Origin: Dehalococcoidia bacterium
GTDB lineage: Bacteria > Chloroflexota > Dehalococcoidia > Tepidiformales > Tepidiformaceae
Assembly: GCA_020432045.1 (NCBI GenBank)
Contig: JAGQHB010000030.1
Location: forward strand, 1 to 64,000
Length of the DNA stretch: 64,000 nt
Direction: 5' to 3'
A program made the translations under genes and the position numbers. The notes under the pieces are model-generated. The model did no database searches, had not been told where the DNA came from, and worked only from the letters and a program-made list of their open reading frames with translations. Shown here one piece after another: positions 1-64,000 of the stretch (its first letter is position 1; the number at the start of each line of letters is the position of its first letter).

Positions 1-1
1 G

Positions 2-526
2 AAGCTGCTGGGAGACGAATGGGAACGCGGTGTGGCCACGGTCGGCCAGGAGCACTTCGCGGTGCATATCCTGCGCGCGCGACTACTGGCGCTCGGGCGA
101 GCGTGGGACCGCGGGCTGGGGCCGCGCCTGGTGCTGGCCTGCGTGCCAGACGACTACCACGATGTCTCGCTGGCGATGTTCGGGCTGGTGGCGCACCAGC
201 GGGGATGGCGCGTGACGTTTCTGGGTGCGAATACGCCGATCGAGACGCTCCTTGCGACTGCGGAGACAACATCGGCCGACAGCGTGGTCCTCTATTCGCC
301 GATCAGGGAGCACATGGAAGCGGCTGCCCGGCAGCTGGCAAAGGCTGGCACACGCCCCAAGCTCTACCTCGCGGGCGAAGGCGCGACCGATGAATTGGCC
401 GCGATCGCGGGGGCGACGCGGCTGACAGGCTCGCCGGGTGTCGCAGCCGACCGGATCACCGAGGATTACCGCGCGCGGCGAGCAGCGCGGTCCGGCGCGG
501 GGCGGCGCCAGCCGAAGCGGCACTAG
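2..526 (+). CDS. CarH-like cobalamin-binding regulator, C-terminal part (cut by window start)
   Basis: The frame is open from the first bases, so the start lies outside the window; an N-terminal MerR-type DNA-binding domain is expected there but not seen. The first residues give a Trp, nine residues, then Glu-His (WERGVATVGQEH), which is the Wx9EH signature of the helical lid of CarH-type B12 photoreceptors. A Rossmann-like B12-binding domain follows: DDYHDVS matches the E/DxHxxG loop that supplies the lower axial histidine, with Ser in place of Gly, and WRVTFLGANTP matches the next strand. CarH proteins bind adenosylcobalamin and release operator DNA in light. What this one controls is unknown, since the upstream region is missing. 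Confidence 0.75.
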   Translation, partial: KLLGDEWERGVATVGQEHFAVHILRARLLALGRAWDRGLGPRLVLACVPDDYHDVSLAMFGLVAHQRGWRVTFLGANTPIETLLATAETTSADSVVLYSPIREHMEAAARQLAKAGTRPKLYLAGEGATDELAAIAGATRLTGSPGVAADRITEDYRARRAARSGAGRRQPKRH

Positions 527-671
527 CCGCCTGCCAGGGGTGTGCCGGCATGCACTCTGCTGAGCGAGGCGGAGGAATTCGGCCGCTTCCGGGCGACGAT
601 GGAGCGGATCCTCCGGCCCGCCTGAGAGGCGCCCGGGAGCGCTTCGGACGTAAGGGCGATACCCTCGTCTT

Positions 672-2243
672 ATGCTGTACGCCGACAACGCGATGAAGTC
701 ATTCGGATCCGTCGATGTGCTGACGGGGGTGACGTTCATCATCGGGGATGGTGAGCGCACGGCGCTGGTCGGCCCGAACGGCGGCGGCAAGTCGACGCTG
801 CTGCGACTTCTCGCCGGGGACTACCCAACGGACGGGGGCACGGCCGGCCACCGCGGAGGGGCACTCGGGTTCCTTCGCCAGGAAGCCGGGCTCAACGACG
901 ACCGAACCCTGCTCGCCGAACTCTGGGAAGCCTTTCCCGAGGCGCGAGAGGTGGAGCTGCGCCTCGAAGAGATCGCGCACGCGATTGAGCGGGGTGACGG
1001 CAACATCGAAACGCTGATCGAGGACCAGGCGAAGCTGTTCGAGCAGTTCGAAGCACTCGACGGGTACCGCATCGAATCGCGTATCGGCCGGGTGCTTTCG
1101 GGGCTCGGCTTCACACTGCCGGATGACCAGTTCCGTACCTGCGGCGACTTTAGCGGCGGATGGCAGATGCGGATCGCGCTGGCGAAGGTGCTGGTGCGGC
1201 GGCCAGAAAATATGTTGCTCGATGAGCCGACGAACCACCTCGACGTGGCGACGAAGGCGTGGCTGTCCTCGGAACTAAAGGACTATCCGGGCACCGTGCT
1301 GCTCGTCACGCACGACGGCGAGTTCCTGGACCAGGTGGTGACCCGCGTGTTGGACCTGCGCGATGGCAAGGTGGAGAGCTACGCCGGGAACTACAGCGAA
1401 TACCAGCGACAGAAAGCGGACCGGCTGCAGGCGCAGGACCGGGCAGCTTCGCGCCAGGGACGCGAAATCGCCAAGCAAGAGAAGTTTATCGAGCGGTTCC
1501 GGGCGAAGGCGACCAAGACGACCGCGGCACAATCGCGGGAGAAGGCACTCGCAAAGGTGGAGCGCATTCAGCACACGCGCAAAGACCCCGAAGTGAACTT
1601 CCGCATTGCTGCCCATGGGCGGACGGAGCGAGATGTGCTCGTCCTCAAGCACGTTAGCCATGCCTATGACACGGAACTCGTGCTGCTCGACGTGAACCTG
1701 CACATCGAACGCGGGCAAAAAGTCGTACTGATGGGCCCAAACGGCAGCGGCAAGAGCACGCTGTTGAAGATCGCGGCGCGAAAGATCGTGCCGACCGAGG
1801 GCCAGGTGGAGTGGGCGGAACGGGCACGGCCGGGCTATTACGACCAGCACCAGGACGAGGCACTGAACCCTGACCGGGATGTGCTCGCCGAGGTGCGCAC
1901 GGTAGCGGGCGACCAGCCGGATGTGGAGTTGCGGAGCATTCTCGGGCGCTTCCTGTTTCGCGGCGACGACGCCTTTAAGCCAGTGAAGGTGCTTTCGGGC
2001 GGCGAACGCAGCCGGGTGGCTCTGGCGAAATTCCTGATCCAGCCGACAAACGTGCTGTTGCTGGACGAGCCGACGAACCACCTGGACCGGACGACGCGGC
2101 GGAAGCTGATCGAGGCGCTGGATGCCTACGAAGGCACGATCCTTGTCGCGAGCCACGACGAAGGCATCCTCGGGATCGCGAGCCACGTCTACGAGGTGAA
2201 GGATGGGACGGTCCGGGAGCTGCAGAGCATGCGGAAGGACTGA
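672..2243 (+). CDS. ABC-F family ATP-binding protein
   Basis: This 523-residue protein has two ABC ATPase domains and no membrane segment, the layout of ABC-F proteins (EttA/Uup/Vga-like), which act at the ribosomal exit site rather than in transport. Walker A motifs are GPNGGGKST (about residues 34-42) and GPNGSGKST (about 355-363). Signatures are FSGGWQMR and LSGGERSR, and both Walker B regions read LLDEPTNHLD. A charged linker rich in Lys/Arg/Gln (about 245-300) separates the halves, as expected. No separate extended arm domain is obvious, so I do not assign it to a named subgroup. It stands alone, with 145 bases before it and an unrelated secreted protein after it. Confidence 0.93.
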   Translation: MLYADNAMKSFGSVDVLTGVTFIIGDGERTALVGPNGGGKSTLLRLLAGDYPTDGGTAGHRGGALGFLRQEAGLNDDRTLLAELWEAFPEAREVELRLEEIAHAIERGDGNIETLIEDQAKLFEQFEALDGYRIESRIGRVLSGLGFTLPDDQFRTCGDFSGGWQMRIALAKVLVRRPENMLLDEPTNHLDVATKAWLSSELKDYPGTVLLVTHDGEFLDQVVTRVLDLRDGKVESYAGNYSEYQRQKADRLQAQDRAASRQGREIAKQEKFIERFRAKATKTTAAQSREKALAKVERIQHTRKDPEVNFRIAAHGRTERDVLVLKHVSHAYDTELVLLDVNLHIERGQKVVLMGPNGSGKSTLLKIAARKIVPTEGQVEWAERARPGYYDQHQDEALNPDRDVLAEVRTVAGDQPDVELRSILGRFLFRGDDAFKPVKVLSGGERSRVALAKFLIQPTNVLLLDEPTNHLDRTTRRKLIEALDAYEGTILVASHDEGILGIASHVYEVKDGTVRELQSMRKD

Positions 2244-2396
2244 TTCCGCTCCGGCCCTCCGGACTGACGGATGGAACCCAACCGGCCCTGACTTCGTCTT
2301 AACTCCCAGACCATACTCAGGGGAATCTCAGCACCGATCGGTAGTATCGGATGCGGCACGGTGAGATCTCACGGATCGGACCGGGAGGACACGAAG

Positions 2397-4418
2397 ATGA
2401 AGACACTTGTGAGAACGCGGCACCCCAGCGCGGGCATACGGTGGACGCTGTATGCGGGGGTTCTCCTCGCAGCAGTACTCGCCATGACGGGCGCGCCGGC
2501 GGCGCACGCGGCGGGCGAGCCAACGATCTGCACCATTTCGCCGGCGAGCGGATCGGCAGCAGGCGGCACAGCTGTGAAGATCGAAGGGAACAACTTCGCG
2601 TCCGCGACAAGCGTCACCTTTGGCGGTGTCCCGGCAACGAGTTGGACCTTGCATGGCAGCGGCTGGGACACCTGTGGCAGCGATGGCACCTACATCGTCG
2701 CGGTGGCCCCGGCAGGCACACCCGGGAGCAGCGTGCTGGTGCGCGTCACGAACGTGAGCGGCCCAAGCACCTCGCAGGTCTATTTCACGTACAACGCGAC
2801 AGCGGCCGTCCCGGTGGTGACTGACGTGAGCCCGGATAGCGGGCCGACGGCGGGCGGCACGACCGTAAGCATCAGCGGCGCCGGGTTCACGGGAACAACG
2901 GCAGTGATGTTCGGCGGGATCGCGTCGTCGTCGTGGACCGTCGTCTCTGATTCGCTGATTACGGCGGTGAGCCCGGCGAACGTCCCCGGCACGGTGAACG
3001 TGAGGGTCACGACGGGAGCCGGCACCTCGGCCGCGAACGTTGCGAGCGAGTTCACCTACAGCGCGACGCTCCCAGGGGTGACCGGTCTTTCTCCGGCGTT
3101 CGGGCCCCCGGCCGGCGGTAACGCGGTGATTATCACCGGCTTCAACCTGACCAGTGCGACGGTCGTACGGTTCGACGGGATCGCCGCGTCGTTCGTTGTG
3201 AGCAGCAGCACGAGCCTCACCGCCATCGCCCCGGCCCACGCGGCCGGATCCGTAGCGGTGCAAGTGCAGACGCCTTCGGGCATCAGTTCTATCAGCAGTG
3301 CCAGCACCTACATCTATACATCCGACGCTGTGGTGGTGACGACCGTGGACCCGGACACGGGTCCGATAGCGGGCGGCAACGACGTCACCATCTACGGTTA
3401 CGGGTTCACCGGGGCGACCGCCGTGAAGTTCGGGGCGCTCAGCGCGATCAGCTACACGATTCTGAATGACACGACGATCGTCGCCTACGCGCCGGCACAG
3501 AGCGCCGGGAGCGTCTACGTCCGGGTAACAGCCGGCGGCTTCACGTCGGCCGCCACGACGGCGAGCACGTACACCTACACGGGGATCGGCCCCGTGATCT
3601 CGTCAATCGTGCCATTCAGCGGGCCCGTGACGGGTGGCACGAGTGTGACGATTTATGGCGCGGGGTTCACCGGCGCCTATGCCGTCGCCTTCGGGTCGTA
3701 TGCCGCGACCAGCTTCACGGTGATCGATAGCGGGACGATCATCGCGGTCGCCCCGGCGCAGCCGGCGGGCGCGGTCTACATCCGCGTGACGACGCTGCTC
3801 GGGACATCCGCCCTGAACGCGGCGAGCCTGTTCACCTACACGGGCAGCGGACCGGTGGTGACATCGGTGAGCCCGGCGAGTGGCACTGTGACGGGCGGCA
3901 CGGTCGTGACCATCACGGGGACGGGCTTCACGGGCGCGACATCGGTCAGTTTTGGCGGCACGGCGGCATCGAGCTACACCGTCATCAGCGCGAACAGCAT
4001 CACCGCAATCGCGCCGGCACATTCGGCTGGCGCCGTGTACATCGTTGTCACCACCGGGGCCGGCGGCAGCCCGCAGGTAGCAGCGAGCCAGTTCACGTTC
4101 ACGGGAACGGCCGGCACCGTGAGCTACACGCTCACGTTCCGCTGGACTCTGCTGACGTGGGTCGGCATCGATGGGATCTCAGTCGACGCGGCGGTGAAGG
4201 GGCTTGAATCGCCCGATGTCGCCGCGACCAACGACGTATCCGGGCGGGTAACCGCGATCTTCTTGTGGGACTCCGTGAACCAGAAGTGGCAAGCGTGGTT
4301 CCCGAACGCGAGCAACATCCCGGGCGCGAACGACTTCTCGACGTTCCGACAGGGCCGGGCTTACTTCATCGCCATCAACGGCTCGGGTTCGACTACCTGG
4401 GTGGTGATCGCGGGCTAG
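2397..4418 (+). CDS. secreted protein with six IPT/TIG repeats
   Basis: I start at ATG 2397 because GGGAGG lies 8 bases upstream; earlier in-frame starts lack this. The 673-residue product opens with a basic stretch and a hydrophobic segment ending in AHAAGEP, a signal peptide. Six IPT/TIG immunoglobulin-like repeats of about 90 residues follow, each with the pattern SPxSGxxxGGTxVxIxGxGF and then a xVxFGG element. The last roughly 95 residues form a different module (WTLLTWVG, then FLWDSVNQKWQAWFP, then GRAYFIAI) that recurs twice in the subtilase at 42911-45091. The protein is probably exported and may bind surfaces or carbohydrates, but no catalytic motif is seen. A strong hairpin terminator follows. 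Confidence 0.85.
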   Translation: MKTLVRTRHPSAGIRWTLYAGVLLAAVLAMTGAPAAHAAGEPTICTISPASGSAAGGTAVKIEGNNFASATSVTFGGVPATSWTLHGSGWDTCGSDGTYIVAVAPAGTPGSSVLVRVTNVSGPSTSQVYFTYNATAAVPVVTDVSPDSGPTAGGTTVSISGAGFTGTTAVMFGGIASSSWTVVSDSLITAVSPANVPGTVNVRVTTGAGTSAANVASEFTYSATLPGVTGLSPAFGPPAGGNAVIITGFNLTSATVVRFDGIAASFVVSSSTSLTAIAPAHAAGSVAVQVQTPSGISSISSASTYIYTSDAVVVTTVDPDTGPIAGGNDVTIYGYGFTGATAVKFGALSAISYTILNDTTIVAYAPAQSAGSVYVRVTAGGFTSAATTASTYTYTGIGPVISSIVPFSGPVTGGTSVTIYGAGFTGAYAVAFGSYAATSFTVIDSGTIIAVAPAQPAGAVYIRVTTLLGTSALNAASLFTYTGSGPVVTSVSPASGTVTGGTVVTITGTGFTGATSVSFGGTAASSYTVISANSITAIAPAHSAGAVYIVVTTGAGGSPQVAASQFTFTGTAGTVSYTLTFRWTLLTWVGIDGISVDAAVKGLESPDVAATNDVSGRVTAIFLWDSVNQKWQAWFPNASNIPGANDFSTFRQGRAYFIAINGSGSTTWVVIAG

Positions 4419-4439
4419 CGATTACCTTGTGCGGCACAG

Positions 4440-4479
4440 CACGGAGGCCCTCATCCGTTTCCGGATCGGGGCCTCCGTG
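4440..4479 (+). terminator. hairpin terminator after the IPT-repeat gene
   Basis: An 11-bp perfect stem, CACGGAGGCCC (4440-4450) with GGGCCTCCGTG (4469-4479), closes a loop that folds further (ATCCG with CGGAT). A short T run follows. It starts 22 bases after the stop codon at 4418, so it is well placed for Rho-independent termination. Confidence 0.8.
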
Positions 4480-4531
4480 TTTCCGGAGCCGCTGCATCAC
4501 GGGCGACCGCGTGAGATAGGATGGGCCGGGC

Positions 4532-5863
4532 GTGGGCCGCGACTGGCGGCCGGGGTGGTGTCGCTTCGTGTTACCGGCGCTTGAGATTGGGCTGATCGTG
4601 GCCCTGGTCCTGGTGAATGGATTCCTGGCCGCTTCGGAACTGGCGATCGTGTCATCACGCAAGACACGCCTCCAGCAGCGTGCGGGGAACGGAAGCAGAG
4701 GCGCGAGGATTGCGCTCGAACTCGCCGCAGATCCCAACCGCTTTCTTTCAACTGTGCAGGTGGGGATCACGCTCGTTGGGATCCTGGCGGGCGCGTTTGC
4801 GGGGGCGACGGTGGCCGGATCGGTTGGGAGCAGGTTCGAATCGTGGGGTCTAAGCCCGCGAGCCGCCGATACGCTCTCCGTGGCGGTCGTCGTCCTGGGC
4901 GTCACGTATCTCTCGTTGATCATCGGCGAACTGGTGCCGAAGCGGGTGGCGCTGGCCAACCCGGAGGCTTTGGCGACAAGGGTGGCGTTGCCGATGAAGC
5001 TGCTATCGACGGCTGGGGCGCCGGCCATCCTGGTTTTGAGCGCATCGACGAACGCGGTGCTCCGGGTGCTTCGGGTAAAGCAGACATCGAGCGACGCGGT
5101 CACGGAGGAAGAGCTGCATCTGTTGCTGGCGCAGAGCGCTGAATCGGGCGTGATCGAGTCGGCGGAGCAGGAGATCGCGGCGGCGGCTCTGCGGCTGGGC
5201 GACCTTGCCGTTGGCGACGTGATGACGCCGCGGCCGCAGGTTGTGTGGTTGGACCTCGCAGACCCACCTGGCGAGCTGTGGGAGCAGGTGATGGACCGGC
5301 CGCATGACCATTTCCCGGTTTGCGAGGGCGACCCGGAAAACGTGGTTGGCGTCGTATCGGCGAAGGATTTGCTGTCACTGCGGACGAAGGAGCAGGGAGA
5401 CGACTTGCGGCCGGCGGTGCGCGCGGCGATTTATCTGCCTGAATCGCTGCAGTTGTTGACGGCACTGGAGCGATTCCGCGAAGGCCGGGCGGAACTGGCG
5501 ATCGTGGTGGACGAATTCGGCAGCGCCGCCGGGATCATTACGTTGTTCGACATCATCGAGCGGATCGTGGGCGACCTGCCGGAGCTGGACGAAGAGGGCA
5601 TGGTCGTCCAGCGTGCCGATGGATCGTGGCTCGTGGATGGCAGGCTGGGCGTGGACGACCTGCGAAGGCTGCTCACGGCGAGTGAACTGCCAGGAGAGGG
5701 CGAATACCAGACGCTCGCGGGCTTTGTCTTGTGGCAGATGGGCCGCGTCCCCCTGGCGGGGGAACGTTTCACATGGGAACGGCATTCGTTCGAGGTAATG
5801 GATATGGACGGCCGCCGCGTGGACCGCGTGCTGATCACGGCGGAACCAGCGGAGACGGGCTAG
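4532..5863 (+). CDS. CorC/HlyC-type CNNM + CBS domain membrane protein
   Basis: The protein has an N-terminal CNNM/DUF21 region with about three to four hydrophobic segments (including IGLIVALVLVNGFLAASELA and LSTVQVGITLVGILAGAF), a tandem CBS pair (about 205-330, starting VGDVMTPRPQVVWLD), and a C-terminal CorC_HlyC domain (about 345-440, with DGRLGVDDL and the late FTWERHSFEVMDMDGRRVDR). At 443 residues it has normal family length. Relatives are linked to Mg2+/Co2+ efflux and were first annotated as hemolysins. GTG 4532 is used here; GTG 4568 would start closer to the first membrane helix and is also possible. The stop overlaps the convergent thioredoxin-like gene by a few bases. Confidence 0.9.
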   Translation: MGRDWRPGWCRFVLPALEIGLIVALVLVNGFLAASELAIVSSRKTRLQQRAGNGSRGARIALELAADPNRFLSTVQVGITLVGILAGAFAGATVAGSVGSRFESWGLSPRAADTLSVAVVVLGVTYLSLIIGELVPKRVALANPEALATRVALPMKLLSTAGAPAILVLSASTNAVLRVLRVKQTSSDAVTEEELHLLLAQSAESGVIESAEQEIAAAALRLGDLAVGDVMTPRPQVVWLDLADPPGELWEQVMDRPHDHFPVCEGDPENVVGVVSAKDLLSLRTKEQGDDLRPAVRAAIYLPESLQLLTALERFREGRAELAIVVDEFGSAAGIITLFDIIERIVGDLPELDEEGMVVQRADGSWLVDGRLGVDDLRRLLTASELPGEGEYQTLAGFVLWQMGRVPLAGERFTWERHSFEVMDMDGRRVDRVLITAEPAETG

Positions 5864-6339
5864 GCGCCGTCCGCCCACTTACGAATGAGCGCCTCGGTCT
5901 CCTTCGCAGTCGATGGGCCGTGCTGCTTGTGGGCGATCTCCCCGGACGTATCGAAGATGACGATCGCGGGCTGCCCGACGAAGCCATGGCTGCGGGCGTA
6001 GGCATCGCCCTCCTCGGTATCGCGGTCGAAGTCGACCATCGTCAGTTTCTTGCCATTGAGCTCTGCTACCAATTCCTTCCACACGGGACGGATTTTTTCG
6101 CAGACCGGTCAGTGGGTGGCGTGGACCCAATGGACCGTGGGGAAAGCGGCGGGAATCGCGGAGCCTCCAGCCTGCCCGGTGGCAACAGAGGCGCCAGGCC
6201 GGCCGGGGGTATCGCCAGAAGCCGGGCCGTTGGCAGCGCCCGGGGCGGAAGTGCCTGCCGGGGACTTCTCATCGCCAGAGCCAACGCAGGCGGATATGAG
6301 GGCGGCGATTGGTGTCAGGAGAAAGAGTCGTCGTCGCAC
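5860..6339 (-). CDS. thioredoxin-fold lipoprotein with in-frame TGA at the CxxC position (candidate selenoprotein)
   Basis: Two open segments in one reading frame (start 6339, and the rest to 5860) are separated by a single TGA at 6111-6109. The first segment has a lipoprotein signal (LISAC, Cys18), a Gly/Ala/Pro/Ser-rich spacer, and HWVHATH; the second continues PVCEKIRPVWKELVAEL, then VDFDRD and GFVGQPAIVIFD. This is a thioredoxin fold: HATH-[TGA]-PVC aligns with the WATWCxxC active site, the later QPAIVIFD supplies the cis-Pro loop, and TGA falls exactly on the first redox cysteine, giving UxxC. The complete product would be 159 residues. Selenocysteine is the best reading; a nonsense mutation or sequencing error is the alternative. 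A short hairpin beginning in the TGA can be drawn (GAC-GG with CC-GUC) but is not convincing as a SECIS. No sel genes are in the window. Confidence 0.72.
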
Positions 6340-6403
6340 CAGGCCATGGTAGCCGGGCTGGCTGAGCCGAGGCTCACGGAATTCTTACGGGGGGAACTGG
6401 ACT

Positions 6404-7099
6404 TTACGAATGGCCATGCGTCTCCGCCTCCATGGCTGCGAAGAAGTCTTCAAGTGACTTGCCGGGCTCGGCAACAAACCGGTCGTCGAGCACTTTGAGC
6501 GCGCGGATGCGATCGAGCCGGAAGCTGCGAAAGCCGTTGCGCAGTTCGCACCAGGCTTCCACGGACCACCATGCGCCCCAGAAGAAGAGGCCGAGGGGCC
6601 GGACGACGCGCTTCGTCTGGTCGCCTTCGGCGTCGGTGTAGGAGAGGTGCGTCTTGCGATGTTCGTCGATCGCGGTACGGATCTCCGCGAGTGGGGAGAT
6701 GAGCGAATGGCGCACGTGGAAACCGGGAGCGAAGAGCGGCGTCTGTTCGAGGCGGGGCTTGAGGCGCTCCGGGAGGGCTGCTTCGACGCGGGCGAGGGCG
6801 CTTGCGGCAGCCTTCGCCAGGCCCGCATCGCCCCAACTGGAGACGACGCGCGCGCCCAGCACGAGGGCTTCGATTTCTTGTCCGGTAAACATGAGCGGTG
6901 GGAGGTCAAAGCCCTTGCGCAGCGTGTAGCCGACGCCCGCCTCGCCTTCGATCGGGACACCGGAGCTGACGAGGTCACGGATGTCGCGGTAGATGGTGCG
7001 TTCGGAGACCTCGAGTTCGCGCGCGAGGATCGCGGCGGTGACCACCGGCCGCCGCCGCAGCGCCTGTACGAGCGAAAAGAGGCGATCAGCCCTGCGCAA
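6404..7099 (-). CDS. HTH + WYL-domain transcriptional regulator
   Basis: The N-terminus is a winged helix of the HTH_11 type (RADRLFSLVQALRR, then ELEVSERTIYRDIRDLVSSG), followed by a WYL domain (GAWWSVEAWCELRNGFRSFR, then LDRI). WYL domains bind small ligands or nucleic acid and tune repression. I prefer TTG 7099, which gives the usual R-A-D-R-L-F beginning; ATG 7150 is in frame but would overlap the upstream gene by 65 bases. The gene lies directly downstream of, and slightly overlaps, the double VOC protein gene on the same strand, so the two are likely one transcript. The target is unknown. Confidence 0.88.
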   Translation of the reverse strand: MRRADRLFSLVQALRRRPVVTAAILARELEVSERTIYRDIRDLVSSGVPIEGEAGVGYTLRKGFDLPPLMFTGQEIEALVLGARVVSSWGDAGLAKAAASALARVEAALPERLKPRLEQTPLFAPGFHVRHSLISPLAEIRTAIDEHRKTHLSYTDAEGDQTKRVVRPLGLFFWGAWWSVEAWCELRNGFRSFRLDRIRALKVLDDRFVAEPGKSLEDFFAAMEAETHGHS

Positions 7100-7850
7100 C
7101 GGTCGTGTCGAGGGCCGGATCGTGCTGGATGAGCTGAACGATGTTGCCATCGGGGTCGAGGCAGGCGGAGATGACGCCGCCCCAGAACTCGACGCCCTCC
7201 TTGCGGAAGAAACGGGCGCCAGCAGCCTCCATGCGCGCGCGTTCGGCTCGGACGTCGTCGACCCAGAAGTCGATGAGGATGCGATTGGGTTCGGCCGCCG
7301 GGCCCTGCGTTTCAGTGTGGGTGTCGACGTGGAGGAAGCCAGTTTCGGTCACTTGCAGCCCGTTGGGGCCGATGGCAGGGAAGGGGGAAAGGCCCACGAT
7401 ATCGCGGTAGAAAGCGAGGAGCTTTTCCGGCTGGTCGCTGGTTACGTCGAGGGTAAAGCCGCCAACCTGTCCGGGAGCGAGCGGCGGCGCAGCCCCTTCC
7501 GGCAGCTGGAAGAACTGGACGATGTTCCCGTCGGGGTCGTTGAAGGTGGAGATAAGGCCACCCCATTCTTCCTTGCCTTCGCAACGGCTGAACGTTACGC
7601 CCTTCGCTTCGAGGCGTTCACGCGCGGCCCTCGCGTCACCCACGGTGAGATCGAGCAGATAGCGCTGGGGCTGCACGGCACGGCCCCTGGTGTCCTTGTG
7701 CTCATCGAAGCCGAGGATTGCGCCGCCGGCCGCGTAGGAACTCGGGCCCATGTCCGTCCGCTGGGGAAGGCCCACGATGTCGCGGTAGAAGGAGACGAGT
7801 GCCTCCGGATTGTCACTGGTGATGTTGACGAAGAATTCGGTGACGTTCAT
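7086..7850 (-). CDS. tandem VOC (glyoxalase/bleomycin resistance-type) protein
   Basis: Two vicinal-oxygen-chelate units sit head to tail. Unit 1 is about residues 1-118 (FFVNITSDNPEALVSFYRDI to FNDPDGNIVQFFQ) and unit 2 about 130-245 (FTLDVTSDQPEKLLAFYRDI to LDPDGNIVQLIQ). Each has the DPDGNIVQ strand typical of the fold. At 254 residues the length fits a two-domain enzyme or binding protein. The substrate cannot be read from the sequence; glyoxalase, dioxygenase and antibiotic-binding roles all exist in the superfamily. It is the first gene of a two-gene unit with the WYL regulator. Confidence 0.88.
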   Translation of the reverse strand: MNVTEFFVNITSDNPEALVSFYRDIVGLPQRTDMGPSSYAAGGAILGFDEHKDTRGRAVQPQRYLLDLTVGDARAARERLEAKGVTFSRCEGKEEWGGLISTFNDPDGNIVQFFQLPEGAAPPLAPGQVGGFTLDVTSDQPEKLLAFYRDIVGLSPFPAIGPNGLQVTETGFLHVDTHTETQGPAAEPNRILIDFWVDDVRAERARMEAAGARFFRKEGVEFWGGVISACLDPDGNIVQLIQHDPALDTTVAQG

Positions 7851-7985
7851 TCGGCCGGACTCCTGGGTTAGTGCTCACGTGGTGGCGCTGGCCAACGTAC
7901 GCGGGTGCTGTTGACAGCATTGTGTCAGGAGGAGTGAGGCAATGGGAGGGAGTGGTGACAGCGTCGTGTCAGGAGGGTTTGGGCC

Positions 7986-8300
7986 GGCGCCCCTCACCCT
8001 GCCCTCTCCCCCTGGCGGGGGCGAGGGTTCTGGGAGATACCCACGCTCCCTTCGCTCCGGGTCCGGGTAGAGGGGTTGGGGATGTGGGGTGTGGCGGGAC
8101 GATGGTCTCGCGCGCGGCGCCCCTCACCCTGCCCTCTCCCCCTGCCGAGGGCGAGGGTTCTGGGAGATGCCCACGCTCCCTTCGCCTCGGACACGGGAGA
8201 AGATTTTTGGGGACGATGGGTGTGGCGGGACGATGGTCTCGCGCGGCGCCCCTCACCCTGCCCTCTCCCCCTGCCGGGGGCGAGGGTTCTTGCGTTGGTG
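7986..8300. repeat. three tandem copies of a two-hairpin intergenic repeat
   Basis: The 515-base gap 7851-8365 holds a repeat array with a period of 129-130 bases: units begin at 7986, 8116 and 8245 with GGCGCCCCTCACCCTG. Each full element runs from CCCCTCA and contains two GC hairpins: CTCTCCCCCTGCCGGGGG followed by CGAGGG, and CTCCCTTCG with GGACACGGGAGAAG. Elements lie at about 7990-8089, 8120-8220 and 8249-8291 (the third is cut after its first hairpin). Related copies lie at 25994-26218 in inverted orientation. No open frame here looks real, and no CRISPR-like spacing is present. Confidence 0.85.
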
Positions 8301-8365
8301 GGAGTTGCCCTGGCGGGATTCAGAGTCCCGCGGCCAGGGGCGGCCGCGACTACGTGCCGGTCGAG

Positions 8366-8953
8366 CTAAGCCTTTTCGACCCAGGTTTCCGAGAACGCGA
8401 GGAAGGACGAACTTCCCGCTGTACCGTTAGGGTTCGTGCGCGTGCGGACCTCACCTTCGACCTTGTGGTTGTTGACCGTGATCGAGGCGGAGTTGCAGGG
8501 GCAGATGACGGTCATCAGGTCCCACTTCGTACTGCCCAGCTCGTAGTCCTGGCGAAGGACCTGCTGGTGGTCAACGACATCCCACCAGACGAGTTCGACA
8601 ACGCCGGCGCCGTGGTTAGCGACGACGCGGTGGTACCAGCGGCTGTCGGATTCCTGGAAGAAGCGCGCGTGGGTCGGCTCCATCGTCGCGAAGCCGAGGT
8701 CCGTGAACCCGCCGAAGTGCTGGGTGAAGCGTTCGGCGACGAGCTTCGCTACGCCCGGGTTATCGGTGTAGATGGCGTGCGGGGCCATGTCACCGAGGCC
8801 AGAGCCTTGCTTGTCGACCCAGATGAGCATGGCGTTGCCTTCGCCGTGTTCGGAATAGACGCAGCGCCAGTAGCTGACAGCGGCGACGCGATCCTCCGTG
8901 CCGGGCTTGAAGAGGGTGAGGCCGGGGTTTTCCCCGGAAAAGATAACTGCCAT
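8366..8953 (-). CDS. conserved-looking protein of unknown function
   Basis: I choose ATG 8953 because AAAGGAAG lies 5-6 bases upstream; an earlier ATG at 9004 lacks a site. The product has 195 residues, no signal peptide and no membrane helix. It is rich in aromatic residues and histidines (SRWYHRVVANHGAGVVELVW, then WDVVDHQQVLRQDYELG) and has a CPCNSASITVNNHKVEG segment near the C-terminus that could be a beta-rich or metal-associated loop. I do not recognise the family. It is divergent from the secreted transglutaminase-like gene and preceded by the repeat array, so context gives no function. Confidence 0.7.
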   Translation of the reverse strand: MAVIFSGENPGLTLFKPGTEDRVAAVSYWRCVYSEHGEGNAMLIWVDKQGSGLGDMAPHAIYTDNPGVAKLVAERFTQHFGGFTDLGFATMEPTHARFFQESDSRWYHRVVANHGAGVVELVWWDVVDHQQVLRQDYELGSTKWDLMTVICPCNSASITVNNHKVEGEVRTRTNPNGTAGSSSFLAFSETWVEKA

Positions 8954-9048
8954 GGGATCACTTCCTTTGGTTATGGCGAGCGAACGATGCGATGCGGTCT
9001 TCACTGACTATGCCAGCACTGGCGGGCGCGTCAACCACATGGGGGCTG

Positions 9049-9077
9049 TTGCAACGCTCAATCTGTGGATCTATAGT
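9049..9077 (+). promoter_or_regulatory. sigma-70-type promoter of the transglutaminase-like gene
   Basis: TTGCAA (9049-9054) and TATAGT (9072-9077) are separated by 17 bases, matching -35 (4 of 6) and -10 (5 of 6) elements. The start codon at 9106 lies 28 bases downstream of the -10, with CGGAG in between as ribosome-binding site. Confidence 0.55.
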
Positions 9078-9105
9078 CTGCTACTTTGCTCACGGAGCTC
9101 CTGCT

Positions 9106-10968
9106 GTGCCGCGCATTCATGTGGTGCTGATCGTCCTCACCGGGGTACTGGTGACGCTATTTGGACTGAGTGGAGTTCCGCCGCACTCGATTCCGCCACG
9201 GGCCGTGGCACTCTCGCCAAGCCGCTCGATACCGTTTTCCTTCACAGGGTCTGACGATGGTTCGCCCGGCCTTTGTGAGGATAGCCCACACATTGTCACA
9301 ACCGAGGCCCTCCAGGCGGGCGATGTGGTGAAGGTCCAGGCGACTGTCAGCGGAGGAGGAGACTACGGCCCCTATGGCGACGTACTTGGCCCTCCTAACG
9401 TGGGACTGACGCCTTCAAATTCCTCCGGCGAAGCGACGTATATCCAGCCATTCGACGAGGATGAGGTCGTCTTCTTAGTATGTGTGTCATTTCCCGACAC
9501 CACCATCAGCGGCACATTCACGATCAACCCGGGAAATCACCTTGTGACCCTGGTGGAATTGGGCCAGGGGACAACCCCGGTCATCAGAGACTGCGACCTT
9601 AAGCAGGCGGAGTCGCCAGCTTGTGACGGCCCTAGCGATACCATCGAGGACTATTCGGGAGAGGGCTGTGATTCGAGCTACCCGTCGGCGCAATGGCGGG
9701 ATTGCGAGGACGACCCAGACGGTGTAGCCAACAAGAACTGGCCAGTAATGGCCGTTGTAACTGATCCCATCTCGATCAGGGAAGTCCGTTTTAAGCTGCC
9801 GCCAGCCTGGCCGAGCATCGACTCGGTACAGCTGGTCGCCAATATCACGCTCGGCAACCAGGTTGTGGCGGAAGCTATCGACCACGCGGACGCGGAAATC
9901 GACGGCGACACGATTGTCGCGCGAGATCTGTCAGCGGGAATCGACTTTCCCGACGAGGTGAAGCTCTTCGACCTGGGGATCGAGTGGCTCCTGGAGGTCA
10001 GGTTCGCCGGCGAGGATAGTTACTCGGAGTTCGCCGCCGGAAGGAGTCAGCAGCCGATCTATGTAATGTTGGCCAAGCCGAGGCCACCGACCGGTTACTC
10101 CGACGGGTCCGCGCCGCCAAGCCGGGTGCCTGAGGACGTCGATGAGCCGTTCCTTTCGCTCGTTGCCCTTTCGGTAGAGGGAGCGCACGGCATCGCCGAT
10201 GAGGATTCGTTACGCGACCACATCTGGTCGAAGTTCCAGTCGCTGAGCATCCATCGGTACCACCTGGACCCGTCCAACGGGGCCGTGACCCAGGGCGGTG
10301 AACTGCGGTACTACCCTGACTGGAGCGTGAACTCGTTTTTCAGCCCGGGCTTCCCGGCGGACCGTGGGAGTGCCTGCGCGACGATCCTGCAAATGCTGAA
10401 CACGCACGAGGGGCGTTGCAACTCGTTTGCGGCGACGTTTGCGGCGATGCTGGGCCTCCATGGTATCAAGTCCGAGATTGTCGCCCTCAAATCGGTTCGC
10501 GAATGGCAGGACTTCGAACGCCTCACGTTTCCCCGGAGTGCCACGTTCATGCTGGCCGGCAGGAGTTCGTGGCAGTTCGGTGGGACGCCCACGGGCTCAA
10601 TGCAGAGGATCTTCTACGCGATCGCCAGGATCCTGGGGTACAGCCACACGATGCGGTACCCATCCGGATCGGGTTTATTCCTGCCTTTGAGCTATGTCCC
10701 CTCTCCTTCCCGGATAGCACAGGGCACAAATGCCCCGCCTGGTATCTATGAGATGGGCGACCACGCAATCGCGCGATCAGCAGACAGGTGGTACGACCCG
10801 AGCTACGGGACATCATTCGACTCGGTCGTCGCGTGGGCGAGGGAGTCGATCGCTGGCTCAGCCTCACTCTTCCCCTTCCCGCAGGGGACCGCGCGAAATG
10901 GGCCTGCCTACTGGCGGTGCACCAATCCGCGTCAATGCGTCCTCTGGGCGCGGCCATACATTCCCTGA
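9106..10968 (+). CDS. secreted transglutaminase-like (cysteine-protease fold) protein
   Basis: GTG 9106 follows a CGGAG site and begins with a clear signal segment (HVVLIVLTGVLVTLFGLSG); the longer frame from 8992 has no such support. The first 300 or so residues are beta-rich extracellular sequence with several cysteines. A transglutaminase-like core lies in the C-terminal third: EGRCNSFAATFAAMLGLHGI holds the nucleophile Cys438, GDHAIARS holds His553, and WYDPSYGTS holds Asp564, the expected C-H-D triad. Family members are mostly exported peptidases or cross-linkers. The long N-terminal region is unassigned. The gene stands alone with its own promoter. Confidence 0.75.
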   Translation: MPRIHVVLIVLTGVLVTLFGLSGVPPHSIPPRAVALSPSRSIPFSFTGSDDGSPGLCEDSPHIVTTEALQAGDVVKVQATVSGGGDYGPYGDVLGPPNVGLTPSNSSGEATYIQPFDEDEVVFLVCVSFPDTTISGTFTINPGNHLVTLVELGQGTTPVIRDCDLKQAESPACDGPSDTIEDYSGEGCDSSYPSAQWRDCEDDPDGVANKNWPVMAVVTDPISIREVRFKLPPAWPSIDSVQLVANITLGNQVVAEAIDHADAEIDGDTIVARDLSAGIDFPDEVKLFDLGIEWLLEVRFAGEDSYSEFAAGRSQQPIYVMLAKPRPPTGYSDGSAPPSRVPEDVDEPFLSLVALSVEGAHGIADEDSLRDHIWSKFQSLSIHRYHLDPSNGAVTQGGELRYYPDWSVNSFFSPGFPADRGSACATILQMLNTHEGRCNSFAATFAAMLGLHGIKSEIVALKSVREWQDFERLTFPRSATFMLAGRSSWQFGGTPTGSMQRIFYAIARILGYSHTMRYPSGSGLFLPLSYVPSPSRIAQGTNAPPGIYEMGDHAIARSADRWYDPSYGTSFDSVVAWARESIAGSASLFPFPQGTARNGPAYWRCTNPRQCVLWARPYIP

Positions 10969-11034
10969 GTCACCGTCTCCCGTCAGTGCGCCCCTATGCT
11001 ACATTCGCCCGCGCCAAATCCAGGAGGTGCGTCG

Positions 11035-11889
11035 ATGAAGGACTTCACGGATCGGGTGGCAGTGGTGACAGGTGCGGCGAGCGGTATCGGACTGGCGGCA
11101 GCTAATCGTTTCGCGGACGAAGGCATGAAGGTGGTCCTGGCGGACATTGAGAGCGAACCGTTGGCGATGGCCGAAGCTGCGATCAGGGCGAGGGGCAGCA
11201 CGGCAATCGCGGTGCGCACGAACGTGATGTCGGAAGAAGCGGTGAACAAGCTCGCGGATGCGGCGTTCGGGGCGTTCGGCAACGTGCACATCGTCTTCAA
11301 CAATGCCGGCGTGGCGGCGACCGCAGCGACACTGCGGGCGCGGGCGTGGGAAGGGCCGCTGGCGGACTGGGACTGGACGCTGGGCGTGAACTTCATGGGC
11401 GTGCTCTACGGAGTACGGGCGTTTGTCCCGCGGATGCTGGAAAACGGTGAAGAGGGGCACATCGTAAACACGGCATCGATGGCCGGGCTGCTGACGGGCG
11501 CGAACCCGTACAACGTCTCAAAGCACGGCGTGGTCTGTCTGACCGAGGGGATCTACAAGGACTTCCGCGAGATGAGCGCGAAGATCTCGGCATCTGTGCT
11601 CTGTCCGGGGCTGATCAATACGAGCATCCTGGACGCGGAACGGAACCGGGACGAAGGCTTCGGCGCGAAGACGAAGGTGCAAGAGCTACGGCCTGAGGTA
11701 CAGCAGTTCGCCGCCGGGTTTGAAGCGGCTCTGAAGGCGGGGTACCCACCGGAGTACGTCGCGGAGGCGGTGTTCAACGCCATCCGGGACGACCAGTTCT
11801 ACGTCTTCCCGGCGCAGCCAAACGTGCTGGAGAGCGTTCGCGTGCGGATGACGGACATCATCGAGCAGCGGAACCCGACGGCGAGGTAG
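11035..11889 (+). CDS. short-chain dehydrogenase/reductase (SDR)
   Basis: ATG 11035 is preceded by AGGAGGTG, a strong ribosome site, so the upstream in-frame ATG at 10996 is unlikely. The cofactor motif is TGAASGIG near the N-terminus, the structural NNAG motif reads FNNAGVA, and the active-site pair is YNVSKHG (YxxxK), with Ser supplied about 13 residues earlier (NTASMAG). ADIE after the second strand suggests NAD(H). At 284 residues it matches classical SDRs. The C-terminal part (FEAALKAGYPPEYVAEAVFN) resembles SDRs acting on bulky or hydrophobic alcohols, but the substrate is not readable. It converges on the AbiV-like gene. Confidence 0.9.
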   Translation: MKDFTDRVAVVTGAASGIGLAAANRFADEGMKVVLADIESEPLAMAEAAIRARGSTAIAVRTNVMSEEAVNKLADAAFGAFGNVHIVFNNAGVAATAATLRARAWEGPLADWDWTLGVNFMGVLYGVRAFVPRMLENGEEGHIVNTASMAGLLTGANPYNVSKHGVVCLTEGIYKDFREMSAKISASVLCPGLINTSILDAERNRDEGFGAKTKVQELRPEVQQFAAGFEAALKAGYPPEYVAEAVFNAIRDDQFYVFPAQPNVLESVRVRMTDIIEQRNPTAR

Positions 11890-11908
11890 GGGGCGCACCG
11901 GGGGAAAG

Positions 11909-12532
11909 TCAGACTGATCCCGGTGGCCGGAAGAGGAGCCCCTCGTCCTCTGCCTGCGCCAATAACTCCGACAGGCTCCGACGAGCCTCAGCAGTGGGTG
12001 GACCAGAAAGCACGCTGAACGCGGTGTCCATGATCTTGTGGTGGAAAGCCCGAAATTGGTCGGCAAGTCTGAGCATCTCTTCCGCCTCGGAAGCGCTAAT
12101 TTCGACCAGCGGACTCAGAACGGAGGTGCCCCTGATATCGACATAGATCGCTTCAAGCTTTCGACGGTGTAGGCTCTCGCTGCGCTTTCGAAGAATCCGG
12201 TAGGACTCCTCGTCGATCTCTGCCAATGGAACGGATCTCTCCAGCCAAGCGTTCATCCTCAGCTTCCGGTCATGGGAGAGCATTCGCTCTTTCACGCTAC
12301 TCCATCCCAGACGCCCCAGTGGCTGCTCAAGGAACTCCCCAATGGCATACCGATTGAGCATCGGGAGTTTTGAGAATTCCTCGAGAGCAAGGACACCTAA
12401 CGCATACGACCGCGCTGACTTGCCGTGATCCTTGAGGATGCGCGCCTCCTCAAGCAGCCCGTCTCCGTTGTCCAGGATCGCACGACAGAGATCGAGAATT
12501 GTCTCGATCGCCGGCAACGCCTTCTCGGCCAT
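11909..12532 (-). CDS. AbiV-like abortive infection protein (HEPN-type helical)
   Basis: The 207-residue product resembles the AbiV family: an N-terminal helix (CRAILDNGDGLLEEARILKD) then a Gly-Lys-Ser-Ala-Arg-Ser-Tyr-Ala-Leu helix leading to LALEEFSKL, the family's LAxEExxK signature. AbiV was found in Lactococcus as a protein that stops phage growth by interfering with translation after infection; many relatives are uncharacterised. The start lies 2 bases after the stop of the SDR gene on the same strand, so it is probably translated from the same mRNA. This is unusual company for a defence protein. It could also be a HEPN protein with another role. Confidence 0.7.
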   Translation of the reverse strand: MAEKALPAIETILDLCRAILDNGDGLLEEARILKDHGKSARSYALGVLALEEFSKLPMLNRYAIGEFLEQPLGRLGWSSVKERMLSHDRKLRMNAWLERSVPLAEIDEESYRILRKRSESLHRRKLEAIYVDIRGTSVLSPLVEISASEAEEMLRLADQFRAFHHKIMDTAFSVLSGPPTAEARRSLSELLAQAEDEGLLFRPPGSV

Positions 12533-12534
12533 CG

Positions 12535-13332
12535 CTATCCCACGTTGCGGCCGCCATCGACGGGGAGGGCGACGCCGGTGATGAACTGCGCTTCGTCGGA
12601 GTGGAGGAAGAGGGAGGCATAGGCAACGTCCCAGGCGCTGCCCATCTTGCGGCCGAGGGGCACGCGGGCGTTGCGGCCGGCGATGACCTCTTCGCGCGGG
12701 GTGCCGGCGGCGACACGGGCTTCAATAGCCATGGGGGTGTTCATGAGGCCCGGGAGGATGACGTTGGCGCGGACGCCGTGCTCCGCGTTGGAGGCGGCAA
12801 GGTTCTGGGTGAGGGCAATGACGCCGGCCTTGGTCGTCTTGTAGCCGACGTAGGGGTAGTTCTCCCAGGCGGCCATGGAGGAGATGTTGACGATAGAGCC
12901 GCTGCCCTGCTGGCGCATCGCCGGGAGGGCGTGTTTGCAGGCGAGCCACATGCCCCGGAGGTTGACCTGGTAGAGGCGGTCGAAGGCGGGCACTTCCAGC
13001 TCCGTGGCGGGCGCATCGCCGAGGGCGAGGCTGGCGCCCACGTTGTTGTGGAGGATGTCGATGCGGCCGTGGCGCTGGAGGCAGGCCTGGACGGCGGCTG
13101 CCACGTCTTCTTCGGCGACGACATCGGCTGCGATCGCCCAGGCCTGGCCACCTTCGGATTCAATCATGGCGACCGTGTCCTGCGCCGAGACGATGTCGCG
13201 GTCCACGACGCCGACGATGGCGCCTTCACGGGCAAGGAGGATGGCGGTGGCACGGCCGTTGCCGATGGTCTCGCCGGGCGTTTGCCCGCCGCCGAAGAGG
13301 AGGGCGATCTTGCCTTTCACACGGTCTGCCAT
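12535..13332 (-). CDS. short-chain dehydrogenase/reductase (SDR)
   Basis: This 265-residue SDR has FGGGQTPGETIGNGRATA as a widened glycine-rich cofactor loop, HNNVG for the NNAG motif, SSMAAWENYPYVGYKTTKAG with catalytic Ser, Tyr and Lys, and a LPGLMNTP loop. The C-terminus ends FITGVALPVDGGRNVG, as in classical SDRs. VVDRD after beta-2 points to NAD. It lies between the carboxymuconolactone decarboxylase-like gene (24 bases upstream) and the AbiV-like gene (2 bases downstream), forming a three-gene unit. A role in degradation of a cyclic or aromatic compound is possible from its neighbour, but is inference only. Confidence 0.9.
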   Translation of the reverse strand: MADRVKGKIALLFGGGQTPGETIGNGRATAILLAREGAIVGVVDRDIVSAQDTVAMIESEGGQAWAIAADVVAEEDVAAAVQACLQRHGRIDILHNNVGASLALGDAPATELEVPAFDRLYQVNLRGMWLACKHALPAMRQQGSGSIVNISSMAAWENYPYVGYKTTKAGVIALTQNLAASNAEHGVRANVILPGLMNTPMAIEARVAAGTPREEVIAGRNARVPLGRKMGSAWDVAYASLFLHSDEAQFITGVALPVDGGRNVG

Positions 13333-13356
13333 GGCACTGTCTCCTGGTTGGGGTAC

Positions 13357-13914
13357 CTAGTCGGGGAGGTCGAAGGGGCGAGGCTCGCCTTCGGGGAGGG
13401 CGACCTGGAAGACGTTCAGGGTCATCGAGACGAGGCCGTAGTAGCCGGCGATGCCAATGATGTCGACGACCCCTTTTTCGCCGAAGAGAGCTTTCGCACG
13501 GGCGTAGGTGGCGTCAGACACGCGGTTGGTGGCGAAGTACTCGGTAAGAAAGTCATAAATGGCGTGTTCTTCATCGGTACCGAACGCGGGCGGCTGGCCG
13601 GTGCGGATCGCCTCGATGACTTCTTCGGAAACGCCGGCCTGGCGGGCGAGGTTGGCATGAGCCCAGAACTCGAACTGCGCCCGCCAATGGCGGCCGGTGA
13701 GCATGATGACGAGTTCGCTGAGTGCCGGGCTGAGGGATGTACCGAAGCGGCAGTACGCGCCTACCTGCTGTGCGGGTTCACAGAGGCCGGGGCTGCGGAG
13801 CCAGGCTTCGAAAGGACCACGCATGCCGCCGCGCGGGCCAGCGATGATGGCATCGGCGATTCGTTTCTGTTCGGGATCGAGGGTGGCGAGGTCGAGCGGG
13901 GCAAGGCGTGGCAT
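13357..13914 (-). CDS. carboxymuconolactone decarboxylase family protein
   Basis: The 185-residue protein is all-helical and carries the family region: GPFEAWLRSPGL, then LSELVIMLTGRHWRAQFEFW, then AHANLARQAGVSEEVIEAI. The residues at the active region are Glu and His (EFWAHANLA) without the CxxC pair of AhpD peroxidase partners, so it belongs with the non-redox members. GGAGGA precedes the ATG. It is the first gene of an apparent operon with an SDR and an AbiV-like gene. Substrate unknown; members act on gamma-carboxymuconolactone or are uncharacterised. Confidence 0.87.
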   Translation of the reverse strand: MPRLAPLDLATLDPEQKRIADAIIAGPRGGMRGPFEAWLRSPGLCEPAQQVGAYCRFGTSLSPALSELVIMLTGRHWRAQFEFWAHANLARQAGVSEEVIEAIRTGQPPAFGTDEEHAIYDFLTEYFATNRVSDATYARAKALFGEKGVVDIIGIAGYYGLVSMTLNVFQVALPEGEPRPFDLPD

Positions 13915-14105
13915 ATGGCATCCTCCGGCGGCGAAGGATAGGCCACGGGCATAGGGCTGGCTACGGCGGGGCCGGCTCTAATCGGCGGGACACAGTCCGA
14001 GGATGTGTCCGGCGGCGCCGGGGCAGAAGCGACGGCGCCGGGGCCGGCACCACGCACCAACACGGTAACGCCAGGCGCCGGCACGGCGGGATCGAAAAAT
14101 GACTC

Positions 14106-14135
14106 TAGACAGGTGATTTCTGAGCTGGCTAAACT
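14106..14135 (+). promoter_or_regulatory. promoter of the Rrf2/NDH-2 operon
   Basis: TAGACA (14106-14111) and TAAACT (14130-14135) are spaced by 18 bases, matching sigma-70 elements at 5 of 6 and 4 of 6 positions. The Rrf2 start at 14167 follows with AGGGA as ribosome site. Rrf2 proteins often regulate themselves, so an operator may overlap. Confidence 0.45.
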
Positions 14136-14166
14136 GCGATGCATCTGGTCTTAGTTAGGGAATCAT

Positions 14167-14706
14167 ATGGCGTACTACGGAGCCGGGGTCGAATACGCGC
14201 TGCACGTGTTGCTGAACTTGAGCGGTGCCCCAGAGGGGACTGCACCGAGCGCGAAGGAGCTCGCCCAGTTCCAACGGCTGCCTGCGCCGTTCGTCCGCAA
14301 GCTGCTGACGCAGTTGCAAAAGGCCGGGCTGATCACGTCGAGGGAAGGGGTACGGGGCGGGTGGCAACTCGCACGGCCGGCAAACGAGATCACCCTCCTG
14401 GAAGCCGCCGAGGCAGTGCAGCCGGGCTCGCCACTGTTCGATTGCAGGGAGATTCGCCAGCGCTGCGTGCTGTGGGCGGACGGCGAGGCACCGCTGGTTG
14501 CGACGGCAGGGCTCTGCGAAATCCATGCGGCGATGCGTGCGGCCGAAGTCGCGATGCGGCGGGAGCTGGCGGCGCGGACGATCGCGGACATCGCCAGGCA
14601 GGTGGAGGCCAAGCGGCCCCGGGGCTCCGTTGCGGGAGGTCCGGCATGGTTCGAAGCGCAGTATGCCGCGCGCACCGGTACTCAACAGGAGGAAAGGAAT
14701 GCCTGA
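14167..14706 (+). CDS. Rrf2 family transcriptional regulator, probably Fe-S binding
   Basis: The N-terminal winged helix shows the Rrf2 pattern: YALHVLLNLSG, SAKELAQFQRLPAPFVRKLL, TQLQKAGLITSREGVRGGW. Downstream come three cysteines in the cluster-binding region (FDC, RQRC, GLC), the layout seen in IscR/NsrR/RsrR-type sensors of iron-sulfur, nitric oxide or redox state. At 179 residues it is slightly longer than typical because of a C-terminal tail. Its stop overlaps the start of the NDH-2-like gene by 8 bases, so the regulator and the flavoenzyme are co-translated and the enzyme is probably its regulated partner. Confidence 0.9.
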   Translation: MAYYGAGVEYALHVLLNLSGAPEGTAPSAKELAQFQRLPAPFVRKLLTQLQKAGLITSREGVRGGWQLARPANEITLLEAAEAVQPGSPLFDCREIRQRCVLWADGEAPLVATAGLCEIHAAMRAAEVAMRRELAARTIADIARQVEAKRPRGSVAGGPAWFEAQYAARTGTQQEERNA

Positions 14707-15850
14707 GGGAATCGTAATCATCGGTGGGGGGTTCGCGGGGTTCTGGGCGGCGGTAGCTGCGAAGCGGGTCGCGGGTGACCGGGCGGACGTGACGCTCGTC
14801 TCACGCACGCCAACGCTCGAGATCCGTCCGCGCCTGTACGAAGCGAACCCGGAGACACTCGGAGTGGACCTGAGGCCACTGCTGGAGCGAATTGACGTCG
14901 CCTTCGAGCAGGCAGAGGCGAAGTCGCTTGATGGCGGAGCCGTGGTCCTCGGCGATGGCAGGCGCCTGCCGTTCGCGCGGCTTGTGCTGGCCACAGGCAG
15001 CGTCATGCCACGTCCGCCGGTGCCCGGTGCGGAGCTCGCTCATTCGATCGATACACAGGCGGAGGCGATCACCTTCGACGAGCGACTGGCGGCGCTGGCG
15101 AAGAAGCGCGCACCTCACGTTATCGTGATCGGCGCCGGGTTCACGGGCATCGAGCTGGCGCTGGAGCTGCGGGATCGCATGGCTGCGCACGGTGGCGACG
15201 GGGAGGCACTGCAGATCACGCTCCTCGACCGCGCAAACGAGGTTGGCCCCGAGCTGGGTCCGGGTCCGCGCGATCAGATCGAAGCGGCGATACGAGAAGC
15301 GCGGGTGCAGCTCGTCCTGGGTGTGACGGTCCGGGAGATTGGCAGCGACGGCGTGCGCCTTGCCAGCGAACGAATCGAGGCGGACGCGGTGGTGCTGGCG
15401 ACCGGGATGCGGGCAGCGCCATTTACCGAACAGGTTCCGGGAGCGCGCGACGGATTGGGCCGGGTCGTAGTCGACCGGGACCTGCGGGCGCCGGGGATGC
15501 CGGTGCTGTTCATCGCGGGTGACGCGGCTGCCGCCGACACGGGCGACGGCCACCTGGCCCTCCAATCATGCCAGCACGCGATGCAGCTTGGGCGAGTGGC
15601 GGGCGAGAATGCCGCGAGGGACCTGCTCGGCGAGAGCACGACACCGTATGTGCAGCAGCGCTATGTGACCTGCCTGGATCTCGGACGCGCGGGCGCCGTG
15701 CTTACGTATGGGTGGGACCGGCAGGTGCAGCAAACGGGTGCTGCAGCGAAGGCGGTCAAGCAGCGGATCAACCGCAAGCTCATCTACCCCCCGGTTGATG
15801 CGACGCGCGAGGAGCTGCTCGCGCTCTCAAGGGTGCCTGTGACGGAGTGA
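14699..15850 (+). CDS. NAD(P)/FAD-dependent oxidoreductase, type II NADH dehydrogenase-like
   Basis: ATG 14699 is preceded by AGGAGGAAAGG and overlaps the Rrf2 stop; the longer frame from 14498 runs in the wrong frame through Rrf2 and is rejected. The 383-residue protein has two dinucleotide folds: GIVIIGGGFAGFWAAVAAKR for FAD at the N-terminus and VIVIGAGFTGIELALEL for NAD(P)H near residue 140, plus FIAGDAAAADTGDGHLALQS, the FAD-contacting segment. These fit NDH-2 enzymes, which pass electrons from NADH to quinone without pumping protons. No membrane helix is evident; the C-terminus may bind the membrane peripherally. Pairing with an Fe-S-type regulator suggests redox or NO control. Confidence 0.88.
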   Translation: MPEGIVIIGGGFAGFWAAVAAKRVAGDRADVTLVSRTPTLEIRPRLYEANPETLGVDLRPLLERIDVAFEQAEAKSLDGGAVVLGDGRRLPFARLVLATGSVMPRPPVPGAELAHSIDTQAEAITFDERLAALAKKRAPHVIVIGAGFTGIELALELRDRMAAHGGDGEALQITLLDRANEVGPELGPGPRDQIEAAIREARVQLVLGVTVREIGSDGVRLASERIEADAVVLATGMRAAPFTEQVPGARDGLGRVVVDRDLRAPGMPVLFIAGDAAAADTGDGHLALQSCQHAMQLGRVAGENAARDLLGESTTPYVQQRYVTCLDLGRAGAVLTYGWDRQVQQTGAAAKAVKQRINRKLIYPPVDATREELLALSRVPVTE

Positions 15851-15860
15851 TCCGCCGGGG

Positions 15861-17126
15861 CTAACGCAGCCGGGTGACCGGGCGGAGCAGCGCGGTCGCG
15901 ACCACGCCGAGCATGACGACAATGAGCCCGCTGGAAATCACCGATGCCTGCGGGCTCCAGATCGTGGAAACCACGGAGCTGACGGCGAACCCGAGCGGGA
16001 GCGAGGTCGCAAAGCAAAGGCTGGAAACGCTCATCACCCGGCCGAACAGCGCGGGCTCAGCGTTCTCCTGGAGCAACGGCGTCACCATGTTGATGGAGAC
16101 GGCAGCACCGAGGCCCCAGAGGAACATCAGCGAGAGCGAGAGCCAGACGTTCTCGGAGAACCCATAGGCGAGGAAGATCAGTCCGCCAGGGACGAATGCG
16201 GCGGTCAACAGGAGGCCACGGCGCCGGATAACGAGCGTGGTCAGCACCATCGAACCGATGAGCGCGCCGATGCCGAAACCGCCCGACATGAGCCCCACGA
16301 AGGTGTCGGATTCGCCCATGACATCATTGACCATGCTGACGAGCGTGACGCGGAATGGCGCGATGAGGAGGAAGCCGGGAATGAGCTGCATGGACAGGAG
16401 CGCCAGGATCACGCGCGAACGGCGGACGTAGGAGACGCCATCCTTGAGGTCGCCGAAGATGCTCTTTCCGGTCGGGACGGGCCTCGGCACCTTGATGCGA
16501 AGGGCCAGCAGCGCCCCCCCGAGGAGGAACAGGACCTCGGCCCCGAACGCGACCTGGAGACTGAAGATATCGGCGATGATTCCGCCGACCGAAGGGCCGA
16601 GGAACTGGAACGCGGCCATGAAGGCGACCGTGTTCAGGATGAGCCCATTTTGCACCTGGAGCTGGGGAAGGATCTGTGGCGGCATCGAAAAGCGCGCAGG
16701 CTGACCAAAGGCATCGAGCGAGCCGATGACAGCACCGAGGATGAAAACAGGCCAGATCACGGATACGTCGAGGCCGGTGAGGACGACGTAGGTAACGGAG
16801 ACGAGGGCTGCGATGAGCCAGACACGGACCATGATCTTCTGGCGTTCGAGACGGTCCGCGGCTACGCCACCGACGAGGATAAGGAGTGCCTGGGGGAGCA
16901 GCTGGCAGATGAGGGCAAGCCCGATCAGGAGTTCGCGGTTGTCGGCGGAGACGCGGTCGCGGATGAAAAGCGGGACGGTGACGACCTGGATGCCGACACC
17001 CATCGCCCCGCAGATAACGGCGGCAAAGTAGGCGCGGTACGCAGGCGTGCGAAACGGGTTGCGGCTTTCCGTGGGGAAGGCAGACGCCCCGGGCAGGGCA
17101 GATGCGGCAACCTCGGCGGAATCCAT
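15861..17126 (-). CDS. MFS transporter
   Basis: The protein has about 12 hydrophobic segments and the MFS loop after helix 2 (GGVAADRLERQKIM, a variant of the GxLaDrxGRr motif). It is of the MFS_3 (EntS-like) exporter type. TACTAT lies just before ATG 17126, consistent with a very short or leaderless transcript; GTG 17177 upstream is the alternative start and would add 17 residues. It converges on the NDH-2 gene with 10 bases between stops. Substrate unknown. Confidence 0.85.
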   Translation of the reverse strand: MDSAEVAASALPGASAFPTESRNPFRTPAYRAYFAAVICGAMGVGIQVVTVPLFIRDRVSADNRELLIGLALICQLLPQALLILVGGVAADRLERQKIMVRVWLIAALVSVTYVVLTGLDVSVIWPVFILGAVIGSLDAFGQPARFSMPPQILPQLQVQNGLILNTVAFMAAFQFLGPSVGGIIADIFSLQVAFGAEVLFLLGGALLALRIKVPRPVPTGKSIFGDLKDGVSYVRRSRVILALLSMQLIPGFLLIAPFRVTLVSMVNDVMGESDTFVGLMSGGFGIGALIGSMVLTTLVIRRRGLLLTAAFVPGGLIFLAYGFSENVWLSLSLMFLWGLGAAVSINMVTPLLQENAEPALFGRVMSVSSLCFATSLPLGFAVSSVVSTIWSPQASVISSGLIVVMLGVVATALLRPVTRLR

Positions 17127-17278
17127 GAGGCGGGATAGTAGGGTTTGTTGACCGGCAGCGCCAGCGGCCGATGACACTCGACTCGGCTATCAGGCCACGG
17201 CGCTGACGGCGAAGGTACCCATGGGCTCGTAGCCCCACCCCCTTTCCTTTTCGTCGTTCCCGCGCCACGCTTCGGGGC

Positions 17279-18265
17279 ATGAAAGCGATTGTGATTTCGA
17301 AGCCAGGGGGCCCCGAGGTCCTCGAATACCGTGACGTTCCCGACCCCGTGCCGGGTCCGGAGGACCTGCTGGTCCGTATCCACGCGACTGCATTAAACCG
17401 GGCCGACCTGCTGCAGCGCGCGGGCAACTATCCGCAGCCGGGGCCAAAAGCAGCGTTCGACATCCCCGGATTGGAGTTTTCGGGCGAAGTCGTGGCGGCG
17501 GGGGAGCGGACAGACGGCTTCGCGCCGGGCGACCGCGTAATGGGGCTGCTGGCCGGCGGTGGCTATGCGGAGCAGACCGTGATCCATCACCGCTTGGCGA
17601 TGACGGCGCCCGCGAACCTCTCGTGGCACGAGGCGGGCGGCGTGCCCGAGGTGTATATCACGGCGCACGACGCGCTCCTCCAGTGCGACCTTGTCGCGGG
17701 TGAGCGGGTGCTGATCCATGCGGCAGGGTCGGGCGTGGGCGTCGCTGCCATCCAGATCGCGAAGATGATGGGGTCGAGCTTTGTGTCCGGCACGGCGGGA
17801 AGCGACGAAAAGCTTGACCGGGCCAGGGCACTGGGGATGGACCTGGGCATCAACTACCGGACGCATGACTTTGCCGATGAAGTGCTGAAGGCGACGGACG
17901 GCCAGGGCGTGGATGTGCTGCTCGACGTGATCGGCGCCGACTACTGGGAACGGAACATGCGGTCGTTGGCGCGCAAAGGCCGCATGGTGATCGTGGGCTC
18001 GATGAGCGGCACGAAGACGGAAGTAAACCTTGGGATCCTTGGTGCGAAGCGCGCGCAGGTGCGGGGCACGGGGCTGCGGGCTCGGCCGCTGGAAGAGAAA
18101 GCGACGACGACGAAGCTGTTCGAAAAGAGCGTTGTGCCGCATCTCGCCTCGGGGCGTATCACGGTGCCGATCGACCGCGTATTCCCGCTGTCGGAGGCGG
18201 CAGCTGCTCACACCTACATGCATAGCAACGCCAACTTCGGAAAGATCGTGCTGGACTGCGAGTAG
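17279..18265 (+). CDS. zinc-independent quinone oxidoreductase (MDR superfamily)
   Basis: The 328-residue product begins MKAIVISKPGGPEVLEYRDV, has ALNRADLLQRAG typical of the quinone oxidoreductase/PIG3 branch, and carries the NADP-binding loop HAAGSGVGVAAIQIAK. The catalytic zinc cysteine and histidines of alcohol dehydrogenases are absent. Members reduce quinones or activated alkenes with NADPH. No good ribosome-binding site precedes the ATG. The next genes on the same strand (cupin, crotonase remnant) begin after a 140-base gap, so operon membership is uncertain. Confidence 0.92.
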   Translation: MKAIVISKPGGPEVLEYRDVPDPVPGPEDLLVRIHATALNRADLLQRAGNYPQPGPKAAFDIPGLEFSGEVVAAGERTDGFAPGDRVMGLLAGGGYAEQTVIHHRLAMTAPANLSWHEAGGVPEVYITAHDALLQCDLVAGERVLIHAAGSGVGVAAIQIAKMMGSSFVSGTAGSDEKLDRARALGMDLGINYRTHDFADEVLKATDGQGVDVLLDVIGADYWERNMRSLARKGRMVIVGSMSGTKTEVNLGILGAKRAQVRGTGLRARPLEEKATTTKLFEKSVVPHLASGRITVPIDRVFPLSEAAAAHTYMHSNANFGKIVLDCE

Positions 18266-18405
18266 GGGCGACGCAAGGAGGATGCTCAGCTGCTGGTTTG
18301 CCAGCTATCAATGTGTACGGCGTTTTTCCGGTGGCCCAGTGCAGAATCGAGCCGGCAATGCCCCCAAGTGCGCATCGGTCCGCAGGGGCACGAAAGGCGG
18401 TCATC

Positions 18406-18750
18406 ATGAGCAACGAGCAACCCGCGCCGGAGACGAACAGCATCACCGTGGAACTCCTCTCAACAGTCCCCCTCGGCCCGGAGATCGAGGGCATGCAGGG
18501 CCGTCAGCTTCGGATGCGGCGGTTCACCTTTGCACCAGGCGCCGTTTTCGGCCCTGTACACGACCACGCTGGCCGGCCCGGCATGGTTTACGTTTTGCAG
18601 GGGACGATCACTGACCATCGCGATGGGGTGACGACGGACTATGGGCCGGGATTAGGCTGGCCGGAGGACCGGAACACGCGGCACTGGCTGGAGAACCGGG
18701 GGCCAATGCCGGCGGTGGAGATCTCGGTCGACATCGTCACGGAAGGCTAG
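18406..18750 (+). CDS. small cupin domain protein
   Basis: I use ATG 18406 (MSNEQPAPE), preceded by AAAGGCGG, rather than the upstream ATG 18298, whose leader looks non-coding. The 114-residue product is a single cupin barrel: FTFAPGAVFGPVHDHAGRPG carries the first metal-binding motif (HDH) and ENRGPMPAVEISVDI closes the second; the second motif has a single His (TRHWLENRG). Function cannot be assigned; many such proteins are sugar isomerases, dioxygenases or sensors. A decayed crotonase gene follows its stop codon directly. Confidence 0.8.
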   Translation: MSNEQPAPETNSITVELLSTVPLGPEIEGMQGRQLRMRRFTFAPGAVFGPVHDHAGRPGMVYVLQGTITDHRDGVTTDYGPGLGWPEDRNTRHWLENRGPMPAVEISVDIVTEG

Positions 18751-18757
18751 ACCGGGA

Positions 18758-19078
18758 TCCGGCGAGGCCAACGATATGCTATTCACGCGCGAGCGCATCA
18801 ATGCCGCGACGGTGCTGTCGTCCGGGTTGGTGAGCCGCGTCGTCCCGGCCAACGAACTGCTGACGGTCGCGCGGGGGATGGCGGAGAAGATCGCCGGGTA
18901 TGTGCCGCTCGCCGTGCGCGCCATGCACGAGTGGGTCCGGCACCAGGGCAACATGCCGCCAGGAGAAGCGATGCGCCTTGCAGGGACAATGCGCTGGGCA
19001 ATCGGCCAGACTGACGACGCCAAAGAAGGCCCGCGTGCCTTCGCGGAAAAACGTCCACCCGTGTTCAAAGGGGAATAG
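18758..19078 (+). pseudogene. enoyl-CoA hydratase (crotonase) gene remnant, 5' part missing
   Basis: Only the C-terminal third of a crotonase is encoded. Similarity to the family starts right after the cupin stop (18750): GEANDMLFTRERINAATVLS, then GLVSRVVPANELL, which parallels HANDLLLSSRVVLAEEAERM in the intact crotonase at 29576-30397. The N-terminal half with the oxyanion-hole motifs is absent. An ATG at 18776 opens the frame, so a 100-residue fragment could still be made but would have no active site. The junction looks like a deletion that fused the cupin gene to the crotonase 3' end. Confidence 0.8.
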
Positions 19079-19111
19079 GGGTGCCATGAACGGGAGGAGA
19101 GGCTGACAGAC

Positions 19112-19630
19112 ATGACACCAGAAGAAGAACGGGTCCGGTCGTACCTGCTGGGCCAGGCGAACAAACTTTCGATCGCGGACCTGGTCGCGAAAGTACGGGA
19201 GGACTGCACCGCCCTGGAAGGGGTTGGAGCGGCAGTGCCAGCCGGGCGGTTCCATGACCGGCCGGGCGATGGCGAGTGGTCCGCAGCCGAGGTATGGACG
19301 CACGTCCTCGACATCAACGAGTCCGGGCGGCGGATGATTACGTCGGCCATCGAAAGCGGTGTCATCCCGGAACGCGTAAGCGACACCATCGCTGGCGGTG
19401 CTCGTACGGAACTTACGACAAGCGGGGATTACTGGGCGCGATACCTGGAGGAACGGGAACTGCTCCTCGATCGCGTATCGCAGGCACGTGGCGATGAGCA
19501 TCTTGAGGCGAAGATCACACATCCCCAGTTCGGACCGTTCAGCTGGCGCGAGTGGCTGCTGTTCATGCGTGTGCATGACCTGGACCATCTGCGGCAGCTC
19601 CAGAGCATCGCCGCTGCGCTCGGGAACTGA
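19112..19630 (+). CDS. DinB-fold protein
   Basis: The 172-residue protein has the DinB/YfiT four-helix pattern: GDGEWSAAEVWTHVLDINES contains the first metal histidine, and VHDLDHLRQLQSI near the C-terminus contains the paired histidines. DinB-like proteins are metal-dependent thiol transferases or are uncharacterised. It begins 31 bases after the crotonase remnant and ends 9 bases before the LLM oxidoreductase gene, suggesting one transcript with the latter. Confidence 0.85.
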   Translation: MTPEEERVRSYLLGQANKLSIADLVAKVREDCTALEGVGAAVPAGRFHDRPGDGEWSAAEVWTHVLDINESGRRMITSAIESGVIPERVSDTIAGGARTELTTSGDYWARYLEERELLLDRVSQARGDEHLEAKITHPQFGPFSWREWLLFMRVHDLDHLRQLQSIAAALGN

Positions 19631-19639
19631 GGACAGAGC

Positions 19640-20683
19640 ATGGTGAAGGTATCGGTGGGATTCGGCGTGGGCCGCAACGGCTGGGGAGAAGCAGTGAGCT
19701 GGATCCTCGAAGCGGAACGGCTTGGCGTGGATAGCGCATGGGCAGCGGAGGCGTGGGGGTTCGACGCCGTGACGCCGCTCGCCTATCTCGCCGGCCAAAC
19801 GAAGACGATCAAGCTGGGGACGGGCATCATGCAGGCCGGGACGCGCACGCCTGCCGCCGTGGCCATGACGGCACTGACAATGCAATCGCTTTCGGACGGG
19901 CGCTTTATCCTCGGGCTGGGCAACAGCGGGCCGCAGGTGGTGGAAGGCTGGCACGGCATCCCGTTCGACCGTCCGGTACAGCGTCTGCGAGAACTCGTGG
20001 AGATTGTGCGCATGGCGGCCAGCGGTGAGCGCGTGAGCTACGAGGGCAAGGTGTACACGCTGCCACTGCCGGGCGGGGAGGGGCGGGCGTTGCGGACGAG
20101 CGCTCCACCGGCACAGGTGCCGATCTACCTCGCGACGCTGGGGCCGCGGAGTCTCGAGATGACGGGCGAGATCGCCGACGGGTGGCTTGCATCGTCGTTC
20201 ATGCCCGACCACGCGGACGTGTTCTTCGACCCGATCCGGCGCGGGGCAGAACGGGCGGGACGGGCATTCGACGAAATCGAGCGGCACGGCGGTGGCGTCG
20301 TAGCGTTCACGGATGACCTGGAACGGGTAGTCCCGGACCGAAAGCCCGGGTTCGCTTTCGAGATCGGCGCGATGGGCTCGAAGGACCACAACTTCTACAA
20401 GGAGGCCTACGCGCGGCAAGGCTATGCCGAGCTTGTGGACCGGGTGCAGGGCCTGTGGCTCGAACGGAAGCGTGACGAGGCAGCAGCGCTCATCCCCGAT
20501 GAATTCGTGCTAAAGGCGAACCTGCTGGGCACAGAAGCGATGGTGCGCGAGCGCATCCGCGTCTACCGGAAGGCGGGCGTGACGACGATCAGCGCGAACC
20601 CGGCGGGAGAGACGTTGGCAGAGCGCGTCGAGACGCTGGGCCGGTTCATGACGCTGGTGGGAGAGGTGAGCGCGGAGGCGTAG
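19640..20683 (+). CDS. LLM class (luciferase-like) oxidoreductase, F420-type
   Basis: The 347-residue protein has the bacterial luciferase-like TIM barrel: SVGFGVGRNGW at the N-terminus, WAAEAWGFDAVTPLAYLAG, IKLGTGIMQAGTRTPAAVAM (the GTGI...R strand shared with F420-dependent enzymes), LGLGNSGPQVVEGWHG, and PIYLATLGPRSLEMTGEIAD. Relatives such as methylenetetrahydromethanopterin reductase and Fgd use reduced F420; some use FMN. A Ddn-type reductase at 31572-31940 also suggests an F420-producing cell. Substrate unknown. Confidence 0.9.
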   Translation: MVKVSVGFGVGRNGWGEAVSWILEAERLGVDSAWAAEAWGFDAVTPLAYLAGQTKTIKLGTGIMQAGTRTPAAVAMTALTMQSLSDGRFILGLGNSGPQVVEGWHGIPFDRPVQRLRELVEIVRMAASGERVSYEGKVYTLPLPGGEGRALRTSAPPAQVPIYLATLGPRSLEMTGEIADGWLASSFMPDHADVFFDPIRRGAERAGRAFDEIERHGGGVVAFTDDLERVVPDRKPGFAFEIGAMGSKDHNFYKEAYARQGYAELVDRVQGLWLERKRDEAAALIPDEFVLKANLLGTEAMVRERIRVYRKAGVTTISANPAGETLAERVETLGRFMTLVGEVSAEA

Positions 20684-20776
20684 GAAGAGTCCCGTAGCGT
20701 CTGCGTTCACCTCGCCGCGCAGCACGAACGGACCAGCAGATAGCCACCGGCTCCGCGCTGGCCGATAGTTCCGAAC

Positions 20777-23374
20777 ATGGCGGAACCGTTTCACCGCTAC
20801 TGCGATACGTGTGGCGCCCGGTTCGCGCTCGATGCGCACGCCTGCCCGCAGTGCGGGACGAACTGGAGCCCGAGTCCACCGCGCACGATCGCGAGCGCAA
20901 AGGCAACGCTCGAAACGCTCCAGGAATGGCATGCGGAAGGGATCATCCCGGCCGAGGCGTTCGGGGCGCTGCAGGCACGTGCTGAAGCGGATCTTCAGGG
21001 TGCGATCGACGCAGCCATTCGCCCGACGAGAGAATCAGCCACCGCCGCACCACCGCCCCCGATCACAGAGGCGATACAGCCATCCTTGCCCCCTGGCCCG
21101 GATTTCGGAGCGATCCTGTCGGAACGGCAGGCGGACATCTTGCTGTACCTCGGCGCGTTTCTGCTGGGCATGGCGGCGCTCATCTTCGTGAGCTACCAGG
21201 ACGGCACGGGCAACGCGGCGGTACGGGTGGCGGTGCTGGCCGGGTACACGGTGGCCAGCCTCGCAAGCGGCCTGCTGGTGCGGCGCTGGGACCGGGTGCG
21301 CGAAGCCGGACATGTCTTTCTCGGGCTGGGTGCGCTCCTTGTGCCGTTGAATTTCGTCCTCCTCTACACGGAAGTGTTACGGGACCGGGACGTGCCGCTC
21401 GACGCGGTCTGGTTGTACGGCTCGGTTTTCAGTGGCGCGCTCTACGCGGCGCTTGCCTGGCGAGGGTTCGGGCGCCTTTACCGGATCCCCGCCGGGATTG
21501 CAGTGCTCTCGGCGTGGATCTCGCTCAGTTCCGTGGTGGAGCTGCCACTCGAGTGGTTCGGAGCGTGGCTCATGCTGCTGGCCGGGGCGGTCGCCGCGAT
21601 CGGTGCGCCGAAACGGAAGTGGCTGGTCATTTGCGGCGGTGTGCCCGGCGGGTTCGCGCTGGCGTGGGCATATGTCGCAACGTTCGGGGACCATCCCTGG
21701 CAGCTGCCGGCGACGCATGCGATCGCAACGGCGGCAACCGCATGGAGTGCGTACCGGTTTCGATCGTCGCCTGGCCTGGGCGCCGTGCTATTGCTGGGCG
21801 CAGGCACCGTTTCGGCGGCGATGTGGGTACTGGACGCGCCGCCGGCGACGCTTTGCTACCCGCTTCTTCTAAGCGGGGTGGGTGCGCTGGTGATGGCCCG
21901 GGCGAACCGTGGATGGACCTGGCCGTGGTGGTACACCGCAGCGATGGCACTCACGTCGCTACCCGGGTTGGACCCAGAAGGCGCGAGCGCGGGATGGCGG
22001 GGGCTGGGCTGCTTCGGTAGTGCTGCTCTCGCCAGCTACCTGGCGTGGAAGAACGTTGACCATGGGTTTAGCACCTCGCCGGTGGGCAACAACGAGGTTG
22101 CGCGGACGCTGTGGGGCGAGCGCCTTGTCTATGCGCTGGCAGCGGCCGCGTTCGCGCTTGGGGGCACGATCCTGCTGCAGGAACAGGTAGGGATCGGCTC
22201 GCCGGAGAATGGTGCGCTGCTCACGGTGCTGGCGGCAGCGCCTGCGGTTGCCGTCATGCTGTTCCCTCGCCTGCGGTCAGACCACCTGCTGGCCGGGGCG
22301 ATCCCGATCTCCGCGGCGGCGGCGTTTGCGGCGCTACCCACCGACGGTGACTACCTGTACGCGGCAGCCTACCTGGCGGTACCGGGCGCGGCCTGGTTTG
22401 GGGCGTTTGCGCTCAGCGGGAGGTGGGTGCTCGCCGTTACGGGCGCCGCCTTCTTCGTGCTCGCCGCGTTTGGGGTGCGGGCAGAGTATGCCTGGCCCTA
22501 CTGGCAGCTGGCGCTCGCCTTCGCGGGCGCGGGGCTCTTGCTGTTTGTCACGCTCGAACCCTTCCGCGAGTACGGGGCGCCCAGCGAGCGACCTGTCTGC
22601 GCGATCATCCTTTCGTGGGGGCTGCACGCGGTCGCACTCCTGGTCGCCGTTGCGAGCCTCTTCGGATTCCTGTTCGACAGGGTAGAAACCGGCCGGGATC
22701 TGGTGGGCCTGCTGGTCGAGCGCGGGGACTACCGGGCAATCATCGTGCTGGTGCTGTTGCTGGCCGTGCTTATCGGGCGCGATGGATGGCGGTCCTGGGG
22801 TCCTCTGGCACTGCTTCCAGCGACAGCGGTCGGCCTCGCCGGGATCTTGATGACGATCGGACTGGCGAACCCATCCAACGTGCAGGCATACACGGCGCCG
22901 GTGGGGCTGTACCTGCTCGCGATCGGCCTGTGGGTGCAGCGATCACCGGATGTTGCCGCCCCGCATCTCCAGCTGCACGAGGTTGCAACGGTCGCCGGGG
23001 CAGCCTTCATCGTCTTCCCGCAGGTGGAGCAGAGCTTCGACCCGGGCGGCGGGTTCTGGGGCCTGGTCCTCATTGGAGAGGGGCTGGGGTTCCTAGTCGT
23101 GGGGCTGCTGTTTGCCGAGCGCTGGCTCGTCCCGGTGGGCACGCTCGTGCTGGGCGGGGTCGCGATGCGCTTCCTGCTGGAGAGCAGCGACACGGTGCCG
23201 TATTGGCTTTCGCTGGGGCTGCTGGGCACCCTGCTGCTGGCGGCAGGCCTGTTCGTGCTGTTGAACGCCGAATGGTGGGCGGCGACGCGACGCGATGCCG
23301 TGCGATGGTGGCAACGAGCGGGCGAGGGCTCTGTTGGCACGCTGGAGCCTCCGCCACCCCGGGCGGGAGAGTAG
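20777..23374 (+). CDS. large polytopic membrane protein with N-terminal zinc ribbon
   Basis: The 865-residue product opens with a double-CxxC zinc ribbon (CDTCGARFALDAHACPQC), then a short helical region resembling a SHOCT-like or DUF2157-like segment (LETLQEWHAEGIIPAEAFGA), a Pro-rich linker, and about twenty hydrophobic segments to the C-terminus (for example LLYLGAFLLGMAALIFVS). No transporter motif is seen. The layout resembles uncharacterised DUF2157-type proteins. It stands alone, with a strong terminator 20 bases after its stop. Confidence 0.75.
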   Translation: MAEPFHRYCDTCGARFALDAHACPQCGTNWSPSPPRTIASAKATLETLQEWHAEGIIPAEAFGALQARAEADLQGAIDAAIRPTRESATAAPPPPITEAIQPSLPPGPDFGAILSERQADILLYLGAFLLGMAALIFVSYQDGTGNAAVRVAVLAGYTVASLASGLLVRRWDRVREAGHVFLGLGALLVPLNFVLLYTEVLRDRDVPLDAVWLYGSVFSGALYAALAWRGFGRLYRIPAGIAVLSAWISLSSVVELPLEWFGAWLMLLAGAVAAIGAPKRKWLVICGGVPGGFALAWAYVATFGDHPWQLPATHAIATAATAWSAYRFRSSPGLGAVLLLGAGTVSAAMWVLDAPPATLCYPLLLSGVGALVMARANRGWTWPWWYTAAMALTSLPGLDPEGASAGWRGLGCFGSAALASYLAWKNVDHGFSTSPVGNNEVARTLWGERLVYALAAAAFALGGTILLQEQVGIGSPENGALLTVLAAAPAVAVMLFPRLRSDHLLAGAIPISAAAAFAALPTDGDYLYAAAYLAVPGAAWFGAFALSGRWVLAVTGAAFFVLAAFGVRAEYAWPYWQLALAFAGAGLLLFVTLEPFREYGAPSERPVCAIILSWGLHAVALLVAVASLFGFLFDRVETGRDLVGLLVERGDYRAIIVLVLLLAVLIGRDGWRSWGPLALLPATAVGLAGILMTIGLANPSNVQAYTAPVGLYLLAIGLWVQRSPDVAAPHLQLHEVATVAGAAFIVFPQVEQSFDPGGGFWGLVLIGEGLGFLVVGLLFAERWLVPVGTLVLGGVAMRFLLESSDTVPYWLSLGLLGTLLLAAGLFVLLNAEWWAATRRDAVRWWQRAGEGSVGTLEPPPPRAGE

Positions 23375-23393
23375 CCGCCCGAGACAATAAAAG

Positions 23394-23419
23394 CGGGGGA
23401 GGCTCGAAAGCCTCCCCCG
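23394..23419. terminator. bidirectional hairpin terminator
   Basis: An 11-bp perfect stem, CGGGGGAGGCT with AGCCTCCCCCG, closes a CGAA tetraloop. AATAAAA lies on one side and TTGTT on the other, so it can end transcription of both the membrane protein gene and the convergent acyl-CoA dehydrogenase gene. Confidence 0.88.
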
Positions 23420-23447
23420 TTGTTGACGTTCCCCGGACCCGGGCGGA

Positions 23448-24623
23448 TTAGCCGCGCGGAAGGCCGAGGCCGCGGGTAGCGATGATGTTTCGCTGGATTT
23501 CGCTGGTGCCGGCGGCGACGGTGCTGGACATGGACGACAGGTAGGGTGTCGCGATGTCCATGATTTCCTGCTTGCTGCCGTTGCGCAGCTGGCCGAGCAT
23601 GCCAAGCATGCTCATGCCGGTCTTGCCGATGCGCTGGCTGAGCTCAGAGCCGAACAGCTTGGAGGCGCTGGCCTCGTGGTTCGGGACCAGCCCCTTGGCC
23701 TGCATGTGGGCGACGCGATAGGAGAGGAACGTGCCGGTGGTCACTTCGATGTGGCGGTCGGCCAGTTCGTGGCGGATGGAGGGCCGGCGCTCGGCCAACT
23801 CGGGATGATCCTTTGCCAGCTTCATGAGGCGTTCGACGCGCTTGCGGCCGCCCGCGTAGGCGCCGATGCCGCTGCGCTCGAAGTCGAGGGCGACGGCAAG
23901 GTGATACCAGCCGCGGTTCACTTCACCAACAACCTGGTTAGCGGGAATGCGGACATCTTCGAAGAAGACCTCGTTGAAGCCGTGGCGGCCAGCCATGTTG
24001 ATAAGCGGGCGGACGCTGACGCCGGGGGTGTTCATATCGAGCATGAACATCGTGATGCCCTTGTGCTTCGGGGCGTCCGGGTCGGTGCGGGCGGCGAGCC
24101 AGCCCCAGTCGGCCATGTGGCCGCCGCTGGTCCAGATCTTGGAGCCGTTGACGACGTACTCGTCGCCGTCGCGGACCGCGCGGGTCTGAAGGGCGGCGAG
24201 GTCGGAACCGGCGCCGGGCTCGCTGTAGAGGGTGCACCACCAGTCGTCTGCACCGGTGATGCGGGGGATGAAGCGCTTCTTCTGCTCGTCGGTGCCGTAA
24301 AGCATGAGGCTGGGGCCGACCCACTGGATGCCCATGTTGCCAACGGGAGCCCCGGCGTAGGCCATTTCTTCGTTGTAGACGAGCTGGCGCATGTGGCTGG
24401 CGCCAGAACCTCCCATGTCCTTGGGCCAGGCCATCGCAAGCCAGCCCTTCTGAGAGAGCTTCTTTTGGAAGGTCATCGTATAGGCCTTCTCTTCGTCAGA
24501 GGACTTGAAGCCGCCTTCTTCGGCGCGCTTCAGGCGCTCTTCTTCGGGGGGGAGCTCGGCTGTGATGAAGTCCCGGACTTCCCCGCGGAAGGCCTCCACA
24601 TCGGGTTCATAGGTGTAACGCAT
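23448..24623 (-). CDS. acyl-CoA dehydrogenase
   Basis: ATG 24623 follows GGAGGT and gives a 391-residue protein of normal length; the extra upstream frame to 24812 is not needed. Family segments are all present: GWLAMAWPKDMGGSGASH, YSEPGAGSDLAALQTRA (the FAD/substrate loop), NGSKIWTSGGHMADWG, and GTSEIQRNIIATRGLGLPRG at the C-terminus. The usual catalytic Glu position near the C-terminus is not clearly identifiable by eye. It probably oxidises an acyl-CoA or related CoA thioester using an electron-transfer flavoprotein. It is divergent from the cupredoxin-fold pair. Confidence 0.92.
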   Translation of the reverse strand: MRYTYEPDVEAFRGEVRDFITAELPPEEERLKRAEEGGFKSSDEEKAYTMTFQKKLSQKGWLAMAWPKDMGGSGASHMRQLVYNEEMAYAGAPVGNMGIQWVGPSLMLYGTDEQKKRFIPRITGADDWWCTLYSEPGAGSDLAALQTRAVRDGDEYVVNGSKIWTSGGHMADWGWLAARTDPDAPKHKGITMFMLDMNTPGVSVRPLINMAGRHGFNEVFFEDVRIPANQVVGEVNRGWYHLAVALDFERSGIGAYAGGRKRVERLMKLAKDHPELAERRPSIRHELADRHIEVTTGTFLSYRVAHMQAKGLVPNHEASASKLFGSELSQRIGKTGMSMLGMLGQLRNGSKQEIMDIATPYLSSMSSTVAAGTSEIQRNIIATRGLGLPRG

Positions 24624-24769
24624 TCGGATGTACCTCCGGTAATTGTTCGCGTGGCGCGAAGAATAACAAATGCGGGCGCGCATGTCGTGTAGGAAAGCGA
24701 GTGAACGGCCGCATGCGATCGACCCGGCGTTTACCCTCGACCGCGCGAGTGCGTACCGGTAGGTTTCGC

Positions 24770-25300
24770 ATGGCGATGTACATGCGATTTCGCCGGGCGA
24801 TCCGGTTGTCACTGGCGGCGGTGTTGTTGGCGGTGGTGCTGGCCCCGGGCGCAGGCCTGCGGATTCACCCCGCGGCCGCGCTATTCGACGAGCTTCGCAT
24901 CGAGATCCGGCCCGAGGGGTTTAACCCGGCCGTGTGCCAGGTGAACCGCAACACCTACGCCAATATCCGGTTTGTGAACAGAGATTCGAAGCCACGCCGC
25001 ATCGTGGTCGACGAAATCGCGGAGCCCGGGGCGTTCCGGCTCGACACGGGCTGGATCGCCCCCGGCGAAACGCAGACGACAAGCTGGACCTTCACGGAAC
25101 TGCAGGACCTGAGGTACCGCGATCACGACAACCCGGCACTGACGGGGCGGATCATCGTGCCGATCCCGAACAACGCGGAACAGATCTGTGAGGCAGCGGT
25201 CTTACCGGACCCGGCCGGTGACCCGTGCGTCCGGGCGTTCGCAGAACCGGCCGGTTGCCGCGTGATCCCGCGAGTAACGAGCGACGGTCCGTTGCAGTAG
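24770..25300 (+). CDS. secreted cupredoxin-fold protein lacking copper ligands, copy 1
   Basis: Of several nearby in-frame starts I pick ATG 24770, which has GGTAGG upstream; 24701, 24776 and 24782 are alternatives. A signal segment (SLAAVLLAVVLAPGAGL) is followed by a cupredoxin-like domain: EIRPEGFNPAVCQVNRNTYA, NIRFVNRDSKPRRIVVDE, TGWIAPGETQTTSWTF, YRDHDNPALTGRIIVPI. In copper-binding relatives the segment reads PHxV and CxxHxxMxG; here His is Arg and the C/H/M positions are not conserved (DHDNPALTG), so type-1 copper cannot be held. The C-terminus has two Cys and ends VTSDGPLQ. It is a tandem paralogue of the next gene. Confidence 0.75.
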   Translation: MAMYMRFRRAIRLSLAAVLLAVVLAPGAGLRIHPAAALFDELRIEIRPEGFNPAVCQVNRNTYANIRFVNRDSKPRRIVVDEIAEPGAFRLDTGWIAPGETQTTSWTFTELQDLRYRDHDNPALTGRIIVPIPNNAEQICEAAVLPDPAGDPCVRAFAEPAGCRVIPRVTSDGPLQ

Positions 25301-25398
25301 CCGGACACAGCGGCAGGTTTACGCACTCGACCGTTCTTATGACGCGCCGTACGGTGGGCGTTCGCTCCGTGGTGGGGTGGAGCGAGGTTGGCCGGAAA

Positions 25399-25980
25399 AT
25401 GAACCAGAAACTGACACGCGCTCTAAGCGTGGTTGCGGCCGTCTCGATGCTGACGGCCGGCATTGCCGTGGTCGTCCTCAGCGAGAGCAGCACGCCAGCA
25501 CAGGCGGCGGGCACGTACTACATCGACATTCTCCCCGGTGGCTTTAACCCGCCAAACTGCACTGTGAACCGGAACGACAGCACGGTGAAGTTCGTGAACA
25601 AGGACAGCAAACCGCGGCGAGTTGTGGCCGGGGACCAGGTTGAGGAGACCGGCGAATACCCGCTCGATACGGGCCTAATCCTTCCTGGCGAAACGCAATC
25701 GGGCGGCTGGTTCTTCTCGGCACTCGACCAGAAGACCTATAAGGATTTCGACAACCCGGCGTTGACTGGCGTCATCATCGTGCCCAGAGACGAGAATGCG
25801 CAGTCCGTCTGCTCGCCCTTGCCGCCGACCCCAACACCGACCAATACGCCGACCGTGACGCCGACACCGACCGCAACGCCGCCGCCGCCGCCAACCCCAG
25901 AGGCGTGCGCACGGCTGCTGAACGCGCCGAAGGGCTGCAACCTGGCGCCGGCGGTCGCGAGCGACGGGCCGCAGCAGTAG
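25399..25980 (+). CDS. secreted cupredoxin-fold protein lacking copper ligands, copy 2
   Basis: ATG 25399 begins a signal peptide (ALSVVAAVSMLTAGIAVVVL) ending near AQAAGTYY; the frame upstream of it is not needed. The domain repeats that of copy 1: GGFNPPNCTVNRNDSTVKFV, NKDSKPRRVV, LILPGETQSGGWFFS, YKDFDNPALTGVIIVP. Copper ligands are again missing. This copy has an added Thr/Pro-rich stretch (about residues 143-168) before a shared C-terminal tail with two Cys that ends VASDGPQQ. The retained tail in both copies suggests a common exported function, possibly partner binding. A repeat cluster follows 13 bases after the stop. Confidence 0.75.
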   Translation: MNQKLTRALSVVAAVSMLTAGIAVVVLSESSTPAQAAGTYYIDILPGGFNPPNCTVNRNDSTVKFVNKDSKPRRVVAGDQVEETGEYPLDTGLILPGETQSGGWFFSALDQKTYKDFDNPALTGVIIVPRDENAQSVCSPLPPTPTPTNTPTVTPTPTATPPPPPTPEACARLLNAPKGCNLAPAVASDGPQQ

Positions 25981-25993
25981 GGGGCGGGAGGCA

Positions 25994-26218
25994 CCCCTCA
26001 TCCCCGGCCCTTCTCCCCGTGTCCGGGGAGAAGGGAGAACAGACGCGATCATGCGGGGCCCTCGCCCCCGGCAGGGAGAGAGGGCAGGGTGAGGGGCGCT
26101 ACCCGCCGAAATCCTTTGTGCTGCCGCGCCCCTCATCCCCAGCCCTTCTCCCCGTGTCCGGGGAGAAGGGAGAACCGACGCGATCATGCGGGACCCTCGC
26201 CCCCGGCAGGGTGAGGGG
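25994..26218. repeat. two copies of the two-hairpin intergenic repeat
   Basis: Copies at 25994-26096 and 26129-26218 begin CCCCTCATCCCC and end TGAGGGG, so the ends are inverted repeats. Each has a CCCTTCTCCCCGTGTCCGGG-type hairpin and a CCCTCGCCCCCGGCAGGG arm. They are the reverse complement of the elements at 7986-8300. They are nearly identical to each other, differing mainly by a short deletion in the second. They lie between the cupredoxin-fold pair and the HicB/HicA-like module. Confidence 0.82.
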
Positions 26219-26222
26219 GCTG

Positions 26223-26278
26223 CTACTCGTCCACGCGAACGCGGCGGGCTTCGGCTACGAAGCGGTAGCCAGCGTTGC
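26223..26278 (-). pseudogene. duplicated 3' end of the response regulator gene
   Basis: These 56 bases match 26784-26839, the last 56 bases of the response regulator gene, at 47 of 56 positions and in the same orientation. They would encode AGYRFVAEARRVRVDE plus stop, against VGYRLVAEARRESVDE in the intact gene. No further upstream part of the gene is present. The toxin-antitoxin pair lies exactly between the two copies. Confidence 0.8.
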
Positions 26279-26298
26279 CCCCTGACGGGGCGGCTATC

Positions 26299-26535
26299 AT
26301 GGATCCTAGCTTGCAGGGGGTGATTGGGCTGGAAGAGATTATTTTCGTTGTGACTGAAACGCCCGAAGGCGGGCTGACGGCGCGCGCGCTTGGGCAATCG
26401 ATCTTTACGGAGGCCGATGATCTCGATGTATTGCGCGAGCGTGTCCGGGATGCGGTCCAGTGCCACTTCGACGAGGGCACCGGGCCCCGTCTTATTCGGT
26501 TGCACTTCGTCCACGACGAGGTGATGGCTGTATGA
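26299..26535 (+). CDS. HicB-like antitoxin (short type)
   Basis: The product (78 residues from ATG 26299; a later GTG is also possible) contains EEIIFVVTETPEGGLTARAL and then FTEADDLDVLRERVRDAVQC, the single-domain HicB-like fold of small antitoxins that pair with HicA-type toxins. No added DNA-binding domain is seen, so autoregulation would need the complex. Its stop overlaps the start of the toxin gene (ATGA), the usual coupling in such pairs. The order is antitoxin first, which is less common for hicAB but seen in this short-type group. The pair is bordered by duplicated response-regulator sequence. Confidence 0.75.
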   Translation: MDPSLQGVIGLEEIIFVVTETPEGGLTARALGQSIFTEADDLDVLRERVRDAVQCHFDEGTGPRLIRLHFVHDEVMAV

Positions 26536-26777
26536 CCCGTCTCCCCCGTGACTGGACGGGGGAGCAGCTGGCGAGGGCCCTCGGCCGGCTGGGGTACGAG
26601 GTCACTCGCCAGTCGGGAAGCCACATGCGGCTGACCACTGATATGCCTGGACGCCACGACATCACGGTTCCGCGGCACGATCCGCTCCGCGTCGGGACGT
26701 TAGGAGCCATCCTCGCCGATGTCGCTAATCACTTCGGGCTCGCCCGGGACGAGCTTCTCGACCGGCTCCTTTGGTAG
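26532..26777 (+). CDS. HicA-type toxin
   Basis: ATG 26532 overlaps the antitoxin stop. The 81-residue protein is a HicA/YcfA double-stranded RNA-binding-fold toxin: LARALGRLGYEVTRQSGSHM has the G-S-H active-site histidine, followed by MRLT, then HDITVPRHDPLRVGTLGAIL. HicA toxins cleave mRNA and tmRNA when freed from HicB. The stop codon lies 6 bases from the convergent response regulator stop. All conserved positions are present, so the toxin is probably functional. Confidence 0.82.
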   Translation: MTRLPRDWTGEQLARALGRLGYEVTRQSGSHMRLTTDMPGRHDITVPRHDPLRVGTLGAILADVANHFGLARDELLDRLLW

Positions 26778-26783
26778 CGCTAG

Positions 26784-27467
26784 CTATTCGTCCACGCTTT
26801 CGCGGCGGGCTTCGGCGACGAGCCGGTAGCCGACGTTGCGTACGGTTTCGATGAAGGCGTGACCGTGGACTTCGATCTTGGCTCGGATGCGGCGGATGTG
26901 GACGTCGACGGTGCGAGCCCCGCCGAAGTAGTCGTATCCCCAGACGCGGTTGAGGAGCTGTTCGCGCGTGAAGACACGGCCAGCGTTCATCGCGAGGAAG
27001 CGGAGCAGCTCGTACTCCTTGAAGGTGAGCACAAGGGGCACCTCATCGACGACGACGCGGTAGTTGGCGAGGTCCAGGACAAGGGCGCCGCAGCGGACGA
27101 AGCTTTCGCTATCGATGCCGTGCTTACGCCAGAGGATACGGTCGATGCGGCGGGCGAGCTCCTGTGAGCTGCCGGGGAGAGCCATGAAGTCGTCGACGGC
27201 GAGGTCGGCGGCGATACGCTGCAGCTGATCGGGAGGAACGGCAGCAACCAGCGTGGCACCGCCTTCGGCGAGCGTCGCTACGAGCAGGCCGACGGCCGAA
27301 CCAGGCACGTCACGCAAGTCGAGCACGGCGACCTCCGCCTCTGCTTCAACGTCACCGGACGCGAGGTCGGATGGGGCGGAGACACTCGCCCTGAAGCCTT
27401 CCCGTTCGAGCGCAGGGCCGAACCGGGCAAGATCTTCGTGGCGTGTGACGAGCAACACGGTTCGCAT
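26784..27467 (-). CDS. OmpR/PhoB-type response regulator with degenerate receiver
   Basis: ATG 27467 starts a receiver-like domain (about 1-115) and a winged helix (about 130-225: LTFKEYELLRFLAMNAGRVF, TREQLLNRVWGYDYFGGART, VDVHIRRIRAKIE). The phosphoacceptor Asp is kept (VAVLDLRD), but the Mg-binding acidic pair near the N-terminus is replaced (LLVTRHED) and the conserved Lys is lost (FMALPGSS where TKP is usual). It may therefore work without phosphorylation. No histidine kinase is nearby. The gene's 3' end is duplicated at 26223-26278 across the HicB/HicA pair. Confidence 0.85.
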   Translation of the reverse strand: MRTVLLVTRHEDLARFGPALEREGFRASVSAPSDLASGDVEAEAEVAVLDLRDVPGSAVGLLVATLAEGGATLVAAVPPDQLQRIAADLAVDDFMALPGSSQELARRIDRILWRKHGIDSESFVRCGALVLDLANYRVVVDEVPLVLTFKEYELLRFLAMNAGRVFTREQLLNRVWGYDYFGGARTVDVHIRRIRAKIEVHGHAFIETVRNVGYRLVAEARRESVDE

Positions 27468-27591
27468 GGCCTGAAACGACACCTGCCGTCCGGGCATTAT
27501 AGGCGGGTGTGTCGCCTACCTTACGCCTGCGCGATGAAATCCATGTGAAATGTTTCACGAACGCTCAGGGACGCGACCGACCGAATCCGGG

Positions 27592-28248
27592 CTACCGGCC
27601 CTGCGCGGCGTACCAGCGGGGGGTGGGCACCGTGCCTGCCCGGTAGGCAGCGAGGGTTTCCTCCATCGCGGCATCGACGCCGGCGAAGAGCATTTCGAGT
27701 GTCCCATCGTTATGGAAGACGCGGTCAGAGGCGGGCTCCCGTTCACGCCAGTCGGTGGCCGAGGCGAGACGTTGAGCGGCCTCTTCGGCGCTAAGCCCGC
27801 GGTTTGCGATCATGCGCGCGGTGGCGGTTTCCGGTTCGCAGACGACGAGCCAGGCGGCGTGGCAGCGTGTCATGTACTCGCGTTCCAGCAGGTTGATCGC
27901 CTCGAAGATGGCGATGGAGTCAGCCGGTAGTTCGTTGTGCCAGCGTTCGAGCATGGCCATGAAGTGGGCGGGAATATCGCCAATCGCGGTGCGTAGCGCC
28001 TCCATGCGTTCCTGGTTGCCGAAGACTTTGCTGCCAAGGATCTTGCGGTCGATAACGCCGTCGGCGCCGACGATGTCGTTGCCGAAGGCGGCCGTGACGC
28101 GGTCAAACCCGGGCGTGCCGGGGGCGTAGAGCTGGTGGATCTCGCGGTCGGCATCGACGTGGGTAGCGCCGTAGTGCCCGACGAGGTGGTTGCAAACGAG
28201 GCTCTTGCCGGCGGCGATTGAGCCAGTCACACCGAGGACGAGTGGCAC
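27592..28248 (-). CDS. coaE: dephospho-CoA kinase
   Basis: The 218-residue product has GVTGSIAAGKSLVCNHL as P-loop, THVDADREIHQLYAPGTPG for the DAD substrate loop, DGVIDRKILGSKVFGN, and a late region around NRGLSAEEAAQRLASA that matches the adenine-binding lid of CoaE. It performs the last step of coenzyme A synthesis, phosphorylating dephospho-CoA at the 3'-hydroxyl. It lies 25 bases downstream of the beta-lactamase-fold gene on the same strand and probably shares its transcript. Length is normal. Confidence 0.92.
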   Translation of the reverse strand: MPLVLGVTGSIAAGKSLVCNHLVGHYGATHVDADREIHQLYAPGTPGFDRVTAAFGNDIVGADGVIDRKILGSKVFGNQERMEALRTAIGDIPAHFMAMLERWHNELPADSIAIFEAINLLEREYMTRCHAAWLVVCEPETATARMIANRGLSAEEAAQRLASATDWREREPASDRVFHNDGTLEMLFAGVDAAMEETLAAYRAGTVPTPRWYAAQGR

Positions 28249-28273
28249 AGGAACTCCCCTTTTTGACTTGAAC

Positions 28274-29494
28274 TCAGTCGATGATTGACGAGTAGATGAT
28301 GTTCTTGAGCTGGCCGCGGAAATTGAAGGTGTTCGACGGCATCATCTGGGTCATGAAGATGACGCTAAGTTCTTCGGCAGGGTCGACCCAGAAGATCGTG
28401 GAAGCGGCCCCGCCCCAGTAGTAGTCACCCTCGCCAAGGCCGCCCGCGGCGACGGTATCAAGGGTCATGGCGAACCCGAGGCCAAAGCCGACGCCTTCGT
28501 TCGCGGTCTCGGAGAAGGTCCCGATCGCGAGTTCCGTAAGGTCCGCGCCGCCGGGGAGGTGATTCCGGGTCATGAGATCGATCGTGCGCGAACCGAGGAT
28601 GCGGACTCCGTCGAGTTCGCCGCCTCGGCGGAGCATCTCGCAGAAGCGGAAATAGTCGGCCGTCGTGCTCGTGAGCCCGCCGCCACCGGAGAGGAATGTT
28701 GGCTTGCTTGCGTAGCGGCTCGCCATCGGATCGTCGACCAGCTCGAGCGTCTTGGCTGGTGTGCGCTGGTAGTTCGCCGCGAAACGGCTGACCTTCTCGG
28801 GAGCGATCGCGAACGACGTGTCGGTCATGTCGAGCGGATCGAAGATCGTCTCCTGGAGGTACCGGTCGAATGGCTGGCCGGACAGGGCCTCGACGAGGTA
28901 GCCGCAGACATCAGTGGAGAGGGAATAGAGCCAGGCTTCGCCCGGCTGGTAGCGCAGCGGCACGTGCGCGAGCTTCTGGACGAAGCCGGCAAGAGTGTCG
29001 CCGTCGCGCGCGGGGCCAAGGTTGGCGCCGGCGTTTTGATATGCGCGGTCAACGGGGTCGTTACCCATCCCGTAGGTGAGGCCGCCGCTGTGGCTCAGCA
29101 CATGCCGGAAGGTCATAGGACGCTTCGGCAGTTCGGTCACCATCGAGTCGCCTTCGCCGGAAACCCAGACGCGATGGTCGCGCCATTCGGGGATCACGCG
29201 AGAGACGGGGTCGTTGAGCTGGAAGAGGCCCTTTTCGTACAGGGTCATGAGCGCGACGGACGTGATCGGCTTCGACATCGAGTAGATGCGAAAGATGGTG
29301 TCGTCCTCGACCGGGGTGCCGCGCTCGCGGTCGCGGAGGCCGAAGGAGCGAAAATAGGCGGGAATACCATCGCGGGCGACGAGCACCTGGCAGCCAGGAA
29401 TGCGCCCTGTGTCGATGTACCGGGTCTGGAGGTGGGTCGTAATCCGCTCGAGGCGGTGAGGGTCGAGACCAGCTTCGCGAGGGTCGAGTTCCAC
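28274..29494 (-). CDS. beta-lactamase family serine hydrolase
   Basis: The 406-residue protein has SMSKPITSVALM (catalytic SxxK), a tyrosine motif in NYQRT (YxN-like position), and HVLSHSGGLTYG, all typical of class C beta-lactamase/DD-peptidase/esterase relatives. There is no signal peptide, which favours a cytosolic esterase or amidase role rather than wall synthesis. It is the first gene of a pair with coaE. The neighbouring crotonase gene is divergent and its start lies about 80 bases away. Confidence 0.9.
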   Translation of the reverse strand: MELDPREAGLDPHRLERITTHLQTRYIDTGRIPGCQVLVARDGIPAYFRSFGLRDRERGTPVEDDTIFRIYSMSKPITSVALMTLYEKGLFQLNDPVSRVIPEWRDHRVWVSGEGDSMVTELPKRPMTFRHVLSHSGGLTYGMGNDPVDRAYQNAGANLGPARDGDTLAGFVQKLAHVPLRYQPGEAWLYSLSTDVCGYLVEALSGQPFDRYLQETIFDPLDMTDTSFAIAPEKVSRFAANYQRTPAKTLELVDDPMASRYASKPTFLSGGGGLTSTTADYFRFCEMLRRGGELDGVRILGSRTIDLMTRNHLPGGADLTELAIGTFSETANEGVGFGLGFAMTLDTVAAGGLGEGDYYWGGAASTIFWVDPAEELSVIFMTQMMPSNTFNFRGQLKNIIYSSIID

Positions 29495-29575
29495 GTGCGT
29501 ACTCCGGGGCCCGGCAGGCCGGAGGACATGCTACAGGTGGTGGCGTACCACCCGCGAACGCAGCACACTCCAGCG

Positions 29576-30397
29576 ATGGAATTGAAGGTGACGACCTACA
29601 CGGTCGCGGACCACGTGGCGACAATCACGCTGAACCGGCCGGAGCGGCTGAATTCGTGGACCGGGCGGATGCACGCGGAATACCGCTGGTGTGTGCAGCA
29701 GGCCGAGGACGACGGAGAGGTTGGCTGCATCGTCGTTACCGGCGCGGGGCGGGGATTCTGCGCTGGGGCGGATGCGCGAGCGCTGGAGGGACACGTGGCG
29801 AAGGGAGGCTATGACCCGGGCACGCCGGACGTGATGGCGAACCCCGGCTACGGTGTTGCGCAGGAGTTCGACCACGACTTCGCCTTCCACTTTGGCCTGA
29901 CGAAGCCGGTGATCGCGGCGGTCAATGGCCCGGCGGCAGGCGTGGGGCTGGTGCTGGCGTGTTTTGCGGACATCCGTTTCGCGGCGAGTGGCGCCAAGCT
30001 GACGACCGCGCATGGGAGGCTGTCCCTGCCGGCGGAGTACGGACTATCCTGGCTGCTGCCGCGAATCGTCGGACTGGGGCACGCGAACGACCTGTTGCTC
30101 TCGAGCCGAGTGGTGCTCGCCGAAGAGGCCGAGCGCATGGGGCTGGTGAACAAGTCCCTGCCGCCGGATGGACTGCTGGACTACACATACAAGTACGCGC
30201 GGCGGCTGGCGGTGAACATCTCGCCGGAATCGCTGCGGGAGACGAAGCACGCGGTGTACCGCGACCAGCACCGCGATGTGGGCACAAGCGTTGAGGAAGC
30301 CGGGCGGCTCCTCAACGAGATGACACGCGGTCCCGCGTTCCGGGAAGGCGTGGCGGCGCTGGCGGAGAAACGGGACCCCGTGTTCCGGACTATGTAG
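29576..30397 (+). CDS. enoyl-CoA hydratase/isomerase family protein (crotonase)
   Basis: ATG 29576 gives a 273-residue protein starting MELKVTTYTVADHVATITLN; longer frames run antisense to the serine hydrolase gene and are rejected. Crotonase features are NRPERLNSWTGRM, the oxyanion-hole segments GAGRGFCAGADARAL and NGPAAGVGLVLACFADIRFA, and ANDLLLSSRVVLAEEAERMG. The Glu pair of classical hydratases is at EYGLSWLLPR. It probably acts on an enoyl-CoA or related thioester. The VOC gene follows 15 bases later. Confidence 0.9.
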   Translation: MELKVTTYTVADHVATITLNRPERLNSWTGRMHAEYRWCVQQAEDDGEVGCIVVTGAGRGFCAGADARALEGHVAKGGYDPGTPDVMANPGYGVAQEFDHDFAFHFGLTKPVIAAVNGPAAGVGLVLACFADIRFAASGAKLTTAHGRLSLPAEYGLSWLLPRIVGLGHANDLLLSSRVVLAEEAERMGLVNKSLPPDGLLDYTYKYARRLAVNISPESLRETKHAVYRDQHRDVGTSVEEAGRLLNEMTRGPAFREGVAALAEKRDPVFRTM

Positions 30398-30412
30398 CAA
30401 AGGGGGCAGCAC

Positions 30413-30802
30413 GTGCGAATCACTCTGGTGAGCTTGTTTGTCGACGACCAGGCGAAGGCGCTGGCGTTCTATACCGGCGTACTGGGCTTCGTGAAGAAGA
30501 CCGAGATCCCGCTGGGCGGACCCGTGAGCTGGCTGACCGTCGTCTCGCCGGAGGACCCGGATGGCCCCGAACTGGTCCTTGAACCTTCAAGCCACCGGGC
30601 AGTCGGTCCGTTCAGGCGGGCGCTGATCGAAGACGGCATCCCGTTCACATCGTTTGCCGTGAAGGATGTGGAGGCCGAGTACCACCGCCTGCAAGACCTG
30701 GGGGTGCGTTTCACGCAACAGCCGATTCACCAGGGCACGGCGACGACGGCCGTCTTCGACGATACCTGCGGCAACCTGATCCAGATTCACAAGCCAGCCT
30801 GA
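30413..30802 (+). CDS. VOC family protein
   Basis: The 129-residue protein (GTG start) is one VOC unit: RITLVSLFVDDQAKALAFYT at the N-terminus, DPDGPELVLEPSSH, then TAVFDDTCGNLIQIHKP at the end. It resembles the small glyoxalase-like proteins that bind metals at a paired His/Glu site. It follows the crotonase gene closely and probably shares its transcript. The substrate is not known. Confidence 0.87.
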   Translation: MRITLVSLFVDDQAKALAFYTGVLGFVKKTEIPLGGPVSWLTVVSPEDPDGPELVLEPSSHRAVGPFRRALIEDGIPFTSFAVKDVEAEYHRLQDLGVRFTQQPIHQGTATTAVFDDTCGNLIQIHKPA

Positions 30803-30820
30803 ACGGGGCGCCGGGTAACG

Positions 30821-31483
30821 TCATCCGCCACGCCGCCGGGAGCGCCCGCCGGTGTCTGAGGCCTGCAGCTCCAGGTACTCCGCGAACATCCAGCCCTGGC
30901 GACCTTCATACCAGACCGGGACCCAGCCTTCGGCGCCGATATGCACTGTCGAACCAGCTTCGAGCGTTGTCAGGATAGGGTCGTTCTTGCTGGGCCCGGA
31001 GCGAAGGTTCAGCGCCTCCTTGACGACGGCCGTCCAACTCTGCGCAGGCGCGCTGGCCAGCATGAACGGAACGGGATCGATATCGTCACCGCCGCGCCGC
31101 CACTCGTAGTGGAGGTGTACGCCCGTCGAGACACCGGTAGTGCCGGCCCCACCAAGCTGATCGCCGACGAACACGGACTGCCCGGCGGCAACGGAGATGG
31201 TGTTCAGATGGCCGAAGAGTGCTTGCGCGCCATCCTCGCATTCGAGGACAACGCAGTTGCCGTATCCGCCGTTCACGTCGGCAGAGACGACGGTGGCATC
31301 GCGAGGCGAGACGACCGGCGCATCAAGCGCGACGCCGCCGATGTCGATGCCGGTGTGATAGCCCTTACGGTAGAGGTGGCGAACGCTGGGGTCGGTGTTT
31401 TCAGGGCCATAACCCTGGGTAACGACTCCGCCTGCAACGGGCAGTTCCCAGCCGGTGGCCGGATCGATATAGAGCAGTCCCAC
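30821..31483 (-). CDS. M23 peptidase with C-terminal SH3 domain
   Basis: GTG 31483 follows GGGAGGA. The N-terminal domain is LytM/M23: YHTGIDIGGVALDAPVV holds the HxxxD metal ligands, and HLHYEWRRGGDDIDP supplies the catalytic HxH. A bacterial SH3 domain follows (VVKEALNLRSGPSKNDPILT, then GWMFAEYLEL), ending in an Arg/Gly-rich tail. M23 enzymes cut peptidoglycan cross-bridges. No signal peptide or membrane segment is seen, so either export is by another route or the protein acts after lysis. It converges with the VOC gene. Confidence 0.87.
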   Translation of the reverse strand: MGLLYIDPATGWELPVAGGVVTQGYGPENTDPSVRHLYRKGYHTGIDIGGVALDAPVVSPRDATVVSADVNGGYGNCVVLECEDGAQALFGHLNTISVAAGQSVFVGDQLGGAGTTGVSTGVHLHYEWRRGGDDIDPVPFMLASAPAQSWTAVVKEALNLRSGPSKNDPILTTLEAGSTVHIGAEGWVPVWYEGRQGWMFAEYLELQASDTGGRSRRRGG

Positions 31484-31571
31484 GCTGTCCTCCCTGGAAG
31501 CATCTGCTTCGAGGAGGTTCTAGCACCTGGAACGAAGGCCTCATACAGCCGAATGACGGACGCGGGCAGGG

Positions 31572-31940
31572 CTAAAGGCCTGCTGCCCGCGTCTCGATCT
31601 CCAGGGCGACCGGCAGGGCGGTGTCGCGCCAGCTGGCGAGGTCGCCGGAGTAGCCGGGACTGTACTTCTCAAAGAGCAGCCGGCGCGCGAGCGCGTCCTC
31701 TTCCGACCCCGCTGCGACCAGCCGGGCCGTCGCCGCGTAGGTGACACCATCGAGACGGACGGTGGCAGCGGGCGTCTTCTGGATGTTTCGAACCCAGTGG
31801 GCCTTTTCGCGACCACCGGCCATGAGGAAGAGCGTGTTCTCCGAGAGCGCAAACCAGATTTCGATCTCGCGCGGCTCGCCGGATGTGCGCCCGGTCGTGG
31901 TGAGGTAGCAGTAGGGGAGGGTGGGATCGAGATCAGGCAA
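31572..31940 (-). CDS. deazaflavin (F420)-dependent nitroreductase/quinone reductase-like protein, 5' end rebuilt
   Basis: The 122-residue product resembles the Ddn/DUF385 split-barrel family: LTTTGRTSGEPREIEIWFAL, FLMAGGREKAHWVRNIQKTP, and VALEIETRA at the end. Relatives use reduced F420 to reduce quinones or nitro compounds. The start is TTG 31940, with GAGGAG upstream inside the RES toxin gene. Codons 5-16 (DPTLPYCYLTTT) lie in a 38-bp sequence (31891-31928) that is repeated exactly at 33047-33084, where it follows a better ATG. The first codons here are therefore new, and the gene is now translated from the toxin-antitoxin operon. Confidence 0.8.
   Translation of the reverse strand: MPDLDPTLPYCYLTTTGRTSGEPREIEIWFALSENTLFLMAGGREKAHWVRNIQKTPAATVRLDGVTYAATARLVAAGSEEDALARRLLFEKYSPGYSGDLASWRDTALPVALEIETRAAGL
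31891..31928. repeat. 38-bp direct repeat, copy A (inside reductase 5' end)
   Basis: The sequence starting CCGGTCGTGGTGAGGTAGCA and ending GGTGGGATC is identical over 38 bases to 33047-33084 in the same orientation. Identity stops sharply on both sides. The RES/Xre module lies between the copies. Confidence 0.95.
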
Positions 31941-31942
31941 AT

Positions 31943-32485
31943 TCAGAACTCCTCGGGCAGCAACATACTGGAGAGTTCATTTGTCTCAATAACTTCAAGC
32001 TCCATGAGGGAAATCCGGTCGTCGAAGACAGCGATCACGTCACCGGTACCGGTGGCCGAAGGTGCAATGATGCCCTGGTAGCCGAGGAAGTGTGCGGCCT
32101 GGGCAATTTCCTGGCAGAGGCTCCTGCCTTCCATTGTGAGTTCTTCGTAGGTGAGACCGAGACTCGCCACCGTGGTTGGGTTCGTTAGATCGAGCACCTG
32201 TATGGGCTGAACGCGGACCGTGTGCAGATCGCGAGGGAGAAACGACGCTGCACCACGTGCCTGCCCCTCGGCCATGCGCCGGAACTCCTCAACAGCGGCT
32301 TCGACCGGGACGGCGAGGTAGACGGCCCCGAACAGATCCCGGGGATTCCACCGGCCACCGAATGCCTTCGCCCCGGCCGCTGAAAGGGGCGGCACCGTCC
32401 GAGCCGTATGGCGGTAGGCGACGCCGCTCCAGAACGCAGGATCGAGTGAATCGATGGAACCGATGAGGTCAGGCGGCGCCGCCAC
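31943..32485 (-). CDS. RES domain toxin
   Basis: The 180-residue product has the RES fold of NAD+-degrading or ADP-ribosylating toxins: VAYRHTARTVPPL, FGGRWNPRDLFGAVYLA (R-W-N-P with the active Arg and Tyr), VEAAVEEFRRMAEGQ with Glu, and QGIIAPSATGTGD near the C-terminus where the family's Ser/Asn sits. It begins with GTG two bases after the antitoxin stop, the common antitoxin-toxin arrangement. Key residues look intact. The stop is 2 bases before the rebuilt reductase start. Confidence 0.85.
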   Translation of the reverse strand: MAAPPDLIGSIDSLDPAFWSGVAYRHTARTVPPLSAAGAKAFGGRWNPRDLFGAVYLAVPVEAAVEEFRRMAEGQARGAASFLPRDLHTVRVQPIQVLDLTNPTTVASLGLTYEELTMEGRSLCQEIAQAAHFLGYQGIIAPSATGTGDVIAVFDDRISLMELEVIETNELSSMLLPEEF

Positions 32486-32487
32486 CG

Positions 32488-32826
32488 TCAGAGGACCACG
32501 CCTTCGGCGAGCGCTTCAATTAGAGCGAGCACATCGCGGAACTGGCCTTTGCCGATCCGCTCGGCGGGCGTGTCGTACTCCAGCAGTCGATTCGGCGTGA
32601 AAATCCAGAGATTCGCGTCTTCCGGTTTCAGGACGTTCTTCAGCCGCTCTCCGACAGCAAAGAGTTCCAAGAGGCGTTGCCGTGCGAGCCGCTGGGGCGA
32701 AGCTTCGCCAGCCGCCCACCGTGCGACAGTTCGTGCCGACGTCCCGACCAACGCGGCGAGCTCCTCCTGCGAAAGCGAAAGATCACTGCTGAGCCGCCGC
32801 ACCTGGGTTGCCAGTGCCCCGGTCAT
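32488..32826 (-). CDS. Xre/MbcA/ParS-type antitoxin
   Basis: ATG 32826 (MTGALATQVRRLSSDLSLSQ) is favoured; ATG 32898 is a possible longer start. An Xre helix-turn-helix (EELAALVGTSARTVARWAAG) is followed by a toxin-binding C-terminal domain (ELFAVGERLKNVLKPEDANL, then RIGKGQFRDVLALIEALAEG), as in antitoxins of RES toxins. The protein should bind the toxin and its own promoter. An inverted repeat of TGTCACA lies about 100 bases upstream. Confidence 0.83.
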   Translation of the reverse strand: MTGALATQVRRLSSDLSLSQEELAALVGTSARTVARWAAGEASPQRLARQRLLELFAVGERLKNVLKPEDANLWIFTPNRLLEYDTPAERIGKGQFRDVLALIEALAEGVVL

Positions 32827-32921
32827 AACGTTGCTCCGCGGGAGGCGGACTGCACACATTCCAGGTGCGCCTCCAACGCTGCCTTGTGGTCGTTCCATCC
32901 GACTCTTGGCTCCAGCCCCAT

Positions 32922-32964
32922 GGTGTCACACCTCTAGACATAGGCTATGCCATTTCCTGTGACA
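32922..32964 (-). promoter_or_regulatory. possible autoregulatory operator of the RES/Xre module
   Basis: GGTGTCACACC (32922-32932) is a perfect palindrome, and TGTCACA within it pairs with TGTGACA (32958-32964). The AT-rich sequence between them could hold a -10 element on the minus strand. Placement upstream of an Xre antitoxin is suggestive only. Confidence 0.3.
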
Positions 32965-33015
32965 TTACGACAGCATTTTTAACGTCGTTTAGCCGATGCA
33001 AGCAGTCGAGGCAAG

Positions 33016-33087
33016 CTACGGAGGAACTGTCTGCCACGGGCCTCGTCCGGTCGTGGTGAGGTAGCAGTAGGGGAGGGTGGGATCCAT
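33016..33087 (-). pseudogene. 5' stump of the interrupted deazaflavin reductase gene
   Basis: ATG 33087 lies 4 bases after the mandelate racemase-family stop, with GAGG before it, and encodes MDPTLPYCYLTTTGR, matching residues 5-18 of the downstream reductase, then GPWQTVPP and a stop. This is what the start of the original gene would look like before the toxin-antitoxin module entered after codon 15. It is too short to be a functional gene. Confidence 0.75.
33047..33084. repeat. 38-bp direct repeat, copy B (original reductase 5' end)
   Basis: This is identical over 38 bases to 31891-31928. It lies 7 bases from the end of the mandelate racemase-family gene and preserves the original ATG context of the reductase gene. 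Confidence 0.95.
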
Positions 33088-33091
33088 TTCG

Positions 33092-34141
33092 CTACCTCAG
33101 CCCCAGCCCTACGCCCCCCGGGAGTGCCACGCGGCCATCGACGACAGGCGGCAGTGTGGCGCCACAGGGGAACGGCTCACCGCCAGCGATCCAGGGGAGT
33201 TCGAGCCACTGCGTGCCGGGCGAGGCGAAGCCCCAGTGGACGGACGCGTAGAGCGATGGACCGATGCGAAAGTTGTGTGGCGCCAGCGCGACGCCGGCGG
33301 TTTCGGCGAGTGCGGCGACCTTCCGTGCCGGGGTGAGGCCACCAATCTTTGTCACCTCAGGCTGTAGCCAGCGGATGGCACCCGTGGCCAGCAGCCGTTG
33401 GAACTCATCGAGCGTGTATTCGTTTTCGCCGCCCGCCAGCGGGATCGGCTGCTGCCCGGCGACACGCGAGATGAGGCCGTGGTGGCGCATCGGCCGCACG
33501 GGTTCTTCGTACCAGAGCACATCGAGATCAGCCATAGCACGGCCGAACTGGACTGCTTCGACCGCGTCGAAGTGGCCGTTCACGTCGACCATCAGGGAGG
33601 CGTTGGGACCGACACAGCGGCGGGCATGTCGGACCAGCTCGATGTCGATTTCGTGGAGCTTGAAGGCGCGGAAGCCGTACGCACGGCCCGTTTCGCAAGC
33701 GCGAGCGAGCAGGTCAGCGTCGCGCAGCGGGGGCAGGCTGGCGTACGCGGGGAGGGAATCGTGGCAAGCGCCGCCGAGGAGTTCGGCAACGGGGACGCCC
33801 AGCCGCTTCCCGGCGAGGTCCCAGAGGGCGATATCGATGCCCGCGAGGGCGCTGGTGATGATGCCACCGTCGCCGTAGCGGTAGGCCCAGTCGGCGAGGT
33901 CCTGCCAGGTACGTTCGATGGCTGTGGCATCGCGGCCAACGACACGCGGAGCGAGAAGTGAATCGATCGCCGCGACCATCGGGGCGAACGGGGCCGAGGG
34001 GTCCCCGTTTGGGCCGGAGGCGATGCCCCACCAGGCTTCGCCTGTGCCGATGAGGCCGTCGTCCGTCTCGACGTCGACGAGGAGCTGTTGCTTCAAGGGA
34101 TGCGGGAAGGGGCGGCAGCGGACACCGGTAATGGTTGGCAT
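33092..34141 (-). CDS. mandelate racemase/muconate lactonizing enzyme family (enolase superfamily)
   Basis: The 349-residue protein shows the superfamily plan: an N-terminal capping domain, then a barrel with metal ligands at LMVDVNGHFD (Asp), LDVLWYEEPVRPM (Glu) and LAGGENEYTLDEFQ (Glu), and LAPHNFRIGPSLYASVHWGF with a catalytic-type His. The Lys position is at FRAFKLHEIDIE. Members abstract a proton alpha to a carboxylate; substrate here is unknown but likely an acid sugar or similar. Its stop is followed 4 bases later by the stump of the deazaflavin reductase gene, which shows the two were once tightly coupled. Confidence 0.88.
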   Translation of the reverse strand: MPTITGVRCRPFPHPLKQQLLVDVETDDGLIGTGEAWWGIASGPNGDPSAPFAPMVAAIDSLLAPRVVGRDATAIERTWQDLADWAYRYGDGGIITSALAGIDIALWDLAGKRLGVPVAELLGGACHDSLPAYASLPPLRDADLLARACETGRAYGFRAFKLHEIDIELVRHARRCVGPNASLMVDVNGHFDAVEAVQFGRAMADLDVLWYEEPVRPMRHHGLISRVAGQQPIPLAGGENEYTLDEFQRLLATGAIRWLQPEVTKIGGLTPARKVAALAETAGVALAPHNFRIGPSLYASVHWGFASPGTQWLELPWIAGGEPFPCGATLPPVVDGRVALPGGVGLGLR

Positions 34142-34158
34142 CAGTCCTCCAGTGGCGG

Positions 34159-35814
34159 CTATCCCCGGACGACGGCTTCGGCGGCGGCTATCGCTGTCGC
34201 GGCCTCGGCGCTCACGCGGCCTTGCCGGGCAACCGCGGCGGCGACCAGGTCACGGAAAAGCGGGTGCGGGCGGTTCGGGCGGCTCTGCAGTTCGGGATGG
34301 AACTGCGTGCCGAGCATGAACGGGTGCCCGGAGATCTCGGAGATCTCGACAAGCCCGCCATCGGGTGATGTGCCGCTCACGCGCAGTCCGGCTGCTTCGA
34401 GCTGGGGCCGGAACTGGTTGTTGAACTCCCAGCGGTGGCGGTGACGCTCGGTCACGTTCTCGTCGCCATACGCCGCGGCGGCGAGGCTACCGGGTTCGAG
34501 GCGGCACGGGTAGGCGCCCAGGCGCATGGTGCCGCCCTTGTTGATGATCCCCTGCTGTTCTTCGAGCAGAGAGATAACCGGGTAGGGAGTCTCGGGGTCG
34601 TGTTCGGTGGAGTTCGCGCCTTCGAGGCCGCAAACGTTCCTGGCGAGTTCCGTGACCATCACCTGCATACCGAGGCAAAGGCCAAGGTAGGGGACGTTGT
34701 TCTCGCGGGCCCAGCGCGCGGCGCGGATCTTGCCTTCCCAACCGCGTTCGCCGAAGCCTCCTGGGACGATGAGGCCATCGACGCCGCTCAGCACCTCCGC
34801 GGGGTCGCGGGATTCGAGCGTCTCGGCGGAGAGCCAGCGGATGGCGACATCGACGCCGTTGGCGATGCCGGCGTGGTCCAGCGCCTCCTTCACGGAGAGG
34901 TAGGCGTCTTTCAGCTTCACGTACTTGCCGACGATGGCGATTTCAACGCGGCCGGAGGGATGCTTGAGGCGCTCGACCATCTCGCGCCACTCGGCAAGGT
35001 CGCGGCCTCCGGAGAGCGCCATGCGCTCAATCACAAAGTCGCCGAGGCCACGGTCTTCGAGGATCAGCGGCACCTCATAGATGCTTGAGACCGTCTCCAT
35101 GGGGATGACGGCACGCGGGGCAACGTCGCAGAAGAGCGCGACCTTATCGCTGATCTCGCGAGGTACGGGATGATCGCTGCGGAGAAGAATGGCGTCGGGC
35201 TGGATGCCCTTGGAGCGCAGTTCGCGGACCGAGTGCTGGGTTGGCTTGGTCTTGAGTTCGCCGGTCGCACCGACCCAGGGGAGGAAACAAACATGGACGC
35301 TGAGGGTATCTTCGCGCGGCAGTTCGTGGCGCATCTGGCGGATGGCTTCGATGAAGGTCTCACCTTCGATGTCGCCGACCGTGCCGCCAACTTCGCAGAT
35401 GAGGACATCGCAGCCGGTCGCTTTCGCGGCGCCGTGGATCCTCGCCTTGATCTCGTTGGTGAGGTGGGGAACCGCCTGGATCGTACCTCCGAGGTAGTCG
35501 CCGCGGCGCTCGCGGTCGATCACGGACATGTACACCTTGCCGGAGGTGACGGAGGCGGCGCGAGTGAGGTCCTGGTCGATAAAGCGCTCGTAGTGGCCGA
35601 GGTCGAGGTCGGTCTCAGCGCCGTCGACAGTGACGAAGACCTCGCCGTGCTGATACGGAGACATAGTGCCGGGGTCAACGTTGAGGTAGGGGTCGAGCTT
35701 CTGAATGGAGACGGAGACGCCTCGTGACTTGAGGATTCGGCCGAGGCTAGCGGTGGTGATGCCTTTGCCGACAGAACTGACGACGCCACCGGTCACGAAG
35801 ATGAACTTGGGCAT
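34159..35814 (-). CDS. pyrG: CTP synthase
   Basis: ATG 35814 (MPKFIFVTGGVVSSVGKGIT) is the conserved family start and is preceded by GGAG; the frame to 35844 is not needed. The amidoligase domain shows GGVVSSVGKG, LDPYLNVDPGTMSPYQHGEV and ETDLDLGHYERF. The C-terminal glutaminase domain has PGGFGERGWEGKI, LGLCLGMQVM with the nucleophile Cys, and QFHPELQSRP with the catalytic His and Glu. It makes CTP from UTP, glutamine and ATP. At 551 residues the length is normal. The promoter carries a LexA-like box (see 35843-35886). Confidence 0.96.
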   Translation of the reverse strand: MPKFIFVTGGVVSSVGKGITTASLGRILKSRGVSVSIQKLDPYLNVDPGTMSPYQHGEVFVTVDGAETDLDLGHYERFIDQDLTRAASVTSGKVYMSVIDRERRGDYLGGTIQAVPHLTNEIKARIHGAAKATGCDVLICEVGGTVGDIEGETFIEAIRQMRHELPREDTLSVHVCFLPWVGATGELKTKPTQHSVRELRSKGIQPDAILLRSDHPVPREISDKVALFCDVAPRAVIPMETVSSIYEVPLILEDRGLGDFVIERMALSGGRDLAEWREMVERLKHPSGRVEIAIVGKYVKLKDAYLSVKEALDHAGIANGVDVAIRWLSAETLESRDPAEVLSGVDGLIVPGGFGERGWEGKIRAARWARENNVPYLGLCLGMQVMVTELARNVCGLEGANSTEHDPETPYPVISLLEEQQGIINKGGTMRLGAYPCRLEPGSLAAAAYGDENVTERHRHRWEFNNQFRPQLEAAGLRVSGTSPDGGLVEISEISGHPFMLGTQFHPELQSRPNRPHPLFRDLVAAAVARQGRVSAEAATAIAAAEAVVRG

Positions 35815-35842
35815 GCGCTCCGTACTCTTGCTTGTTCTACCC

Positions 35843-35886
35843 ATGCTAGCGGCGAGGGAAAGATGGGGTCAACGAACGTGTGTTCG
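35843..35886 (-). promoter_or_regulatory. pyrG promoter with abutting LexA-like box
   Basis: On the minus strand TTGACC (35872-35867) and TAGCAT (35848-35843) are spaced by 18 bases. Directly next to the -35, at 35873-35886, is the perfect inverted repeat CGAAC-GTGT-GTTCG, which matches the Gram-positive-type LexA (SOS) box GAACNNNNGTTC. A repressor there would block the promoter. No lexA gene is in the window, so the assignment rests on sequence alone. Confidence 0.5.
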
Positions 35887-35965
35887 GGAACCGGCAGGAT
35901 GCTGCCACGAACAACAGGGCATCGTAGGAATTGTGTCGGCCAAATCGTATCTACTTGCCTATTTG

Positions 35966-35981
35966 ATTAGGTCTGCCTAAT
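35966..35981 (+). promoter_or_regulatory. DtxR/IdeR-like metal-responsive operator
   Basis: ATTAGG-TCTG-CCTAAT is a perfect 6-bp inverted repeat with a 4-base centre, resembling TTAGGNNNNCCTAA operators of the DtxR family. It ends 11 bases before the start codon of the copper-type lipoprotein gene that leads the iron(III) importer genes. TAATGT overlaps its right edge and could be a -10 for a very short leader. Confidence 0.5.
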
Positions 35982-35992
35982 GTACAGAACCA

Positions 35993-36436
35993 ATGAGAGC
36001 ATACGAAGCCTTCGGCCGGGGACGGCTGACTGCAATCGCGATCTTCGGCCTCGCCGTGGCGGGCACGGTGCTTGCGAGCTGCGGCGATGACGACGGGGGC
36101 CAGGCCTCCCTGGTGACGACGAAGACGCCGGACGAAGTCGTCCGCGTCTCGCTCCAGGAATGGGCGGTGTTGCCGGAGGTGGGGGCCGCCGGCAACGGCG
36201 TAATCCAGTTCGCCGTGGACAACCGGGGCACGGAGCTGCACGAGTTCGTGCTCCTGAAAGACGGAGAGGAACTCGGCGAAATCGAGGGGATTGGGCCCGG
36301 ACACCTGGAGACCATTCGCTTCGAGTTGAAGCCCGGAAACTATGAACTCGCCTGCCTCATCAAAGAAACTGAGGACAACGGCGAAGTGGAAGACCACTAC
36401 GCACTGGGCATGCACAAGCAGTTCGAAGTTCGCTAG
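35993..36436 (+). CDS. cupredoxin-fold lipoprotein with type-1 copper ligands
   Basis: The 147-residue protein has a lipoprotein signal ending VLASC (Cys30), so it is anchored outside the membrane. The mature domain (about 48-147) is a cupredoxin: IQFAVDNRGTELHEFVLL, then ELKPGNYELACLIKE, then EDHYALGMHKQFEV. A type-1 copper site is complete: His83, Cys121, His135, Met140. This contrasts with the copper-less pair at 24770-25980. It is followed 33 bases later by the iron(III)-binding protein gene and preceded by a metal-type operator, so it probably helps iron uptake, perhaps by redox of iron or copper handling. That role is inference. Confidence 0.85.
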   Translation: MRAYEAFGRGRLTAIAIFGLAVAGTVLASCGDDDGGQASLVTTKTPDEVVRVSLQEWAVLPEVGAAGNGVIQFAVDNRGTELHEFVLLKDGEELGEIEGIGPGHLETIRFELKPGNYELACLIKETEDNGEVEDHYALGMHKQFEVR

Positions 36437-36469
36437 CTTGGCGGACGAACGGATGTACGAGGGAGAACG

Positions 36470-37555
36470 ATGAAGATCCGAAACTACCTGGGTGTGCTGG
36501 GCCTCGCGGTCGCGACCGTGACGGCGATGCTTGCGTTTGCCTGTGGCGGAGACGACGACGCGGGCAACGGCACGATCACGCCGTCTGAATCTTCGACTGC
36601 GGTATCCACCACGTTCACGTCCGGCGGCGACCTGACGATCTATTCCGGGCGCTCGGAGGCACTGGTTGGGCCGCTCCTCAAAGAATTCGAAGACAAGAGC
36701 GGCATCAAGGTGAGCGTAAAGTACGGCGACACGGCCGCCCTGGCGGCGCTCATCGTGGAGGAAGGCAGCAAGAGCCCGGCCGACGTGTTCTTTGCACAGG
36801 ACGCGGGCGCGTTGGGAGCTGTGAACGACCGGAAGCTGTTCGAAAAGCTGCCGGACGACCTGCTTGGGAAGGTTGATCCGAAGTTCCGGAGCCCGGCGGG
36901 CACGTGGGTGGGCATCAGCGGCCGTGCCCGCGTAATCGTCTACAACCCCGAATTGGTGAAGGCGGACGAGCTGCCTGCATCCGTGAAGGACCTGACCGGC
37001 GCGCGGTGGAAGGGCCACATGGGCTGGGCCCCGACGAACGGGTCGTTCCAGGCGTTTGTCACAGCATTCCGGAAGCTCGAGGGCGATCCGGCGACTGAGA
37101 CCTGGTTGAAGGCGATGAAGTCGAACGGCGTGCGGGAATATGCCGACAACCGGGCGATCGTCGCGGCGGTCGCGGCCGGGGAGATCCAGGTTGGCCTTGT
37201 AAACCACTACTACCTGTATGGGTTCATCAAGGACCAGGGGGACAGCTTCCAGGCGAAGAACTACTTCACCACGGCAGAGGATGCCGGATCACTTGTGAAC
37301 GCAGCAGGCGCCGGGATGCTGGCGTCGTCGAAGCACAAAGACCAGGCGCGCGCGCTGATCAGCTATCTGCTCGACAAAGAGGCGCAGGAGTATTTTGCCG
37401 CGGAGACGTTCGAATATCCGCTTGTCGACGGGATAGCGGCCGACCCACGGCTCACGCCGCTGGGCGAACTCAAGCACCCGGCAATCGATCTCAGCGACCT
37501 CGACGATCTTGAAGGGACGTTGAAGCTGTTGCGGGCGGCTCGCGTCCTGCCGTGA
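36470..37555 (+). CDS. iron(III) ABC transporter substrate-binding lipoprotein
   Basis: The 361-residue protein has a lipoprotein signal (LAFACGG, Cys25) and the FbpA/FutA-type domain: DLTIYSGRSEALVGPLLKEF, SPADVFFAQDAGALGAVNDR, and VNHYYLYGF with adjacent tyrosines (247 and 248), the iron ligands of this family. It should bind Fe3+ outside the membrane and pass it to the permease. AGGGAGAACG precedes the ATG. The permease start overlaps its stop by 4 bases. Confidence 0.9.
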   Translation: MKIRNYLGVLGLAVATVTAMLAFACGGDDDAGNGTITPSESSTAVSTTFTSGGDLTIYSGRSEALVGPLLKEFEDKSGIKVSVKYGDTAALAALIVEEGSKSPADVFFAQDAGALGAVNDRKLFEKLPDDLLGKVDPKFRSPAGTWVGISGRARVIVYNPELVKADELPASVKDLTGARWKGHMGWAPTNGSFQAFVTAFRKLEGDPATETWLKAMKSNGVREYADNRAIVAAVAAGEIQVGLVNHYYLYGFIKDQGDSFQAKNYFTTAEDAGSLVNAAGAGMLASSKHKDQARALISYLLDKEAQEYFAAETFEYPLVDGIAADPRLTPLGELKHPAIDLSDLDDLEGTLKLLRAARVLP

Positions 37556-39147
37556 CGTTTCGTTTCGGCCGGCGAGGCCGCCAGGCGCCGGGGTTCCTCT
37601 GGATCCCGGCGGTTGCCGTTGGCCTGCTGTCGCTGGCGCCGGTGTACTACCTTGCGGTCCGGTCGACGGAGCGGGGCTGGGAGCCCTGGCGGGACGTAGC
37701 GGAGCGGTCACTCTGGCCCCTGCTGGTCGATAGCCTCCAGCTGGCGGTGGTCGTCGTGGCCTGCAGCCTTGCCATCGCGCTGCCGGGGGCATGGCTGACG
37801 GTGCGCACGGACCTGCCGTGGCGGCGCGCATGGGCGGTTGCGCTGGCACTGCCGCTGGCCATCCCGTCATACGTGATGGGGCTCGCTGTCGTGGCGGCGC
37901 TGGGGCCACGCGGGCTGTTGCAGGATTGGCTGCAGCCGCTCGGCGTGGAACGGCTGCCGGAGATCTACGGACTCCCGGCCGCCACCTTGACGCTAACGGC
38001 GGTCAGCTACCCGTACCTCTACATCGTCCTGCGGGCCGCGCTCCGGGCTGCCGACCCGTCGATCGAGGAGGCTGCGCGATCACTGGGCTCGGGCCGTCTG
38101 CGGGCGTTCGCGAGCGTGACACTGCCAGCTCTCATGCCGGCCATCGCGGCGGGCAGCCTGCTGGTGGCACTCTATGCGCTGAGCGATTTTGGAGGGGTGG
38201 CGACCGTACGCTACACGACGTTTACGCGGGCAGTGTTCCTTGAATACACGTCGTCGTTCGACCGGTCGCGGGCGGCCGTGCTCGGCGTAATGCTCGGCGT
38301 GCTCGCAGTGACCGTGCTTATGCTGGAGCTGTTGGCGAGATCGCGATACCAGTCGCGACTGCGTTCGGCACGTACGGCCCCAAGTACACCGATTCCGCTT
38401 GGCCGTTGGCGATGGCCAGCGACCGGGTACCTCGCCATCATCGTGCTTGTCAGCGAAGTGCTGCCAGTGTTCGTGCTTTGCTGGTGGCTTGGGAGGGGAA
38501 TCGCCGCCGGCACAGACCTCCCGGACGTACGAGGGCCGTTGGAACACACGCTCACGCTCGGGCTGGCCGGGGCGGCGATTACGACGGTGTTGGCACTGGC
38601 GCCGGCCGTGCTCTCGGCGCGGTATGGCGGTTTCATGGCGCGGGTCGTGGAACAGGCGACGTTCATCGCGCACGCACTCCCGGGCCTGGTCATTGCGCTG
38701 GCGCTGGTGTTCTTCGGGATCGCCTATGCACGGCCGCTGTATCAGACAACGTGGATGCTGCTCCTCGCTTACGTGGTGCTGTTCGTGCCGAACGCGCTGG
38801 CTGCACTGCGGGCGCCACTGCTGCGGCAGGACCCGCACCTGGAGGACGCGGCAGCGAGCCTCGGACGCCGTCCGTTCTCGACGCTGGCGACGGTAACGCT
38901 GCCGCTGGCACGGCCAGGGGCTTCGGCAGCGTTTGTGCTGGTGTTCCTGACGATCGTGAAGGAGCTGCCAGCGACGCTCCTGCTCAGCCCGCCGGGATAC
39001 CGTACGCTGGCGGGCGTGACCTGGAGCACGAGTTCGGAGGCGTTCCTGGGCAGCGCGGCGCTACCCGGGCTCTTGATTATCGGGTTGGCTGCGCTCCCGG
39101 CGGCGGTCCTGGCGTGGAGGGGGGATGACGAGAGCATCGAACGCTAG
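37552..39147 (+). CDS. iron(III) ABC transporter permease (fused double domain)
   Basis: The 531-residue protein has about 12 membrane helices in two homologous halves, each with an EAA-type loop contacting the ATPase: EEAARSLGSGRLRAFASVTL and EDAAASLGRRPFSTLATVTL. This is the FbpB/SfuB layout for iron(III). GTG 37552 overlaps the binding-protein stop, and the 3' end overlaps the ATPase gene by 23 bases, so the three genes are translationally coupled. Confidence 0.92.
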   Translation: MTFRFGRRGRQAPGFLWIPAVAVGLLSLAPVYYLAVRSTERGWEPWRDVAERSLWPLLVDSLQLAVVVVACSLAIALPGAWLTVRTDLPWRRAWAVALALPLAIPSYVMGLAVVAALGPRGLLQDWLQPLGVERLPEIYGLPAATLTLTAVSYPYLYIVLRAALRAADPSIEEAARSLGSGRLRAFASVTLPALMPAIAAGSLLVALYALSDFGGVATVRYTTFTRAVFLEYTSSFDRSRAAVLGVMLGVLAVTVLMLELLARSRYQSRLRSARTAPSTPIPLGRWRWPATGYLAIIVLVSEVLPVFVLCWWLGRGIAAGTDLPDVRGPLEHTLTLGLAGAAITTVLALAPAVLSARYGGFMARVVEQATFIAHALPGLVIALALVFFGIAYARPLYQTTWMLLLAYVVLFVPNALAALRAPLLRQDPHLEDAAASLGRRPFSTLATVTLPLARPGASAAFVLVFLTIVKELPATLLLSPPGYRTLAGVTWSTSSEAFLGSAALPGLLIIGLAALPAAVLAWRGDDESIER

Positions 39148-40222
39148 CCTGCTGGAAGTGCGCGCGCTGGAGGTTCATTACGGCGCCGTGCGAGCGGTGG
39201 CGGGAGCAGCGGTCTCACTCGGCGAGGGCGAAATCCTCGCGCTGCTGGGACCGAGCGGATGCGGCAAGACGACGTTGCTGCGGGCGATCGCCGGGTTCGA
39301 ACGGGCAAGTGCCGGCGAGATTCTGCTGGATGGCACCTTGATCGAGAGCGCGGCCGCACACCGCCCCGCACACCGGCGGAGCATCGGCATGGTGTTCCAG
39401 GAATACGCGCTGTTCCCGCACCGGACGGTTGAACAGAATATCGCCTACGGGCTGGAGCAGGGCCCGTTGGGCGCCGTGCGGAGAAGCCAGAAAGCCCAGG
39501 AGCGCGTGGCGCAGCTCCTGCAGCTTGGCGGGCTCGATGGCCTCGCCAGCCGTTATCCGCACCAGCTTTCTGGTGGCCAGCAACAGCGCGTGGCCGTGTT
39601 GCGGTCGCTGGCGCCGAGGCCGCGTCTGCTGCTGCTCGATGAGCCGTTTTCGAACCTGGACCCGGCACTGCGCCATGAGATGCGCGAACAGGTCGGGCTG
39701 TTGCTGCGAGCGGAGGGCGTCTCCGCGATCCTGGTGACACACGACCGATCGGAGGCGTTGGGCCTGGCCGACCGTGTCGCCGTGATGCGCGCCGGCGTGA
39801 TCCTGCAGTGTGATACGCCGGAGAGGTTGTACTTCGGCCCGGTTTCGGCCGATGCGGCGGCACTGAGTGGCGAAGTGCAGTACCTCGACGCCGAAGGCGA
39901 GGGAGATATCGCGGTCACAGCACTCGGGCGCCTGCGGCTCCGGGAGCCGGGGCGTGCCGGGCCCTGCCGCGTGCTGGTGCGCCCGGACTGGATCGTCCCC
40001 TGCGTTGATGGATTAGCGGCGATGGTGATGGAGCGGCGAGTGGAAGGTGCACTGACTCGGCTCCGCGTGGAGTTTGAAACGGGCCTGCAAGTGTCGGTCG
40101 CGGCGCCGTCGGGGTGGCTGGCAGGGCTCGGAGAGACGGTTCGGCTGGGCGTGGCAGTGGCCGTGCCAGCGTTCGGGACGGAAGACGCAAGTCCCGGTTC
40201 AGAAATCCGTGACGGTGATTAA
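39125..40222 (+). CDS. iron(III) ABC transporter ATP-binding protein
   Basis: The 365-residue ATPase has GPSGCGKTTLLRAIAGFERA (Walker A), a Q-loop GMVFQEYALFPH, the signature LSGGQQQRVAVLRSLAPRP, LLLDEPFSNLDPALRHEMRE, and a C-terminal TOBE-like regulatory region (about 240-345). This matches FbpC and related ferric/polyamine importers. GGAGGGGGG lies just before ATG 39125, within the permease gene. It ends the iron-uptake unit; the sigma factor gene begins 83 bases later. Confidence 0.92.
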   Translation: MTRASNASLLEVRALEVHYGAVRAVAGAAVSLGEGEILALLGPSGCGKTTLLRAIAGFERASAGEILLDGTLIESAAAHRPAHRRSIGMVFQEYALFPHRTVEQNIAYGLEQGPLGAVRRSQKAQERVAQLLQLGGLDGLASRYPHQLSGGQQQRVAVLRSLAPRPRLLLLDEPFSNLDPALRHEMREQVGLLLRAEGVSAILVTHDRSEALGLADRVAVMRAGVILQCDTPERLYFGPVSADAAALSGEVQYLDAEGEGDIAVTALGRLRLREPGRAGPCRVLVRPDWIVPCVDGLAAMVMERRVEGALTRLRVEFETGLQVSVAAPSGWLAGLGETVRLGVAVAVPAFGTEDASPGSEIRDGD

Positions 40223-40305
40223 CCTCACGCCCGTTCTTTCGTTATCTCTAGTACGAACGGCATAGCGATGCCATCCTTCGAAAGGAGGGACGGTCGGAAT
40301 CAGGG

Positions 40306-40902
40306 GTGGATACCGGCGCGACCCGGGAGGGCCACGTGGAGCAACTCCGCGTCGACCAGCTCGCGCCCGAGTTCGACGAGACAGCAGTGGTGGACGCTGC
40401 CAAGCTCGGCGAACAGACGGCGCTCGCGATGCTCTACGAGCATTACTTCCCGCGAGTATTCCGGTATGTCAACAGCCGCCTCCATTCGAACGAAGACGCT
40501 GAAGATGTCACGACGGAGATCTTTCTCCGGATCATCGACAACATCGGATCGTTTCAATGGCGGGGTCTCCCTTTCGGGGCATGGGTGTTCCGGATCGCGC
40601 GGAATGAAGTTGTTTCGCACGTACGGCGCCTGAAGACCCGGGGCGGGGCGGCCGAGCTGACGGAGAGCATCCCCGATGATTCGCGGGACCACACGGAACA
40701 GGTAGAGATCGACCTCACGTTCCAGGTCGTCCAGCGAGCCATCGAGAAGCTCCCTGAAGCACAGCGACAGGTAGTCACCCTGCGATTTGTTTCAGGACTT
40801 TCCGTGGCAGAGACGGCCGCGGCCCTGAAGAAGACCGAAAACAACGTGAAAGTCCTCCAACACAAAGGCATCGCAAAATTGCAGCAGCTGGTGGATCGAT
40901 GA
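40306..40902 (+). CDS. ECF sigma factor
   Basis: The 198-residue product has region 2 (LAMLYEHYFPRVFRYVNSRL, DAEDVTTEIFLRIIDNIGSF, PFGAWVFRIARNEVVSHVRR) and region 4 (AIEKLPEAQRQVVTLRFVSG, LSVAETAAALKKTENNVKVL) with no region 3, typical of extracytoplasmic-function sigma factors. GTG 40306 is used; GTG 40336 is an alternative. Its stop overlaps the DUF5667 gene (ATGA), so the two are co-translated, as expected for a sigma/anti-sigma-like pair. Confidence 0.92.
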   Translation: MDTGATREGHVEQLRVDQLAPEFDETAVVDAAKLGEQTALAMLYEHYFPRVFRYVNSRLHSNEDAEDVTTEIFLRIIDNIGSFQWRGLPFGAWVFRIARNEVVSHVRRLKTRGGAAELTESIPDDSRDHTEQVEIDLTFQVVQRAIEKLPEAQRQVVTLRFVSGLSVAETAAALKKTENNVKVLQHKGIAKLQQLVDR

Positions 40903-41900
40903 AGCACATTCTCGATCGACGGCCCGGATTTGATGCGCGCATTTTCGCCGAAGCGCAGGCGCTCCTGGACGAAGGGCTCGACCGCGCCTTTGTGCTTGAG
41001 CTGTACCCGGCGGAATCCGCCTGGCTCGCCCCGTTGCTTGCGACGACCACGGCGATCATCGGCGCGGCAGCCGCGGAAGAACCCACCTGGTACTTCGAAG
41101 CATCGCTCAAGCAGCGCTTCCTGGAAGCGGGTGTGCGCAGAGCGCGGACAGAAGTGGCGCCCGCCATGCCAGTACCAGGGACTGGCTGGGGCCGCGTTCG
41201 GTCAGGCTTCGCAGGCGTGGGTGTTGCCGGCATGGCAGCTGCCGTGGGTGTGCTGGCAGTTGGCGTCCTTACCGCAGATAACGCCTCGCCGGGCGATTGG
41301 AACTACGCCTTCAAAGTAGGCAGCGAGCGGATCGACTACCGTCTCTCCGAGGGCAACGGCCGCGTGAACGTGCAGCTGTACCAGACGGACGCGCGAGTGC
41401 AGGAGATTATCCAGCTTTCGAGCCAGGGCAAGCTTTCGGCAAACGACCTGGACCGGCTGGTGACAGAAGCTGAGACGCTCGCGAGGCTCGCGCAGAACCG
41501 GCCGCTGGATAGCCAGCAGCGCGCGCGGCTCGTCGATATCGGCGGTGCGGCCGTTGCGGTGCTCCAGGATGTACGTGTGAAACAGCCGGACCTTGAACCG
41601 GCCGTGGATACAACCGTGAAGAAGGTGGTGGATGCCGTGGCAGCCGGACTCGGGGGTCCGGTCACGACAATCACTGAGCCACCTGCCACAGCGACGCCAT
41701 CCGCGACGGCCGCGACGGCGACGCCAGGCACTCCCGTTGCGACTCCGGCGGCTTCGGCCACGGCCGCGACGGCGACGCCCACACCGGCTGAGACGGCTCC
41801 GCCGGAGGCAACCCGGACGCCGGCCACAGAAGCACCAACAGCCACGCCTGAGGCGACAACCGCCGAAGACCCGGGCACCCCGACCCCGGGAGTGCCGTAG
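40899..41900 (+). CDS. DUF5667-type membrane protein, likely partner of the ECF sigma factor
   Basis: The 333-residue protein has a cytosolic N-terminal part (about 1-105), one membrane helix (VGVAGMAAAVGVLAVGVLTA), then a DUF5667-like extracytoplasmic helical domain starting PGDWNYAFKVGSERIDYRLS, and a long Thr/Pro/Ala-rich tail (about 250-333). The N-terminal part is not a classical anti-sigma zinc domain (no HxxxCxxC), so inhibition of the sigma factor is inferred from the coupling only. It may sense the envelope through the external domain. The next gene starts 2 bases after its stop. Confidence 0.8.
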   Translation: MKHILDRRPGFDARIFAEAQALLDEGLDRAFVLELYPAESAWLAPLLATTTAIIGAAAAEEPTWYFEASLKQRFLEAGVRRARTEVAPAMPVPGTGWGRVRSGFAGVGVAGMAAAVGVLAVGVLTADNASPGDWNYAFKVGSERIDYRLSEGNGRVNVQLYQTDARVQEIIQLSSQGKLSANDLDRLVTEAETLARLAQNRPLDSQQRARLVDIGGAAVAVLQDVRVKQPDLEPAVDTTVKKVVDAVAAGLGGPVTTITEPPATATPSATAATATPGTPVATPAASATAATATPTPAETAPPEATRTPATEAPTATPEATTAEDPGTPTPGVP

Positions 41901-41902
41901 GC

Positions 41903-42406
41903 TTGCGCGGCACCCTCATCAGCCTCTTTGCCAGCGGTCTATTCGTCCTCGCGGCAGCGTGTGGCGACGGTTCCGGCACAGAACCAACAGCGCAGCCAAC
42001 GCCCGTCGCGACGGCCGCATCTCCTTCCGCGGCGCCGACGCTCCTCCCGCCGTCTCCCAAGGCCGAGACAGATGTGGCCGTACAGGTGGTGGCGGGGGAC
42101 AAGAGCTACCAGCCGACGGTGGCAGACCTCCGCGCGCTCCCACAGGTAAACCTCTCCGGAGCCGGTGTGACCGGCGTGGCCCTGGCGTCGATCGGCGAAA
42201 AGCTGGACGTGCGGGCGGGTGCAATCGTCACCGTGGAAGGCCGCTCCGATGACCTTGCGCGGCCACGGTACTGGCGGGGAGTACTGGACGAACATGCGCG
42301 GACCGCGGTCCTCGTCGTCGATGATAGCGGGCGGGTGACGCTCGCAGGTTCATCGATCCCGAAAGAGGGATGGGTCTACGACGTCGAGGGCATCAGCTTC
42401 GAATAG
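41903..42406 (+). CDS. lipoprotein with compact C-terminal domain
   Basis: TTG 41903 begins right after the DUF5667 gene. A lipoprotein signal (LFVLAAACGD, Cys20) leads into a Thr/Pro-rich linker and a domain of about 100 residues: KSYQPTVADLRALPQVNLSG, GVALASIGEKLDVRAGAIVT, VLVVDDSGRVTLAGSS. The pattern recalls the small molybdopterin-binding-like fold used without cofactor in some exported proteins, but I do not claim it. It is the third gene of the sigma unit. Its 3' end overlaps a convergent gene by 57 bases. Confidence 0.75.
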   Translation: MRGTLISLFASGLFVLAAACGDGSGTEPTAQPTPVATAASPSAAPTLLPPSPKAETDVAVQVVAGDKSYQPTVADLRALPQVNLSGAGVTGVALASIGEKLDVRAGAIVTVEGRSDDLARPRYWRGVLDEHARTAVLVVDDSGRVTLAGSSIPKEGWVYDVEGISFE

Positions 42407-42859
42407 TGCCGCCCAGCGGCGGACTTCGGTCACGGCCTCGACACTGAAACGCGTCTCCAACAGATTCCACTGGCCCGGCGTGGACGGTGGCAGCCCGTGC
42501 ATCAGGCGGCCGCGGAGTTCGATCTCGGCCAGGACATCAGCATCCGCCCCATCCTCTGGGTTGCAGGCGAGCAGGACGCGCAGGAGCGTGGAATAGACGC
42601 CACCTTCGCGGCCTTCCATACCGCCTGTCGCCAGCTGTTCGACGGCCCACCAGGCAACACCGGGGATATCGCGGGCCTGGACCGGCAGTGGGAGCGACTG
42701 ATCGCCGGGCACGGGTATGGGCGCCATCTCCGGCCGGGGCGCTGCCGGGTGCTGGCCCCTCTGGCGCTCGCGCCAACGGGCATGCGCCGGGACTGGACAC
42801 TGGTCCTTCTTCCAGCGGCAGGGCTGTCCCGACGCGGTGGGCGCGGCACACGGTTCCAT
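42350..42859 (-). CDS. hypothetical protein with Cys-rich N-terminus
   Basis: The 169-residue product starts MEPCAAPTASGQPCRWKKDQ and continues CPVPAHARWRERQ: three Cys and a His spaced like a small zinc knuckle (CxnCxnCxnH). A helical region follows (PGVAWWAVEQLATGG, STLLRVLLACNPEDGADADV, LAEIELRGRLMHGLPPS). I do not recognise the family; proteins with this knuckle often occur near mobile DNA, but no such genes are here. It overlaps the convergent lipoprotein gene by 57 bases, which lowers confidence slightly. Confidence 0.6.
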   Translation of the reverse strand: MEPCAAPTASGQPCRWKKDQCPVPAHARWRERQRGQHPAAPRPEMAPIPVPGDQSLPLPVQARDIPGVAWWAVEQLATGGMEGREGGVYSTLLRVLLACNPEDGADADVLAEIELRGRLMHGLPPSTPGQWNLLETRFSVEAVTEVRRWAALFEADALDVVDPSLFRDR

Positions 42860-42910
42860 GGTTTGAGGATGCGGGCCGGTCCAGGGAGGACAAATGCCCG
42901 GACGGCGCTT

Positions 42911-45091
42911 TCAGCGCATGACGATGACGCCCGGCTCGTTCATGTATATCCAGTAGACCTGGAGTTGGAAGAGCCCGTTGAAATCGTTCAGGTAGCGAGG
43001 CATACCCGGTACGTGCGATGTCCATGTGCCGGTGGCGTTATCGAACTGCATCACCCGGGCGTACTTCCCGGCCGAATCAACGAGTGCATCGGCAACAGAC
43101 CTCGCGCTGCCGGTGTAGACGATGTTGTTCCATCCCGCGAGGAGTGCGACGGAGCGGCCGGCGACCGGATTCGGGTTTGGCGTGGCGACATTGGCGCGCG
43201 CGCCGTCGATCCAGATGGCTTCGTAACGGCCAAGGGAATCCAGGTCGTTCACGTAGCCCGGGGCATCCTTGAGGTAGCGGCGGTAGACGCCGCCGAGGAG
43301 TCCTCCCGCCGACGGATCCCAGCGCAGGACGGTGGTCCAGGGGCTGCCGAACGAGGCGAGCACGGCGCCAGGCGGGCCTGTGGTTTCGAGCTGCGCGATG
43401 TTGCTCCAGCCGCCGTTGAGCACCTGCACGACCACGGGGCCCGGGGGCGGGGACACGGCAGTGAGGTCCTCATCAAGGAACCCGATAGGAAGATCGCGGC
43501 CAGGCCAGGTGATCTCGTTCGTGGTCTCGAATCCGCCGACGATGACCCTGACCCTGGATCCGGGCACACCGCAATCGATCTGTTCGCCGGCGCTCTTCAC
43601 GCGGAGGGTGTAGAGCGACACGGGGCCGACGGCCGTCGTCGTGGTTCGCCCGCATTCCTGGGCACCAACAAAGGCGCGGATCTCCGTCCCGAAGGGAACG
43701 TCCTTGAAGTCGCGAAGGGCGGAACCACTGAGCGTAAGCGGGATCCTGGCGACAAACTTCGCAGCATCGACAATGCCGGCGCCCGCCCAGTTCTGCCCAT
43801 GGACAGCGGGCCGCGCCGGCGCTGCCGAGGCAAAGAGCAAATCGAGGTAGTCGTTCATTGGAAGGTTGGGGTTGCGAGCGATGCCGAGCGCAATGACACC
43901 GGCGACGAGCGGGGTGGAGAAGCTCGTGCCGCCGCGAGTGTCGGCGCCATAGGGAGAGGCGAAGCCAAGGTCGGTCCGCGTCGTGCTGGCGATCGAGACG
44001 CCGGGCGCCGCGATATCGAGGGCCGGCCCGTAGTTGCTGAACGTCGCCCAATCACCATTGAGGTCCGAAGCACCAACCGCCACGACATTCGAGAACTGCG
44101 TGTAGGCGGCGGGATAGCCGGGGCCCACGTCGGATGATGATGGCGTATGGTTTCCGGCGGCGGCGACGATGATGACGCCCTGGGCCTCGGCGTCGGCGAC
44201 AGCCTTGCGAAGGACCGGGGTATCTGCGGTTGCACCATTGGCAGCGAGACTGAGGTTGATAATTCGCGCGCCCATACGACGGGCATAATCGATTCCCTGG
44301 GCAACGTTGTAGACGCTGCCCGAGGGTGACCCGGTTGGGCCGCAGTCGAGCACTTTCACTGGCATCAGGCGGACGTCCCAGGACACGCCGGTGAGGCCCG
44401 CACCGTTGTTCCCGGCAGCGCCGATAATGCCGGCGACGAGCGTGCCGTGCGAGTTCTGGTCTGACCCGGCACGCCCGTGGTCATCGAGGATGTTGCCGGT
44501 GGCAGCGGAGGAGGAGTAGCCACAGCCATCGCGATTCGACGATGTGAGGTCGACGAACCGGCAGCCGTTCAGGTCATCGACGCAGCCGTTGTTGTCGTCA
44601 TCGATGCCGTCGCGGCTGGCGTCACGTATGTTTTCCCAGAGGCGCGAGTTGAGTTCCGGGTGGCGCGTATCCATTCCGGAATCGAGCACAGCGACGATGA
44701 CTTCGTGGGCGGCGCCGGTGGAGAGGTCCCATGCGCCGGGGGCCTTGATGAGCCCGAGGTAGGCAGCCTGGTTGACGGGGAACAGCGGGTCATCCGGCAG
44801 GGCGGCCGCATAGGCGCGCACATCCGGGACCACTGAAATGAAGCCGGGCAAGGAGCGGAGCTCAGCCGCATATTCGTCCGCCGTGTAGCCAGGAGGGACG
44901 GGTATGCGCCGGAAGCCCTGGTCCTCGAGCGAAGGCGCGATGCCATCGACCGACTGGGCGCGAGCGCCGCCGCTATCGAGCTGGACGATCAGGTAATCGA
45001 GAGCAGGTTCAGCGGCAAGGATGGGGAGGCGCGAACCACCGGCGGCCGCGATTGCGACCGCGAAGAGGAGCAGCACAACCAGCCTGGGCAT
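42911..45091 (-). CDS. secreted subtilase (S8) with two C-terminal modules
   Basis: The 726-residue protein has a signal segment (VVLLLFAVAIAAAG), an inhibitor-like prodomain (about 30-95), and an S8 catalytic domain: VIVAVLDSGMDTRHPEL (Asp137), QNSHGTLVAGIIGAAGNN (His215), AAAGNH (Asn313), RGGTSFSTPLVAGVIALG (Ser390). An Asp/Asn-rich loop (DGIDDDNNGCVDDLNG) may bind calcium. After a beta region come two copies of a module (GWSNI to RYEAIWIDG, and GWNNIVYTG to QVYWIYM) that also ends the IPT-repeat protein at 2397-4418. It lies downstream of two paralogous anchored proteins on the same strand. Confidence 0.92.
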   Translation of the reverse strand: MPRLVVLLLFAVAIAAAGGSRLPILAAEPALDYLIVQLDSGGARAQSVDGIAPSLEDQGFRRIPVPPGYTADEYAAELRSLPGFISVVPDVRAYAAALPDDPLFPVNQAAYLGLIKAPGAWDLSTGAAHEVIVAVLDSGMDTRHPELNSRLWENIRDASRDGIDDDNNGCVDDLNGCRFVDLTSSNRDGCGYSSSAATGNILDDHGRAGSDQNSHGTLVAGIIGAAGNNGAGLTGVSWDVRLMPVKVLDCGPTGSPSGSVYNVAQGIDYARRMGARIINLSLAANGATADTPVLRKAVADAEAQGVIIVAAAGNHTPSSSDVGPGYPAAYTQFSNVVAVGASDLNGDWATFSNYGPALDIAAPGVSIASTTRTDLGFASPYGADTRGGTSFSTPLVAGVIALGIARNPNLPMNDYLDLLFASAAPARPAVHGQNWAGAGIVDAAKFVARIPLTLSGSALRDFKDVPFGTEIRAFVGAQECGRTTTTAVGPVSLYTLRVKSAGEQIDCGVPGSRVRVIVGGFETTNEITWPGRDLPIGFLDEDLTAVSPPPGPVVVQVLNGGWSNIAQLETTGPPGAVLASFGSPWTTVLRWDPSAGGLLGGVYRRYLKDAPGYVNDLDSLGRYEAIWIDGARANVATPNPNPVAGRSVALLAGWNNIVYTGSARSVADALVDSAGKYARVMQFDNATGTWTSHVPGMPRYLNDFNGLFQLQVYWIYMNEPGVIVMR

Positions 45092-45132
45092 ATCCGCTCC
45101 CTCACCACGCGGTAGTGCACCGTGGCCCGATT

Positions 45133-45969
45133 TTACGGTGTTGTTGTTGCTGGCACGCCGGGGCCGGACGAAGTCCCGGGAGTAGGCGTAGGCGCGGGGC
45201 GTTCGCCGAGCGCTTTTTGGTCGACGATGACGGCGAAGTCGCGTGCATCGTCCATGCTCGTGAATTGGAGGGCGCCGAAGACCTGGACGATCGTCACCAG
45301 GTTCCCTCTCCGGAAAAGAAAACGGTTGTAGACCGCAGGAAGTTCCGTGTTCGGGATCGTGCCCTGCACAATCGAAAACGCGGCCGAGGCGTTGCCCAAC
45401 GGCGCGACCTCAACCTTTTCCGATCCTGGGCGCTGCTCGTGGAAGCGCACAAGGTAGTCGAACGCGGTTCGGGCGCCAGAGACGGTGCGGAAGATGAAGG
45501 ATTCGGTGCGGATGTAGGGTTTGCCCTGCGCCGCATCGGCGGCCTGGCCGACGGGCTGGAGGAGGGCCTGGTAGCCGTCGAGGTAGCCCCATTCCTCGAC
45601 TGCCTGCTCACCGGCCGAGATGGCCGCGAAATACCCGGATGACGAGAATCCATCGGCAGAGATGATGTACGTCTCGATCGGTCCGGTTTCATGGGTAGGG
45701 CCGATATCGTCAACCTGCACAACGTAGGCGTAGGCGGGAGGGTCGAGCACGGGTTCGGGTCCGCCGGCTGTACCGGCAGTGCTCCCGGGGGTGGGGGACC
45801 CGGGGGACGAATCGTTTCCGTTTCCGCGGGCGAAAATGAACGCGAGGATGCTGCCAACGATGAGGATGGCCGCGACGCCGCTGAGGCCGGCGTACTTGAG
45901 CCAGGGCCGCGATTGCTGGCCACCGGAGCGTGACCGCCGCGGCCGGAACTGCGGCGCGGGGTTGGTCAT
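45133..45969 (-). CDS. membrane-anchored protein, paralogue of the upstream lipoprotein
   Basis: The 278-residue product has a basic N-terminus with one helix (LSGVAAILIVGSILAFIFAR), a Gly/Thr/Pro-rich linker, and an external domain with segments EEWGYLDGYQALLQP, ESFIFRTVSGARTAFDYLVR, PLGNASAAFSIVQG, FRRGNLVTIVQVFGAL and a Thr/Pro tail. The same segments occur in the upstream gene, so this is a tandem duplicate with a different anchor. Function unknown. Its start overlaps the upstream stop by 4 bases. Confidence 0.8.
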   Translation of the reverse strand: MTNPAPQFRPRRSRSGGQQSRPWLKYAGLSGVAAILIVGSILAFIFARGNGNDSSPGSPTPGSTAGTAGGPEPVLDPPAYAYVVQVDDIGPTHETGPIETYIISADGFSSSGYFAAISAGEQAVEEWGYLDGYQALLQPVGQAADAAQGKPYIRTESFIFRTVSGARTAFDYLVRFHEQRPGSEKVEVAPLGNASAAFSIVQGTIPNTELPAVYNRFLFRRGNLVTIVQVFGALQFTSMDDARDFAVIVDQKALGERPAPTPTPGTSSGPGVPATTTP

Positions 45970-46772
45970 GGCGCCGCCGTCGCTGTGGGGGACGGGCTGC
46001 GCGCCGGTACCGGCGTGGGCTCCGGGTGCTCACGTTGCGACATTGCCTTGGCGTCCACGATGAGGGTCAATTCCCGCACCGTATCAGTCGTCATCAGCGG
46101 TTCGGCGCCGATGGTGAGCACAACGCCGACCAGGTTGCCACGCCGGAAGACGATCTGATGGAGCACCTGGGAGACGCTCGAAGAGCCGCCCACTTTGCCA
46201 GTGACAAGACGGAAGGCGGCAGATGCGTTCCCGACGGGGTCGACGGTGACGCTCGAAGAGATGCCGTTGGAGCTGATGCGCCTGGTGAAGTAGTCGTAGG
46301 CACTTTCGGCGCCGGCCGCCGTCTTGAAGAGGTGGAGTTCCTGGTTGATCGCATAGCCGCCGTTGAGGATGGAGGCGGCCCCGCCTTCGGGAGTCATGGC
46401 GCTTTCGAACCCTTCAACGTAGCCCCATTCGTCCAGCATCTTTTTGCCAGCGTCGGCGCCGTCGAATGCGCCCGTGGCGCCGTAGTTCGTCGAATCAAGG
46501 AGGAACGTGCCCCTCGGATCGGTGATGAAGTTCGCGATGCCCAGGTCCTGGACGAGGATGGAGTACTGGCTCACGGGCGAAAGCAACGTCGGGGACGACC
46601 TTGTGTCGACGTTTGCGCCCGAAGATCCTGGCGTCCCGCTGCCGGGGGCGGTGCCCGTCCCAGCAGGGGTAGCGGCCGCGTCGTCGCCGCCACAGGCAGC
46701 GGAGAGAGCAAAGATGAGGGCGCAGGCGCCGAGCAGGACCGGCAGCCCGCGGAAGAAGAACGAGCGAAACAT
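45966..46772 (-). CDS. lipoprotein, first of the paralogous pair
   Basis: ATG 46772 (MFRSFFFRGLPVLLGACALI) starts a lipoprotein signal (LSAACGG); the frame to 46934 is not supported. The 268-residue protein has a Gly/Ser/Thr-rich linker and the same external domain as the next gene (DEWGYVEGFESAMTPEGG, LHLFKTAAGAESAYDYFTRR, PVGNASAAFRLVTGK, FRRGNLVGVVLTIGAE). The order lipoprotein, paralogue, subtilase is likely one operon, perhaps a surface system, but no family name is known to me. Confidence 0.8.
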   Translation of the reverse strand: MFRSFFFRGLPVLLGACALIFALSAACGGDDAAATPAGTGTAPGSGTPGSSGANVDTRSSPTLLSPVSQYSILVQDLGIANFITDPRGTFLLDSTNYGATGAFDGADAGKKMLDEWGYVEGFESAMTPEGGAASILNGGYAINQELHLFKTAAGAESAYDYFTRRISSNGISSSVTVDPVGNASAAFRLVTGKVGGSSSVSQVLHQIVFRRGNLVGVVLTIGAEPLMTTDTVRELTLIVDAKAMSQREHPEPTPVPARSPSPTATAAP

Positions 46773-46960
46773 CACGGTCAGCCGAGTGTACGGTCGGCCT
46801 CCGTATGGCGGAAGAAAATGAGGAGCCGAACGAAAAGGCGTGTGTACCCATTCGCCTTGCAACGATCGCCCGGCACGCGATGGCGCACATCCCAGGTGCC
46901 GGATCTTCGCCAGATCCATATAGTCCCATTCCACCCATTACGACCACCTGGGGTGAACTT

Positions 46961-48110
46961 ATGCAGACAGTATCGGGTCCAGTCGCCGCTGCGGAATCAC
47001 TCTCGGCGTTAGTTCGCGAGACGGCGGACGAATCGGAGCGGGAGCGCCGGCTCAACCCCACGACGGTGGATGCGCTACGCAGTGCGGGGCTCTTCCACTT
47101 AAATGTTGCGCGGGCATACGGGGGGCTGGAGACATCACCGGTCGACACCTGCCGCGTCATCGAAGCCGTGTCTGCCGCGGATGGCTCCGCCGGCTGGTGC
47201 CTGATGATCGCGGCCCAGAACGCCGCGTTCAGCGGCTTCGCGGACCCGCACACGGCAGCGGAAATCTGGGGCAACGGGGGCATCGTCGCGGGCGTCGCTC
47301 GACCGATTGGCCGGGCAAGGCGCGTGGAGGGCGGCTATCACATCGAGGGACGGTGGCCGTTCGCCAGTGGGAGCAGCCACGCCACGACGTTCGCGGGAGA
47401 GTGTTTGCTCTACGAGGGCGACGCGCCAGTACGTGATGAAGCAGGGAACACGCCCAGCTACATGGCACTGATGCCGCGGGAGGCGGTCACGGTGCACGAT
47501 ACGTGGGACACGACTGGCCTGCGCGGCACGGCAAGTCACGATTTCAGCACGGCGGGCGTGATCGTGCCGGCTTCACGATTCATGCCCATGATCCCGCCAC
47601 CAACACATCCCTGGGGCGTTGTACCGGTCGCTCGCGCTGGTATTTACGACGCACGGGGCGCAGGCGCTGGGCGTCGCCCGCGCCTCTCTCGAAACGACGA
47701 TCGACATGGCCCGCGCCAAGATCGGCTGGGGCACGGACCGGCCGATGAGCGAGAACACGCGACTCCAGGGAATCGTTGCGGAAGCGGCCGTGGTCTACGC
47801 GTCAGCGCGCGATCACCTGCACCAGTCCACCGCGAACCTCTGGGAGGCACTGGAACGCGGGGACGAGCCCGGCCCGCTCAACGGCCGGGTGCGCCTGGCC
47901 AGCAGCCACGCTGCGATGGCGAGCGTTCGCACCGTCGACCTTCTCCACGATGCGATGGCGACGTCGGCGATCTTCCGGAAGAGCCCGCTGGAACGGCAGT
48001 TCCGCGACATCCACACGGCAGCGGCGCACGTGATGGTGGGGCCGCTGACGTACGAGGCCGCCGGGCGGGTCGAACTCGGGCTACCGGCAGGGATGCCGTT
48101 CTTCGAATAG
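46961..48110 (+). pseudogene. acyl-CoA dehydrogenase-type protein with a frameshift
   Basis: ATG 46961 (MQTVSGPVAAAESLSALVRE), with GGGGTGA upstream, opens an acyl-CoA dehydrogenase/HsaA-type flavoprotein: LRSAGLFHLNVARAYGGLET, GSAGWCLMIAAQNAAFSGFA, EGRWPFASGSSHATTFAGE, WDTTGLRGTASHDFSTAGVI. After about 47605 the similarity moves to the next frame (LYRSLALVFTTHGAQALGVA, then ETTIDMARAKIGWG to the end at 48110). Removing one C from the CCC at about 47609-47611 joins the two as HPGALYRSLAL. The remainder is not decayed, so a sequencing error or a recent mutation is likely. Confidence 0.85.
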
Positions 48111-48126
48111 CGCGATCGGGCCGGGG

Positions 48127-50790
48127 CTACGGCCGGGTGGCGATCTCCAGCAATTCGCGGAGGTGGACCCGTGCGACACGGTGGCCGTAGCCGCGAAGGC
48201 TGGCGAGGTCGCCGAGCGCCTGTGCCGCCTTGAGCTGGCCAAAGGTGTAGGGCTTGCCGGGGATTTCCATGTCCAACGGGTCCTCGGTCACTACCTGGAT
48301 GAAGACGCCGTTGGCCGGTCCGCCCTTGTGCAGCTGCCCGGTCGAATGAAGGTAGCGTGGGCCGAAGCCGACGGTGACGGGCACACGGAGCCAGTCGCGG
48401 AGCGCGGCGCGGATGGCCGCGAGGTCGGTCATCGTCTGCGCGTTGCGCGGGAGATAGGCGAGCAGCGCCAGGTATTCGCCGGGCGCGACAGTGGCGAGCA
48501 CCGTTTCGGCTGGCGGGCTGGCGCCATCGACCGTTTCACCGGCGAGGACTGCGTTGGTTGCGTCTTTCGCCTCTTGGACGTTCGGCTGATCGAACGGATT
48601 GATACCGAGGACCTGGCCCGTGATCGCAGTGGCGAACTCCCAGCGGAAGAACTCGGCACCAAGGTCGCGCTGTCCGAGGTAGGGGAGGCGCAGGACGGGG
48701 TGGCCCGCCTTCTCCAGCTCATCCAGCATGGGATGACCGCCGATGGCGACGAAAAGCCGGTCCGGCCCGTACGCGCTCGGCGGGCCGAGTGGCTCGTCGT
48801 CGACCGGGAGGATGCCCTTGCCATGCTTGCCGGTGCTTTCAGCGACAAGCTGTTCAATCCAGACGCCGAGCGCGGCCAACCCATCCGGCAAAACGAGCGT
48901 GAGCTTGTTACGGCCGGCAAGCGCGGCTTCGCCCATGACGGCGCCGAGCAACGCGCCGGGGTTTCGGGCGCTGGAAAGAAGCGGGCCACAGGCGGAAGCC
49001 ATCTCTTCGGCGCCATCGAGTAGCGCGTCCAGGTCGACACCGATGAGTGCCGCCGGGACAAGCCCATAGAAGGAAAGGGCCGAGTAGCGTCCGCCAAAGT
49101 CGGTTGGATTGAGGAAGACGCGTCCTGCGCCGCGTTCGTGTGCGAGCGCTTCGAGTGGCGAGCCAGGGTCTGTAACGATGACATAGGAGGCGCCGCGCGG
49201 GTGTTTTTCCCAGAAGTAGTCGAACTGCGACCTCGTCTCGATCGTGCCGCCCGACTTGCTGGAGACAACGAAAATCGTCCGTTCAAGGTCGATGGCCTGC
49301 TCAGCTTCGTGGATCTGGACCGGGTCGGTAGTATCGAGGACCAGGAGTTCGAGCATACCGGGCGCGACGGCGTGGACGGCGCGGATGACCTCGGGTGCGA
49401 GGCTGGACCCGCCCATCCCGAGCAAGACGGCATGGCGATAGCCATCGGACGCGAGGCTGGACGCCCATTCGCGAAGCCCGGGAAGTTCCGGCCGCATGCG
49501 TGCCGGAAGACGGAGCCAGCCGAGACGGTCGGCCAGCTCCGTGGGGTCTGGTGACCAGGCTGTGTGGTCGCCCTCCCAGGCGCGAGCGACGATGCGGTCA
49601 GCGTCAAGCTTCACCAGGCGGGCATCGATGGCGCTTCCAATCGTTGCGATCGACCCGGGAGGCGTGATTGCGTTTGCGCGGGTCGCTGCCAGCCGGGCTT
49701 CGATGCCGGAAAGAAGGCGGTCGAAGTCGGCCGCGAAGGCCGCAAGCCCCTCGGCGAGGAGGCGGTCCGTGACGGCACTGAGGTCGATCCCGGCCGCTGG
49801 CAGGCTGCCGAGGACGGCCGCGGCATCGGCGAGGTCGGCGGGCGTCATGGTGTGGATTGCAAGGTGGTCGTTGACTGCCGTCAGCGTCGCCTCGGGCATC
49901 GTGCTGACGGTGTACGGCGCGACCAGCGTTTCTACGTAGAGGATATCGCTATAGGCCGGGTTCTTGGTGCCCGTTGAGGCCCAGAGCGGCCGCTGCGGTT
50001 GGGCGCCAGCCGCGGCCAGCCGTTCCCAGCGGGGACCGGAGAAGATCTCCTGGAAACGCCGGTATGCGTGGCGTGCGTTCGCCACGGCAGCGCGGCCACG
50101 AAGGCCGGATGTCTCGGGAAGCTGCGCATCCACCACCGTATCGACGCGTGAAACGAAGAACGAGGCGCAGGCGGCGATTCCCGGAAGTGGCAGCCCGGCG
50201 GCGAGGCGGCGTTCCAATCCCTGGAGGTAGCCCTCAGCTGCTCCCTCGTATGCCGCGACGGCGAAGAGCAGCGTGATGTTGACGTTCACACCCTCGGCGA
50301 TCAGCACCGGGAGGGCGGCGATGCCCTCGGGCGTGCCTGGCACCTTGATCATCACGTTTGGCTGGCCGAGGAGTGCGAAGAGACGGCGGGCCTCGGCGAT
50401 CGTAGCGGCCGTGTCATTGGCGATGGCCGGCGGCAGTTCAAAGGAAACGTACCCGTCCCGGCCCCCCGTTGCGTCGTACACGGGCCTGAGAGCGCGGGCG
50501 GCGCCGCGAATATCGTCGGCTGCGACTTCGACGAAGGCTTCGTAGGGCCTGACGTGTCCTCGGGCGGCGATGGCGGCGAGCTGGGCATCGTACTGGTCCG
50601 AGCCGGCGAGAGCCTTTTCGAAAATCGTCGGGTTGCTTGTGAGGCCGGTGACGAGGCCATCGTGGACCATGGCGGCGAGCTCGCCCGAGGTGAGCATGTC
50701 GCGCCGGATGAAATCCAGCCAGGGGCTCTGGCCGACGGCCACGAGCTCACGGGTCCGCAGGCTGATTGGGGCGTCGCTGGTCATGGGCAT
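48127..50790 (-). CDS. fused transaldolase / glucose-6-phosphate isomerase
   Basis: The protein has 887 residues. The N-terminal half is transaldolase: TGLTSNPTIFEKALAGSDQY, VNVNITLLFAVAAYEGAAEG, and LLGQPNVMIKVPGT with the Schiff-base Lys. The C-terminal half is phosphoglucose isomerase: AVLLGMGGSSLAPEVIRAVH, VVSSKSGGTIETRSQFDYFW, and late FQ-type segments. Both belong to sugar-phosphate recycling. I use ATG 50790, with GAGGAG upstream; ATG 50784 is close. Such bifunctional fusions are known in several bacterial groups. It converges with the frameshifted dehydrogenase gene. Confidence 0.93.
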   Translation of the reverse strand: MPMTSDAPISLRTRELVAVGQSPWLDFIRRDMLTSGELAAMVHDGLVTGLTSNPTIFEKALAGSDQYDAQLAAIAARGHVRPYEAFVEVAADDIRGAARALRPVYDATGGRDGYVSFELPPAIANDTAATIAEARRLFALLGQPNVMIKVPGTPEGIAALPVLIAEGVNVNITLLFAVAAYEGAAEGYLQGLERRLAAGLPLPGIAACASFFVSRVDTVVDAQLPETSGLRGRAAVANARHAYRRFQEIFSGPRWERLAAAGAQPQRPLWASTGTKNPAYSDILYVETLVAPYTVSTMPEATLTAVNDHLAIHTMTPADLADAAAVLGSLPAAGIDLSAVTDRLLAEGLAAFAADFDRLLSGIEARLAATRANAITPPGSIATIGSAIDARLVKLDADRIVARAWEGDHTAWSPDPTELADRLGWLRLPARMRPELPGLREWASSLASDGYRHAVLLGMGGSSLAPEVIRAVHAVAPGMLELLVLDTTDPVQIHEAEQAIDLERTIFVVSSKSGGTIETRSQFDYFWEKHPRGASYVIVTDPGSPLEALAHERGAGRVFLNPTDFGGRYSALSFYGLVPAALIGVDLDALLDGAEEMASACGPLLSSARNPGALLGAVMGEAALAGRNKLTLVLPDGLAALGVWIEQLVAESTGKHGKGILPVDDEPLGPPSAYGPDRLFVAIGGHPMLDELEKAGHPVLRLPYLGQRDLGAEFFRWEFATAITGQVLGINPFDQPNVQEAKDATNAVLAGETVDGASPPAETVLATVAPGEYLALLAYLPRNAQTMTDLAAIRAALRDWLRVPVTVGFGPRYLHSTGQLHKGGPANGVFIQVVTEDPLDMEIPGKPYTFGQLKAAQALGDLASLRGYGHRVARVHLRELLEIATRP

Positions 50791-50827
50791 CGTGCTCCTC
50801 GTGGGATGGGCGGCGCCGTGGGCGGGC

Positions 50828-51268
50828 TCAGGCGACAACTTCCAGCGTATCGAAGATCTCCGGCTGGTTCTGCAATGTCTTATGGACGGGACAGCGGGAA
50901 GCAATTCGAAGGAGATCTTCGCGCTGGGCGTCGTCGAGGGGGCCGCGGAGGACGATCTTGCGGCGAAAGACATCGATGCGGCCCTCGCGAGGTTCGTTGC
51001 ACTCTTCGCAGTCGTCGGCATGGACGCGGTCGTGTTCGACTTCGACGGCCACCTCCTGGAGCGGATAGCCCTTGCGGCGGGCGTACATCTGGAGCGTCAT
51101 GGCGGTGCAGGCGCCGAGTGCGGCGGTGAGCAGCTCGTACGGTGTGGGGCCGAAGTCGTTGCCCTGGACGTCCGTTGGCTCATCCGTGACGAATGCGGCT
51201 CCGGGCATGGTGACGAGCTGGGCGTGGGTGTAGTCGGCGAGCGATTGGACGATGACGGACGTAGCCAT
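50828..51268 (-). CDS. OsmC family peroxiredoxin-like protein
   Basis: ATG 51268 is preceded by GGAGG. The 146-residue protein has GPTPYELLTAALGACTAMTL (first redox Cys) and LRIASRCPVHKTLQNQPE (second Cys), the pair used by OsmC/Ohr proteins to reduce organic or fatty-acid hydroperoxides. An added DDCEECNEPREGR segment has two more Cys. It lies upstream of the transaldolase gene with 37 bases between, and has its own promoter. Confidence 0.92.
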   Translation of the reverse strand: MATSVIVQSLADYTHAQLVTMPGAAFVTDEPTDVQGNDFGPTPYELLTAALGACTAMTLQMYARRKGYPLQEVAVEVEHDRVHADDCEECNEPREGRIDVFRRKIVLRGPLDDAQREDLLRIASRCPVHKTLQNQPEIFDTLEVVA

Positions 51269-51293
51269 TTTGGGGCCTCCAGAGGCACAAAAG

Positions 51294-51320
51294 ATTTTAC
51301 AGATTGGGATAGACAATCAA
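51294..51320 (-). promoter_or_regulatory. promoter of the OsmC gene
   Basis: On the minus strand TTGATT (51320-51315) and TAAAAT (51299-51294) flank a 15-base spacer. TAAAAT matches -10 at 5 of 6 positions; the spacer is shorter than the usual 17, so the -35 may lie elsewhere. Confidence 0.4.
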
Positions 51321-51346
51321 GGGATTGAGCGTGTTAGCATTTCCAC

Positions 51347-51418
51347 GGCGCGCGGGCGAGTAGAGACACCCCGCCCGAAGACGGGATGCCCGACCCATCC
51401 CGTCCTTGCCCGCGCGCC
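51347..51418. other. long nested hairpin, possible structured RNA or terminator
   Basis: GGCGCGCGGGCGAG (51347-51360) pairs with CTTGCCCGCGCGCC (51405-51418) over 14 positions including one G-U. Inside, ACGGGATG (51381-51388) pairs with CATCCCGT (51396-51403), or alternatively CCCG-AAGA-CGGG forms. It lies between the cupin gene end (51473) and the OsmC promoter. It could end cupin transcription, but it lacks a T run on either strand and its two alternative inner stems look like a switch. Confidence 0.5.
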
Positions 51419-51472
51419 AAGACCCCCGCGGCGAAGCGGTACCGGGCAGTGACCGTTGGGTCGATGGCGGGC

Positions 51473-51859
51473 TCAGTCGTCGATGTCGCCGCCGTCTAAC
51501 GGCAGCTTGTAGTCCTCGTGATGAGGTTCATGGCCAAGGGGCGCCTGGTCGTCGGCAGCAAGAGCGGGGACCGAGATGTTCATCACCACCGCGGAGCCAT
51601 CGACGGCGCGTGCGCCATGGACGACACCGGGCGTAATTTCGATCGCGTGGTGGGGTTCGATGATCTCTTCGACACCGTCACGCATAATCCCGGCTCGCCC
51701 TTCGAGCGCGACGTAGACCTGCGTCGATATGCGGTGGCGATGGAGATCAACGTGCTCCTTTCCCTCCTTTAGGCGAAAGACGCGGACCGACATTTTCGGA
51801 GCGTCGAAGTCGGTAAGCAGTTCATAGATGCCAACCGGAATAGGGCGTTGTTCGGCCAT
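51473..51859 (-). CDS. cupin domain protein
   Basis: The 128-residue single-barrel cupin is preceded by GGAGGT. HVDLHRHRISTQVYVALEGR carries the first metal motif (HxHxxxxxxxxxxxxG), and EIIEPHHAIEITPGVVHGAR the second, with all expected His. Substrate unknown. A late Asp/His-rich tail (GHEPHHEDYKLP) is unusual for the family. It reads toward the OsmC gene, with the nested hairpin between them. Confidence 0.82.
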   Translation of the reverse strand: MAEQRPIPVGIYELLTDFDAPKMSVRVFRLKEGKEHVDLHRHRISTQVYVALEGRAGIMRDGVEEIIEPHHAIEITPGVVHGARAVDGSAVVMNISVPALAADDQAPLGHEPHHEDYKLPLDGGDIDD

Positions 51860-51959
51860 CTGACCAGACCTCCTTTCCCGTAGCTCGGAAACACGGGGCC
51901 TTCAGGGTACAGCGATCGTGGCTATGACCGGCGGCCGTCCGGCCATTGATGCGGGCCGT

Positions 51960-52364
51960 TCAGACCCGGAAGGTGCGGACGCCACGAGCGGAGGCCTGCT
52001 TCCGCCGTTCAAAATGTCCCGATGCACGGGCTGCGAGGCTCGCCAGCAATCGCTCCATCCCGGCCCGCGACCGTTCGTCGCCGCCGGCGAAGGCGATTTC
52101 CATCTCGGCCGATTCGTCCGTCGTGGCGGCACTGGTTACGTGGGCTGTGATCGCAATCGGCGTGCCTGTCCAGTAGATCTCCAGCCAGAGCGTAGCGTTG
52201 ATGTCCGGGAGAAAGCGTGTCTGCAGGTCTGCCCCACGTTCCCAGATAGTGGTGACCGCCGCGGGATAGGGACGACCGTCGGGCCGGGTGCGGAAGACGG
52301 CATCGAGCCACACGGGATGGTGCTCGTGCGCGTGGCGGGCGGAACGGTCGTTCCAGGTGCTCAT
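51960..52364 (-). CDS. hypothetical protein
   Basis: The 134-residue protein is soluble, with a His-rich start (SARHAHEHHPVWLDAVF) and a segment LWLEIYWTGTPIAITAHVTS. I do not recognise it. Its start overlaps (ATGA) the end of an upstream frame that encodes EFLHEPGELQRHLRQRVDDV and then NPLNWPVLRPIVERGAVYGP; that frame has no good start codon and lies next to a decayed Uma2 gene, so it may be the 3' end of a broken upstream partner. It could be part of an eroded accessory island. Confidence 0.5.
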   Translation of the reverse strand: MSTWNDRSARHAHEHHPVWLDAVFRTRPDGRPYPAAVTTIWERGADLQTRFLPDINATLWLEIYWTGTPIAITAHVTSAATTDESAEMEIAFAGGDERSRAGMERLLASLAARASGHFERRKQASARGVRTFRV

Positions 52365-52639
52365 AACAATCGCAGGGCGTTCCCGTCACCGGGTCCGTAA
52401 ACGGCTCCTCTTTCCACTATCGGCCGCAACACCGGCCAGTTCAGGGGATTCACATCATCCACTCGCTGGCGCAGATGCCGCTGAAGCTCGCCAGGCTCGT
52501 GCAGAAACTCAATGATGGTGCTGCCCGGAAGGGGCGCCGGACGTCGCGCCGCGGTCGTCGTTCGGTCCGGATTGATTCCGCGACCACTGGGTGCTGGGGC
52601 GCCGGTCCAGTTGCATCTGGCAACGATGGTGCTGGCAGC

Positions 52640-53164
52640 GATCGGCCTCCGCAAAGAGCGCCTCGACGGTGAGCAGAGGCCGGGCACGGCAGTGCTGTGA
52701 ATCGGCATGTCGCCGGACAGCGTGACCCGCGTGCCCGCTTCGTAAATGCCGACGGACTCTCGCTCCATATGCACGACCCAGACTGAATGGACTCCCAAGA
52801 AGAGGTAGATGTCGACCTTTGCACGCATCTCCGTGCGGCTCGGGCTGGGGGAGGACTTCGATGGCGATGCCGGGCGGGCGCGACATCCGCTCATCACGCA
52901 CCGGCGCCGCGCTCGTATAGAAGGCGGCGTCCGGCGTGGGGGCGCTCGGGCCCCTTCCAGCGGTCTCGGGGATCACCGCGCGCGGTTCGACCGATACGAC
53001 CCCGAACGCATCCAGGTGCCGTGCGAGCAAAAGGCGATGCGTCCATGGCCCCAGCGTGGAGGCACCTTTTCGACCACCTCCCCGTCAATGAGCTCAAGAC
53101 GCTGCTCATCGATGCCCGGCATCGCGAGGAACTCGTCCAGGGAAAGGCGGGTCTTCCTGGCCAT
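52640..53164 (-). pseudogene. decayed Uma2 (DUF820) family gene
   Basis: ATG 53164 starts MARKTRLSLDEFLAMPGIDE, then QRLELIDGEVVEKVPP in one frame, the N-terminal Uma2 pattern. The protein continues in a second frame (LARHLDAFGVVSVEPRAVIP, DAAFYTSAAPVRDERMSRPP, GIAIEVLPQPEP), a third (EMRAKVDIYLFLGVHSVWVV, YEAGTRVTLSGD) and returns to the second (LLTVEALFAEADRC). Three or more frameshifts make it non-functional. Uma2 proteins have a restriction-endonuclease-like fold and occur often in mobile or accessory DNA. Confidence 0.75.
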
Positions 53165-53203
53165 GTCTGCAGCGTACTTCAGGAGCAAAGATCCCTGGGG
53201 ACG

Positions 53204-53599
53204 TTACCCATCGAGTTTTTGCCAGAAGGTGAGCCAGTTGCCGTCGGCGTCTTCAACGGTGAATTCGCGCTGGCCCCAGTCGCGAGGAGCGAGGGGATCG
53301 GCGATGACGGCACCCGCACCGGTCACGCGCTTGTAGAGGCCTTCCAGGTCGTCGGCTTCGACATAGAGGGCCATGGCAGCACGGCCGCGGCTGCGCTCGC
53401 TGATGGCCGCGTTGTAGGCGGGGCTATAGAGGTCGCCAACGCTTTCGAGCATGAGGCGGGCCGGACCGAAGCTGATGGAGACGTGGCCCTCGGCGGCTGT
53501 GCCACGCTCCAGGTGAAATCCAAGTGTTTCTGTATAAAAGATAAGAAGCCGGGCAAGGTCGTGCGAGCGGATCGCAGGGATCACAGGCCATTCAGCCAT
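53204..53599 (-). CDS. VOC family protein
   Basis: ATG 53599, with GGAGA upstream, gives a 131-residue VOC protein: AIRSHDLARLLIFYTETLGF, LYVEADDLEGLYKRVTGAGA, and QREFTVEDADGNWLTFWQKL at the end. It resembles the small dioxygenase/glyoxalase-like group. It is divergent from the next gene, which is also a VOC protein. Confidence 0.87.
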   Translation of the reverse strand: MAEWPVIPAIRSHDLARLLIFYTETLGFHLERGTAAEGHVSISFGPARLMLESVGDLYSPAYNAAISERSRGRAAMALYVEADDLEGLYKRVTGAGAVIADPLAPRDWGQREFTVEDADGNWLTFWQKLDG

Positions 53600-53711
53600 G
53601 ATGTATCTCCATTCAACTGAATTGGCATCAATAATAGCTGCGCCCACCGCAGCGGGATCGAGGCAACAGCACCGATCACACGCACCACGGAGCGGCGAGA
53701 AAGGACCGACA

Positions 53712-54197
53712 ATGCCAGCAGTCCAGAAGATCCGGCCATGTCTCTGGTTCAACAAGGAGGCTGAAGAAGCTACAACCTTCTATGCCTCGCTCTTTCAGAA
53801 TTCGAAAATCCTGAACGTATCCCGTTACGGGGAGGGTGGACCGATGCCGGCGGGGACGGCCTTCGTGGTCGAATTTGAACTCGCCGGCCAGCAGTTCCAG
53901 GCACTCAATGGCGGACCGGAGTTCCAGTTCACGGAAGCGATCTCCCTTTCCGTGGACTGCAAGACGCAGGAAGAGGTGGACCATCTCTGGAATGCGCTGA
54001 CCGCCAACGGTGGCGAGGAAAGCCAGTGCGGCTGGCTGAAGGACCGCTTCGGCCTCTCCTGGCAGATCGTGCCCGAGCGGCTCGGGCAGCTCATGAGCAG
54101 CCCGGATGCGGCGGCAGCACAGCGGACGATGGAGGCGATGTTGCAGATGCGGAAGCTTGATATCGCGACACTGGAGCGGGCCGCAGCTGGCGGCTAA
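53712..54197 (+). CDS. PhnB-type VOC protein
   Basis: ATG 53712, with AAGGA upstream, is chosen; the frame back to 53598 is not needed. The 161-residue protein matches the PhnB/3-demethylubiquinone-methyltransferase-like VOC group: KIRPCLWFNKEAEEATTFYA, GGPEFQFTEAISLSVDC, TQEEVDHLWNAL, GGEESQCGWLKDRFGLSWQI, VPERLGQLMSSPDAAAAQRT. Such proteins are annotated as methyltransferase-like but their function is unproven. Confidence 0.9.
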   Translation: MPAVQKIRPCLWFNKEAEEATTFYASLFQNSKILNVSRYGEGGPMPAGTAFVVEFELAGQQFQALNGGPEFQFTEAISLSVDCKTQEEVDHLWNALTANGGEESQCGWLKDRFGLSWQIVPERLGQLMSSPDAAAAQRTMEAMLQMRKLDIATLERAAAGG

Positions 54198-54265
54198 CCC
54201 TGTTCGCGCCCCGGCCGCGCGCGTAGACTCCCGTTGCATCCGGGAACGTTGCAGGAGGAATCAGA

Positions 54266-55345
54266 ATGAAAGCAGCAGTCTTCCATGGCGCGAATCAGCC
54301 GCTCACCATCGAGGAGATCGAGGTCGACCAGCCGATGGCACGCGAAGTGCTCGTCAAGACAATGGCGACGGGCGTCTGTCACAGCGACCTTCACTTTGTT
54401 GATGGGTACTACCCGATGATGGCGCCGACGATCCTGGGCCACGAAGGCGCGGGCGTCGTCGAAGCCGTCGGTTCGATGGTGACCCAGTTCAAGCCGGGCG
54501 ACCACGTGATCGCCTGCCTTTCCGTCTTCTGCGGGACGTGTGAGCGCTGTGTGAGCGGCGAATCGTATCTGTGCCGCAGCCCCGAAGTCCGTCGCGGCCC
54601 GAAAGATCCGCCGAAGTACACCTGGAACGGCAACCCCGTGAACCAGTTCGCGAACCTTTCGACCTATGCCGAGAAGATGCTCGTGCACGAGAACGCGATC
54701 GTGAAGGTGCGCGACGACATGCCATGGGAGGGCGCCGCCCTGATTGGCTGCGGCGTGACCACCGGTGTCGGTGCGGCCATGAACACGGCGGCGATCAAGC
54801 CGGGTTCGACCGTCGCCGTTTGGGGCGCCGGCGGCGTCGGCCTTTCAGCGATCCAGGGGGCGCGTATCGCTGGCGCCCGCACGATCATCGCTGTCGATAT
54901 CCACGAGAATAAGATGAAGACGGCCCGTGACCTCGGAGCCACGCACACGGTCGACGCATCCAGCGGCGACCCGATCCAGAAAGTGCTGGACATCGTCCCC
55001 GGGGGAGTCGACTACGCGTTCGAGTGCATCGGACTCAAGGTGGCGGCGGAACAGGCCTACGGGGCGATCCGCGATGGAGGCGTTGCCACGGTCGTGGGCA
55101 TGATCCCGGTCGGCCAGAAGATCGAGATCGAAGGCTCATCGATGCTTCGCGGCAAGAAGCTCCAGGGCTGCAGCATGGGCTCCAACCACTTCAAGGTGCA
55201 CATGCCGCAATACGTGGACCTGTACATGCAGGGCCGGCTCAAGCTTGACGAGATGGTGACGCGCACAGGCGCGCTCGAAGATGTCAACGAGGCGTTCCGT
55301 GCGATGAAGGCAGGCGAAGTAGCGCGCACCGTCCTCAAGTTCTAA
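54266..55345 (+). CDS. zinc-dependent alcohol dehydrogenase (MDR)
   Basis: The 359-residue enzyme has the catalytic zinc site at GVCHSDLHF (Cys38) and LGHEGAG (His59), and the structural zinc loop with four Cys around residues 89-103 (CGTCERCVSGESYLC). The NAD site is WGAGGVGLSAIQGARIAGA with AVDI after it, which favours NAD+. This matches class III/mycothiol-type alcohol dehydrogenases. AGGAGG precedes the ATG. A strong terminator follows 22 bases after the stop. Confidence 0.93.
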   Translation: MKAAVFHGANQPLTIEEIEVDQPMAREVLVKTMATGVCHSDLHFVDGYYPMMAPTILGHEGAGVVEAVGSMVTQFKPGDHVIACLSVFCGTCERCVSGESYLCRSPEVRRGPKDPPKYTWNGNPVNQFANLSTYAEKMLVHENAIVKVRDDMPWEGAALIGCGVTTGVGAAMNTAAIKPGSTVAVWGAGGVGLSAIQGARIAGARTIIAVDIHENKMKTARDLGATHTVDASSGDPIQKVLDIVPGGVDYAFECIGLKVAAEQAYGAIRDGGVATVVGMIPVGQKIEIEGSSMLRGKKLQGCSMGSNHFKVHMPQYVDLYMQGRLKLDEMVTRTGALEDVNEAFRAMKAGEVARTVLKF

Positions 55346-55367
55346 TCCGTTTCACAGGGCACACAGG

Positions 55368-55397
55368 CGAAGCCGGGCCTCCGAAGGCCCGGCTTCG
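55368..55397 (+). terminator. terminator of the alcohol dehydrogenase gene
   Basis: A 13-bp perfect stem, CGAAGCCGGGCCT with AGGCCCGGCTTCG, closes a CCGA loop. It is followed by TTGCGTTT and lies 22 bases after the stop codon. Confidence 0.88.
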
Positions 55398-55508
55398 TTG
55401 CGTTTGCGACATTTGGTGACGACTTTGGAAAAAACGTCGACTAATTCATAGATCGCGAACTAACTGGCTGGTAAATAGGAGCGAGCACGCGGACACCTCC
55501 AGCGCCCC

Positions 55509-55544
55509 GGGATGAGTGCCGGCCAAGAGCCGGTGCTCAATCCC
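55509..55544 (+). other. bulged hairpin in the leader of a small membrane protein gene
   Basis: GGGATGAGTGCCGGC (55509-55523) pairs with GCCGGTGCTCAATCCC (55529-55544) with small bulges around a CAAGA loop. It is 56 bases upstream of ATG 55600. A GGAG/CTCC pair lies just before it. No known riboswitch class was recognised; the structure may be accidental. Confidence 0.35.
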
Positions 55545-55599
55545 GCCGTTCCAGCCTTTCTTGCCTGATCGTTATCGTCTTTCGTGGTGGACTAGAGCC

Positions 55600-55869
55600 A
55601 TGGACATGCAGCTCTTAATGGTCATCGTGCTTCCACTGCTCGGGATCGCGGGCGGGGTCGTCGGCTGGAGGGCGGCCGGCAAGAACAAGGACCTCGGGCG
55701 TCCGGCCACCGGCTGGCAGGACGATTCGCTTGAGGCCTGGCGCAAGGACCGTGAGCAGGCCGCAGCCGAAGACCGGGAGTTGCGAGCGAAAGAGCGCGAG
55801 GAGCGCCTCGCGGCGGGCCACGCGGAAGAAGAAGTGGAGACCGTGCGCCAGCAGCGCATCGGCGGGTAG
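55600..55869 (+). CDS. small single-helix membrane protein
   Basis: ATG 55600 starts an 89-residue protein with one N-terminal helix (LLMVIVLPLLGIAGGVVGWR) and a long charged, coiled-coil-like tail (LEAWRKDREQAAAEDRELRA, KEREERLAAGHAEEEVETVR). Earlier in-frame ATG 55516 would extend into the hairpin region and is unlikely. Function unknown. The glycosylase gene begins 33 bases later. Confidence 0.65.
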   Translation: MDMQLLMVIVLPLLGIAGGVVGWRAAGKNKDLGRPATGWQDDSLEAWRKDREQAAAEDRELRAKEREERLAAGHAEEEVETVRQQRIGG

Positions 55870-55902
55870 ACGTGCCGCGGCAACGCCACTAGGCTCCGGC
55901 CC

Positions 55903-56751
55903 ATGCCCGAAATCCCGGAACTGGAAGCGATCCGGGGGTTCTTTAACGAACACCTCAGCGGCAGCGTGATCGCCACGGTCGAGACGCGCATCCCCCCCGT
56001 GTTTCGAACGCCGGCAAAAGAGCTTCGCGACACGCTGCCGGGCGACACCTTCGGCGAGATCGGACGGCACGGCAAGTTCCTGCTGTTCGGCCTGACCTCC
56101 GGGCGCACGCTGGCGATCAACCCGATGCTGACCGGCCGCTTCCAGTACATCCCGGCAAAGACGCGGATCGCCGCGAAGGCCTGCCTGGTCATGGGCCTGG
56201 TTGGCACGGACGACCAGCTTCGCTATGTCGACGATCGGCTCATGGGCAAGGTGTACCTCGTCCCCGGCGAACAGCTGGCGCTCATCCCAAACTGGGAGTC
56301 GAACGGGCCGGACCTGCTGGACCCGGCGCTGGATGAGGAGGCATGGGTCGCGCGGATCAAAAAGTATCGCGGCGCCATCAAGAATGTGATCGTGAAGGCC
56401 GAGTTCGTGCAGGGCATCGGCAATGCGTATAGCGACGAGATCCTCTGGGAAGCGCGGATCAACCCGTACACGACGCGCACGGAGCTAACGGAGAGCGACC
56501 TCCGAAGCCTGTACAGGGCGGCCAAGACCGTGATGGCATGGGCGACACCGCTGGCGGCCGAACGCATGATCAAGGACGGCAGCCTGAACTACGAGGAACG
56601 CCGGGATTTCGTGCGCGTCCATCGCCGGGGTGGCGAACCCTGCCCGCGCTGCGGCGCGGCGATCAGCGAGATCACCGCGAATCAGCGGATCACGAGCTTC
56701 TGCCGGCAGTGCCAGCCGGGCGGCCCGAGCGGCGCAGTGCCGCCCCGCTAG
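55903..56751 (+). CDS. Fpg/Nei family DNA glycosylase
   Basis: The 282-residue protein begins MPEIPELEAIRGFF, giving the catalytic Pro2 and Glu3 that make the Schiff base in this family. The helix-two-turn-helix region reads VQGIGNAYSDEILWEARI, and a zinc finger at the C-terminus has CPRCGAAISEI and then FCRQCQ. It removes oxidised bases from DNA and nicks the backbone. Some canonical loop residues differ from Fpg (PEIPELE instead of PELPEVE), so Fpg versus Nei is not decided. Confidence 0.9.
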   Translation: MPEIPELEAIRGFFNEHLSGSVIATVETRIPPVFRTPAKELRDTLPGDTFGEIGRHGKFLLFGLTSGRTLAINPMLTGRFQYIPAKTRIAAKACLVMGLVGTDDQLRYVDDRLMGKVYLVPGEQLALIPNWESNGPDLLDPALDEEAWVARIKKYRGAIKNVIVKAEFVQGIGNAYSDEILWEARINPYTTRTELTESDLRSLYRAAKTVMAWATPLAAERMIKDGSLNYEERRDFVRVHRRGGEPCPRCGAAISEITANQRITSFCRQCQPGGPSGAVPPR

Positions 56752-56804
56752 ACAGCAAGGCGTTGGTAACGATCCACAACCGGATAGTCAGCTAGCATGC
56801 GTTT

Positions 56805-57647
56805 GTGATTGGATCCACGGCCGTCGTCCTCGACTCTGCCTGCTACCTGCCGGGCCACGTCATCGCCCGGTACGGCGCTGTCGTCGTACCGCTGACCGTA
56901 GCAGTGAATGGCGTGGCACACCGTGAGTTCGAAGACATCGACACGACGCTGTTCTACGCGAGGCTCGCGGCTGGCGATTCGGTCACGACGAGCCAACCTC
57001 CACCCGGACGCTTCATTGATGCGTACACACGCGCTGCCAGGGACGGGGCGGAACGCGTTCTCTCGATCCACATCGGCTCCAACGTTTCGGGGACGGTAAA
57101 TAGCGCGAGGGTCGCCGCCCGGGAATCGCCGATCCCGGTACATATCGTCGACACGGGGCAGGCATCGTTCGTGGAGGGGCTGTGCGCCTGGGAAGCGATG
57201 GAAGCGCTGGCCGGCGGCGCTTCGATTGGGGCGGCGGAGGCAGCGGCACACCGTGCGAGCGCGGCTTCGGGAAACGTCTTCGTCGTGCGCGGCACGGAGC
57301 TGCTGGAACGGGGTGGCCGCTACGTGGCGGGGGAACCCGTCACCGGCGTGCCGGTGCTCGCGATGATCGATGGGGCGGTTCGGCCGATCGGATCGGCGGC
57401 GACGGTGGAGGAGGCGATGCAGGCGATGACGGGCCACGTCGCGGCCGCGCTGGCGGCGCACCCGGGCAAGCAGTTCCGGATCGGTGTCTCCAACGGGGCT
57501 GCGGATGAACTGGCGGAGCAGTTGGAATGGCGCATCCGCGAACTGGCGCCACGCGCGGAGGTCATGCAGTACGAAATCGGCCCCGCGGTGGGCGCGCACA
57601 CGGGGCCGGGCTGCACAGGCGCGGTGTTCCTCCCGCGGCCTGTCTAA
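56805..57647 (+). CDS. DegV family protein
   Basis: GTG 56805 starts a 280-residue DegV protein: STAVVLDSACYLPGHVIARY, VVPLTVAVNGVAHREFEDID, SVTTSQPPPGRFIDAYTRAA with the SQPxP lipid-binding loop, and SIHIGSNVSGTVNSARVAA. DegV/FakB proteins bind a fatty acid, often to present it to a fatty-acid kinase. No fakA is nearby. The stop overlaps the convergent lipoprotein gene by 4 bases. Confidence 0.9.
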   Translation: MIGSTAVVLDSACYLPGHVIARYGAVVVPLTVAVNGVAHREFEDIDTTLFYARLAAGDSVTTSQPPPGRFIDAYTRAARDGAERVLSIHIGSNVSGTVNSARVAARESPIPVHIVDTGQASFVEGLCAWEAMEALAGGASIGAAEAAAHRASAASGNVFVVRGTELLERGGRYVAGEPVTGVPVLAMIDGAVRPIGSAATVEEAMQAMTGHVAAALAAHPGKQFRIGVSNGAADELAEQLEWRIRELAPRAEVMQYEIGPAVGAHTGPGCTGAVFLPRPV

Positions 57648-59275
57648 CGGGAGACGAGGGGGTTAGGGATGCGCCAGAGGCCAGCGGGCGTCCCCCAGTT
57701 GGCGGAGAGAAGCAGCAGGTCACCGGACTCTTCGATCGCGAGCGATGCGCAATCGAAGTCTCGTTCGGGCTGGAAGGGGAATGCCTTCGCGCCGCTTCCG
57801 GGGAGGGTCGCGATGAGCGTCCCATCGACGAAGTCGTAGCTCCAGATCGTGCCGTCCGGGGCGGTGGCGAAGCAAGAATCGCCGGTGAGCTGCAGCCGGG
57901 TCAGGGTCCCATCGGCGGAAAGAAGGTAGGCGTCGCCGAAGTCGACAACCACGACAAGGCTGTCTCCCGGCCCACCGGTCATCTCCCAGATCTCCTTAGC
58001 GAGGCCAGTGTCGACGGTTTCGACGCGGCCGCCCGGAGTGATACGCCGCAGGCGGGCGAACTCATCGGCACTGAGGGCCCATTCGGTAAACCAGATCGTG
58101 CCATCATCTGAGGCGGCGACGGCCCACACCGACCCGAGGACGACATCGAGCGCGGGACCGTCCGGGTGCTGGTCGCAGTCTTCGCCGCGAGGTTTGCAAG
58201 CGCGGCCGGCGACCACCGTCTTCGTGCCGCTGGCACCGATGCGGACGATTTTGGCCCCGTCGAAGCCGGATTCGTCGACGATGATGACGTTGCCGTTGCG
58301 GTCCGTGTCGAAGGTCCACGCATCCGTATTGAGTTGGCCGGTCTCGCAATTGGTGTCCAACATGACAACGGAGAAGGAGCCTTCGAGTAGGATCCGGCCG
58401 CCTGGATATGCGGCGATCTTGCTCGCAAATTTGTCGACCTCGAAGTCCGGGCAGAGGGCCGGGGTGGTCTCCCAGGGCAGGAGCGGTCCAGCGATGCGCA
58501 CGGACGGGACGCTTTCGCGGTCTGGCTTTTCCGGGACGTGGGGGGCGGCCGGGCCGGCGGATGAGAATGTTGAGCCGAAGAGGCTGAGCGGGCTGTCGAC
58601 GACGTCGTAGGGGAGCTTGAAGTCACTGTCGGCGGGTTCGCGGGCAGCCACCAGCTCGATGCGGCCGGGTTCACCATCGAACTCGCCCTCGATCAGCACG
58701 AGGAGGCCGGTGTCCTTCGCGATGCAAATGGTCCCGGCATCGTCACCGGGGCGGCTGATATCCAGGCAACGCACGTCGAGCCCCGCGACCTTGCGGTCGC
58801 CGGCATCGGTGATCTCGGCATCCTTGTCGCCGGCTATTTCGTCCATGATGGACGTCGAGTCGAAGAAGAAACCGTTGAGGTCGCCGGTGGAGTCGTCATC
58901 ATTTTCGTCGCTGCTGTAGCAGGCGGATTCGATTGTCGACGAGCCGCCGGGCATCGTCCCTCCGACGCAGAAGAAGCCTTCGCCAGCGACCGAAAAGACG
59001 GCGAACTCGCCGTCGTTGGCAAGGACGCGTACGGCCTTGTCGGAGCCACGCTGCGCCAGCACGAGCGTGCCGGACGCCACATCGTCATCCGGGAAGTCGA
59101 GCGCGTATTCGAGGTAGTAGGCCTCTTTGTTCATCTCCTGGACGGAGGCGGCGAGCACTTCCCGCGGGTCTTTGATGCGGGCGATGCTGCCGGCAACATC
59201 GGACGCGCCGCCACAGGCCGTGAGGATTGCCGCGGCCACCGGTAGCAGGACGACGGCAGACAGGGTTCGGCGCAT
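57644..59275 (-). CDS. lipoprotein with C-terminal beta-propeller
   Basis: ATG 59275 (MRRTLSAVVLLPVAAAILTA, then CGG) gives a lipoprotein with Cys21; the frame to 59440 is not supported. The N-terminal half (about 35-225) is a LppX/DUF-like exported domain with several Cys. The C-terminal half has repeats of about 50 residues typical of a beta-propeller (IVDESGFDGAKIVRIGASG, AVAASDDGTIWFTEWALSA, LRRITPGGRVETVDTGL, TAPDGTIWSYDFVDGTL), like virginiamycin B lyase or NHL proteins. Function unknown; it is outside the membrane. Confidence 0.82.
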   Translation of the reverse strand: MRRTLSAVVLLPVAAAILTACGGASDVAGSIARIKDPREVLAASVQEMNKEAYYLEYALDFPDDDVASGTLVLAQRGSDKAVRVLANDGEFAVFSVAGEGFFCVGGTMPGGSSTIESACYSSDENDDDSTGDLNGFFFDSTSIMDEIAGDKDAEITDAGDRKVAGLDVRCLDISRPGDDAGTICIAKDTGLLVLIEGEFDGEPGRIELVAAREPADSDFKLPYDVVDSPLSLFGSTFSSAGPAAPHVPEKPDRESVPSVRIAGPLLPWETTPALCPDFEVDKFASKIAAYPGGRILLEGSFSVVMLDTNCETGQLNTDAWTFDTDRNGNVIIVDESGFDGAKIVRIGASGTKTVVAGRACKPRGEDCDQHPDGPALDVVLGSVWAVAASDDGTIWFTEWALSADEFARLRRITPGGRVETVDTGLAKEIWEMTGGPGDSLVVVVDFGDAYLLSADGTLTRLQLTGDSCFATAPDGTIWSYDFVDGTLIATLPGSGAKAFPFQPERDFDCASLAIEESGDLLLLSANWGTPAGLWRIPNPLVSR

Positions 59276-59423
59276 GGTGGACCGCTCCGGGCGAAGGCTC
59301 GCCGCCTTCAGCATCGGCCGTCGTAGCGGATTTCGGCACGTATCGAAGGTGGCAGGCGGGTGACGGCAGCAGTCGCGGTTACGTGACGCGCGCCATTCCA
59401 GCGTCCGGCCCGCGTATGCGACG

Positions 59424-60701
59424 ATGGCTGGCAATCCCATGTTCAGCCGCGGACTCGAACGGAATATTCTACTGTTTTATGTCTTTCGCTTCTTGCGGGA
59501 AGCGCAGGTCTGGATGCCGGTGTGGGTCGTGTTCCTGACGCTGGACCAGGGGTTTACGCTCGCGGAGGTCACCGCCGCGGACGGCCTCTTCTTCCTTGCA
59601 GTGGTGTTACTCGAGGTGCCCACCGGCGCCGTGGCCGACCGCTGGGGTAGGTCGCGTTCCGTCGCGCTTGGCTCACTGGCAATGGTGTTCGCGCTGACCG
59701 CGTTCGCATTCACAACCTCGTTCCCAATCCTGTTGCTTTCGTTCGGTATCTGGGCCGTGGCGGTGACGCTCATGTCGGGAGCGGACCTCGCACTGCTCTA
59801 CGACACGCTGAAGGCGCTCGGCCGGGAGCACGAGTATGAACGACACGCCGGCCGCGGCGAGGCAGCGCTCTGGATCGGTGCGGCTGCTGCGACGCTGCTG
59901 GGCGGTCCATTGGCGGCGATGACAAGCGTGCAGTTCACGATCTTTTGCGGTGTGGGCGTGACGGCCCTCTCGGGACTCATCGCCTTCGCCATGGTCGAAG
60001 CACCGCACAAGGGACAGGAGAAAACGGCTGGCGAGAGCTACCTGCGGACCGTGACAACTGGCCTTCGTTTCGCCTGGAACGACCGGCCGATGCGGTGGCT
60101 CGTGCTGCTCGGTGGCGCGATCGGGGCATCGCTGAGCGCCGCGATGTACCTGGTGCAGCCACTGTTGCTGGACCGTGGCGTCAAGGTGGGCGTTCTCTTT
60201 TCATCGCTGCAGGTGCCGCAGTTGCTGCTCGGGGCGGTTGGGGCGCTGTTCGTCGCCGCGCTCCTCCGGAAAGCCGGCGAGGTAGCCGTGGTGACGGGCG
60301 TGGTCGTCGCTGGCGTTGCGGCGTACGCCGGCCTGGCGACCGTGCCGACGCTGGCGGCCTTCGCATTCATCCCGGTCATCGCCATGCTTGAATCGGCGAT
60401 GATGCCCCTTACGACGGGGTATGTGAACCGCCGGGCGCCTTCGGACCAGCGAGCCACGATCCTCTCGCTTGAGTCGTTGTCGCGGGGCCTGTTCATCGCC
60501 CCGCTGGGCCCGGTCGTGGGCGCTGTCGCGGACGCACGAGGTGTGGAGTGGGCGTTCGGGACGCTCGGGGTGGCGCTGAGCATCGGCGCGCTCATCTTCG
60601 CGCCGCTCTGGTTCCGGGCTCACTGGCGGCGAGGCGACGACCCGCTCGTACCGCCCCAGGCCGTTTCCGTGGCGCTCGGCGCCGCCGCGGACGGGCCGTG
60701 A
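59424..60701 (+). CDS. MFS transporter
   Basis: The 425-residue protein has about 12 hydrophobic segments and the MFS loop GAVADRWGRSRSVALGS after helix 2. ATG 59424 is used; ATG 59439 is an alternative. It probably exports or imports a small molecule; substrate unknown. The alpha/beta hydrolase gene starts with GTG overlapping its stop (GTGA), so the two are co-translated. Confidence 0.88.
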   Translation: MAGNPMFSRGLERNILLFYVFRFLREAQVWMPVWVVFLTLDQGFTLAEVTAADGLFFLAVVLLEVPTGAVADRWGRSRSVALGSLAMVFALTAFAFTTSFPILLLSFGIWAVAVTLMSGADLALLYDTLKALGREHEYERHAGRGEAALWIGAAAATLLGGPLAAMTSVQFTIFCGVGVTALSGLIAFAMVEAPHKGQEKTAGESYLRTVTTGLRFAWNDRPMRWLVLLGGAIGASLSAAMYLVQPLLLDRGVKVGVLFSSLQVPQLLLGAVGALFVAALLRKAGEVAVVTGVVVAGVAAYAGLATVPTLAAFAFIPVIAMLESAMMPLTTGYVNRRAPSDQRATILSLESLSRGLFIAPLGPVVGAVADARGVEWAFGTLGVALSIGALIFAPLWFRAHWRRGDDPLVPPQAVSVALGAAADGP

Positions 60702-61465
60702 CGCCGCGCCTGTTGCTGCTGCATGGGTTCCTTTCGGGGAGCGCGGCCTTCGATGGGCTCCGGGCCATGCTCGGGGACGAAGCGGTGAGCCTTGCGCCCG
60801 ACCTGCCGGGGTACGGTGACGCCCCGGGCCCGAAAAGCCCACGCGAATACACCCTCAACCTCCTCGCCGACGCCATCGAGCCAATCCTTGCCCTGGAACA
60901 GCCGACGCATGTGCTCGGGCATTCGATGGGTGGCATCGTCGCGCTGGAGCTGGCACGCCGCCATCCGGGAGCATTCACGCGGGTCGGGATTGCCGGGCTG
61001 CCAATCTACGAAAGCCGGAGCGACGCGCTCCGGTACCTGCACCGCCGGGGGACGTTCTACCGGATGGTGCTGCATTCACACCGCACGTCGCATCTCGCCT
61101 GCGAGGCGATGTCGGCGAGCCGCTGGGGTTGGGGCATCCTGCCGCCGCTCGTGGGCCGCGGCCAGCCACGCCGCCACATGGAGGCTTCGGTCCGCCACTC
61201 CCAGGCCGCGCACGAGGGAGCACTCGAGGGAGTGATCTTCGCCGGGCTGGTCGCGGGGCTGGCCCGCGAGACCCGTTCGCCCGTGGAGCTGCTGCACGGC
61301 GACCGTGACCCGTCCGCGCCGGTGCGAAGGGTCGAGACGCTGGCCACGGCCACGGGCTGGGGCCTGACGCTGGTCCGCGGCGGCCGCCACCAGGTGGTGA
61401 TCACGCAGCCGGACCTGGCGGCGGCATGGGTGAGGGAGCGGGTGCTGGGGGATGGTGCACTGTAG
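60698..61465 (+). CDS. alpha/beta hydrolase
   Basis: GTG 60698 overlaps the MFS stop. The 255-residue protein has PRLLLLHGFLSGSAAFDGLR (oxyanion loop), APDLPGYGDAPGPKSPREYT, HVLGHSMGGIVALELARRHP with the nucleophile Ser, LLHGDRDPSAPVRRVE with the acid, and GGRHQVVITQPD with the His. Coupling to the transporter suggests a shared substrate, but the chemistry is unknown. Confidence 0.9.
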   Translation: MTPRLLLLHGFLSGSAAFDGLRAMLGDEAVSLAPDLPGYGDAPGPKSPREYTLNLLADAIEPILALEQPTHVLGHSMGGIVALELARRHPGAFTRVGIAGLPIYESRSDALRYLHRRGTFYRMVLHSHRTSHLACEAMSASRWGWGILPPLVGRGQPRRHMEASVRHSQAAHEGALEGVIFAGLVAGLARETRSPVELLHGDRDPSAPVRRVETLATATGWGLTLVRGGRHQVVITQPDLAAAWVRERVLGDGAL

Positions 61466-61500
61466 CGGCGCCACCACTCTTCGCTGGTCACGAAGGCGGG

Positions 61501-62283
61501 CTAAGTCGTTGATTGTACCGCCCAGGCGCGCGCCACGAACTCTACCGGTCCGGGCGCATGCAGCTCTGCTTCCAGCCGCCGCTTGAGGGCGGCCTGGGCC
61601 GAAGGTTCGAGCCCAACGAGGTAGGCTGGCGCGGGACCAGTCCCGAGGGTAAACGGCTCCCAGAAGTCGGCGAACGATTGGAAGCGTGCCGTCACTTCGA
61701 TGGCGCGGGTGGTGACGTCACGGAAGCCGGCAGCGGCGGCCTCCGCCGCCAGGAGCTCGGCTGTGCAGAACGGAAAGCGGACGCCTTCGGTCTGCGCCCT
61801 GGCAGCCGGGTCGAGTGCCTCTGCCGCGTTCCAGAACGCGCGCATGAACCCCATGCCGCCGCCGGGGTAGTCCCACACGTAGAAGGAAACGCCGCCGCCA
61901 GGGCGAACCACCCGCTGCATCTCACGGAGTGCAGCGGGGCGGTCCGGGAAGAAATTATAGGCGAGCCCCGAGACGACAGTGTCTGCCGAAGCCGTGGGGG
62001 CCGGGATGGCGCTGGCGCTCCCGGATTCAAACCGTGCTCGCGGATCTGCGATCGTTTCGCGGGCGTGGGCGATGAACCCGTCCGAGGGATCGACGCCGAG
62101 CAGCGAACGTGGCCCTGCTCGTTCGAGGACGGTGGCGGAGAGCGCTCCGGTGCCGCAGCCCACGTCGAGCCACTCAAGCCCGCGGGGCTGATTGAGCCAT
62201 TCGACGAATTCTGCTGCGATGCGCCGGCTCCAGCGGCCCATGTAGCGTTCGTAGTTGGTGCCCGCGTCCCAGCCATCGGCCAT
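61501..62283 (-). CDS. class I SAM-dependent methyltransferase
   Basis: The 260-residue protein has WLDVGCGTGALSATVLERAG (SAM motif I), LLGVDPSDGFIAHARETI (motif post I), GSASAIPAPTASADTVVSGL (motif II) and MQRVVRPGGGVSFYVWDYPG (motif III). A long N-terminal segment (AGTNYERYMGRWSRRIAAEF) is typical of the UbiE/COQ5-like group. Substrate unknown. It converges with the alpha/beta hydrolase gene. Confidence 0.93.
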   Translation of the reverse strand: MADGWDAGTNYERYMGRWSRRIAAEFVEWLNQPRGLEWLDVGCGTGALSATVLERAGPRSLLGVDPSDGFIAHARETIADPRARFESGSASAIPAPTASADTVVSGLAYNFFPDRPAALREMQRVVRPGGGVSFYVWDYPGGGMGFMRAFWNAAEALDPAARAQTEGVRFPFCTAELLAAEAAAAGFRDVTTRAIEVTARFQSFADFWEPFTLGTGPAPAYLVGLEPSAQAALKRRLEAELHAPGPVEFVARAWAVQSTT

Positions 62284-62335
62284 CGAGATACCCGCGAGCG
62301 AGTTCGCCCACGGCGCAATCTACTCCTGTGAGGAG

Positions 62336-62929
62336 CTACCCGTGGAGCTTGCCGGCGATTTCTGCTACGCGGCGGCCCTGGAAACGGGCCGAGGTCAGTT
62401 CGAGTTCACCTGGAGTGGCGCCGCGTTTGGCGACAAATGAAGCGCCGAAGGGGTTTCCTTGCTGCATCTGGATCGGGTCCGCGTAGCCGGGCGGGACGAT
62501 AATGCAGCCCCAGCAAGCGAACGTGTTGAAGAGCGTGGTGATCGTGGTTTCGAGGCCGCCGTGCGCGGTAGAAGCGCTGGTGAACCCGGAGGCGACCTTT
62601 CCGGCCAGCTTGCCCTGGGCCCAGAGCCCTCCCGTCTGGTCGATGAGCACCTTCATCTGGGAGGCTACGCTTCCAAAGCGCGAGGGCGAGCCGAAGATCA
62701 GGGCATCGGCCCATTCGATATCGGCGAGCGTCGCCTCGGGGATGGCCGCGGTTGCCGTGGCATGGTCCGCCCAGCGCTGGTTGCGGACGATAGCGTCGTA
62801 CGGAGCGGTCTCGGCTGCCTTCAGGAGGCGGACCTGTGCGCCGGTGTCACGGGCGCCAGCGGCGATGGCCTCGGCGAGCTTGTAGACGTTCCCGGTAGCG
62901 CTGTAGTAGATAACTGCGACATTTGGCAT
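62336..62929 (-). CDS. WrbA-like NAD(P)H:quinone oxidoreductase
   Basis: ATG 62929 gives a 197-residue flavodoxin-fold protein: VAVIYYSATGNVYKLAEAIA (FMN phosphate loop), DALIFGSPSRFGSVASQMKV, VASGFTSASTAHGGLETTIT, FACWGCIIVPPGYADPIQ, FGASFVAKRGATPG. These match WrbA/NQO-type quinone reductases, which prevent semiquinone stress. Extra frame to 63022 is not needed. Confidence 0.92.
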   Translation of the reverse strand: MPNVAVIYYSATGNVYKLAEAIAAGARDTGAQVRLLKAAETAPYDAIVRNQRWADHATATAAIPEATLADIEWADALIFGSPSRFGSVASQMKVLIDQTGGLWAQGKLAGKVASGFTSASTAHGGLETTITTLFNTFACWGCIIVPPGYADPIQMQQGNPFGASFVAKRGATPGELELTSARFQGRRVAEIAGKLHG

Positions 62930-62954
62930 CTCGTCCAAGGCTATCAGCCATTTG

Positions 62955-63509
62955 TTACGAGCGCTTTGTTGCGGCCTTCCAGGTGGCGACGATGAAGTCG
63001 GGCTTCGCGGGATCGGCGCCAACGATCCGCAGCGAGGCTGCGGGGTCAGTGCTCAACTCCGTGCTCATGGAAGCAGCCAGGTCACCGAACTGGAGAAAGG
63101 CGGCTTCGTGGATGTCGAACCAGAAGCGATGGAACGGGCCCTGGCTGGTGGCGTCGTAGCCGGTGTGTGCTGAGACGGCCTTCAGGTAGCGCTCCATCTC
63201 TTCGGGGTCCCCAGGCGGGACGATCGCTCGGCCAGCGAGCTTAAAGTCGCCCTGCGTGCCGTCCTTATCGTTGGTAGTGCTGTGGAGAGCGCAGCGCGGA
63301 TCGCGTACGAGGTCGAGCATCTTCCGCGACTGCCACATGCCGCCCAGGTTGAGCTCGCCTTCAAAGAGGAAGTACTCGATCGGTGTGACGCGCGGTGACC
63401 CGTCTTTGCGAAGGGTGCCCATCATCACCATCCCCGAACTTTCCAGCCGTTCGAGGCCGAGGCGGGCGAGGATGGGTGCGGCAGAAACGAATTCGTCCCA
63501 GTTTGCCAA
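62955..63509 (-). CDS. PNPOx-fold (pyridoxamine 5'-phosphate oxidase-like) protein
   Basis: The 184-residue protein has GTLRKDGSPRVTPIEYFLFE, LNLGGMWQSRKMLDLVRDPR, LAGRAIVPPGDPEEMERYLK, and TDPAASLRIVGADPAKPDFI, the flavin/F420-binding split barrel. GGAGGA precedes the ATG. It probably binds FMN, F420 or heme; the exact enzyme is not readable. It is upstream of the WrbA-like gene on the same strand, so both may be co-transcribed. Confidence 0.88.
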   Translation of the reverse strand: MANWDEFVSAAPILARLGLERLESSGMVMMGTLRKDGSPRVTPIEYFLFEGELNLGGMWQSRKMLDLVRDPRCALHSTTNDKDGTQGDFKLAGRAIVPPGDPEEMERYLKAVSAHTGYDATSQGPFHRFWFDIHEAAFLQFGDLAASMSTELSTDPAASLRIVGADPAKPDFIVATWKAATKRS

Positions 63510-63580
63510 TGTGTCCTCCTTTGAAGCGGGCCGGTGAGCGTAGCGGTCGCGCGCGACAGATGCTGTCGCGGCCGGCCGGG

Positions 63581-64000
63581 CTAGGCTTCTGCCGGCGCGG
63601 CCACGTCTACGCGCGGCGATTCGGGCGGCGAACCCCCTGAACGGCCTCCGTCACCTTCGGCCCGGCGGAGCGCGGGCGAAAGGAACACGATCGCGAGGGC
63701 GAGGGCGAGGACGACCCATTCGAGCGATGGCACGACGACAGGCAGCCCGACTGCCTGACCAGCAGCACTGACAGGCCCGACATTCAGCATCGAGATGCCG
63801 AGGACCAGGGGAAAGAGCCCCATCACACGGCCGCGCATCTCTTCGGCTACCTGGTACTGGACGATCGTCGCTGACGTGAGAAGCGTCCCCGCCATGGCGA
63901 CGCCGAGGCCGAAATTGGCGACCGAAGTGAGCGGCACGAACCGGGAATGGCCGAACACGATGCCGCCCACGCCGAAAAGGGTGACGAGGAAGGCCAGCGT
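63581..64000 (-). CDS. MFS transporter, C-terminal part (cut by window end)
   Basis: The frame is open to the last base, so the N-terminal part lies outside. The seen part has several membrane helices (FLVTLFGVGGIVFG, VANFGLGVAMAGTLLTSATI, MGLFPLVLGISMLNVGPVSA, VVLALALAIVFL) and a segment VQYQVAEEMRGRVMGLFPLV that matches the MFS loop between helices 10 and 11. It ends in a Gly/Ser/Pro-rich tail. Substrate unknown. Confidence 0.85.
   Translation of the reverse strand, partial: TLAFLVTLFGVGGIVFGHSRFVPLTSVANFGLGVAMAGTLLTSATIVQYQVAEEMRGRVMGLFPLVLGISMLNVGPVSAAGQAVGLPVVVPSLEWVVLALALAIVFLSPALRRAEGDGGRSGGSPPESPRVDVAAPAEA

Follow-up and report, generated by a model that had tools for sequence, protein, structure and literature searches.

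The organization of the toxin-antitoxin (TA) loci described here suggests that TA pairs need no transposase to spread: the two genes may travel alone, in an insertion that duplicates the end of a neighbouring gene. About ten TA loci bear this same scar, which points to the pair alone as the unit and to the end of the neighbouring gene as the likely entry point. The observations bear on the movement of chromosomal TA pairs that are carried by no transposon or phage.

In the window, by which we mean the whole stretch of DNA analyzed (64 kb of a MAG assembly), a repeat search revealed a direct repeat of 57 nt, 26222–26278 versus 26783–26839, with 48 of 57 positions identical (84%) in the same orientation. 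The repeat corresponds to the 3' end of an OmpR-type regulator gene on the minus strand (26784–27497; Trans_reg_C, E = 5e-27; orthologues ~70% identical), including its stop codon plus one base. Both copies read on the minus strand, and the 504-bp insert between them (26279–26782, plus strand) contains exactly one HicB-like/HicA pair and almost nothing else. A sequence-only reading had described 47 identities over 56 bases, in the same orientation and with the stop codon included, and had placed the TA genes exactly between the copies; both statements were confirmed, its repeat being the same match minus one base. The runner-up ungapped 57-nt match to the repeat on the plus strand of the window reached 33 identities. 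Across the 3.48-Mb genome, the outer copy (26222–26278) matched itself and the regulator end alone (E = 1.7e-11), the next match having an E value of 0.1. The suggestion that the similarity might be general to OmpR-type genes is therefore ruled out, as only two copies were found genome-wide despite 16 matches to the regulator protein. The outer copy is adjoined by two units of a hairpin repeat (25991–26220). These units, noticed earlier as abutting it, are real, but they occur well beyond this locus, belonging to a dispersed family that numbers dozens of copies genome-wide. The family is also found at 7985–8290 of the window.

The predicted toxin gene hicA (26532–26777, plus strand) was identified by its match to PF07927 (HicA_toxin; E = 2e-11, 44 bits, cut-off 27). 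It is preceded by a putative, hicB-like antitoxin gene (26299–26535, plus strand; the start is perhaps a few codons later, at about 26320), which overlaps hicA by the sequence ATGA. This upstream reading frame had no match in Pfam or NCBIfam, and its assignment draws on its conserved position before hicA in relatives, where it is 59–72% identical to the frame preceding hicA in eight other loci. Its predicted fold, strand-strand-strand-helix-strand, resembles that of HicB, and the model gave weak, non-significant matches to PDB entries, among them HicB-like and antitoxin entries. The pair resembles HicBA type II TA systems in having a HicA domain and an overlapping small partner gene, whereas its putative HicB partner is short and unrecognised by Pfam or NCBIfam.

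The C-terminal residues of the regulator distinguish the two copies. The orthologues compared (L003–L030, minus the truncated L020) end in RNVGYRL, and this ending is retained in the inner copy (26783–26839), the functional 3' end of the regulator gene. The outer copy reads NAGYRF and keeps its stop codon; both of its changes, V>A and L>F, fall at positions that are invariant among the orthologues read. Judged by these residues, the outer copy is a derived, non-functional remnant. The residues EARR..VDE are common to both copies and absent from the orthologues read, indicating that both copies descend from the same recent gene lineage. A comparison of 8–16 kb around the regulator in 14 genomes of the family revealed no common neighbours and no empty site.

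We surveyed HicA loci across Dehalococcoidia, counting a locus as flanked when it was spanned by direct repeats of at least 40 bp. Such repeats span 16 of the 48 HicA loci, versus none of 125 control loci (Fisher, 1.5e-10), the controls being genes (orthologues of the regulator, a quinone reductase and a hydratase, and other OmpR genes) and not matched intergenic loci. For comparison, ~1% of positions in long stretches are spanned by such repeats. A duplicated neighbour-gene end, or a whole duplicated gene, was found at nine of the 48 loci, or about a fifth (Fisher, 5e-6, again with genes as controls). At the other seven flanked loci, the repeats look dispersed or non-coding. Apparently non-coding repeats of 48–151 bp bracket HicA at L155, L163, and L171. 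Several of the flanked HicA matches are distant (~35% identity). The repeats flanking HicBA in genome G016 were considered as a second case and rejected, because they belong to a dispersed family with 49 matches.

The genes duplicated in this way are diverse. They include a poly(A) polymerase/CCA-type gene (L168; Pfam; copies 98% identical), a purQ-like gene (L170), an acyl-CoA dehydrogenase gene (L173; Pfam; copies 99% identical), and pheS (L177; Pfam), with further targets at L208, L212, and L223; a membrane protein gene is among the targets of the survey. At L175 and L176, which may represent one event, HicA lies between two complete acyl-CoA dehydrogenase copies that are 84–87% identical. 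The inserts measure 465–594 bp, approximately one TA pair, in all flanked gene-end or whole-gene loci except L175. The repeats range from 41 to over 1400 bp, or from 41 to 352 bp outside L175/L176. Acyl-CoA dehydrogenase genes are repeatedly the neighbours (L173, L175, L176, and the insert L344 described below).

Two other origins of the paired gene ends can be weighed against these loci. The regulator might have been duplicated in tandem and the duplicate mostly deleted, leaving its last 57 bp, with the TA pair entering the gap independently. The complete dehydrogenase copies at L175/L176 and the tail that both regulator ends share to the exclusion of the orthologues would fit such a history; however, two events would be needed each time, and the borders of the insert would have to match those of a TA pair at many unrelated loci, making this account quite improbable. 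A chimeric assembly of two strain variants of the locus is conceivable, as the source is a MAG and a misjoin could place divergent alleles side by side. The joints in the window are nevertheless free of N runs, and the arrangement recurs in many assemblies and is concentrated at TA pairs. One of these assemblies is a single-contig genome (G029, carrying L168), which argues against an assembly explanation. We regard a chimera as very improbable.

A second case was detected in the window by a local-repeat scan. A RES/Xre TA pair on the minus strand (31943–32898), comprising a RES toxin gene (31943–32485) and an Xre/MbcA/ParS antitoxin gene (32488–32898), is bracketed by a 41-bp repeat with 40 of 41 positions identical. 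Here the duplication concerns the 5' end of the following gene, not a 3' end. The inner copy (31888–31928, minus strand) is the 5' coding end of an F420H2-dependent quinone reductase-like gene (31572–31940) and is read from a TTG immediately after the RES stop codon. The outer copy (33044–33084, minus strand) has its own ATG directly upstream.

The same kind of scar surrounds three non-TA inserts in ~1.8 Mb of the 3.48-Mb genome. At L282 (12511–14221), the 5' end of an enoyl-CoA hydratase gene, 108 bp with its ribosome-binding site, is duplicated around two genes, one YmgE-like and the other a truncated PRC-barrel gene, both named from their sequence; some residues in the outer copy of this 5' end are also found in an orthologue. 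At L344 (10904–11856), 114 bp of the 3' end of an acyl-CoA dehydrogenase gene are duplicated around a TylF-like methyltransferase gene, and past the outer copy there is a small VapB-like gene. At L353 (5428–6789), the 3' end of a small SnoaL-like gene, which had no Pfam match, is duplicated around a universal stress protein gene (169 bp, 96% identity). These three inserts extend the process beyond TA pairs and rule out TA specificity for this genome. Neither the quinone reductase nor the hydratase orthologues showed synteny among their neighbours. Several other local repeats in the genome sample were set aside as intra-protein repeats, hairpin repeats, or paralogues (e.g., L302). In the window, two adjoining cupredoxin-like genes (24898–25784) look like a diverged tandem duplication.

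The divergence between the copies bears on how the second gene end arose. The compared repeats aligned without gaps, and in the TA cases 53 of 78 coding differences were synonymous and 25 were not, against an expectation of 44% synonymous under a model in which insertion produced two identical copies and later drift was open to the outer one alone (P = 2e-5). This excess is carried by loci other than the HicBA repeat of the window, which has four synonymous differences and five that are not and is by itself neutral between a donor origin and decay; the three non-TA cases alone gave no significant excess (P = 0.16). Their sequences suggest that most of the divergence built up at a time when each copy belonged to a functional gene. 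The bias to synonymous changes and the absence of gaps make it probable that the insert came with a gene end of its own that had already diverged. An integrase and a fixed target site were probably not involved.

This pattern has to be set against an exact duplication of the target, in which staggered breakage or template switching over tens of bases would have produced identical copies, the outer one then decaying, while insertions away from gene ends would have been lost as gene-breaking. Near-identical copies in some cases (40/41 at RES/Xre, 98% at L168, and 99% at L173) agree with such an origin, as do the altered invariant residues of the outer copy in the window and the repeat at L168, which extends into the intergenic region, 38 bp beyond the stop codon. 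Conversely, the differences in the TA set are too synonymous for the unconstrained decay of one copy and include no gaps, and some repeats are as long as 352 bp, or exceed 1200 bp. We consider an exact duplication possible but rather unlikely.

We favour, with modest confidence, an import of the TA pair together with its own gene end, through recombination anchored in the shared gene on one side and an illegitimate joint on the other. The incoming DNA, taken up by transformation, would carry the TA pair joined to the donor's version of the gene end. One side would be joined by one-sided homologous recombination in the shared gene and the other by an illegitimate joint, in the window ~57 bp inside the resident gene. 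The regulator would thereby keep a complete end, and the resident end would persist as a fragment on the far side of the TA pair. At the outer joint, we saw no extended homology. A family search detected ComEC and DprA families in the genome and no match to Ku, which weakly suits uptake and recombination over end joining. The enrichment at HicA might be attributable to selection against loss of the TA pair. The model makes a testable prediction, namely that the attached end is the donor's. More tentatively, and with less than even confidence, bare HicBA pairs may act as units of mobility throughout the class, without any mobile element, through recombination anchored in the end of a neighbouring gene, which would leave behind a diverged duplicate of that end. 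Perhaps replacement of the pair kills the cell, so that all survivors are cells with duplications.

Some integrative elements replace the 3' end of a gene, so that the gene end is restored and the displaced end is kept at the far border. The locus resembles these elements in both respects, and the earlier idea of an element that enters a gene's 3' end with a replacement end held in part: a TA pair is inserted at the 3' end of a protein gene, a second copy of that end is present, the arrangement recurs at unrelated genes, and the mainly synonymous divergence, taken across all cases, agrees with an insert that carried a gene end of its own. The likeness to elements that target tRNA genes did not hold, as the inserts are only ~0.5 kb, the target genes differ, the repeat length varies, and no common junction motif was apparent by eye. 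We found no transposase or integrase gene in the inserts, the HicBA insert of the window holding hicBA only and the others mostly being about one TA pair long. A site-specific integration, in which a small element uses an attachment site within the gene end and its integrase is supplied in trans or has since been lost, would account for the replaced 3' end typical of such elements. Given these differences, and inserts with neither an integrase nor room for one, it is extremely improbable.

The import of a TA pair with a donor gene end has a close mechanistic parallel in homology-facilitated illegitimate recombination, known from laboratory transformation of Acinetobacter, S. pneumoniae, and P. 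stutzeri (PMC3784515), and proposed for T6SS immunity arrays (PMC5361080). Common to both would be a homologous anchor combined with an illegitimate joint, foreign genes trapped beside a shared gene, and an orphaned old gene end. In contrast, that process was described in laboratory transformation and not for TA pairs, and the duplication as its outcome is our inference. One paper mentions direct repeats on either side of a mycoplasma TA pair as a recombination scar (PMC8562856), and in the open papers searched we found no earlier report of TA pairs with the scar described here. Two H. pylori genomes gave rise to the description of insertion with long target duplication, a process frequently linked to restriction-modification genes (Nobusato et al. 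2000, Gene 259:99; PMC1643837); according to a review, the duplicated target measures on the order of 100 bp (PMC3874152). The likeness lies in an addictive gene unit, no known mobile element, and long, variable direct repeats of the target. The difference lies in restriction-modification genes of H. pylori there and, here, TA pairs of Dehalococcoidia at the ends of protein genes, with copies that resemble diverged alleles. The TA-pair insertion scar extends the pattern known for restriction-modification genes, an extension predicted by the kinship of both as addictive units.
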